From positions 1-34,176 of the forward strand of contig BEIA01000011.1 in NCBI GenBank assembly GCA_002898715.1: a stretch of 34,176 nt of DNA, read 5' to 3'. This stretch comes from a bacterium HR24. Lineage in GTDB: Bacteria > Chloroflexota > Dehalococcoidia > SM23-28-2 > HRBIN24. A program made the translations under genes and the position numbers. The notes under the pieces were generated by a model. That model was not told where the DNA came from. It saw nothing but the letters and a program-made list of their open reading frames with translations, and did no database searches. This document shows positions 1-34,176 of the stretch, piece after piece. Position 1 is the first letter of the stretch. Every line of letters starts with the position of its first letter.

Positions 1-243
1 ACTGCCGCTGAAGCCCGCTATTCCCACCCGCACTCGCAGCCCCAGCCTGAGCACTGCCAGGCGGGGGTCTGGTGGCGCGGGCACGACCATGCTGGCGCTG
101 TAGTCGGCCGTAGAAGGGCGGCTGGTGGCGGTGATGCCCCGAGTCCCGGGCTCCATATCCCCCGTGTCGGCCAGGCCCGGGGCGTAAACGATGGTGCTGG
201 TCGTCCCCTGGACGGCGGCGTCTCCGGACAGGCGCAGGGCCAT
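1..243 (-). CDS. Unrecognised protein, N-terminal 81 residues, cut by the window edge
   Basis: An open frame runs without a stop from an ATG at 243 to the left edge of the window. It begins MALRLSGDAAVQGTTSTIVY and continues with a Pro-rich stretch and an LRLGLRVRVGIAGFSGS segment. A good Shine-Dalgarno (GAGGAGGT) lies 7 nt before the ATG, which supports translation. The frame is last in the sugar-nucleotide operon, 80 bp after the RmlC-like gene, and the gap contains a 7-bp hairpin just before the ribosome binding site. I do not recognise the family. There is no signal peptide, membrane segment or catalytic motif in the visible part. A role in surface polysaccharide or sugar-modification is only a guess from position. 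Confidence 0.6.
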   Translation of the reverse strand, partial: MALRLSGDAAVQGTTSTIVYAPGLADTGDMEPGTRGITATSRPSTADYSASMVVPAPPDPRLAVLRLGLRVRVGIAGFSGS

Positions 244-258
244 GGCTCGCACCTCCTC

Positions 259-276
259 GCTGGCGACGCCGCCAGC
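259..276 (-). other. Hairpin abutting the ribosome binding site of the edge gene
   Basis: A perfect 7-bp inverted repeat (GCTGGCG / CGCCAGC, 4-nt loop) ends directly before the GAGGAGGT ribosome binding site of the gene starting at 243. It could stabilise an mRNA end or tune translation. There is no T-run, so it is not a convincing terminator. Confidence 0.4.
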
Positions 277-323
277 ATAGCGGCCGCGCGCCGTCGTTCC
301 GAACTCGGTTCTGGCACTACCGG

Positions 324-791
324 CTACTTGACCGGCGTAGACCAGTCGGCTCCAACCTCGTCCAGGGTGAAGCGGAGCTCGTCAGGGTCGGCGGGGTCGT
401 ACTTCTCGGAGATGTGGTACATGAGGATGGCGACCTCATTGGTGAAGTTGCGCCAGCCGTGCAGCACGCCCGGCGGGATGCGCAGCACCTTGCCGTCGTA
501 CTCCGACAGCACCACGAACGTCCAGCGGTAGGTGCCGTCGCCGTTGGGGATGGCCAGCCCGACCTTCAGGGCCCCTTTTATAACGAACCACTCGTCGTAC
601 TGACGGCGGTGGGCGTGCCAGGCGGTTATGACCCCCGGGTAACAGTAAGTGATGTTGATATCGCCGGTGACGGTGCCGAAGATGTCGCAGTAGCGCCTGC
701 CCCGGTCGTCGTCGTAGCGGCGGGCCACGTCCCGCACCTCGGCGAAGCCCTCTACCGCCTTCAGATGCAGCAGGTTACCGCAGGCGTCCAT
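324..791 (-). CDS. RmlC-like cupin, dTDP-4-dehydro-6-deoxysugar 3,5-epimerase family
   Basis: This 155-residue protein resembles the RmlC/WxcM cupins that epimerise or isomerise dTDP-4-keto-6-deoxysugars during deoxysugar synthesis in the cytoplasm. Visible features are a first strand region with GDINITYCYPGVITAWHAH, whose two histidines sit where the RmlC active site lies, followed by YDEWFVIKGALKVGL and a second cupin motif LRIPPGVLHGW. RmlC proper is near 180 residues, so this is a short relative, and the exact substrate cannot be read from sequence. Start: the ATG at 791 is preceded by AGGAGGT with a 7-nt spacer. A longer frame reads further upstream, but that part overlaps the reductase gene in another frame and is a shadow. 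The gene follows the RmlD-like gene by 14 nt, so the two are surely co-transcribed. Confidence 0.8.
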   Translation of the reverse strand: MDACGNLLHLKAVEGFAEVRDVARRYDDDRGRRYCDIFGTVTGDINITYCYPGVITAWHAHRRQYDEWFVIKGALKVGLAIPNGDGTYRWTFVVLSEYDGKVLRIPPGVLHGWRNFTNEVAILMYHISEKYDPADPDELRFTLDEVGADWSTPVK

Positions 792-805
792 CTCTCCGTC
801 ACCTC

Positions 806-1672
806 CTAGGGCACGTCCTGACCCGACAGGTAGTGCCTGAGGGCCTCCTGCCAGGGACGCAAGGGGCACAGGCCGAGCTCGCCCAGCCTGGAGCTCTCCA
901 GCGCCGAGAAGCGAGGGCGACGCGCCCTCCCGGGGAAATGGTCCGAGGTAACGGGGTGCACCTCCACCGCCATGCCCTTGAACCGGAAGATGGCGCAGGC
1001 GAACTCGTACCACGAGCACCAGCCGCCGTTGACGATATGATACGTGCCGCGGCCACCCGCCTCCACCACCGCCCACAGGCCCCAGGCCAGGTCGGCCGTC
1101 CAGGTGGGCGACAGGGCCTGGTCGGTCACCACCCACACCTCGCCCTGCTCCCTGCCCAGGCGCAGCATGGTGTGCACGAAGTTGCCACCTTTGACGCTGG
1201 AGCCCCTGCGCCCGTAAAGGCCCGACGTCCGCACGATGATGTGCTCGGGCCAGAGCGCCCGCAGGAATAACTCCCCCGCCACCTTGGAAATGCCGTAGGC
1301 GTTGAGCGGCGACACGGGATCTGCCTCCACGTAGGGCAAGCCCTTCTCGCCGTCGAACACGTAATCGGTGCTGATGTGCACCAGCAGCGCTTCCAGCTCT
1401 CGGCAAATCAGGGCCAGATGGCGCACGGCTAAAGCGTTGACGGCGAAGGCCCGCTCCGGCTCCTCCTCGCACCGCTCCACGTGGTGGAAAGAGGCGCAGT
1501 TGACCACAATTGACGGCCTCAACTCGCCCAGGACGCGGGCAACGTCCTCGTGCCGGCAGATGTCCAGGTCCCGACGGGCCAGGGGGAAGTGGCGCACGCC
1601 GCGCTCCGACAGCAGGCGGCAGAGATCGGAGCCCAGTTGCCCTGCGGCACCCAGAACGACTACGGGCCCCAT
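806..1672 (-). CDS. rfbD: dTDP-4-dehydrorhamnose reductase (RmlD/RfbD family)
   Basis: This 288-residue short-chain dehydrogenase would reduce dTDP-4-dehydro-L-rhamnose (or a related keto-deoxysugar) with NAD(P)H, the last step of dTDP-sugar synthesis. The Rossmann motif GAAGQLG is at residues 8-14, the family-typical STDYVFDG at 101-108, and the catalytic YxxxK pair at Tyr126/Lys130 (YGISK). The length matches the family (about 290). The ATG at 1672 lies 4 nt after the stop of the upstream epimerase, and the RmlC-like gene follows 14 nt downstream, so this is an operon. rmlA and rmlB are not in the window, so whether L-rhamnose itself is the product is not shown. It could equally reduce another 4-keto sugar. 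Confidence 0.85.
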   Translation of the reverse strand: MGPVVVLGAAGQLGSDLCRLLSERGVRHFPLARRDLDICRHEDVARVLGELRPSIVVNCASFHHVERCEEEPERAFAVNALAVRHLALICRELEALLVHISTDYVFDGEKGLPYVEADPVSPLNAYGISKVAGELFLRALWPEHIIVRTSGLYGRRGSSVKGGNFVHTMLRLGREQGEVWVVTDQALSPTWTADLAWGLWAVVEAGGRGTYHIVNGGWCSWYEFACAIFRFKGMAVEVHPVTSDHFPGRARRPRFSALESSRLGELGLCPLRPWQEALRHYLSGQDVP

Positions 1673-1676
1673 GCCC

Positions 1677-2696
1677 CTAGCGGCCCCCTTCGCTGGGGCC
1701 CAGGGCGCGGACGACGGCCCAGGGCGTCCGGCCCTCGGCCAGGAAGCGCTTCATGCCTTCGACGTTGTAGTAGCGCGGGTCATCGAAGTCCTCGATGCCC
1801 GCGTCGCGGATGCGGGCCACCAGCTCCAGCACCGTGTCGCGCATGGCGCGCTGGGGGCGAAAGCCTAGCACCTCCCGCGCCCTGGCCGAGGAGACCCGGT
1901 AGCTGCGCACGTCGGGCCGCCGCTCGACCTCTACCCGCGCCGGGACACCCGCCTCTGCCAGCGCCGAAGCGACCTCCTCGGCCAGCCTGGGCAGGCGGTA
2001 GTTTTCCGCTGCCACGTTGAACACCCCTGTCACATCCAGGGGCGCTTCCAGGGCCAGCATGTAGGCACGGGCTGCGTCCCTGACGTCCAGCAGCGGTCGC
2101 CAGATGTCGGGGTTGAAGACCACCACGCGCCCCTGGGAGAGAGCGGTCTTCACCATGGTGTTTACCACCAGGTCGAAGCGCAGCCGCGGGCTCCAGCCCA
2201 CGATGGTCCCGAAGCGCAACACGATGGGCCGGAAGGCCTCGTCCTCCAGGCAGAGGAGGCTGCGTTCGCCCATGAGCTTGGATACGGCGTAAGGGAAGGT
2301 GGGGCGGGCGTCGGTCGTCTCGTCGGCCTCGCCCTGGGGCGAGAACCCATACACAGAGCAGGTAGAGGAAAAGACGAAGCGCCGCACCCCGGCCTCGCGG
2401 GCGGCCTGCGCGACGATGGCGGTGCCCGCTGCGTTGAGCACGTAGTTCAGCGGCGGGCTGAAGGCGGCCATCGGATCGTTGGACAGGCCGGCCAGGTGGA
2501 TCACAGCGTCCACGCCCTCCAGCCACTCGGGGCGGAAGTCGATGATGTCACCCTCGATCAGTTCCGCCCTCGCGTCCACGTGCTCCAGGCCGAACATCCC
2601 CCAGTCAACCACCCGCACCTGGTAGCCGTGGTCGAGCAGGAGAGGCACCAGGACCGAGCCCACATAGCCAGCGCCGCCGGTGACGAGGACGCGCAA
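1677..2696 (-). CDS. NAD-dependent nucleotide-sugar epimerase/dehydratase (extended SDR)
   Basis: This 339-residue extended short-chain dehydrogenase has the GGAGYVGS nucleotide-binding motif at residues 7-14, SSTCSVYG at 110-117 and the catalytic Tyr136-x3-Lys140 (YAVSK). These are features of UDP-glucose 4-epimerase and dTDP-glucose dehydratase relatives. The conserved Thr/Ser before the catalytic tyrosine is present (SSTCS). Such enzymes act on nucleotide sugars in the cytoplasm. The substrate cannot be assigned, but the two following genes (RmlD-like and RmlC-like) point to a deoxysugar pathway. It is the first gene of the operon and is preceded by a strong sigma70-type promoter at 2784-2812. 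The start chosen is the ATG at 2696, after the SD-like stretch AGGAGGCAAGGTTTGCGC. Confidence 0.8.
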   Translation of the reverse strand: MRVLVTGGAGYVGSVLVPLLLDHGYQVRVVDWGMFGLEHVDARAELIEGDIIDFRPEWLEGVDAVIHLAGLSNDPMAAFSPPLNYVLNAAGTAIVAQAAREAGVRRFVFSSTCSVYGFSPQGEADETTDARPTFPYAVSKLMGERSLLCLEDEAFRPIVLRFGTIVGWSPRLRFDLVVNTMVKTALSQGRVVVFNPDIWRPLLDVRDAARAYMLALEAPLDVTGVFNVAAENYRLPRLAEEVASALAEAGVPARVEVERRPDVRSYRVSSARAREVLGFRPQRAMRDTVLELVARIRDAGIEDFDDPRYYNVEGMKRFLAEGRTPWAVVRALGPSEGGR

Positions 2697-2783
2697 ACCT
2701 TGCCTCCTGGAGTCCCGTCGCTGATCTGCCCGGACGGCGGTCGGGGGTCCGCTCGCCGCGGCAGTAGTGGTCGGCCTCTGCCC

Positions 2784-2812
2784 ATCTTAGGGGCAGGCAG
2801 GGGGTGGGTCAA
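2784..2812 (-). promoter_or_regulatory. Sigma70-type promoter of the sugar-nucleotide operon
   Basis: Read on the minus strand this is TTGACC (2807-2812), a 17-bp spacer, then TAAGAT (2784-2789). It gives a transcript of about 80 nt leader before the SDR gene at 2696. The match to the housekeeping consensus is 5 of 6 at -35 and 4 of 6 at -10, with ideal spacing. Confidence 0.75.
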
Positions 2813-2872
2813 CGTGGGGCCGGTGGGGCGTATCTGGGCGCTGGGACCTGCCGGCACCTCTGCCGCGGCGGA

Positions 2873-3694
2873 CTAGTCGAGCCCAGGGATATCCACGTTG
2901 TGGGACACGGAGTGCACCTCCAGGCGCAGCCAGGGGCCGGCCTCGTCGAGCCACCGTACCGATAGCCGCGACGGCGCCCGGACTCCGCGGAACGTCCCCC
3001 AGGCCTGGAACTCGACCCGCCACGGCGCCTTGGCCGAGTCGTTCGGCCGTCGGTAGCGGAGCGCCTCGACAGCGGTGGGCAGCCCCGACTCGGCATCGAA
3101 AGCGAATTCCAGCCGGTCATGGCCCTCAGGGGAGGGTACGATGAGGGCGGCCTTCCCCTGTCCCACATCCTGCCAGCGCACTCGCGGGTCGGTCACGAAA
3201 ACGGCGGGTAGCCAGACCATCTCGCCCCACAAGGCGACGTTAGCGGCCGAGTCTACCTGCCGCGAATCGGCCACGGTGCCGAAGGGGAGCTCGAGCCGGG
3301 CGTGGCCTTGTCGGAACTGTTCGTGTGCCCGGAGCAGCCGACGCCCCCACAACACGACCTCCATCTCGTGACGATAGGCCTGGCCGGCCAGGAGTGAATA
3401 ACGAAAGCGTAGCGGCAACCAGACGGGGCCGATGCGAATCCGGCCCACGCCACACACCACAGCCGACGTCTGCCTCGGCGACGGGTCGGGCAAGACTCCC
3501 CGCAAGTAACGCAGGACAGGGACGGGGAGATCGCCCGGCAGCGGCACCGTCCCCATGTCGCGAGAAGGCCCCACGGGGGCGGGGAAGGGGGTGGGCCGCC
3601 GCAAGCCCGACCATGCCAGGCCCAGCCCGACCCCTGCGAGCCCGCCCACGGCGAAGACGATCCTGAGGCGCTGACCCCTTCCGCCCGACGGCAT
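2873..3694 (-). CDS. DUF6544-like protein with one N-terminal membrane segment
   Basis: This 273-residue protein has a short basic N-terminus and one hydrophobic helix (about residues 10-27, IVFAVGGLAGVGLGLAW), so it is probably anchored with the rest outside the membrane. The body has VLRYLRGVLPDPSP, a Trp/Arg-rich beta-sheet pattern, and GEMVWLPAVFV near the middle. From memory these resemble the DUF6544/DUF6920 family; no enzymatic role is established for that family. There is no good ribosome binding site before the ATG at 3694, and a promoter-like -10 ends 8 nt upstream, which suggests a leaderless mRNA. The gene stands alone between the sugar operon and the divergent nitrogen cluster. 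Function is unknown. Confidence 0.65.
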   Translation of the reverse strand: MPSGGRGQRLRIVFAVGGLAGVGLGLAWSGLRRPTPFPAPVGPSRDMGTVPLPGDLPVPVLRYLRGVLPDPSPRQTSAVVCGVGRIRIGPVWLPLRFRYSLLAGQAYRHEMEVVLWGRRLLRAHEQFRQGHARLELPFGTVADSRQVDSAANVALWGEMVWLPAVFVTDPRVRWQDVGQGKAALIVPSPEGHDRLEFAFDAESGLPTAVEALRYRRPNDSAKAPWRVEFQAWGTFRGVRAPSRLSVRWLDEAGPWLRLEVHSVSHNVDIPGLD

Positions 3695-3701
3695 CGGTCA
3701 T

Positions 3702-3731
3702 AGTCTAGACTGCGCCGGCGGCCGGCGCCAA
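3702..3731 (-). promoter_or_regulatory. Promoter of the DUF6544-like gene with a palindrome in its spacer
   Basis: On the minus strand the order is TTGGCG (3726-3731), an 18-bp spacer, then TAGACT (3702-3707), with the start codon at 3694. Initiation 7-8 nt after the -10 would fall at or next to the ATG, giving a leaderless transcript. A perfect 7-bp inverted repeat (GCGCCGG / CCGGCGC, 3712-3728) fills most of the spacer and could be an operator. Confidence 0.5.
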
Positions 3732-3904
3732 GACGGTTCGTCTGCGGGTCTGCTGTCGTTCCTCGCCACCGGGCAGGTCTCCTTCCTGCCCACGGTTCGC
3801 TCCCGCAGCGCGAGATGGCACGCCGGCCGCCTTGGTCGCCACGTCCGGGTCGACATGGATAACGGGCCGCGCCGGCGGCCCTGGCCCTCGGCAGGAAGCA
3901 GGGG

Positions 3905-3910
3905 TATACT
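3905..3910 (+). promoter_or_regulatory. Candidate -10 element of glnR
   Basis: TATACT at 3905-3910 lies 25 nt before the glnR start codon. No good -35 hexamer is visible at 16-19 bp upstream, so the promoter is weak or activator-dependent. The AAGGAG ribosome binding site (3928-3933) sits only 2 nt before the ATG, which is unusually close. Confidence 0.4.
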
Positions 3911-3935
3911 TGTTTGAACCTGGCGAGAAGGAGCT

Positions 3936-4622
3936 ATGGCCTCCCCTTTTCAAGTGCTCATCGTCTCCCGCGATCAGGGGCCCATGCAGGCCCTGGCCGA
4001 GGCCCTACGGCCCGAAGGCTTCGTTGCCGCAGTCGTACCGCCCGAGGGCCAGGGCCTCGAGGAGGCCCTGGCCGCCTCCCCCGACGTGGTCGTCCTCGAC
4101 CTCCCCAGCCTGGGCGAGGGCTTCGACCTGGCCTCATTCCTCGCCGCCCGCGCCAGCCGCACGGAAACAGCCTTCCTGGCTCTCCTCTCCCCCGACCAGC
4201 TGACAGCCCTCGACCCTACCATCGGCCTGGACGACTTCGCCCTGCGCACGGCCACTGCCGCCGAGATCACGGCCCGTATTCGCCAGGCGCTGTGGCGCAA
4301 GGCGCGGGTCGACGCCCGGCACCTGCTCCGCCAGGGCGACCTGGTCATAGACCTGGCGAGCTATAGGGTCTTCGTGGGCGGCCGGCCTGTCCACCTGACC
4401 TACAAGGAATACGAGCTGCTGCGCTTCCTGGCCGCCAACCCGGGGCGGGTCTTCAGCCGCGAGGAGCTGCTGAACAAGGTCTGGGGATACGAGTTCTACG
4501 GCGGCACCCGCACCGTGGACGTGCACGTGCGACGTCTGCGGGCCAAGCTGGAGACCGGCCACCGCACCTACATCGAGACGGTCCGCAACGTCGGCTACCG
4601 CTTTCGGCCTGCGGCCGAGTAG
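3936..4622 (+). CDS. glnR: GlnR-type OmpR-family nitrogen regulator with degenerate receiver
   Basis: This 228-residue protein has an N-terminal receiver-like domain (1-120) and a C-terminal OmpR/PhoB winged helix (about 132-226). The receiver keeps the phospho-site Asp55 (VVVLD) but lacks the acidic pair (Ser11-Arg12 instead of Asp-Asp) and has Arg104-Thr in place of the Lys-Pro motif, so ordinary histidine-kinase phosphorylation is unlikely. Actinobacterial GlnR is atypical in the same way. The DNA-binding half is strikingly GlnR-like: WGYEFYGGTRTVDVHVRRLR and TVRNVGYRF. The receiver also has GLDD where I recall GIDD in Streptomyces GlnR. It lies directly upstream of amt, glnK and two glnA genes, and four 11-bp-spaced GTAAC half-sites begin 3 nt after its stop. 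It is very probably the transcription factor of this nitrogen cluster. No kinase gene adjoins it. Confidence 0.85.
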   Translation: MASPFQVLIVSRDQGPMQALAEALRPEGFVAAVVPPEGQGLEEALAASPDVVVLDLPSLGEGFDLASFLAARASRTETAFLALLSPDQLTALDPTIGLDDFALRTATAAEITARIRQALWRKARVDARHLLRQGDLVIDLASYRVFVGGRPVHLTYKEYELLRFLAANPGRVFSREELLNKVWGYEFYGGTRTVDVHVRRLRAKLETGHRTYIETVRNVGYRFRPAAE

Positions 4623-4625
4623 CGC

Positions 4626-4663
4626 GTAACGGACCTGTAACATCCTGGTAATAGCCTCGTAAC
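4626..4663 (+). promoter_or_regulatory. Four-half-site GlnR-type operator upstream of amt
   Basis: GTAAC occurs at 4626-4630, 4637-4641 and 4659-4663, with GTAAT at 4648-4652. Each is exactly 11 bp from the next (5-bp half-site plus 6-bp spacer). This is the arrangement described for actinobacterial GlnR boxes (gTnAc-n6-GaAAC). Four half-sites would hold two dimers on one face of the helix. A possible -10 (TTTACT, 4685-4690) starts 21 bp after the last half-site and no proper -35 is seen, as expected for an activated promoter. Confidence 0.8.
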
Positions 4664-4722
4664 CCTCATTGGGCCGCCCTCCCCTTTACTGGCATGTGAA
4701 CACAGTAACAGGAGGGTGTGCC

Positions 4723-6502
<1,780 letters not shown>

Positions 6503-6516
6503 CGGCGCTCACCAAC

Positions 6517-6571
6517 GTAACATGAAGTTAACACCCGCCCGGGCCACCGTTGGCCCGGGCGGGCCTACAAT
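6517..6571 (+). promoter_or_regulatory. Promoter of glnA (beta type) with two-half-site GlnR box
   Basis: GTAAC (6517-6521), six bases, then TTAAC (6528-6532) repeat the 11-bp spacing seen before amt. An excellent -10 (TACAAT, 6566-6571) follows, but there is no -35 hexamer at the right distance. The box is centred near -53 relative to a start near 6578, a position suited to activation. Confidence 0.65.
6534..6563 (+). repeat. 13-bp perfect inverted repeat between glnK and glnA
   Basis: CCCGCCCGGGCCA (6534-6546) and TGGCCCGGGCGGG (6551-6563) are perfect complements around a CCGT loop. The repeat has no T-run, so it is at best a weak terminator for amt-glnK. It covers the -35 region of the glnA promoter and ends 2 bp before its -10, so it may be an operator or a DNA-structure element. 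Confidence 0.7.
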
Positions 6572-6617
6572 GATTGGCGAGGCCCCAGCAAGAGAGCCTG
6601 ACAGGAGGTAGAAGGCC

Positions 6618-8078
6618 TTGAGCCCCGAGGAACTGCGCGACCTGCAGCAGGCGGTGGAGCGCGTAAACCAGCTTATCCGCCAGCACAATGTCCAGATCGT
6701 CGACCTGCGCTTCAACGACCTGCCTGGCCTCTGGCAGCACTTCTCCATCCCCGTCGCCGAGCTGACGGAGATGGACGACATCGTCACCAGCATCTGGGTG
6801 GACGGCATCGGCTTCGACGGGTCTTCCATCCGTGGCTTCCAGAAGATCCAGGAATCGGACATGATCCTGCTCCCCGACCCGTCCACCGCGCGCATCGATC
6901 CCATCTGCCAGCACCCCACCCTGTCCATCATCTGCGACGTCTACGACCCCCTTACCAAGGAGCCCTACACGCGCGACCCGCGCCATATCGCCAAGAAGGC
7001 GGAAGAGTTCCTGCGCAAGAGCGGCGTGGGCGACATTTCCTACTGGGGCCCCGAGTGCGAGTTCTTCATCTTCGACGACGTCCGCTTCGACCAGGGGGAG
7101 AACTACGGCTTCTATCACGTGGACTCCATCGAGGGCGAGTGGAACTCGGGCCGCGAGGAGCGCCCCAACCTGGGCTACAAGCCCCGCTTCAAGGAAGGCT
7201 ACTTCCCCGTGCCCCCGCACGACTCCCTGCAGGACATCCGCAGCGAGATGATCCTGACCATGAGCAGCATCGGCATTCCGGTGGAGGTGCACCACCACGA
7301 GGTGGCCACGGGCGGCCAGTGCGAGATCGACATGAAGTTCGACTCGCTGGTGAACATGGCCGACAAGGTCATGTGGTACAAGTACCTGGTCAAGAACATC
7401 GCCCGCAAGTACAACAAGGTGGCCACCTTCATGCCCAAGCCCCTCTTCGGCGACAACGGCTCGGGCATGCACACCCACCAGAGCCTGTGGAAGAACGGCC
7501 AGAACCTGTTCTACGACCCCGAGGGCTATGCCCTTATCAGCAAGCTCTGCCGGTACTACATCGGCGGGCTGCTCAAGCATGCCCGGGCACTCATGGCCTT
7601 CTGCGCCCCCACCACCAATTCTTACAAGCGGCTGACCCCGGGCTACGAGGCGCCGGTGAACCTGGTCTACTCCGCCCGCAACCGCTCGGCGGCGGTCCGC
7701 ATACCCGTCTATTCCACTAACCCCAAGAGCAAGCGCATCGAGTTCCGTCCGCCCGATGGCTCCTGCAACCCCTACCTGGCCTTCGCCGCTATGCTCATGG
7801 CCGGCCTGGACGGCATCGAGAACGAGATCGACCCGGGCCCGCCCCTGGACAAAAACAGCTACGAGCTCTTGCCCGCCGAGGAGGCGGCCATCCCCAAGGT
7901 GCCGGGCAGCCTGGAGGAGGCGCTGCAGGCCCTGGAGGAAGACCACGAGTTCCTGCTGCGGGGCGGCGTCTTCACCAGCGATGTGCTGGAGGTGTGGGTG
8001 GAGTACAAGCGGCAAGAGATCGATCAGGTGCGCCTGCGGCCGCATCCCTGGGAGTTCCACCTCTACTTCGACGTCTGA
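6618..8078 (+). CDS. glnA: Glutamine synthetase, type GSI-beta
   Basis: This 486-residue enzyme makes glutamine from glutamate, ammonia and ATP in the cytoplasm as a dodecamer. Active-site segments are [33 protein letters not shown] and [17 protein letters not shown]. The tyrosine modified by adenylyltransferase in enteric enzymes is retained: Tyr415 in [12 protein letters not shown]. The protein also has the roughly 25-residue insertion of the beta subtype (around [18 protein letters not shown]). Both place it in the GSI-beta group, controllable by adenylylation, although no glnE or glnD is in the window. The start is TTG at 6618, supported by AGGAGGT (6603-6609) with an 8-nt spacer. It has its own promoter with a GlnR-type box and ends at a terminator at 8109-8141. 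Confidence 0.95.
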
Positions 8079-8108
8079 GGGCCGGCCCGGCGTCCTGACG
8101 ACGCTAGG

Positions 8109-8141
8109 GGGGCCGGAGGCCTTGGGGCCCCGGCCCCTTTT
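8109..8141 (+). terminator. Intrinsic terminator of the first glnA
   Basis: GGGGCCGG (8109-8116) pairs with CCGGCCCC (8130-8137), with a further GGCC/GGCC pairing possible in the loop, followed by TTTT (8138-8141). It lies 30 bp after the glnA stop and overlaps the -35 of the next promoter. Confidence 0.7.
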
Positions 8142-8151
8142 GCCTTACAAT
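8122..8151 (+). promoter_or_regulatory. Promoter of the second glnA, overlapping the terminator
   Basis: TTGGGG (8122-8127), an 18-bp spacer, then TACAAT (8146-8151). The -35 is inside the terminator hairpin of the preceding glnA. No GTAAC half-site is visible nearby, unlike the first glnA. Confidence 0.6.
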
Positions 8152-8171
8152 CGCCAGGGAGGTCGATGGGG

Positions 8172-9521
8172 ATGCTGGAACGGGACGAGGCCCGCGAGTA
8201 CGTGCTGGAGATGGCCCGCCAGCACGACGTCAAGTTCGTGCGCCTCTGGTTCACCGACATCCTGGGCCAGCTCAAGAGCATCAACATCACCGTCGAGGAG
8301 CTGCCCGAGGCCCTGGAGGATGGCGTCAGCTTCGACGGCTCATCGATCGAGGGCTTCGCCAGGGCCGACGAGTCGGACATGATCGCCATGCCCGACCCGA
8401 CCACCTTCGCCCTCTTGCCCTGGCGCCCCCAGCAGAAGCGTGTTGCCCGCCTCTTCTGCGATGTGCTCCTGCCCAGCGGCGAGCCCTTCGAGGGCGACCC
8501 CCGTTACGTACTGAAGCGTAACCTCAAGCGGGCCGCCGACCTGGGCTACACCTTCTACGTGGGGCCGGAGCTGGAGTTCTTCTACTTCCAGGGGCCCGAC
8601 GCCCCCAATGTACTGGACCGCGGCGGCTACTTCGACCTCACGCCCCTGGACGAGGCCACCGACCTGCGGCGCGATACGGTGCTGATGCTGGAGGAGATGG
8701 GCATCGCCGTGGAGCACAGCCACCACGAGGGCGCCCCCAGCCAGCACGAGATCGACCTCCACTACGCCGATGCCCTCACCATGGCCGATTCGGTCATGAC
8801 CGCCCGCCTGGTGGTCAAGGAAGTGGCCATGAAGCACGGTGTGTATGCCACCTTCATGCCCAAGCCCCTGTCCGACGAGAACGGCTCGGGCATGCACATC
8901 AACCAGTCGCTCTTCCGGGGGGAGCGCAACGCCTTCTACGACCCCAATGACCCGCAAAGGCTCTCGGCGGTGGCCAGGGCATACATTGGCGGCCTGCTGC
9001 GCCACGCGCCCGAGATCACCCTCGTTACCAACCAGTGGGTCAACTCGTACAAGCGGCTGGTGCGGGGCAGCGGGCCCCTGGGCTTCGAGGCGCCGGTCTA
9101 CGTCTCCTGGTCCTTCCGCAACCGGGCCGACCTGATCCGGGTGCCGGAGGTGAAGGCGGGCAAGGAGCAGGCGGTGCGCATCGAGTACCGCGCCCCCGAC
9201 CCGGCCTGCAACCCTTACCTGGCCTTCGCCGCCATGTTGGCCGCCGGCCTGGAAGGCATCGAGAGGGAGTACCCTTGCCCTGCGCCCGCCGACAAGAGCG
9301 TCTACGAAATGACGGACGAGGAGCGCGAGGAACGGGGCATCACCCACCTGCCCGGCTCCCTGTGGGAAGCCATTCAGCTTGCCGAGCGCTCCCAACTGCT
9401 GCGCCGCTGTCTGGGCGAGCACGTCTTCCACACCCTCGTGCAGAACAAGAAGATCGAATGGGGCGAGTACCGTCGTCAGGTCACCGATTACGAGGTGCGC
9501 CGCTACCTGCCCATCCTGTAG
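8172..9521 (+). CDS. glnA: Glutamine synthetase, type GSI-alpha
   Basis: This 449-residue glutamine synthetase has the same catalytic segments as its neighbour (GPELEFFYF, NGSGMHINQSL, VNSYKRLVRGSGPLGFEAP, RIEYRAPDPACNPYLAF) but lacks the 25-residue insertion. Its C-terminal part reads VYEMTDEEREERGITHLPGS, like the GSI-alpha enzymes of Firmicutes and Archaea, which are regulated by feedback rather than adenylylation. It is therefore a distinct paralogue, not a recent duplicate. There are two in-frame ATGs, at 8166 and 8172. GGAGGT (8158-8163) is only 2 nt from the first but 8 nt from the second, so I start at 8172 (MLERDEAREY). It follows the first glnA by 93 nt with its own promoter. A role as a GlnA-like enzyme for another amine is possible, but the active site looks complete. 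Confidence 0.92.
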   Translation: MLERDEAREYVLEMARQHDVKFVRLWFTDILGQLKSINITVEELPEALEDGVSFDGSSIEGFARADESDMIAMPDPTTFALLPWRPQQKRVARLFCDVLLPSGEPFEGDPRYVLKRNLKRAADLGYTFYVGPELEFFYFQGPDAPNVLDRGGYFDLTPLDEATDLRRDTVLMLEEMGIAVEHSHHEGAPSQHEIDLHYADALTMADSVMTARLVVKEVAMKHGVYATFMPKPLSDENGSGMHINQSLFRGERNAFYDPNDPQRLSAVARAYIGGLLRHAPEITLVTNQWVNSYKRLVRGSGPLGFEAPVYVSWSFRNRADLIRVPEVKAGKEQAVRIEYRAPDPACNPYLAFAAMLAAGLEGIEREYPCPAPADKSVYEMTDEEREERGITHLPGSLWEAIQLAERSQLLRRCLGEHVFHTLVQNKKIEWGEYRRQVTDYEVRRYLPIL

Positions 9522-9540
9522 ACGGTAACGGGACGGGCAT

Positions 9541-9570
9541 CCCCCGCCTCTATTAATCGGGGGCTATAAT
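9541..9570 (+). promoter_or_regulatory. Hairpin fused to the promoter of the NarL-type regulator
   Basis: CCCCCG (9541-9546) pairs with CGGGGG (9558-9563) around an 11-nt AT-rich loop, and a consensus -10 TATAAT (9565-9570) begins one base later. No -35 hexamer is recognisable. A single GTAAC (9525-9529) lies 36 bp before the -10, but no second half-site follows at +11. The hairpin may end the glnA transcript, act as an operator, or both. Confidence 0.55.
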
Positions 9571-9602
9571 GTTGGGGCCGTACGGCCGGAGGTGAGGCCC
9601 AG

Positions 9603-10301
9603 GTGAGCCAAGAGGACAAGACGGGGACAGCCACTCGTCGCGCACGGCCCGTCAGCATCCTCATCGTCGATGACCACCCGGTAGTGCGCGAGGGCTTGCG
9701 GGCCCTGGTAAAGGCGCGCGACATCCAGGTGGTGGGCGAGGCAGCCGATGGCCAGGAGGCAGTGGAAATGGCCCGCCGCCTGCGGCCGGACGTGATCCTC
9801 ATGGACATCCGCCTGCCCGACATGGACGGCTTTGCCGCCACCGCCGCCATCAAGCAGGAGCTGCCCCGCACCGCTGTCATAATGGTCACCAGCTACGAGA
9901 GCCGGGAATACCTTGAGCGGGCCCTGGAGGTGGGCGCCTCCGGCTACGTGCTCAAGGGCATGCCCCGCGAGGCCTACCTGGAGGCTATCCGCACCGTCCG
10001 CGCCGGCGGCTCCATAATCGAGGCCGGCCTCCTCGCGCAGCTCGTGCGCCAGCACCAGCCCCAGGCCGAGCCCGCCGACCAGGTGGCCCAGGCGGTGGCC
10101 TCCCTGTCACCACGAGAACGTGAGGTGCTCCGGCTCATCGCCCGCGGCCTGACCAACAAGGAGATCGCCCAGCAGATCCATTACAGCCTGGGGACCGTAA
10201 AGAACGTCGTGCGCCGCATCATCGACAAGCTGGGCGTCTCCGACCGCACGCAGGCGGCAGTACTCGCTGCTCGCGCCGGCCTCACCGAGGACGAAGAGTG
10301 A
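9603..10301 (+). CDS. NarL/LuxR-family response regulator
   Basis: This 232-residue protein has a complete receiver domain (about 17-135) and a LuxR-type helix-turn-helix (about 167-226). The phosphorylation residues are all present: Asp23-Asp24, Asp68 (ILMDIR), Thr96 and Lys118. The output domain reads SPREREVLRLIARGLTNKEI and then GTVKNVVRRIIDKL. It should therefore respond to a histidine kinase, but none is encoded in the window. The GTG start at 9603 has GGAGGT (9588-9593) 9 nt before it. It has its own TATAAT promoter directly after the second glnA, so a link to nitrogen status is possible but rests only on position. A hairpin (CTGTCC/GGACAG) follows the stop. Confidence 0.9.
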   Translation: MSQEDKTGTATRRARPVSILIVDDHPVVREGLRALVKARDIQVVGEAADGQEAVEMARRLRPDVILMDIRLPDMDGFAATAAIKQELPRTAVIMVTSYESREYLERALEVGASGYVLKGMPREAYLEAIRTVRAGGSIIEAGLLAQLVRQHQPQAEPADQVAQAVASLSPREREVLRLIARGLTNKEIAQQIHYSLGTVKNVVRRIIDKLGVSDRTQAAVLAARAGLTEDEE

Positions 10302-10542
10302 GACCTGTCCGCCTGGACAGCGCAGATAGCCGTCATGGTGTCCATACGGAGCATCCTTTGGCCTTCAGGCCAATCACTCGTCGGGGCCACTGTCCGCTGG
10401 TAGCTGATATGATTGCCCTCCCGGTGCCGTCGCTTCTGGCCGGAAGATAGTATCCCTCTCTTGCCAGCCCGGCCTAGCCTTTAGGCATGGGCAGGGGTGT
10501 CCTCAGGAGACCCTGCAGGCCCATGAGGGAGGGGGAACCCAT
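10302..10542. other. Intergenic region before the sigma factor gene
   Basis: 241 bp with no credible gene on either strand. It contains a 6-bp hairpin right after the regulator stop (CTGTCC 10305-10310 / GGACAG 10315-10320, no T-run) and a 7-bp inverted repeat TTGGCCT/AGGCCAA (10358-10373). A possible -10 (TATGAT, 10408-10413) lacks a -35. The promoter of the sigma factor cannot be fixed with confidence. Confidence 0.4.
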
Positions 10543-11082
10543 ATGGAACAACCTAACGCCTTTTCGGACGCCTTTCAGGCGTTCTACCCGCGCATCTTCA
10601 GTTTCATCCTCGCCCGCACGCGCGACCAGCACGTGGCCGAGGACCTGACGGCCGAGGCCTTCGTCCGTGCCTATCGCTACTGGGACCGCCTGCGGCACGA
10701 GGAAGCCCTGGCCAGCTGGCTGTTCCGCATCGCCAAGAACCTGGTGGCCAGCCACCGCCGGCGGACACGCACCCTGGAACGCGCCCTGGACAGAGCTGCC
10801 CACCTCCCTCAGGACGGGAACGGCACCCTCCCCGACCCCGAAGAGGTAGTGCTGCATAAGGAAGACCTGGCGCGGCTGAAGCGGCTCCTGTCCCGCCTCT
10901 CCCCCCGCGAGCAGGAGGTGCTCTCGCTGCGCTTCGAGTGGGGCATGGACAGTCGGCAGATAGGGGAACTGCTGGGCCTTTCCGACGTGCACGTACGGGT
11001 CATCATCTACCGCGCACTGGGCCGGTTGCGGCGCGGCTTCGAAACGGAACAGGCTGCCAAGAAGGCGGTGGCCGTCAGCTAG
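10543..11082 (+). CDS. RNA polymerase sigma factor, sigma-70 ECF-like
   Basis: This 179-residue protein has sigma region 2 at about residues 10-75 (FYPRIFSFILARTRDQHVAEDLTAEAFVRAY, with WLFRIAKNLVASHRRR) and region 4 at about 112-168 (LSRLSPREQEVLSLRFEWGMDSRQIGELLG and VIIYRALGRLRRG). Regions 1 and 3 are missing, which is typical of extracytoplasmic-function sigma factors. The ATG at 10543 is preceded by a purine-rich GAGGGAGGGGG 7 nt upstream. Such sigma factors are normally held by an anti-sigma factor encoded next to them, but here the next gene is nuoN on the opposite strand with only 4 bp between the two stops. Its regulon and signal are therefore unknown. Confidence 0.88.
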   Translation: MEQPNAFSDAFQAFYPRIFSFILARTRDQHVAEDLTAEAFVRAYRYWDRLRHEEALASWLFRIAKNLVASHRRRTRTLERALDRAAHLPQDGNGTLPDPEEVVLHKEDLARLKRLLSRLSPREQEVLSLRFEWGMDSRQIGELLGLSDVHVRVIIYRALGRLRRGFETEQAAKKAVAVS

Positions 11083-11086
11083 GGCC

Positions 11087-12559
11087 TCAGCGGCCAGCCA
11101 CCAGGGCCGTACCCAGCTCGCGGTAGACCAGAGAGGCAGCGTCCTCGGCCGCCTCCATCAGGGGCAGCGGGGCGAGGCCCACCAGGAAGATCCCCACCAG
11201 CAGCGCCGCCACCGCTGCATACTCCAGCCACGGCGTGGAGAAGCGTCCAGGCTCCTCGGGCTCTCCCAGGTACATCTGCTTCATCACCATCAGGTAGTAG
11301 TACAGGGATATGAAGCTGGTGAGGACGCCCACCCCGGCCAGCCACAGGAACCCTTCCTCGGCGATGGCCTGGAAGAGCACGAACTTGGTCACGAAGCCGG
11401 CGAACAGCGGCATCCCTGCCAGGGAAAACAGGGAGGCCGCCATGGCCAGGGCGAGGAACGGCGCCCGCTCCGCCAGGCCCCGGTAGTCGTAGATGTCCTC
11501 TTTGCCCGTCCAGTTGTAGTAGACGATGGCGCAGGCGAATGCCGCCAGGTTGCTGATGACGTAGCCGGCCAGGTGGAAGAGGATGGCGGTGGCCGCATCC
11601 GGACGGTCGGGGGAGAGCGCCACCACCCCCGCCAGTATGTACCCCACCTGTCCGATGCTGGAGTAGGCCAGCAGCCGCTTGATATTGCGCTGCTGCAGGG
11701 CCACCAGGTTACCCAGCAGCATGGTCGCCGCAGCCAGGCCTGCCAGAAGCGGCTGCCAGTCATCGGCCAGGGGCATGAGGCCGCGCACGAACAGCTTGAT
11801 GAACAGGGCGAACCCCGCCGCCTTGGACAGGGCCGAGATGAGGGCCGTCACCGGCAGGGGAGCCCCCTCGTAGGCGTCGGGCGTCCACATGTGGAAGGGC
11901 ACCGCCGCTACCTTGAAGCCCAGCCCGGCTACCAGCAGCACCAGCCCCAGCAGCACCGCCGACCGCGCCCCCTCCAGGTCTCCGCTCAGCGCCTCGCGGA
12001 TCCCGTCGTACTGGGTGGTCTTAGTGGCGGCATATATCATGCTGAGGCCGTACAGCAAGATGGCGGAAGAGAAGGCGCCCAGCAGCATATACTTCAGGCC
12101 GCCCTCGTTGGAGCGGATCTCGTTGCGGGCGAAGGAGGCCAGCACGTACAGGCTGAAGCTGGATAGCTCCAGGGCGATGTAGGCCGAGAGGAGCTCCTGG
12201 GCCGCCGCCATGTAGGTGGCGCCCAGGGCAGAGAGAAGCACCAGTCCGTAGTACTCGCCGGCGTTCTTCAGCCTCTCGCCCACGTAGCGGGCGGAGACCA
12301 GGCACACAGTGAAGGCGATGCCGTGGAAAAGGAGCCGGAAGAAGGTAGTGTAGTTGTCCACCTCTAGCAGGTTGCCGAAGGCAGCGTCGTCGTTCAGCCA
12401 GATCAGGGACGTACCGGCGGCAGCCAGTGCGCCCGCCGCCCCCAGATAGCCCAGCCATGTCTTGGGCAGCCTGGGGAAGAAGGTGCCCACCAGCACCAGC
12501 ATTGCGGCCCAGCCAGCCAGGACGTATTCCGGCGCCAGAAGCGACCAGTCCAGCCTCAT
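11087..12559 (-). CDS. nuoN: NADH-quinone oxidoreductase subunit N
   Basis: This 490-residue, roughly 14-helix membrane protein is one of the three antiporter-like proton-pumping subunits of complex I. It shows the family pattern, including KMLLLGAF-type sequence (LKYMLLGAFSSAILLYGLSM), PFHMWTPDAYEGAPLPVTA and LLAYSSIGQVGYILAG. Start: the ATG at 12559 overlaps the nuoM stop as ATGA. The frame can be read further upstream, but those residues overlap nuoM in another frame. It is the last gene of the nuo operon and converges on the sigma factor gene with a 4-bp gap and no visible terminator. Confidence 0.95.
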   Translation of the reverse strand: MRLDWSLLAPEYVLAGWAAMLVLVGTFFPRLPKTWLGYLGAAGALAAAGTSLIWLNDDAAFGNLLEVDNYTTFFRLLFHGIAFTVCLVSARYVGERLKNAGEYYGLVLLSALGATYMAAAQELLSAYIALELSSFSLYVLASFARNEIRSNEGGLKYMLLGAFSSAILLYGLSMIYAATKTTQYDGIREALSGDLEGARSAVLLGLVLLVAGLGFKVAAVPFHMWTPDAYEGAPLPVTALISALSKAAGFALFIKLFVRGLMPLADDWQPLLAGLAAATMLLGNLVALQQRNIKRLLAYSSIGQVGYILAGVVALSPDRPDAATAILFHLAGYVISNLAAFACAIVYYNWTGKEDIYDYRGLAERAPFLALAMAASLFSLAGMPLFAGFVTKFVLFQAIAEEGFLWLAGVGVLTSFISLYYYLMVMKQMYLGEPEEPGRFSTPWLEYAAVAALLVGIFLVGLAPLPLMEAAEDAASLVYRELGTALVAGR

Positions 12560-14127
12560 TGCGAGATCCCCGGCAGGTTCTTCACCGATGCAGCGATGCG
12601 CTCCAGGAAGGGAAACGGCCACATGCCGGCAAAGGCCAGGAAGAACACCAGCACCGCCCCGCCGAACTGCTCACCGGGCCTCATCTCCTTCAGGAAGTTC
12701 CAGCGCTCGTTGAACGGCCCGAAGTAGGCCCGTGCCAGCATCCGCAGGATGTAGGTGGCCGTGATGGCCGCCGCCAGGATGCCCAGGGCTCCCGCCCATG
12801 GATACCCGGCCCTGAACACGCCCACGAAGATGAGGAGCTCGGCCACGAACCCGGCCAGCCCGGGCAGACCCAGGGAAGACAGCCCCGCTGCCGCCCAGTA
12901 GGCGGCGTGGCGCGGCATCCTCTGGGCCAGGCCACCGAAGATGGTCATGTCGCGCACATGCGCCTGGTCGTACAGCGCCCCCACGTTGGTGAACATCAGG
13001 GCGGTCATCACCCCGTGGGCGAACATCTGCAGCACCGCCCCGTTGATGCCGATCTCGTGCATGCTGGCCAGGCCCATGATCACGTAGCCCATGTGGCTGA
13101 CGCTGGAATAGCCCACCATGTACTTCAGGTCGGTCTGGGCAAGGGCCGACACGGCGCCGTAAAGGGCGCCGGTCACCCCCAACGTCATCATCACTGGCGC
13201 CCAGAAGTGAGCGCCCTCGGGCATCAGGGCCATACCCACCCGCAAGATGCCGAAGGCCCCCAGCTTCATCAGCACCCCGGCATGGAGCATGCTCACTGCC
13301 GTCGGCGCCGCCACGTGCCCATCGGGCGACCAGGTGTGGAAGGGCCACAGGCCCGCCAGCACCCCGAACCCGAGCATGAAGAACGGGAAGAAGATCTTCT
13401 GGAAGGTCTCGTCGTAGGCCACCGCCTGCAGGGCCGGCAGGTCGAAGGTGCCGAGCCCCGCCTCCACGAAGGTAGCGAAGATGCCTATGAAGATGAGCAC
13501 GCTGCCCGCCACCAGGTACAGCACCAGCTTCAGCGCCCCGTACTCCTTGGTACGGACGAAGTTGCCAAAGTTGGTGCTAGCCCCCCAGATGGCGATGAGG
13601 AAGTACATGGGCAGCACCGCCACCTCGTACCAGAAGAAGAACCAGAACAGGTCCAGGCTGGCGAAGACGCCGTAGACCCCCGACACCAGCAGGAACAGCA
13701 GCACGAAATAGTCCTTGTTCCGGTAGTCGATGTTCCAGGAGATGAACACGCCCGTGAAAATGACGATGCCCGTGAGCAGGATCAGCGGCGCCGTGATGCC
13801 ATCCACCGCCAGGTGGAAGCTGATTCCCCTGTCGCCCAGGAAGGCCACGTCCCGCAGCCAGTCCAGGCGCAGGTCGTACCGGTAACCGCCGTCCTCGAAC
13901 TGATAGGCGACGAAGATGGCGAGGGAGAGGGCGAAGAGCGCCGTCCCCGACAAGAGGCACAGGTACCGCACCAGGTACCGGCCCGACAGTGGCAGCCGGT
14001 CCGGCAGCGGCCCCAGCTTGGGCACCGGCAGGTACCGCACCTGCTCGTCGTGGCGGTAGGGAATGAGCATGAGCAGCAGGCAGGTGCCCACCGGCACAGC
14101 TATGGTGGCGAAAACGGCCCACTCCAT
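12556..14127 (-). CDS. nuoM: NADH-quinone oxidoreductase subunit M
   Basis: This 523-residue membrane subunit of complex I pumps protons. Recognisable segments are FFFWYEVAVLPMYFLIAIWG, with the conserved helix-5 glutamate, FHTWSPDGHVAAPTAVSMLHAGVLMKLGAFG (in the H-T-W-x-P-D family style) and LKYMVGYSSVSHMGYV. Length is as expected (about 500-520). The gene starts 4 nt after the nuoL stop and its stop overlaps the nuoN start. Confidence 0.95.
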   Translation of the reverse strand: MEWAVFATIAVPVGTCLLLMLIPYRHDEQVRYLPVPKLGPLPDRLPLSGRYLVRYLCLLSGTALFALSLAIFVAYQFEDGGYRYDLRLDWLRDVAFLGDRGISFHLAVDGITAPLILLTGIVIFTGVFISWNIDYRNKDYFVLLFLLVSGVYGVFASLDLFWFFFWYEVAVLPMYFLIAIWGASTNFGNFVRTKEYGALKLVLYLVAGSVLIFIGIFATFVEAGLGTFDLPALQAVAYDETFQKIFFPFFMLGFGVLAGLWPFHTWSPDGHVAAPTAVSMLHAGVLMKLGAFGILRVGMALMPEGAHFWAPVMMTLGVTGALYGAVSALAQTDLKYMVGYSSVSHMGYVIMGLASMHEIGINGAVLQMFAHGVMTALMFTNVGALYDQAHVRDMTIFGGLAQRMPRHAAYWAAAGLSSLGLPGLAGFVAELLIFVGVFRAGYPWAGALGILAAAITATYILRMLARAYFGPFNERWNFLKEMRPGEQFGGAVLVFFLAFAGMWPFPFLERIAASVKNLPGISQ

Positions 14128-14131
14128 ATCG

Positions 14132-16033
14132 CTAGACCCTCACGGCCAGAAGGACAGCCGCCGCGATGAGCGCACCGGCCGCTATGGCCAGGGCATAGTT
14201 GGGCAGGCGTCCCGTCTGCAAGAACTTGAGCTCGAAGCCGGTGAAGAAGGCCAGCCCCGCCGTCCCGTCCACCCCCGTGTCGTTGACCACCACCCGGTCG
14301 AACCAGGCGATCACCCGTCCCAGGGCCAGGACGATACGGTCGATGACCCACTGGTACGCCTCGTCGACGTAGTACTTGTGCCAGAGGAGCTGATAGATGG
14401 GGCGGAAGCGCTCGCCCAGCACCCGGGCCGGCCGCGCCTCTCCCCACCAGGCCCAGCCTGCCACCGCCAGCCCTACCACTACCGACACGATGGAGGCCAC
14501 AGCTATGGCCGATGGGAACTTCAGCTCCTCCGGCTCCTCGAAGAACACGAACTTGCCGATGCTCCCCGGGAAGCCCAGCGCCTCGCCCACGGCGTCGAAC
14601 GTCCAGAAGCCCGCCACCACCGATATGGCCGCCAGCACCAGCACCGGCAGCAGCATGTTCGGCGGCGCCTCATGGGCGTGCTCGTAGGCGTGATGGTCCC
14701 GTGGCCGGCCGGTGAAAGTGAGGATGTACAGCCGCCCCATGTAAACGGCGCTCAGGAAGGCGCTGAAGGCCACCAGGGCCGTCACCAAGGCGTTCTGATG
14801 GGTGCTGACCCCGTGCAGGATGGCGTCCTTGGCCCAGAACCCCGAGAAGGGGATGAGCGCGGCCATGGAGAGGGCCCCTACGCCGAAGGCAGCCGCCGTC
14901 TGGGGCATCTTCGCCGCCAGACCGCCGAGCTGGGTCACCTCCTGCCGGTCGGTGCCGTGGATGACGTTGCCCGCGGCCATAAACAGCAGCGCCTTGAAGA
15001 ACCCATGCACGAACAGGTAGAACATGGCCGCCGTTACGTCCCGCGAGCCCAGGGCCACCATCATCAGGCCCAGGCTGTTGAGGGTCGAGTAGGCCACCAC
15101 CCGCTTGATGTCCGTGGCCACGAGGCCCATCGTGGCCGACATGAGGATGGTCACCAGGGCCAGGGACGTCACCACGTTGAGGGCTATCGGGTCGGCCAGG
15201 TCGAACAGGGGCATGGTCCGGGCCACCATGTACACCCCAGCCACCACCATGGTGGCGGCGTGGATGAGCGCCGAGACCGGTGTGGGCCCCTCCATGGCGT
15301 CGGGGAGCCAGACGTGCAGCGGGAACTGGGCCGACTTGCCCACCGCCCCGGCGAAGAGCAGCAGCACCGCCAGGGTCAGGTACTCTCGGCTGTAGCCTCC
15401 CGCCTCGGCAAACTCGAATATCTCGCGAATGTTGAAGGTCCCCGCTTCCCGCCAGAGCAGCACTATACCGATAAGGAACCCCACATCACCGATGCGGGTG
15501 GTGATGAACGCCTTCTTGGCCGCCTCGGCTGCCGAGCGCCGCTCGTGCCAGAATCCGATCAGCAAGTAGGAGCAGAAGCCGACCCCTTCCCAGGCGGCGT
15601 ACAGCAGCAGAAGGTTGTCGGCCAGCACCAGCGTGACCATGGAGGCCACGAACAGGCTCATGGCGGCGAAGAACCAGCCGTAGCGGGGGTCACCCTTCAT
15701 GTAGCCCGTCGAGTAGATGAAGATCAGCGTCCCCACGAAGGTGACCACCGCCAGCATCACCGCCGCCAGCTGGTCGAACAGGAAGCCCAGCGTCACATGG
15801 AAGGTGCCGAAGCGCAGCCAGTCGATACCCGAGGACACCCCCTCGAAGTGGCCCTCGTCCAGCGCCCCCAGCAGGTCTGCCAGCATGAAGGCGAAGAGCA
15901 CGAAGCTGGCTGCCACCGCGCCGATGGCCAGCCAGTCGCCCCGTCGGGGCAGGTACGGGCCCAGCAGCAGCAGCACCACGAAGGCCCCGAAGGGCAGCGT
16001 CGGCAGGAGCCAGGCGTGCTCCATCCCTACCAT
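14132..16033 (-). CDS. nuoL: NADH-quinone oxidoreductase subunit L
   Basis: This 633-residue subunit is the distal antiporter-like proton pump of complex I, with the long C-terminal part that in other species forms the lateral helix along the membrane arm. Seen are AAWEGVGFCSYLLIGFW, with the conserved glutamate, SAQFPLHVWLPDAMEGPTPVSALIHAATMVVAG and VVAYSTLNSLGLMM. The ATG at 16033 overlaps the end of nuoK; a second ATG three codons later (16024) is an alternative start. No degradation or fusion is visible. Confidence 0.95.
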   Translation of the reverse strand: MVGMEHAWLLPTLPFGAFVVLLLLGPYLPRRGDWLAIGAVAASFVLFAFMLADLLGALDEGHFEGVSSGIDWLRFGTFHVTLGFLFDQLAAVMLAVVTFVGTLIFIYSTGYMKGDPRYGWFFAAMSLFVASMVTLVLADNLLLLYAAWEGVGFCSYLLIGFWHERRSAAEAAKKAFITTRIGDVGFLIGIVLLWREAGTFNIREIFEFAEAGGYSREYLTLAVLLLFAGAVGKSAQFPLHVWLPDAMEGPTPVSALIHAATMVVAGVYMVARTMPLFDLADPIALNVVTSLALVTILMSATMGLVATDIKRVVAYSTLNSLGLMMVALGSRDVTAAMFYLFVHGFFKALLFMAAGNVIHGTDRQEVTQLGGLAAKMPQTAAAFGVGALSMAALIPFSGFWAKDAILHGVSTHQNALVTALVAFSAFLSAVYMGRLYILTFTGRPRDHHAYEHAHEAPPNMLLPVLVLAAISVVAGFWTFDAVGEALGFPGSIGKFVFFEEPEELKFPSAIAVASIVSVVVGLAVAGWAWWGEARPARVLGERFRPIYQLLWHKYYVDEAYQWVIDRIVLALGRVIAWFDRVVVNDTGVDGTAGLAFFTGFELKFLQTGRLPNYALAIAAGALIAAAVLLAVRV

Positions 16034-16335
16034 CGCAGCGTGTCCACCTCGTCGACGTTAGCGGTTGCCCGGTTGCGGAACAGGCGCAGGATGATGGCCA
16101 GGGCCAGCCCTACCTCGGCCGCGGCGATGGTGATGACGAAGATGGCGAAGATGAGGCCGCGGAACTCCTGTGGCGCCAGGTAGGCGGCGAAGGCGATGAA
16201 GTTGATGCTCACCGCCTGCAGCATCAGCTCCACCGACATGAGGATGAGGACGGCGCTGCGCCGGGCCAGGACGCCATACACGCCCAGGGCGAACAGAATG
16301 GCCCCCAACACCAGAAAGTGCTGGATGGGGATCAT
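16027..16335 (-). CDS. nuoK: NADH-quinone oxidoreductase subunit K
   Basis: This 102-residue, three-helix subunit lies in the membrane arm and carries glutamates needed for proton transfer, here in LMSVELMLQAVSINF and VITIAAAEVGLALAI. The length equals the family norm. It is translationally coupled at both ends: its ATG overlaps the nuoJ stop as ATGA, and its stop overlaps the nuoL start. Confidence 0.95.
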   Translation of the reverse strand: MIPIQHFLVLGAILFALGVYGVLARRSAVLILMSVELMLQAVSINFIAFAAYLAPQEFRGLIFAIFVITIAAAEVGLALAIILRLFRNRATANVDEVDTLRW

Positions 16336-16838
16336 TCTTCCTCTTCCTCCATACGGGCCAGGATGACAGCCCCCACCAGGGCCACGATCAGCACCAGCGA
16401 GGCCACCTCGAAGGGCACCGACCAGTTGCGGAACAGTGAGCGCCCCAGCTCCCGCGCCGGCACGAGGGTTATCTGCTCGGTCGCCCCCAGGGCTGCCCAG
16501 TCGGTGGTCACGATGGCCGTCACCAGCAGGCCCAGCAGCGCGCTGCCCAGGACAAAGGCGAAGGGCTTCTGGGGCCCGTCCACCGCCTGCGGCACGTCCC
16601 GCGCCCGGGTGAGCATCAGCACGAACAGGATGAGGATGGTGACGGCGGCGCCATAGATGAGCACCTGCACGATGGCCAGGAACTCGGCCGCCAGGAGGAG
16701 GAAGACGCCGGCGACGCCCAACAGCGCGACGATGAGGAACAGGGCGGCGTAGACCACGCTGCGGGCCAGCACCACCCCCAGACCGCCCAGCACGGTCACC
16801 GCCGCGACGACGTAGAAGATCCCCTCTTCGAGCGTCAT
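16332..16838 (-). CDS. nuoJ: NADH-quinone oxidoreductase subunit J
   Basis: This 168-residue, five-helix membrane subunit contains the conserved AEFLAIVQVLIYGAAVTILILFVLML segment with the pi-bulge helix. The start codon ATG (16838) is directly preceded by AAAGGGG with no spacer, so the exact start or initiation mode is unsure. The 109-bp gap from nuoI is the only sizeable gap inside the operon and holds strong hairpins. Confidence 0.93.
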   Translation of the reverse strand: MTLEEGIFYVVAAVTVLGGLGVVLARSVVYAALFLIVALLGVAGVFLLLAAEFLAIVQVLIYGAAVTILILFVLMLTRARDVPQAVDGPQKPFAFVLGSALLGLLVTAIVTTDWAALGATEQITLVPARELGRSLFRNWSVPFEVASLVLIVALVGAVILARMEEEEE

Positions 16839-16853
16839 CCCCTTTCGCTCTGG

Positions 16854-16903
16854 GGCGCTATCATGAGGCGCCGGGGGAAGTCCCCCCGGCCCATCATAGC
16901 GCC
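16854..16903 (-). repeat. Long imperfect hairpin between nuoI and nuoJ
   Basis: An outer stem GGCGCTAT / ATAGCGCC (16854-16861 with 16896-16903) and an inner stem CCGGGGG / CCCCCGG (16871-16877 with 16883-16889, 5-nt loop) would form one stacked structure in the nuo mRNA. A second 6-bp hairpin (GCTACC 16928-16933 / GGTAGC 16943-16948) sits at the nuoI stop. There is no T-run, so RNA processing, stabilisation or partial attenuation is more likely than full termination. Confidence 0.7.
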
Positions 16904-16947
16904 ACCCAATCTAAGGCTCTATACCCGGCTACCTCCAACTGCGGTAG

Positions 16948-17481
16948 CTACTCTTCCTCGCTGCCCCCTTCGGCCCCCTCGGTCTTGGGCACCCAGCCGC
17001 TGTGGGCCACGCCCATCGGGTCGCGGAACGGGTTCTTGAGCAGGCCCGTCTTGGAGGGCCTCAGCAGGGCGTCCAAGTCCATGACCAGGTCCTGGCGGTC
17101 GAAACGGGACATCTCTACGCTGCGCCAGGTGTTGTCCATGACGATAGCGTCGAAGTTGCAGACCTCCACACAGATGTCGCAGCGCATGCAGCGGGCGTAG
17201 TCGATGTAAAAGGTGTCCACGATCTTCTTGCGTGGGCTCTTCCCCTCGGCGTACTTGGGGTTGTCCTTCATGGTCACCGTCATGCAGTCGGTGGGGCAGT
17301 AGCGCGCGCACACCTGACAGCCGGTGCAGAAGGGCTCGTCGTGCTCGAAGTCCCAAAGGAGCGTGGGGAACCCCCTCGACCGGTGCGGCAACTGCTTGCG
17401 CTCGGTGGGGTACTGCACCGTCACCGGCTTCCGGGCGGCAATGCCAAAGGTGGCGGCGATGGTCTTCAGTATGCCGAGCAT
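16948..17481 (-). CDS. nuoI: NADH-quinone oxidoreductase subunit I, 2x[4Fe-4S]
   Basis: This 177-residue ferredoxin-like subunit carries clusters N6a and N6b, linking the input module to NuoB. The two binding motifs are visible: CTGCQVCARYCP and CMRCDICVEVCN. The second ends in Asn where most ferredoxin motifs have Pro. The C-terminus is long and acidic (EGAEGGSEEE). The gene starts 1 nt after the nuoH stop. Confidence 0.95.
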   Translation of the reverse strand: MLGILKTIAATFGIAARKPVTVQYPTERKQLPHRSRGFPTLLWDFEHDEPFCTGCQVCARYCPTDCMTVTMKDNPKYAEGKSPRKKIVDTFYIDYARCMRCDICVEVCNFDAIVMDNTWRSVEMSRFDRQDLVMDLDALLRPSKTGLLKNPFRDPMGVAHSGWVPKTEGAEGGSEEE

Positions 17482-17482
17482 G

Positions 17483-18619
17483 TTATACGCTCACCTCTCT
17501 CGCGGCTCCCGCGGCCACCGGCGCTGGCCGCCGGACAGGCACGGGCCGCCGCACCATCCGATAAGTCAGGAACATGGCGGTCACGGTTCCGGCACCGGAC
17601 AGGACGCCCAGCACCACGTCCGGCCAGTCGTAGACCAGCACCAGCCCGTTGACGATGATCTGATAGAAGGCCAGAGGCAGCAACACCTGCCAGGAATAGG
17701 CCATGAGTTGGTCGATGCGCAGCCGAGGCAGGATGGCCCTCGCCCACATGAAGAACAGGATCAGGAGCGACGTCTTGATGAGAATGAGGGGCACCTGCAG
17801 GGCCGGCCCCACCTCGTTGCCCAGCGGCCAGTTCCAGCCGCCCAGGAACACCAGCGAGGCCAGTATGGACAACAGCACCAGGTTGACGTACTCGCCCATC
17901 ATGAACATGGCCCAGCGCATGCCCGAGTACTCCACGAAGGGCCCGCCCACCACCTCCGACTCGGCCACGGGTATGTCGAACGGCTGGCGATACAGCTCGG
18001 CCAGCGCGGCCACGACGAAGATGAAAAAGGCCAGCGACTGCCAGACGATGTAGGGCACTCGCCCCTGTCCGTCCACGATCTGCACCAGGTCCAGGGTGCC
18101 GCGGCCGTCGGGCGTGTGGGCCACCATGGCCACCGCCACCGCCGCCATCACCAGAGGTATCTCGTAGCTGATGAGCTGGGCAGCCGAACGCATGGCCCCC
18201 AGGATGGCGTACTTGTTGTCGGAGCCCCAGCCCGCCATCACCAGGCCGACAATGGACAACGTGGAGACGGCCAGGATGAAGAACAGGCCCAGGGCCAGGT
18301 TGCGCACGAACAGGTCGTCGGTGATGGGGAGGGTCACCAGGGCCACCACCGTCGGCACCACCACCACGTAAGGCGCCAGTTCGAACGTCCAGCGGTCGGC
18401 ACTGTGGGGGCGCACGTCCTCCTTGGTCAGCAGCTTGATGGTGTCGGCCACCGCCTGCAGCGTGCCGTACGGCCCTACCCGCATGGGCCCCAGCCGGTTC
18501 TGCACCCGCCCGATGACCTTCCGCTCCACGTAGTTGAGGACAATGACGCTCAGCGGTATGGCCAGGGCGATGACCAGTATACGCAGGAGGCCGTCCAGCC
18601 ACGGGTTGTTGCCGATCAC
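17483..18619 (-). CDS. nuoH: NADH-quinone oxidoreductase subunit H
   Basis: This 378-residue membrane subunit forms the quinone tunnel with NuoB and NuoD. Diagnostic segments are NYVERKVIGRVQNRLGPMRVGPYG, QPFDIPVAESEVVGGPFVEYSGMRWA and MFMMGEYVN, which include the acidic residues of the E-channel. I take the GTG at 18619 as the start. It overlaps the nuoD stop (GTGA) and has GAGGTGG 4 nt upstream. The frame stays open further upstream, but that portion lies inside nuoD. Confidence 0.93.
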   Translation of the reverse strand: MIGNNPWLDGLLRILVIALAIPLSVIVLNYVERKVIGRVQNRLGPMRVGPYGTLQAVADTIKLLTKEDVRPHSADRWTFELAPYVVVVPTVVALVTLPITDDLFVRNLALGLFFILAVSTLSIVGLVMAGWGSDNKYAILGAMRSAAQLISYEIPLVMAAVAVAMVAHTPDGRGTLDLVQIVDGQGRVPYIVWQSLAFFIFVVAALAELYRQPFDIPVAESEVVGGPFVEYSGMRWAMFMMGEYVNLVLLSILASLVFLGGWNWPLGNEVGPALQVPLILIKTSLLILFFMWARAILPRLRIDQLMAYSWQVLLPLAFYQIIVNGLVLVYDWPDVVLGVLSGAGTVTAMFLTYRMVRRPVPVRRPAPVAAGAAREVSV

Positions 18620-19752
18620 CGGTCCACCTCGCACAGCACGATGTCTATCGACCCGAGGATGATGATGGCATCGGCCACGTAGTTGCCCACCACCATCTCC
18701 CGCAAGGGCGACAGGTTGCAGAAGGAGGCCCCCCGCACCTTGTGGCGCCAGGGTTTGTCGCCGCCACGGGACACGATGTAAACGCCGTACTCGCCCCGCG
18801 GCGACTCGGTGCGGGCGTACACCTCCCCGGGCGGCGGCCGCAGCACCCGCTTCAGTCCCGAGGCCATGATGGGCCCGTTCTTGGGCATCTGCTTCAGGGC
18901 CTGCTCCACTATGCGCAGGGACTGGCGCATCTCCTCCATGCGCACCAGGTAGCGGTCGTAGACATCGCCCTCGGTGCCCACAGGGATCTCGAAGTCGAAG
19001 CGGTCGTAGATCGAATACGGCTCGGCGCGGCGCAGGTCGTGCTTGACGCCGCAGGCCCGGAGCATCGGCCCCGACAGGCCCCAGTTGATGGCCTGTTCCG
19101 GCGTCACGGGCGAAAGGCCACGGCAACGGGCCAGGAACACCTCGTTGTCGGTCATGAGGGCGTCCAGGTCATCGATGCCCCGCCGCACGTGGTCGATGAC
19201 GTACCGCGCGTGCTCCTGGAAGTCGTCGGGCACGTCCCAGGCCACGCCGCCGGGCCGGAAGTAGTTGTACATCATGCGCTCGCCGGTGACGGCCTCGAAG
19301 AAGTCCTGGATCACCTCACGCTCGCGAAAGGCGTACATGAAGGGGGTGCCGAAGAAGCCCACGTCGGTGCCGAAGGCGCCCGCCCACATCAGGTGGCTGG
19401 CCACCCGGTTCAGCTCGCCCAGGATGACGCGGATGTACTCGGCCCGCTCGGGCACCTCCAGGCCCATGAGCTTTTCCACCGCCAGGCAGTAGGTCCACTC
19501 GGTGTTGAACTGGGCCAGGTAGTCGGTGCGGTCATGGTAGCCGATGGCCTGGCGGTAGTCGCAGTTCTCGGGCAGTTTCTCGTTGCCGCGGTGCATGTAG
19601 CCCAGCACCGGCTCGCAGTCCTCTACCAGCTCGCCGTTGACGGTCAGGATCATGCGGAAGACGCCGTGGGTGGCCGGGTGCTGAGGACCCACATTGATGT
19701 AGAGGTCTATGGTCTCCAGGTCGTGCCTGTGTTCAGCGCCTGGCCTGGCCAT
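18616..19752 (-). CDS. nuoD: NADH-quinone oxidoreductase subunit D
   Basis: This 378-residue peripheral-arm subunit forms, with NuoB, the quinone site. It has the family start INVGPQHPATHGVFRMIL with the quinone-site histidine, then LGYMHRGNEKLPENCDYRQ, GERMMYNYFRPGG and the C-terminal PRGEYGVYIVSRGGDKPWRHKVRGASFCNL. It is a separate gene, not fused to nuoC as in enterobacteria. It starts 9 nt after the nuoC stop. Confidence 0.95.
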   Translation of the reverse strand: MARPGAEHRHDLETIDLYINVGPQHPATHGVFRMILTVNGELVEDCEPVLGYMHRGNEKLPENCDYRQAIGYHDRTDYLAQFNTEWTYCLAVEKLMGLEVPERAEYIRVILGELNRVASHLMWAGAFGTDVGFFGTPFMYAFREREVIQDFFEAVTGERMMYNYFRPGGVAWDVPDDFQEHARYVIDHVRRGIDDLDALMTDNEVFLARCRGLSPVTPEQAINWGLSGPMLRACGVKHDLRRAEPYSIYDRFDFEIPVGTEGDVYDRYLVRMEEMRQSLRIVEQALKQMPKNGPIMASGLKRVLRPPPGEVYARTESPRGEYGVYIVSRGGDKPWRHKVRGASFCNLSPLREMVVGNYVADAIIILGSIDIVLCEVDR

Positions 19753-19761
19753 GGCGGGCCG

Positions 19762-20892
19762 CTAGCCTCCTTCGCCTTCTTGCTCCAGGCGGCGAAGCGC
19801 CTCCTGGACGTACTGGCGCTCTTCCTCGCCCGAGAGCCCCTTGGCTCGCGCTTCCTCCCGCGCTTTCTTGATGACCTCGGCCTTCTTCTGGGCCAGGGCG
19901 ATGCGGGCAGCCTTGTCGGCGGCGCTCAGGGGGGCCTTGCCCTCGGCAGCGGGGCGCTGGGGCTGGGGCGCCGGTGGCGCCGCCGCGCCGGCCATCTCCT
20001 CCTCGAAGCGCTTCACCGCCTGCTGCACATACTGGCGCTCTTCCTCCCCCGAGAGGCCCTTGGCGCGGGCCTCTTCCCGCGCCTTCTTGATGACCTCCGC
20101 CTTCTTCTGGGCCATGGCCACCTTTTGAGCGCGCTCGTCGCCGGCTGCCGGCCGGGCCGCTGCCGGGGCCGGCGCCGCCGCCTCTTTGGCCATCTCTTCC
20201 TCGAAGCGCTTGATGGCCTCCTGGACGTATTTGCGCTCCTCCTCCGGCGGCAGGCCCTTGGCGCGGGCCTCTTCCCGCGCCTTCTTGATGACCTCCGCCT
20301 TCTTCTGGGCCATGGCCACCTTCTGGGCCTTTTCGTCCACGGCGGCCTCGGGGGCGCCGGCGGGGGCGGCAGCCGCTGCCAGCTTCTCTACCCGCTCCAG
20401 GAGGCTCTCCTGCCAGTCCTCTATCTCGGCCAGGGGGTGGCTCTTGCGCAGGGGGTAATAGCCCAGCCCCTCCTCGGTCAGGAGCGGGCGCAGGTCGGGG
20501 TGCCCCTCGAAGACGATGCCGAACATCTCCCACGTCTCTCGCTCGTGCCAGTCGGCGGCCCGCCAGATATGGGCCACGCTAGGCACGTGGGGATCGTCGG
20601 CCGGCATCTTCACCTTCACAGCCAGCGTGTGGCCGTGGCGGAAGGAGCGGAGGTGGTATACCACCTCCAGCTCGTCGATGTAGTCCACCCCCGACAGGCA
20701 GCGCAGGTAGTCGAACGCCAGCCGCTCGTCCTCCTTGAGGGCAGTCATGAAACGCAGCAGCTCGTCACGGGAGACCACCACCGCCGGATCCAGGGGCGTC
20801 GGGACGTACTCGAAAGAGATATCCGGCACCGCCTCCCGCAGTCGCTCCAGCACGGGAGGGAGGGACTGGCCGGTGGTGGTGCCGTCGCTCAT
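19762..20892 (-). CDS. nuoC: NADH-quinone oxidoreductase subunit C with a triplicated helical tail
   Basis: Residues 1-160 are an ordinary NuoC: LAFDYLRCLSGVDY, then HIWRAADWHERETWEMFGIVFEGHPDLRPLL and the YYPLRKSHPL end. Family members usually stop near residue 160-200, whereas this protein has 376. The extra 200 residues hold three copies of a 46-residue charged helix (188-233, 254-299 and 327-372). Each contains AQKKAEVIKKA, REEARAKGL, EEER(K/Q)YVQ and an R(F/L)E end, joined by Ala/Pro linkers. The tail is strongly basic/acidic and probably coiled-coil or single alpha-helix. It has no cysteine and no membrane segment. Its function is unknown: it might bind a partner that replaces NuoE/F/G, which are missing here. 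The ATG at 20892 lies 4 nt after the nuoB stop. Confidence 0.92.
   Translation of the reverse strand: MSDGTTTGQSLPPVLERLREAVPDISFEYVPTPLDPAVVVSRDELLRFMTALKEDERLAFDYLRCLSGVDYIDELEVVYHLRSFRHGHTLAVKVKMPADDPHVPSVAHIWRAADWHERETWEMFGIVFEGHPDLRPLLTEEGLGYYPLRKSHPLAEIEDWQESLLERVEKLAAAAAPAGAPEAAVDEKAQKVAMAQKKAEVIKKAREEARAKGLPPEEERKYVQEAIKRFEEEMAKEAAAPAPAAARPAAGDERAQKVAMAQKKAEVIKKAREEARAKGLSGEEERQYVQQAVKRFEEEMAGAAAPPAPQPQRPAAEGKAPLSAADKAARIALAQKKAEVIKKAREEARAKGLSGEEERQYVQEALRRLEQEGEGG
19777..20331 (-). repeat. Three tandem protein repeats encoded in the nuoC tail
   Basis: The repeat units are 20194-20331, 19996-20133 and 19777-19914 in order of translation. The first two share a perfect 71-nt direct repeat (20252-20322 and 20054-20124, 198 bp apart), including all wobble positions. 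The third is diverged at DNA level but conserved in protein. The second and third share the SGEEERQYVQ end, so the units look like a mosaic. Confidence 0.9.
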
Positions 20893-20896
20893 AGCG

Positions 20897-21511
<615 letters not shown>

Positions 21512-21520
21512 TTCGTCCAC

Positions 21521-21895
21521 CTACCTCCACTGCAGTGCGCCTTTGCGCCAGGCGTACAGCAGCCCGAAACCGAGGATGATGATGAACACCAGCATCTCGT
21601 AAAAGGCCATAGCCCCGATGTCCAGGAAGCTCAGGGCCCACGGGAACAGGAACACGGCCTCGATGTCGAAGATCAGGAACAGGATGGCGAACAGATAGTA
21701 CCGGAAGTGGATCTGAAAGCGCCCGCGGCCGATGGGCAGCATGCCGCACTCGTAGCTGAGGCCCTTGGGACGGGTGCGCTGCCGAGGGGACAGGATCAGA
21801 TTGCCTATGAGGGCGCCGGCCACCAGCGCGAAGCCGAGGATGGTGGCGATGAGGACCGCTGTGTACTGCTCGAATAGGCCTTGAACGTCCGGCAC
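21521..21895 (-). CDS. nuoA: NADH-quinone oxidoreductase subunit A
   Basis: This 124-residue, three-helix membrane subunit is the first gene of the nuo operon. It has the signature YECGMLPIGRGRFQIHFRYYLFAILFLIFDIE, including the conserved Cys-containing loop and the FDIE motif. The start is GTG at 21895, with only a weak AAGGGGC ribosome binding site 11 nt upstream. A strong promoter lies at 21941-21969. Confidence 0.95.
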   Translation of the reverse strand: MPDVQGLFEQYTAVLIATILGFALVAGALIGNLILSPRQRTRPKGLSYECGMLPIGRGRFQIHFRYYLFAILFLIFDIEAVFLFPWALSFLDIGAMAFYEMLVFIIILGFGLLYAWRKGALQWR

Positions 21896-21940
21896 TGCTG
21901 TCTCGGCCCCTTATGCTATCCGATTGTTCCTCTCACCACA

Positions 21941-21969
21941 AGCATACCCCCCGCCACCTATACCGTCAA
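21941..21969 (-). promoter_or_regulatory. Sigma70-type promoter of the nuo operon
   Basis: On the minus strand the order is TTGACG (21964-21969), a 17-bp spacer, then TATGCT (21941-21946). It predicts a leader of about 40 nt before the GTG of nuoA. The -35 overlaps the T-rich tail of the valS terminator. Confidence 0.75.
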
Positions 21970-21990
21970 TAAAAGAAGGAAAGGCTTTCC
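21966..21990 (-). terminator. Probable terminator of valS
   Basis: In the valS direction GGAAA (21986-21990) pairs with TTTCC (21978-21982), with a short GCC loop, and the run TTCTTTTATT follows. The stem is short, so the call is moderate. It begins 7 nt after the valS stop. Confidence 0.5.
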
Positions 21991-21996
21991 AAATGT

Positions 21997-24693
21997 TCAG
22001 CCGAGGGACTGCAGCCTGCGCCGTAGCCCTTCCAGGCGCTGCTGGGCCGCCGCCAGCCGCTCCTCCTCTCGCGCCACCACCGCTGCCGGGGCCCGGGTAC
22101 GGAACTCGGACCGGGAGAGGCGCTGGCGCAGGCCTTCGACCTCCGCCTCCGCCTCTCGTAGCTGGCGCAGGAGCCGCTCCCGCTCCCGCTCCACCTCCAC
22201 CAGCCCAGCAAGGGGCAGGGCCACCTGTGCACCGGTGAGGACGGCGGTGGCCACCTCCCGGGCAGGGTGGGACGAGGCATCGGCGGAGATGTGGAGCGGC
22301 CGTGCGCGGGCCAGCACCTCCATGGCCGGGGCCACGGCGGCTAGCACCGCCGCCTCGGGGCTGGCCACGTAGGCTTCCACCCATCGCCCCGGCTCCACCC
22401 GCCACTCAGCCCGCAGGTTGCGTATGGCCCTCACCACGCCCATGACCAGGCCCATCTGGCGCTCGGCCTCGGGATCGAGCCAGGAGCGCCGGGCCCGCGG
22501 CCAGGGTGCGGCGATAAGGGCCTCCGATTCGGCCCACGCCAGATAGGGCCGCAGGCGCTGCCACAGGGCCTCGGTCACGAAGGGCATGATGGGATGGAGC
22601 AAGCGCAGGGAGACGTCCAGGGCGTAGGCCAGCACCGAAAGCACGTCTCTGTCGCCCTGGCGCAGGCGCACCTTGGCCATCTCCAGGTACCAGTCGCACA
22701 GCTCCCCCCAGAAAAACTCGTGCAGGCGCTTGCCCGCCTCGCCGATCTGGAACTGGCGCAGCAGCCGCTCCACCCGATCGATGGTGTGGTGCAGGCGCGA
22801 GAGCAGCCACCTGTCCTCCAGGGGGAGGGTGCGGCGCCGCCGCCCGGAAGGCGCCTCCACCTTCTCGCCGGGCGCCAAATGCTCGGCCAGGGCCTGGACC
22901 ACGAAGCGGCCCGCGTTCCAGATCTTGTTGGCGAAGTTGCGTCCCCCTTCCAGCTTCTCCGCCGACAGGCGCATGTCGTTGCCGGGCGCGGCTCCCGTGG
23001 CCAGCACGTAACGCAGGGCATCGCACCCGTAATGGCCGATGGCCTCCAGCGGGTCGACGACGTTGCCCAGGCTCTTGGTCATCTTGCGGCCCTGGGGGTC
23101 CCGCACCAGGCCGTGCAGATAGACGTAGTAGAAGGGCACCTGCCCCGTGTTATAGAGGCCCATCATGATCATCCGGGCCACCCAGAAGAAGAGGATGTCG
23201 TAGCCTGTTTCCAGCACCGAGGTGGGATAGAAGCGACGGAAGTCATCGGTGTCGTCGGGCCAGCCCAGCGTGGAATGGGGCCAGAGGGCTGACGAGAACC
23301 AGGTGTCGAGCACGTCTTCGTCCTGGCGCAGGTCGGACGAGCCGCAAGACTGGCACCGCTCGGGGTCGCGCATGGGCTCTTCCCGCGGCGGCACCGTCAC
23401 CCCGCCGCAAGACCGGCAATACCACGCCGGTATGCGGTGGCCCCACCAGAGCTGCCGCGAGATGCACCAGTCGCGGATGTTCTCCATCCAATGGAGGTAG
23501 ACGCGGGCGAAGCGACGGGGCACGATGCGGACCCTGCCTTCCTTCACCACGCGTGTGGCCGGCTCGGCCAGGGGCCTCATGCGCACGAACCACTGCTCGC
23601 TGGCGATGGGCTCCACGATGGTGCCGCAGCGCTGGCAGTGGCCCATGCTGTGGCGGTGGGGCTCCTCGCGCTCCAGCAGCCCCTGCGATTCCAGGTGGCG
23701 GGCCATAGCCTGGCGAGCCTCGAACCGGTCCATGCCCTGGAAGGGGCCGGCGTGCTCATTCATGCGGCCGTCGGGCCCGATGGAGACGATGGTCGGCAGG
23801 CCGTGCCGCTCGCCGATCTCGAAGTCCAGCACATCGTGCCCAGGCGTTATCTTCAGAGCGCCCGTCCCGAACCTGGGATCCACTGCCTCGTCGGCGATGA
23901 TGGGCACCGGCCTCTCCACCACCGGCACCAGCGCCCGGCGGCCCACCAGGCCCCGCCAGCGTTCCACCTGGGGGTTCACGGCCACGGCCACGTCGGCCAC
24001 GATAGTCTCCGGACGGGTGGTGGCCACGACGATGTGCTCGCCAGTGGGGCGTCCCGCGTCGTCCAACAGTGGGTAGCGCACGTACCACAGGTGGCCATCG
24101 TGCTCCTGGTGCTCAACCTCCAGGTCGGACAGGGCCGTGCGGCACCGCGGGCACCAGTTGATGATGCGCTCCCCCCGGTAGATGAGGCCGTCGTGGTAGA
24201 GGCGGACGAAGGTGGTGCGCACCGCCCGCGAGGGCCCCTCGTCCAGAGTGAAGCGCTCGCGCGTCCAGTCGCAGGAGGCGCCCAGGCGCCGGTGCTGGTC
24301 GGTAATGGTGGCCCGCGTCTTCTGCGCCCACTGCCAGGTGCGCTCGAGGAACGCCTCCCGCCCGATGTCGTGACGGGTGAGGCCCTCCTTGGCCAGCTCC
24401 CGCTCCACCACGTTCTGGGTGGCGATGCCGGCGTGGTCAACGCCCGGCAGCCACAGGGTCGGCTCGCCCTTCATGCGGTGCCAGCGCACCAGGGTGTCCT
24501 CCAGGGTGGCGGTGAGGGCATGGCCCATGTGCAGGGCGCCCGTGACGTTAGGCGGCGGCATGACGATGCAGAAGGGGGGCTTGGCGGGATCACCCCTGGG
24601 CTGGAAGTATCCCCCCCGCTCCCACATCTCGTAGATGGACGGCTCGTGCCGGGAGGGCTCGTAGGCCTTGGGCAGCTCCTGGACGGTGGCCAT
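21997..24693 (-). CDS. valS: Valyl-tRNA synthetase
   Basis: This 898-residue class I aminoacyl-tRNA synthetase charges tRNA-Val in the cytoplasm. The HIGH-type motif is in MPPPNVTGALHMGHAL and the KMSKS-type loop is GRKMTKSLGNVVDP. The editing domain (VATTRPETIVADVAVAVNP) and the two-cysteine-pair zinc-ribbon segment (CRSCGG, CQSCGS) are present. The protein ends in the coiled-coil arm typical of ValRS (from about residue 830). Length is normal. The ATG at 24693 (MATVQELPKAYEP) fits the family start. The ribosome binding site is weak, and 32 further upstream codons are open but look untranslated because they cross the leader hairpin. The transcript has its own promoter and a 12-bp leader hairpin. 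Confidence 0.95.
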   Translation of the reverse strand: MATVQELPKAYEPSRHEPSIYEMWERGGYFQPRGDPAKPPFCIVMPPPNVTGALHMGHALTATLEDTLVRWHRMKGEPTLWLPGVDHAGIATQNVVERELAKEGLTRHDIGREAFLERTWQWAQKTRATITDQHRRLGASCDWTRERFTLDEGPSRAVRTTFVRLYHDGLIYRGERIINWCPRCRTALSDLEVEHQEHDGHLWYVRYPLLDDAGRPTGEHIVVATTRPETIVADVAVAVNPQVERWRGLVGRRALVPVVERPVPIIADEAVDPRFGTGALKITPGHDVLDFEIGERHGLPTIVSIGPDGRMNEHAGPFQGMDRFEARQAMARHLESQGLLEREEPHRHSMGHCQRCGTIVEPIASEQWFVRMRPLAEPATRVVKEGRVRIVPRRFARVYLHWMENIRDWCISRQLWWGHRIPAWYCRSCGGVTVPPREEPMRDPERCQSCGSSDLRQDEDVLDTWFSSALWPHSTLGWPDDTDDFRRFYPTSVLETGYDILFFWVARMIMMGLYNTGQVPFYYVYLHGLVRDPQGRKMTKSLGNVVDPLEAIGHYGCDALRYVLATGAAPGNDMRLSAEKLEGGRNFANKIWNAGRFVVQALAEHLAPGEKVEAPSGRRRRTLPLEDRWLLSRLHHTIDRVERLLRQFQIGEAGKRLHEFFWGELCDWYLEMAKVRLRQGDRDVLSVLAYALDVSLRLLHPIMPFVTEALWQRLRPYLAWAESEALIAAPWPRARRSWLDPEAERQMGLVMGVVRAIRNLRAEWRVEPGRWVEAYVASPEAAVLAAVAPAMEVLARARPLHISADASSHPAREVATAVLTGAQVALPLAGLVEVERERERLLRQLREAEAEVEGLRQRLSRSEFRTRAPAAVVAREEERLAAAQQRLEGLRRRLQSLG

Positions 24694-24712
24694 GGTTCGC
24701 CCCGCCTGCCAA

Positions 24713-24741
24713 CAAGGGCCCCGGGTCGACCGGGGCCCTTG
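24713..24741 (-). repeat. 12-bp perfect hairpin in the valS leader
   Basis: CAAGGGCCCCGG and CCGGGGCCCTTG pair perfectly around a 5-nt loop. The hairpin lies between the predicted valS transcription start (about 24754) and the ATG (24693). It is followed by TTGTTGG, only a minimal T-rich tail. It may be a terminator for the carboxylase genes, an attenuator of valS, or a 5' stabiliser. Confidence 0.8.
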
Positions 24742-24760
24742 CACGGTTGCGGCGTTTTGC

Positions 24761-24789
24761 ATTTTACTTCTCGTCCGCGAGAGGGTCAA
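24761..24789 (-). promoter_or_regulatory. Sigma70-type promoter of valS
   Basis: On the minus strand the order is TTGACC (24784-24789), a 17-bp spacer, then TAAAAT (24761-24766). It starts 30 bp after the biotin-carrier stop and predicts a leader of about 60 nt containing the hairpin. Confidence 0.75.
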
Positions 24790-24819
24790 CGCGAGGCGGG
24801 CCGCCGGGGGGCGGGCTGC

Positions 24820-25353
24820 TCAGTCTGCCAGCAGCAGGAGCGACTCGCCCGGCTCGACCCGCTGCCCGGGCGCGACATACACCTCGCGGACGGTGCCACC
24901 GTGCTGGGCGCGCAGCTCGTTGTTCATCTTCATGGACTCGATGACCAGCAGGACATCGCCCTCGCCCACCGTCTGGCCGGGCGCCACCTGCACTTCCTGG
25001 ACAACGCCGCTCATGGGCGAGACCACCAGCCAGCCTCCTCCGGCAGCGGGCTGCCACCCGGCCGCCTCGACAACCGGCGCGGGCGCCCTGCCCGCCCGCC
25101 CCGACTGTACATGCACCGCGTAGCGACGAAAGCCGATGGTGATCTCGTAGCCTCCCGCCCTGGGTTCGGCGAAGGCCTCGAACGGGTGCCCGTCCACTTC
25201 CAGCAGGTAGAGGGGAACGCCGCCATGGCCCACCTGCTCCAGCCGCACCCGGTGCGAGCGGCCGTCCAGGACGACGCGCAGGCCTCCGGGCCCTTCTTCC
25301 ACCTCCACCTCGTGGAGGTCGCCGCCCAACCTGACTAGGTACCTCTCCGCCAC
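24820..25353 (-). CDS. Biotin carboxyl carrier protein of an acyl-CoA carboxylase
   Basis: This 177-residue protein ends in a biotinyl-lipoyl domain (about 108-176) with the biotin attachment site VIESMKMNNELRA (the second Lys of the MKM motif is modified). The first 100 residues form a beta-rich domain (YLVRLGGDLHEVEVEEG and DGHPFEAFAEPRAGGYEITI) resembling the BT linker domain of propionyl- and other acyl-CoA carboxylase alpha subunits rather than an E. coli AccB. The GTG at 25353 lies within the end of the biotin carboxylase gene (19-nt overlap). Together the two proteins look like a split carboxylase alpha subunit. The carboxyltransferase subunit is not in the window, so the acyl-CoA substrate is unknown. 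Confidence 0.88.
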   Translation of the reverse strand: MAERYLVRLGGDLHEVEVEEGPGGLRVVLDGRSHRVRLEQVGHGGVPLYLLEVDGHPFEAFAEPRAGGYEITIGFRRYAVHVQSGRAGRAPAPVVEAAGWQPAAGGGWLVVSPMSGVVQEVQVAPGQTVGEGDVLLVIESMKMNNELRAQHGGTVREVYVAPGQRVEPGESLLLLAD

Positions 25354-26864
25354 AGCGCCCTCTCCACGGGAATGCCCGCGCCGGGGCCCCGCTGCACCAG
25401 TCGCCCGCCCAGCCGCCAGGGGCTATCGCCCGCCAGGGGGGTAGTGCGGGGCCGGGCACGCCGCTGGTGCGCTAGCAGGGCAGCCAGCACGACGGCCGCC
25501 GCCTCCTCTGCCCCCCGCTCGGCCCGAGGCCGATAGTGCTTCTCGACATACCGGGTGTCCAGTCGCCCGGATACGAACCGGGGGTCCTCCAGCACCTGCA
25601 GGTGGAAGGGGATATTGGTGCTGATGCCCACGATCTTGAACTCGCGCAGGGCCCGCCTCATGCGGGCGATGGCCTGCCGACGGTCGCGTCCCCACGTGAC
25701 GAGCTTGGCGATGAGGGGGTCGTAGTAGTAGGTGACCTCCATGCCATCGTACAGGGCGCTGTCCACCCGCACGCCCGGGCCGCCCGGCACGCTGACGAAG
25801 GTCACGGTGCCCACCGAGGGCAGGAAGTTCTGGAAGGGGTCTTCGGCGGTGATGCGGCACTCGATGGCCCATCCCCGCAGCCGGATGTCCTCCTGCCGGT
25901 AGGACAGCCGCTCGCCCGCCGCCACCATGATCTGGTCGGCCACCAGGTCCACACCCGTCACCATCTCGGTGACGGGGTGCTCCACCTGTAGACGCGTGTT
26001 CATCTCCAGGAAGTTGATGCTCCCTTCCCTGTCCAGGAGGAACTCCAGGGTACCCACGCTACGGTAGCCTACGTGGGTCACGGCCCGGCGGGCCAGCTCC
26101 ATCAGGCGCTCCCGGAGCGCGTCGTCGACTGCCGTAGAGGGCGCCTCTTCGATGATCTTCTGGTGCCGACGCTGGATGGAGCACTCGCGCTCGCCCAGCA
26201 CCACCACGTTGCCGTAGGCGTCAGCGATGACCTGCACCTCGATGTGCCGCACCGGCTCCAGATATTTCTCCAGGTACACCACGCCGCTGCCGAAGGCGGA
26301 CGCCGCCTCACGGCGCGCCCGCTCCAGGGCAGCGGGCAGCTCCTCGGCGCGGAAGACGGTGCGCATGCCCCGCCCCCCGCCGCCTGCCGCCGCCTTCACC
26401 AAAATGGGGAAGCCGATGCGGGTGGCTGCCTCGGCCGCCTCCGCCTGGTCCGAGAGCTCCTGGGTGCCCGGCACCACCGGCACCCCCGCCTCCTGCATGA
26501 TGTGGCGCGCCCTCAGCTTGTCGCCCATGGAGCGAATGACTTCCGGCGGCGGCCCCACGAAGATGATGCCGTTGTCGAGGCAGGCCTGGGCGAAGTCGGC
26601 GTTCTCGGCCAGAAAGCCGTAGCCGGGATGGACGGCATCCACCCTCGCCTTCTTGGCCACCTCGATGATGCGGCGGATGTTCAGATAGCTCTCTCGGGCC
26701 GGCGGCGGGCCGATGCAATAGGCCTCATCGGCGTGGCGTACGTGCAGGTCGTTGCGGTCAGCCTCCGAATAGACGGCCACGGCGCGGATGCCCAGCTCGC
26801 GGCAGGCCCGCACCACCCGCAGGGCGATCTCGCCCCGGTTGGCCACCAGCAGCTTTCGGAACAT
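25335..26864 (-). CDS. accC: Biotin carboxylase subunit of acetyl-/acyl-CoA carboxylase
   Basis: This 509-residue ATP-grasp enzyme carboxylates biotin using bicarbonate and ATP. It begins with the family start FRKLLVANRGEIALRVVRACRELG, then HPGYGFLAENADFA, the glycine-rich loop KAAAGGGGRGM, GERECSIQRRHQKIIEEAPS and the metal/biotin site FLEMNTRLQVEH. The core ends near residue 445. The remaining 60 residues (RAERGAEEAAAVVLAALLAHQ...) extend towards the linker of acyl-CoA carboxylase alpha subunits. The ATG at 26864 has AGAAGGA 5 nt upstream. The biotin-carrier gene overlaps its end. It could serve fatty acid synthesis or propionyl-/other acyl-CoA carboxylation. Confidence 0.92.
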   Translation of the reverse strand: MFRKLLVANRGEIALRVVRACRELGIRAVAVYSEADRNDLHVRHADEAYCIGPPPARESYLNIRRIIEVAKKARVDAVHPGYGFLAENADFAQACLDNGIIFVGPPPEVIRSMGDKLRARHIMQEAGVPVVPGTQELSDQAEAAEAATRIGFPILVKAAAGGGGRGMRTVFRAEELPAALERARREAASAFGSGVVYLEKYLEPVRHIEVQVIADAYGNVVVLGERECSIQRRHQKIIEEAPSTAVDDALRERLMELARRAVTHVGYRSVGTLEFLLDREGSINFLEMNTRLQVEHPVTEMVTGVDLVADQIMVAAGERLSYRQEDIRLRGWAIECRITAEDPFQNFLPSVGTVTFVSVPGGPGVRVDSALYDGMEVTYYYDPLIAKLVTWGRDRRQAIARMRRALREFKIVGISTNIPFHLQVLEDPRFVSGRLDTRYVEKHYRPRAERGAEEAAAVVLAALLAHQRRARPRTTPLAGDSPWRLGGRLVQRGPGAGIPVERALWRRGT

Positions 26865-27028
26865 GCAGTCCTTCTATTCGCTCTTCAAGTTTCGCCTATG
26901 CCAGGCGTGGCAGCAAGGGCACCCCCGCCACCCTCACGACGCCTTCCCCTTTGCTCGCGGGCACGTCCCTGCCCTCGAAACGACAGAGAGGGGACCGTCG
27001 TGCTGCGGCAGGAGCGAGGCCGAGGGTC

Positions 27029-28780
27029 TCAGCCAGTTGCGGGGCGGGACTCGGCCGCCAGGCGGGAGGCTATCTCGTCCAGGGGAACGGTGCCCAGGTC
27101 TTCGCCCGAGCGCAGGCGCACGGCCGCTCCCCCCGCCTGCACTTCGCGGTCGCCCACGATGAGCATGTAGGGCACCTTCTGGAGCTGGGCGTCGCGGATC
27201 TTCGCCTGCATCCGTTCCTGGCGGTCGTCCACCTCCACCCGCAGGTCGGCCTCGCGCAGGCGCCTGGCCACGGCCTCGGCGTGGCCGAGGTGACGGTCGG
27301 CGATGGGTATCACCACCGCCTGCACCGGCGCCAGCCACACGGGAAAGGCCCCAGCGTAGTGCTCGATGAGGACGCCCATGAACCGCTCCATGGAGCCCAG
27401 CATGGCCCGATGGACCATGTAAGGACGCTGGCGGGAGCCGTCGGCGGCCACGTAGGTCATGTCGAAGCGCTCGGGAAGGTTGAAGTCGAACTGGACGGTA
27501 GTGCACTGCCATTCGCGGCCGATGGCGTCCACCAGCTTCACGTCGATCTTCGGGCCGTAGAAGACGGCCCCGCCCTCATCCACCTCGTAGGGCAGGCCCC
27601 GGTCTTCCACCGCCCGGCGCAGGGTGGACTCGGCCATCTGCCAGTCCTCCAGGGAGCCGGCATACTTCCCTTCGGCGTCGCGGGTGGACAGGTAGACCCT
27701 GAACTCGCGGAATCCGAAGGCGTCGAAGAAGAGCAGCATAAAGTCAAGGCAGCTTTCGATCTCCTCCTGCACCTGGTCAGGCCGGCAGAAGATGTGCGCG
27801 TCGTCCTGGGTGAAGCCCCTCACCCGCATGAGGCCGTGCAGCACCCCTGAGCGCTCGTAACGGTATACGGTGCCCAGCTCGGCCAGGCGGATAGGTAGCT
27901 CCCGGTAGCTGCGCACTCGCGACTTGTAGATCTGGATGTGGAAGGGGCAGTTCATAGGCTTCAGATAGTAGTCCTGTCCGTCCACGTCCATGGGCGAGTA
28001 CATGTTCTCCGCGTAGAAGTCCAGGTGGCCCGACGTCTGCCACAGGGTCGCCCGGCCGATGTGGGGGGTATAGACCAGGTCGTAGCCCCGGCGGAAGTGC
28101 TCCCGCCGCCAGAAGTCCTCGATGATGGCCCGCACGCGCGCGCCCTTGGGGTGCCAGTAGACCAGGCCGGGGCCGTACTCCTCGTGGAAGCTGAACAGGT
28201 CCAGCTCCCGCCCCAGGCGGCGGTGGTCGCGGCGCTGGGCCTCCTCCAGCCGGTGCAGGTATTCCTGCAGTTCCTCCTCGGTCTCGAACAGGGCGCCGTA
28301 GATGCGCTGGAGCATGGGACGCCGCTCATCGCCTCGCCAGTAGGCACCTGCCACCGACAACAGCTTGAAGGGGGGCACCTGGCCCGTGCGCTCCACGTGC
28401 GGCCCCTGGCACAGGTCGACGAAGTCGGCGTGGCGGTAGAGGCTGACGCTGTCGCCCTCGATCTCCTCGATGAGCTCCAGTTTGTAGGTCTGGTCGGCGA
28501 ACAGGCGGCGCGCCTCCTCCTTCGATATCTCGTCGTGGACGAAGGGGACATCGGAGGCTATGCGCTCCCGCATCAGCTCCTCGATGCGGGGCAGGTCTTC
28601 GGGCGTCAGCGGCCGCGGCAGGTCGAAGTCGTAGTAGAAGCCGGTGTCGATGGGCGGGCCTATGCCCAGCTTGGCCCCGGGGAAGAGCTTCAGCACCGCC
28701 TCGGCCATGATGTGGGCGGCCGAGTGCCGCATGCGATAGAGGCGCTCCTCCTTGGGCAGCTCGCTCAGCTTCCCGGACAT
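27029..28780 (-). CDS. thrS: Threonyl-tRNA synthetase lacking the TGS domain
   Basis: This 583-residue class II aminoacyl-tRNA synthetase begins directly with the N2 editing domain: HSAAHIMAEAV gives the HxxxH pair and DLCQGPHV the CxxxH pair. The catalytic core follows, with KPMNCPFHI, RYERSGVLHGLMRVRGFTQDDAHIFC and FYGPKIDVKLVDAIGREWQ, and then the anticodon-binding domain (QAVVIPIADRHLGHAEAVARRLR). Typical bacterial ThrRS is about 640 residues because of an N-terminal TGS domain of about 60 residues, which is absent here. I see no open frame upstream that could encode it. No clear ribosome binding site precedes the ATG at 28780. It lies 19 nt after the small membrane protein gene. Confidence 0.93.
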   Translation of the reverse strand: MSGKLSELPKEERLYRMRHSAAHIMAEAVLKLFPGAKLGIGPPIDTGFYYDFDLPRPLTPEDLPRIEELMRERIASDVPFVHDEISKEEARRLFADQTYKLELIEEIEGDSVSLYRHADFVDLCQGPHVERTGQVPPFKLLSVAGAYWRGDERRPMLQRIYGALFETEEELQEYLHRLEEAQRRDHRRLGRELDLFSFHEEYGPGLVYWHPKGARVRAIIEDFWRREHFRRGYDLVYTPHIGRATLWQTSGHLDFYAENMYSPMDVDGQDYYLKPMNCPFHIQIYKSRVRSYRELPIRLAELGTVYRYERSGVLHGLMRVRGFTQDDAHIFCRPDQVQEEIESCLDFMLLFFDAFGFREFRVYLSTRDAEGKYAGSLEDWQMAESTLRRAVEDRGLPYEVDEGGAVFYGPKIDVKLVDAIGREWQCTTVQFDFNLPERFDMTYVAADGSRQRPYMVHRAMLGSMERFMGVLIEHYAGAFPVWLAPVQAVVIPIADRHLGHAEAVARRLREADLRVEVDDRQERMQAKIRDAQLQKVPYMLIVGDREVQAGGAAVRLRSGEDLGTVPLDEIASRLAAESRPATG

Positions 28781-28799
28781 GACGGCTATCGGCGCGGGG

Positions 28800-29015
28800 C
28801 TAGTGTCGGAGGGCCCGCCGCAACAGGCGTCCCTGCACTACTGCCAGGGCCAGCCCCAGGGCGGCCAGCGCCAGCAACACGGCCATGAGCGGCCAGCGGC
28901 CCTGAGCGGCGGCCGCACCGGCAAAGGCTAATGCCGCCACCAGCATAGCCAGCGGCACGCCGACCAGCCAGAGGCGCAGCAGCCGGACGCTGGGGGGCTC
29001 CACGGGCCCGGTCAC
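28800..29015 (-). CDS. Small two-helix membrane protein, unknown
   Basis: A frame of about 71 residues encodes two hydrophobic helices (LWLVGVPLAMLVAALAFAGAAAA and WPLMAVLLALAALGLALAVV) separated by GQGR, and ends in a basic LLRRALRH tail. The start is uncertain: GTG at 29015 or GTG at 29003, neither with a good ribosome binding site. The frame stays open upstream through the tRNA gene, but that part cannot be coding. The two-helix pattern argues for a real protein. I do not recognise a family. Confidence 0.5.
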   Translation of the reverse strand: MTGPVEPPSVRLLRLWLVGVPLAMLVAALAFAGAAAAQGRWPLMAVLLALAALGLALAVVQGRLLRRALRH

Positions 29016-29049
29016 CGTCGTACCCCGATTCCCGGCCTGTAGACTCTGC

Positions 29050-29073
29050 GGGCCAGGGGCCCGGCCCTGGCCC
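29050..29073 (-). repeat. 9-bp hairpin after tRNA-Val
   Basis: GGGCCAGGG and CCCTGGCCC pair perfectly around a 6-nt loop, 20 bp after the tRNA 3' end. There is no T-run, but it may still end or stabilise the tRNA precursor. Confidence 0.5.
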
Positions 29074-29092
29074 GACACGCTCACTCGCTGGC

Positions 29093-29168
29093 TGGTGGGC
29101 GGTAGAGGACTCGAACCTCTGACCTCAGCGATGTCAACGCTGCGCTCTACCCTCTGAGCTAACCGCCC
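29093..29168 (-). tRNA. tRNA-Val (anticodon GAC), CCA encoded
   Basis: A complete cloverleaf can be drawn: acceptor GGGCGGT/ACCGCCC, D stem GCTC/GAGC, anticodon stem CAGCG/CGCTG with loop TTGACAT, a 5-nt variable loop, and T stem AGAGG/CCTCT with loop TTCGAGT. The anticodon GAC (29133-29135) reads valine codons GUC and GUU. The discriminator is A and the 3' CCA is encoded in the DNA. Confidence 0.97.
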
Positions 29169-29180
29169 ACTCCAGAGGGA

Positions 29181-29210
29181 ATGGTAGCGCCGCTGCGTCG
29201 AGGCGGTCAA
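29181..29210 (-). promoter_or_regulatory. Promoter of tRNA-Val
   Basis: On the minus strand the order is TTGACC (29205-29210), an 18-bp spacer, then TACCAT (29181-29186), placing the start about 6 nt before the tRNA 5' end. The -35 lies just after the purE stop. Confidence 0.65.
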
Positions 29211-29216
29211 GGCGAG

Positions 29217-29669
29217 CTAGCCGCCGGCCAGCTCGCGCCGGTACCCTTCTACCGCCTCTCGCACCCCCTCGTCGCTCAGGGACAGGATAGCGCCGGCCAG
29301 TAGGGCGGCATTGCGGGCGCCGTCTATCCCCACACAGGCCACCGGCACGCCCGGGGGCATCTGGACGATGGAGAGCAGGGAGTCCAGCCCCTGCAGGGCC
29401 GACCGCGCCAAGGGTATGCCGATGACTGGGAGCGTGGTCCAGGCGGCCACCACCCCGGGCAGGTGGGCGGCCATGCCGGCGGCGGCGATGATAACGCCGA
29501 TGCCCCGCTCGCGGGCCCCCTGGGCGAACTGGCGCACCTTCTCGGGGGTGCGGTGGGCCGACATGACATGCACCTCGCACTCGATGCCCAGGCGTTCGAG
29601 AGTCTTCTGGGCTTCCTCCACCTGGGGCAGGTCCGACTGGGAGCCAACTACGATCGCTACCTTGGCCAT
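29217..29669 (-). CDS. purE: N5-carboxyaminoimidazole ribonucleotide mutase
   Basis: This 150-residue class I PurE converts N5-CAIR to CAIR in purine synthesis. Hallmarks are VGSQSDLP near the N-terminus, [11 protein letters not shown] and [17 protein letters not shown]. The length is typical. The ATG at 29669 has AGGAGGAG 6 nt upstream. No purK is in the window, although a class I PurE normally needs one. purD lies upstream on the same strand, 186 bp away, so the two may be co-transcribed. Confidence 0.95.
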
Positions 29670-29855
29670 GCGCTGCTCCTCCTGGTTCCGCTCGTACCCT
29701 GCGCGTCCGCCACTGCTGCCTCGCGCTCACGTAACCGAAGACGGAGCGGCAACTCCGCAACGGCTCCGCTACAAGGCAGCCCGCCGGCGGGGGCGGCGCC
29801 GCTGCTAAGGCCGATTCTAACGACGCCCGGGCGCAGGGTCACGACCGGCGGGCGC

Positions 29856-31136
29856 TTACTGCACCTTGGCATCCTGGGCGGGGGCGGCGATGTCGCGGCG
29901 GTAGTGGGCGCGGGTGAAGTGGATGTGCTGGACGGCCCGGTAGGCCTTGGCCCGCGCTTCCGTCAGCGTCGGCGCCAGGGCCACCACCGTCAGCACCCGG
30001 CCGCCCGCCGTCACTACCGTGCCGTCGTCCCCAAGGGCGGTGCCGGCGTGGAAGACCAGCACGTCCTCCTCCACCGCGCCCAGGCCGTAGATGGGGTAGC
30101 CGGTGCGGTACTCGTCGGGGTAGCCGCCGGAGGCTATCACCACCCCCACGCAGGCGTCGGTGGACCACTCCACCGCCACCTCGTGCAGGCGGCCGTTGGC
30201 CACCGCCCAGGCGATCTCCAGCAGGTCGCTCTTCAATCGCGGCAGCAGCACCTGTGTCTCCGGGTCGCCGAAGCGACAGTTGAACTCCAGCACCAGCGGC
30301 CCCTGCTCGGTGACCATCAGGCCCGGGTAGAGGACGCCGCGGTAGTCTATCCCCTCAGCGGCCAGGGCGCGCACCGTCGCCTCGGTTATCTGCTGGTGGA
30401 CGAAGCGCTCGGTGGGCTCGTCCAGCCAGAGGGCAGGGCTGTAGGCCCCCATGCCGCCGGTGTTGGGGCCGCGGTCGCCGTCCAGCGCTCGCTTGTAGTC
30501 GCAGGCGAAGGGCATGGGCACCACCGTGCGGCCATCGGTGAAGGCGTGGGCCGAGACCTCCCGCCCGGCCAGCTTCTCCTCCACCACCACCGTGCGGCCG
30601 GCCGGGCCCAGGGCCTCCTCCACCATCAGCCGGTCTATGACCTCCAGCGCTTCCTCCTTGGACTCGCAGACGAACGCGCCCTTGCCACCGGCCAGGCCAT
30701 CGGCCTTGACCACTGGCGGCTCCCGCAGCGACTGCACGTAGTCGCGGGCATCGGTGCGCGAATCGAACACGGCGAAGGTGGGGTGGGGTATGCCGTAGCG
30801 GGCGACCAGCTCCCGCGCCCAGGCCTTGGACGCCTCGATGCGCGCCCCCGCCTGTCGCGGCCCGAAGACGGCGATACCCTCGGCCTCCAGGCGGTCGGCC
30901 AGCCCCCGAGCCAGGGGCTCCTCCGGGCCCACCACCACCAGCTCGACGCGATGCTCCCTGGCCGCCGCCACCAGCCCATCGATGTCGCCGGCCTTCACGT
31001 CCAGGTTGGCAGCTATGGCGGCGGTGCCGGCGTTGCCCGGGGCCACGAAGAGCTCTCCCAGCCTGGGCGACTGGCGCAGCTTCCAGGCGATGGCGTGCTC
31101 GCGGCCGCCGCCGCCCACCACCATGACCCGCCTCAT
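29856..31136 (-). CDS. purD: Phosphoribosylamine-glycine ligase (GAR synthetase)
   Basis: This 426-residue ATP-grasp enzyme joins glycine to phosphoribosylamine in step 2 of purine synthesis. It starts MRRVMVVGGGGREHAIAWKL and shows GPEEPLARGLAD, the ATP-grasp loop VKADGLAGGKGAFV, the signature GDRGPNTGGMGAYSP and LEFNCRFGDPETQVLLPRL. The ATG at 31136 overlaps the stop of the OsmC-family gene (ATGA), so translation is coupled. The frame is open further upstream, but only inside that neighbour. Confidence 0.95.
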   Translation of the reverse strand: MRRVMVVGGGGREHAIAWKLRQSPRLGELFVAPGNAGTAAIAANLDVKAGDIDGLVAAAREHRVELVVVGPEEPLARGLADRLEAEGIAVFGPRQAGARIEASKAWARELVARYGIPHPTFAVFDSRTDARDYVQSLREPPVVKADGLAGGKGAFVCESKEEALEVIDRLMVEEALGPAGRTVVVEEKLAGREVSAHAFTDGRTVVPMPFACDYKRALDGDRGPNTGGMGAYSPALWLDEPTERFVHQQITEATVRALAAEGIDYRGVLYPGLMVTEQGPLVLEFNCRFGDPETQVLLPRLKSDLLEIAWAVANGRLHEVAVEWSTDACVGVVIASGGYPDEYRTGYPIYGLGAVEEDVLVFHAGTALGDDGTVVTAGGRVLTVVALAPTLTEARAKAYRAVQHIHFTRAHYRRDIAAPAQDAKVQ

Positions 31137-31663
31137 GACGCCTTGCGCACCTCCGCCGTGACCGGGATGGGGTTGCTCAGGGCGAATACGGCCGGGCAGC
31201 GGGCCAGGGCCTCCTGCCGGGCCGCCTCCAGCTCCTCGGGCGGGGCATCGGTGTCGGCCTCGATGCTGAACGTCACGCCCTGTACCGTGGGCGCCTCGGA
31301 GACGCCGAAGGCACGGCCCAGGTCGAGCTGGCATTCGCCCGTGGCCCGCAGGCGGCGTAGCTGGATGCCCCGCGCCGAGGCGGCAGTGACGAAGGTGGCG
31401 GTGAAGCAGGAGAGGAGCCCCAGCACGCACAGGTGCAAAGGCCCCGGTCGGGAGCCCTTGCCGCCCATGAAGGTGGGCGAGTCCAGCTCCAGCTTCAGCT
31501 CCCCGTTCTCGAACTTGGCCGAGACGGTCATCTGCGGGCCCGAGGGGTCAGAGTTCCACTCCAGTTCGCCACGGTTGACGCGCCGGCCGCGGGCGGGGTC
31601 CCCAGCGATGGCCTCCGCCTCGCGCGCGACGGCGTCCACGTCCACATTGTTGACGACGGCCAC
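31133..31663 (-). CDS. OsmC/Ohr-family protein
   Basis: This 176-residue protein has the OsmC-like fold pattern: a beta-rich first half (KFENGELKLELDSPTFMGG), a central helix with a conserved-type cysteine (LHLCVLGLLSCFTATFVTAASARG), and a second half with a further cysteine (ALARCPAVFALSNPIPVTAEV). Some family members reduce organic peroxides through two cysteines, while others have unknown roles. The cysteine spacing here does not prove peroxidase activity. The GTG at 31663 has AGGAGGT 6 nt before it, which decides the start over upstream codons. It is coupled to purD by a 4-bp overlap. Confidence 0.8.
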   Translation of the reverse strand: MAVVNNVDVDAVAREAEAIAGDPARGRRVNRGELEWNSDPSGPQMTVSAKFENGELKLELDSPTFMGGKGSRPGPLHLCVLGLLSCFTATFVTAASARGIQLRRLRATGECQLDLGRAFGVSEAPTVQGVTFSIEADTDAPPEELEAARQEALARCPAVFALSNPIPVTAEVRKAS

Positions 31664-31680
31664 GGTTCCACCTCCTAGGC

Positions 31681-32022
31681 CTATTGTAGGCGCCGGCGAC
31701 GCCTGCGGGCACGGGGACGGGCCCCCTCGTCCATAACGGCCCGGTAGGCTGCCTGGGCCAGGGCCATGGCGGTGGCCTCGTCCAGGTCCGGCGGTACGGA
31801 GGCCCACCGCCCGAAGGGCACGCCCGGCCGGAGCATAAAAGGCTCGCCGCCCGCGGCCAGCAGGCGCTCGTACTCGGGCCCGCTCAGCCGCAGGAAGAGG
31901 CGGTCGTCATCGACGAAGGCGAACATGCGGCCGTTGGGCGCCAGGAAGCACCTGGCCCCGAACATGGGCCGCACCACCACGCCGGGGAGGGAAGCGATGA
32001 ATGTGAAGGAGCTGTTGGTCAC
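31681..32022 (-). CDS. TfoX N-terminal-domain-like protein
   Basis: This 113-residue protein matches the TfoX/Sxy N-terminal domain pattern, with VVVRPMFGARCFLAPNGRMFAFVDDDRLFLRL near the start and FMLRPGVPFGRWASVPP later. It ends in a very basic tail (RPRARRRRRRLQ). In gammaproteobacteria Sxy activates competence genes with CRP, but single-domain relatives are widespread and of unknown function, so no role in competence is claimed. The start is GTG at 32022 without a visible ribosome binding site. It lies between the restriction endonuclease gene and the OsmC-family gene. Confidence 0.75.
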   Translation of the reverse strand: MTNSSFTFIASLPGVVVRPMFGARCFLAPNGRMFAFVDDDRLFLRLSGPEYERLLAAGGEPFMLRPGVPFGRWASVPPDLDEATAMALAQAAYRAVMDEGARPRARRRRRRLQ

Positions 32023-32040
32023 GGTAGGTATCTTTAGAAT

Positions 32041-33054
32041 TTAGACAGGGATACCGTGCAGGCTCAGGCGCTTATGCAGATATTCACGCGCTGGGCGCTC
32101 TTCTGGCCGTTCGGGCACCCAGATTGTGTTGCATTCGAGCTCGCTCATGCTTTCCTCACCCTGGCTAACGCCTTCCCTTCTCAAGTTGGCGAGGTGCTGT
32201 CGGTTAACGCGTATGTGGTAGTCCGGATAGACGAGGAGAAGACCTGCGTCAAACGCTCTGTGATGCAGCGGACAGAGGCAAAGGCCGTTCCGCACTTCGT
32301 CCGTACTCCCCGGGACACTCACAGGCACGATGTGCGCCGCGTCCACCAGCTTGAGCTGGATACGACACACGGCGCATTGGCGCCGGTAAGCTCTCAACAC
32401 TTCTTCCCGAAATCTCCGTTCACGCATCCACCTTTGCACGCCCAAGATGACCGCTTGCCGCTCTCGAGGCAGGGATTCCACAACGGTAATGTCAGGGCCT
32501 GATTCAGTAGCTGCTGCCTCAAGAGCCAGTGCCTCATTTTCGCGCTTAAACTCATGCAAAGCAGCCTGATTGAGCGCGTAATTCATGAACTGGTCAGGCT
32601 TGAAGGCTATCGCCAAATCCCTGCTGTTGCGTCGATGAACCGACAGTCCGTTCTTGGCAGCGTCTTGGACAGCGGCGCCCCGAACCTGAATGGAGGGCGA
32701 GCGGCCAAATCGTCTGTGCTGCCAAGGATCGAAGCCTACAAAGACCTGCACCCCCTCGTGCCAGCCCAACAGGAGCGTGGTCTCGCCGGGAGTGAGGGAT
32801 AGTTGCTGGATTCCCGTGATCTGGATCCGCCACTCGTCCTCTGGGCGCACCGACCGGGGCCCACCTGGGGTGAGATTCCATACGTAGACGCGCAGCATCA
32901 ATTCGCTGGGAGGCTTTGAAGCCCGCAGCAGGAATGGGTGCTCATCGCTGATAATGAGGGCGTCCCAGCCAGACAGTTCTATGGCTGTGAGCACTCTGTC
33001 CAACAGATCACGCTTGCTTAGAGGCCGGCTTGGGGTCAGCTCTCTGCCGTCCAC
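32041..33054 (-). CDS. HNH endonuclease, probable Type II restriction enzyme
   Basis: This 337-residue protein has an N-terminal region of unknown fold (1-215; it includes a Trp-rich segment DPWQHRRFGRSPS and LAIAFKPDQFMNYALNQAALH) and a C-terminal HNH nuclease domain (about 230-285). That domain has CAVC, AAHIVPVS, NGLCLCPLHHRAFDAGLL, i.e. the catalytic His and the zinc-binding cysteines of the HNH_2 type. The gene overlaps the end of the methyltransferase gene by 19 nt; the GTG at 33054 has a weak GGTAGGT 5 nt upstream. This tight pairing strongly suggests a restriction-modification unit. Base composition is lower in G+C than in neighbours. The recognition site is unknown. Confidence 0.82.
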   Translation of the reverse strand: MDGRELTPSRPLSKRDLLDRVLTAIELSGWDALIISDEHPFLLRASKPPSELMLRVYVWNLTPGGPRSVRPEDEWRIQITGIQQLSLTPGETTLLLGWHEGVQVFVGFDPWQHRRFGRSPSIQVRGAAVQDAAKNGLSVHRRNSRDLAIAFKPDQFMNYALNQAALHEFKRENEALALEAAATESGPDITVVESLPRERQAVILGVQRWMRERRFREEVLRAYRRQCAVCRIQLKLVDAAHIVPVSVPGSTDEVRNGLCLCPLHHRAFDAGLLLVYPDYHIRVNRQHLANLRREGVSQGEESMSELECNTIWVPERPEERPAREYLHKRLSLHGIPV

Positions 33055-34031
33055 TGTGACCTACCGTCCAGCAATTTCAGCTGTGCAGCCTTAGGGGTGC
33101 TCTCTTCAGTGCCCGCGAAGGTCAGATCTTGTTCGAACCTGAATTTTGACCCCTCTAGGTAGTCTCGGATGATCTCGATAGCTATCCAATATCGGTTGAG
33201 CCTCTGGGCTGCTTCACCAGTGACGTTGCTGCCCGCAAACGGGTCGAGCACCACATCCCCTGGCTCAGTCAAGAACCGGATAAAAAATTCGGGCAAGCCA
33301 ATAGGATAACGAGCGGGGTGGGGCTTGATACCCATTTCGGAGCATCTGCGCAAGTAGTAGCTGTTGGACTCAGTATTGGCGATAGCAAGGAAGTTGGGCG
33401 GAATGGCCCCACCCCTGTTATTGTTGAACTTGTGCGAGATGTCATGGCCTGAGGGCCGCAGCTTGGGAACATAGCCCTTCTGCAGAAGTTCACGCATTGA
33501 CGGACTGTAGTCCTTGAGCACTCGCATGTTGTCGGCCTTTGGCTGGGGACTTTTGCAAAGCCACCAGATGTAATCTACGGCGTCCTTCACCCGTATGCGA
33601 CGCACAGTCACCCACTCGGCGGGGCTGGGGAGACGCGCTGTATTGAACCAGTAAAAGTCTTGGGCCAAATAGAACGGTCTCTGCGGCCGGTTGCACAAGT
33701 AAATGAGAAGCTCGAACGCATACAACGACTTGACTGGCATGGCTGCACGCCAGCTGCCTCCTAGGTGGATGACGATGCTGCCGTCAGGTCTAAGAACTCG
33801 CCATAGTTCATCGGCGAACGGCTTGAACCACTCCACGTACTGCTCAGGCTCTACATTCCCGTATTCCTTTTTGCGCCGCAAGGCAAAAGGAGGGGACGTC
33901 ATTATCAGGTTGATAGATTCATCAGGCAAGAGAGGCAAGACTTTGAGCGCATCGGCAACGAATGCTGCCCCGATGCTCGTTCGGTAATATGGCTGTGGCA
34001 TTGCCCTTAAGATCTCTTCGAATTGCACCAT
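33036..34031 (-). CDS. Site-specific DNA methyltransferase, beta class (m4C or m6A)
   Basis: This 331-residue enzyme transfers a methyl group from S-adenosylmethionine to an exocyclic amino group in DNA. The catalytic motif IV, TSPPFAL, is near the N-terminus. The cofactor motif I, DPFAGSNVTGEAA, is near the C-terminus, with the target-recognition region between them; this is the beta-class order. TSPPF is typical of N4-cytosine enzymes such as M.PvuII, so m4C is favoured, but N6-adenine is not excluded. In-frame TTG (34049) and GTG (34043) codons lie upstream. The ATG at 34031 has GGAGG 5 nt before it and is preferred. It begins 34 bp after the guaA stop. G+C is visibly lower (53% in the sampled 60 bases 33301-33360, against 65% at 16381-16440), which suggests acquisition by transfer. 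Confidence 0.9.
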   Translation of the reverse strand: MVQFEEILRAMPQPYYRTSIGAAFVADALKVLPLLPDESINLIMTSPPFALRRKKEYGNVEPEQYVEWFKPFADELWRVLRPDGSIVIHLGGSWRAAMPVKSLYAFELLIYLCNRPQRPFYLAQDFYWFNTARLPSPAEWVTVRRIRVKDAVDYIWWLCKSPQPKADNMRVLKDYSPSMRELLQKGYVPKLRPSGHDISHKFNNNRGGAIPPNFLAIANTESNSYYLRRCSEMGIKPHPARYPIGLPEFFIRFLTEPGDVVLDPFAGSNVTGEAAQRLNRYWIAIEIIRDYLEGSKFRFEQDLTFAGTEESTPKAAQLKLLDGRSQWTAES

Positions 34032-34064
34032 ACGGCCCTCCACGGGCAATATTTTGGGCGCTTC

Positions 34065-34176
34065 TCACTCCCACTCAATGGTGCCGGGGGGCTTGGAGGT
34101 GATGTCGTAGACGACGCGGTTCACGCCCGGCACCTCGTTGACGATACGGGACGAGATGCGCGCCAGCACGTCATAT
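34065..34176 (-). CDS. guaA: GMP synthase (glutamine-hydrolysing), C-terminal end
   Basis: The last 36 codons of a gene that continues beyond the right edge. The translation includes [20 protein letters not shown] and then [12 protein letters not shown] before the TGA. This is the invariant C-terminus of GuaA, the dimerisation domain of the enzyme that turns XMP into GMP with glutamine nitrogen. Its G+C-rich codons contrast with the methyltransferase gene that follows. Confidence 0.95.

Follow-up and report, generated by a model that had tools for sequence, protein, structure and literature searches.

The window, the whole stretch of 34,176 nucleotides analysed here, encodes a cluster of nitrogen genes on the plus strand, in which a gene for an OmpR-family regulator (glnR) is followed by genes for an ammonium transporter (amt), a PII signal protein (glnK/glnB) and two glutamine synthetases (Table 1). 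The regulator is an orphan: no histidine kinase gene neighbours glnR, which has amt on its 3' side and a minus-strand frame on its 5' side (2873-3694, 273 aa; judged by eye to be too short and to have no visible kinase motif). Past the glnR stop codon (TAG, 4620-4622) stand four half-sites, all on the plus strand and in exact 11-bp phase, the first starting 3 nt after the stop. The letters, positions and spacing of these half-sites, and their distance from the end of an OmpR-family gene, are exactly as given in the original prediction. An additional GTAAC at 4705 is out of phase and adjoins a ribosome site, and was excluded from the half-site count. Directly past the two glutamine synthetase genes the window also encodes a response regulator of the NarL type, whose receiver gives a canonical match (9603-10301).

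Table 1. Genes and sequence elements of the glnR-amt-glnK-glnA cluster in the window.
Feature	Position	Strand	Evidence
TATACT, probable -10 of glnR promoter	3905..3910	+	sequence
glnR, 228 aa, OmpR-family orphan regulator, receiver degenerate	3936..4622	+	homology, domains, trees, residues
Half-site 1, GTAAC	4626..4630	+	sequence, shuffles
Half-site 2, GTAAC	4637..4641	+	sequence, shuffles
Half-site 3, GTAAT	4648..4652	+	sequence, shuffles
Half-site 4, GTAAC, adjoins -35 position of amt promoter	4659..4663	+	sequence, order alignment
TTTACT, probable -10 of amt promoter, 21 nt past last half-site	4685..4690	+	A/T peak at fixed distance in order
amt, ammonium transporter	4723..6126	+	family matches
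glnK/glnB, PII signal protein	6161..6502	+	start by ribosome site; open frame from 6140
GTAAC-n6-TTAAC, candidate single GlnR box before glnA, in glnK-glnA gap	6517..6532	+	sequence
glnA, type I glutamine synthetase	6618..8078	+	family matches
Second glnA-type glutamine synthetase	8166..9521	+	family match

The window comes from an assembly of 159 contigs (2.05 Mb, 92% complete). In an RpoB tree, the window's genome and its class join named Chloroflexota (Anaerolineae) with support of 100/99, apart from Bacillota, Bacteroidota and Pseudomonadota, so the earlier guess of a chloroflexotal host was right. Matches to reductive dehalogenases number 19-28 in single-contig genomes of 1.4-1.5 Mb from the same class and 0 in the window's genome. 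Given the known biology of Dehalococcoides, their abundance in same-class genomes indicates that the class is Dehalococcoidia.

Searched against proteins of solved structure, the window protein matches GlnR best (8hih, 1.7e-41; 8hig, 6.6e-41), with RegX3 and MtrA lower. An OmpR-type winged-helix C-terminal domain is present (Trans_reg_C, 106 bits), and comparison with the solved GlnR DNA-binding domain (8hig) gives 57% identity and 1.8 A. The Pfam model GlnR_1st is passed narrowly, at 27.3 bits against a curated cut-off of 27. This model matches 17 of the 21 orthologues (E<=0.01) and the generic receiver model just 2 of them; ten canonical control paralogues score at most 18.7 bits with GlnR_1st, below the cut-off, and more than 100 bits with the receiver model. 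Aligned to RegX3, the receiver of the window protein has Ser-Arg where the acidic pair would stand, Leu at the Thr/Ser position and Arg-Thr in place of Lys-Pro, which bears out the original description of a receiver without the acidic pair and Lys-Pro. The phospho-acceptor-type Asp is retained, and the Arg two residues past it is missing. Lacking, then, is the residue set of a canonical phosphorylatable receiver of the PhoB/RegX3/MtrA type. The predicted fold was discarded as evidence for GlnR, as PhoP, PrrA, KdpE and GlnR score alike against the PDB; the domain arrangement of the predicted structure is unsure (pTM 0.60). Also discarded was the profile score as proof of membership, as it runs up to 185 bits for canonical Bacillota regulators. 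Trees and residues took its place, and ten of these Bacillota regulators, which match the profile as strongly as actinobacterial GlnR does, were included in one tree.

A full-length tree unites the Dehalococcoidia regulators with actinobacterial GlnR against the canonical response regulators (100/99), and with the ten Bacillota regulators added, 38 atypical proteins are split from 48 canonical ones (100/100). Topology tests reject two alternatives: actinobacterial GlnR joined to RegX3/MtrA (p-AU 0.0055) and the Dehalococcoidia proteins joined to their own canonical paralogues (p 0.021). The union might instead be an artefact of long-branch attraction, in which case the window protein would be an OmpR regulator unrelated to GlnR whose receiver chemistry was lost in a separate event. 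Fast evolution puts degenerate receivers on long branches, and the branch of actinobacterial GlnR in the full-length tree has a length of 1.46. We consider such an artefact quite improbable, since two trees of the conserved DNA-binding domain alone, with the degenerate receiver removed, recover the same union (92/97 and 100/96.9), and since operators and target genes match as well. Because the domain is short, a topology that joins actinobacterial GlnR to the Bacillota regulators passes the test on it as well (p-AU 0.128).

A recognition-helix motif, GGxRTVDVH[VI]RR[LI]R[AS]K, is common to both groups (46/47 Dehalococcoidia proteins and 6/6 actinobacterial GlnR) and absent from the canonical regulators (0/51), which further argues against independent origins. 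The receiver residues are complete in each of the 51 canonical regulators. In the 47 Dehalococcoidia proteins, the acidic pair and Thr/Ser never occur and Lys occurs in eight; the six actinobacterial GlnR are likewise without the acidic pair and Thr/Ser. On these sequence comparisons, the window protein belongs with GlnR, as originally predicted, and apart from PhoB, RegX3 and MtrA. A review describes the Asp of the GlnR receiver as not phosphorylated and places Asp-50 and Arg-52 in a charge network of the phosphorylation-independent GlnR dimer (PMC10704036). The window protein does not have this Asp-50/Arg-52 pair. The receiver Asp is found in all six actinobacterial GlnR versus 30 of the 47 Dehalococcoidia proteins, and Arg at +2 from it in six of six versus 6 of 47. 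The network is a trait described for actinobacterial members and does not define the whole GlnR family. As the Arg is missing from most Dehalococcoidia proteins and the Asp is variable, the contacts and mechanics of the receiver may differ from those of actinobacterial GlnR.

The half-site array before amt was examined by scans with IUPAC patterns. GTAAY-n6-GTAAY occurs three times in the window, always within the array, and 0 times in 100 dinucleotide shuffles. At a period of 11, the glnR-amt gap attains a four-half-site score of 20/20, unmatched in 300 shuffles, and other periods score 11-13. The genome-wide scan suggested with the original prediction finds six GTAAY pairs in the 2.05-Mb assembly, versus one for the reversed-pattern control, and runs of at least three half-sites solely before the two amt genes, each of which belongs to an amt-glnK-glnA cluster. 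The three-half-site pattern KHAAY gives four overlapping matches in this genome, two in each of two arrays, and 0 for the control. The second cluster, amt2-glnK2-glnA, lies on contig C21 (L235, G000:C21:13000-18500, at 1647-5500) and has GTAAC-n6-GCAAC-n6-GTAAC-n6-GTAAT before amt2. This amt2 reads in two frames and may carry a frameshift. No half-site array surrounds the TATACT box in the sequence upstream of glnR, so that glnR is probably not autoregulated in the window.

The array and gene order recur throughout the order. We identified an orthologue of the window protein in 20 of 24 other genomes of the order (47-87% identity; the next-best regulators reach about 40% or less, except for one 48% fragment). 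Across the 21 order-level loci examined, window included, the gene directly 3' of glnR is amt in 20 and glnA in one. Retention of the 11-bp repeats before amt in related genomes had been set as a test beforehand, and at 19 of the 21 loci the gap holds a four-half-site array unmatched in 300 shuffles; the other two (L034, L035) keep just the last two half-sites. The consensus for the order is (G/T)TAAC, TT(A/C)A(C/T), GTAAY, GTAAY. None of the 21 loci departs from G in half-sites 3 and 4 or from AA in half-sites 1, 3 and 4. The array starts from 2 to more than 200 nt past the glnR stop, and despite this variable distance a -10-like T-A peak stands 22 nt past its end (14/21 each).

Beyond the order, a profile built from it matches clearly (roughly >=180 bits) in about 43 of some 53 sampled genomes of the same class, and matches in other Chloroflexota classes are weak. 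In the genomes of named relatives, the matches proved to be canonical paralogues (30-37% identity) and not orthologues. A search of Bacteroidota, run without a positive control, gave no match at E<=1e-45. The four-half-site pattern has about 60 sites in 294 class genomes versus 8 for the reversed control. Outside the order, the 30 array loci retrieved comprise 19 before amt, three before glutamine synthetase genes, two before glnR and six with no nitrogen gene nearby. The 27 class orthologues outside the order have amt (12) or glnA (3) within about 1.5 kb downstream, and about 12 have neither. Three genomes of one genus (G013, G015, G016; L164, L165, L166) keep four-half-site arrays, which in L164 and L165 stand before a GNAT acetyltransferase-like gene, a possible extra member of the regulon.

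The array could also be read by another OmpR-family regulator, for example of the PhoB/PhoP type, with the neighbouring glnR a passenger. Boxes of that type are 11-bp direct repeats as well (TTAAC type), and the genome encodes several canonical OmpR paralogues. It also has TTAAC-n6-TTAAC before a gene for a pstS-like phosphate-binding protein (G000:C6:38265-38280; L059, L237), likely a PHO box built on similar lines, which makes it likely that a second regulator uses boxes of this kind. A different reader of the amt array is nevertheless highly unlikely in our view: arrays track glnR and amt class-wide, standing before amt, glnA and glnR, and half-sites 3 and 4 start with G in all 21 loci, unlike the pstS pair.

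At the usual 17-nt spacing from the probable -10 element, the last half-site before amt would adjoin or slightly overlap the -35 hexamer. An array beside the -35 position gives the picture of an activator next to RNA polymerase. The same position might serve repression, in which the same regulator and operator would mask the -35 region and so shut off amt when ammonium is plentiful, and GlnR does repress some actinobacterial genes, ald in Amycolatopsis being an example (PMC4140684). Repression has little probability, as actinobacterial amt is activated by GlnR (PMC10704036, PMC5826061) and the array stands upstream of the promoter core, which suits an activator, and not over the start.

We conclude that a GlnR-type nitrogen-control circuit very probably operates in Dehalococcoidia (Chloroflexota), and its conservation outside Actinobacteria is well supported by anatomy and comparison. 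The complete GlnR circuit originally proposed stands as anatomy only, and DNA binding, a tetramer, activation rather than repression and the nitrogen signal are inferred. The receiver of the glnR product has lost phosphorylation chemistry and probably serves oligomerisation. Four protomers would line up head to tail, each taking one half-site and one 11-bp turn of the helix, and the last would lie beside the -35 position of the amt promoter and might contact RNA polymerase from there. The amt-glnK genes would be switched on when ammonium is scarce, as would glnA via its GTAAC-n6-TTAAC pair. In the reviewed actinobacterial system, four GlnR DNA-binding domains bind a four-site promoter head to tail and four receiver domains form a tetramer that bridges to RNA polymerase (PMC10704036). 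The four-site array of the window fits this arrangement, and the mechanism may carry over by analogy.

The likeness to GlnR of Actinobacteria (Streptomyces, Mycobacterium, Amycolatopsis and Saccharopolyspora; 8hih, 8hig, 4o1h) extends from the protein to its sites. Both groups have an OmpR-type DNA-binding domain with a matching recognition-helix motif, an orphan gene, a receiver without the acidic pair, Thr/Ser and usually Lys, the targets amt, glnK and glnA, and half-sites of 5 bp spaced at 11 bp, with tandem sets of four at strong promoters. In contrast to the actinobacterial system, that of Dehalococcoidia belongs to a different phylum, has the regulator gene directly 5' of its target, has a variable Asp with the following Arg mostly missing, and uses half-sites that lean to (G/T)TAAC rather than alternating gTnAc/GaAAc. 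PhoB, RegX3, MtrA and WalR-type regulators have the same fold, DNA-binding domain family and direct-repeat operators, but they have a canonical phosphorylatable receiver, stand apart in full-length trees and are without the GlnR recognition-helix motif. GlnR of Bacillota is an unrelated protein of the MerR family, with only the name and a nitrogen role in common.

Repeats of the gTnAc/GaAAc kind at 11-bp spacing stand before amt and glnA in the window, their letters varying as in published actinobacterial consensuses. The original prediction spoke of a simplified operator made up of GTAAC half-sites throughout. This is overstated, as relatives have TTAAC, GAAAC or GCAAC at some positions. It also does not hold as a novelty: Streptomyces venezuelae GlnR has GTnAC-n6-GTnAC in two tandem copies before amtB and glnA, nearly identical in half-site and spacing, although those promoters have a GAAAC b-site where all four in the window are GTAAC/GTAAT (PMC3087709). 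With the Mycobacterium smegmatis box t/gTAAC-n6-Gc/aAAC also published (PMC10704036), the operator of the window is of an ordinary GlnR type. Novelty, to judge from the open-access literature searched, lies in the presence and class-wide conservation of a GlnR system in Chloroflexota; a search of open-access PMC literature for a paper on GlnR in this phylum found none.

As gene pair and motifs recur through Dehalococcoidia, the circuit probably goes further back or reaches further than its description from Actinobacteria suggests, and may be ancient or transferred. A broader proposal, which we advance tentatively, is that GlnR may be an old nitrogen master regulator common to Chloroflexota and Actinomycetota, phosphorylation-free throughout, with Dehalococcoidia paralogues on other nitrogen operons, including the Dehalococcoides mod-nif cluster. 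GlnR has been described as the global nitrogen regulator of Actinomycetes. Dehalococcoidia, which include organohalide-respiring bacteria used in bioremediation, now gain a testable nitrogen-control circuit with predicted sites, and the question of how nitrogen is sensed by a receiver that lacks phosphorylation chemistry can be put to a second phylum.

GlnR-family genes were also seen in other nitrogen contexts. In other Dehalococcoidia, one adjoins glnA and a glutamate synthase gene (L196) and another a glutamate-synthase-like gene (L200). In another Chloroflexota class (L204, G048:C49:119000-135000, about 8300-9200), a GlnR-like protein with a degenerate receiver, of unsure place in the tree and on a long branch, is encoded 3' of genes that by eye look like those for a nitrate transporter, assimilatory nitrate reductase and nirB. 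A second, divergent GlnR-like gene (L203, G083:C1:1050000-1069000, 13645-14361, minus strand) occurs in a single-contig genome of 1,469,720 bp that we take to be probably Dehalococcoides mccartyi 195. It heads modABC-nifH-nifI1-nifI2-nifDKEN (3258-13435; genes recognised by eye) and is a candidate regulator of nitrogen fixation. GTAAT-n6-GTAAT-n6-GTAAT precedes this regulator gene, and GAAAT/GAAAC repeats with 11-bp spacing precede nifH.
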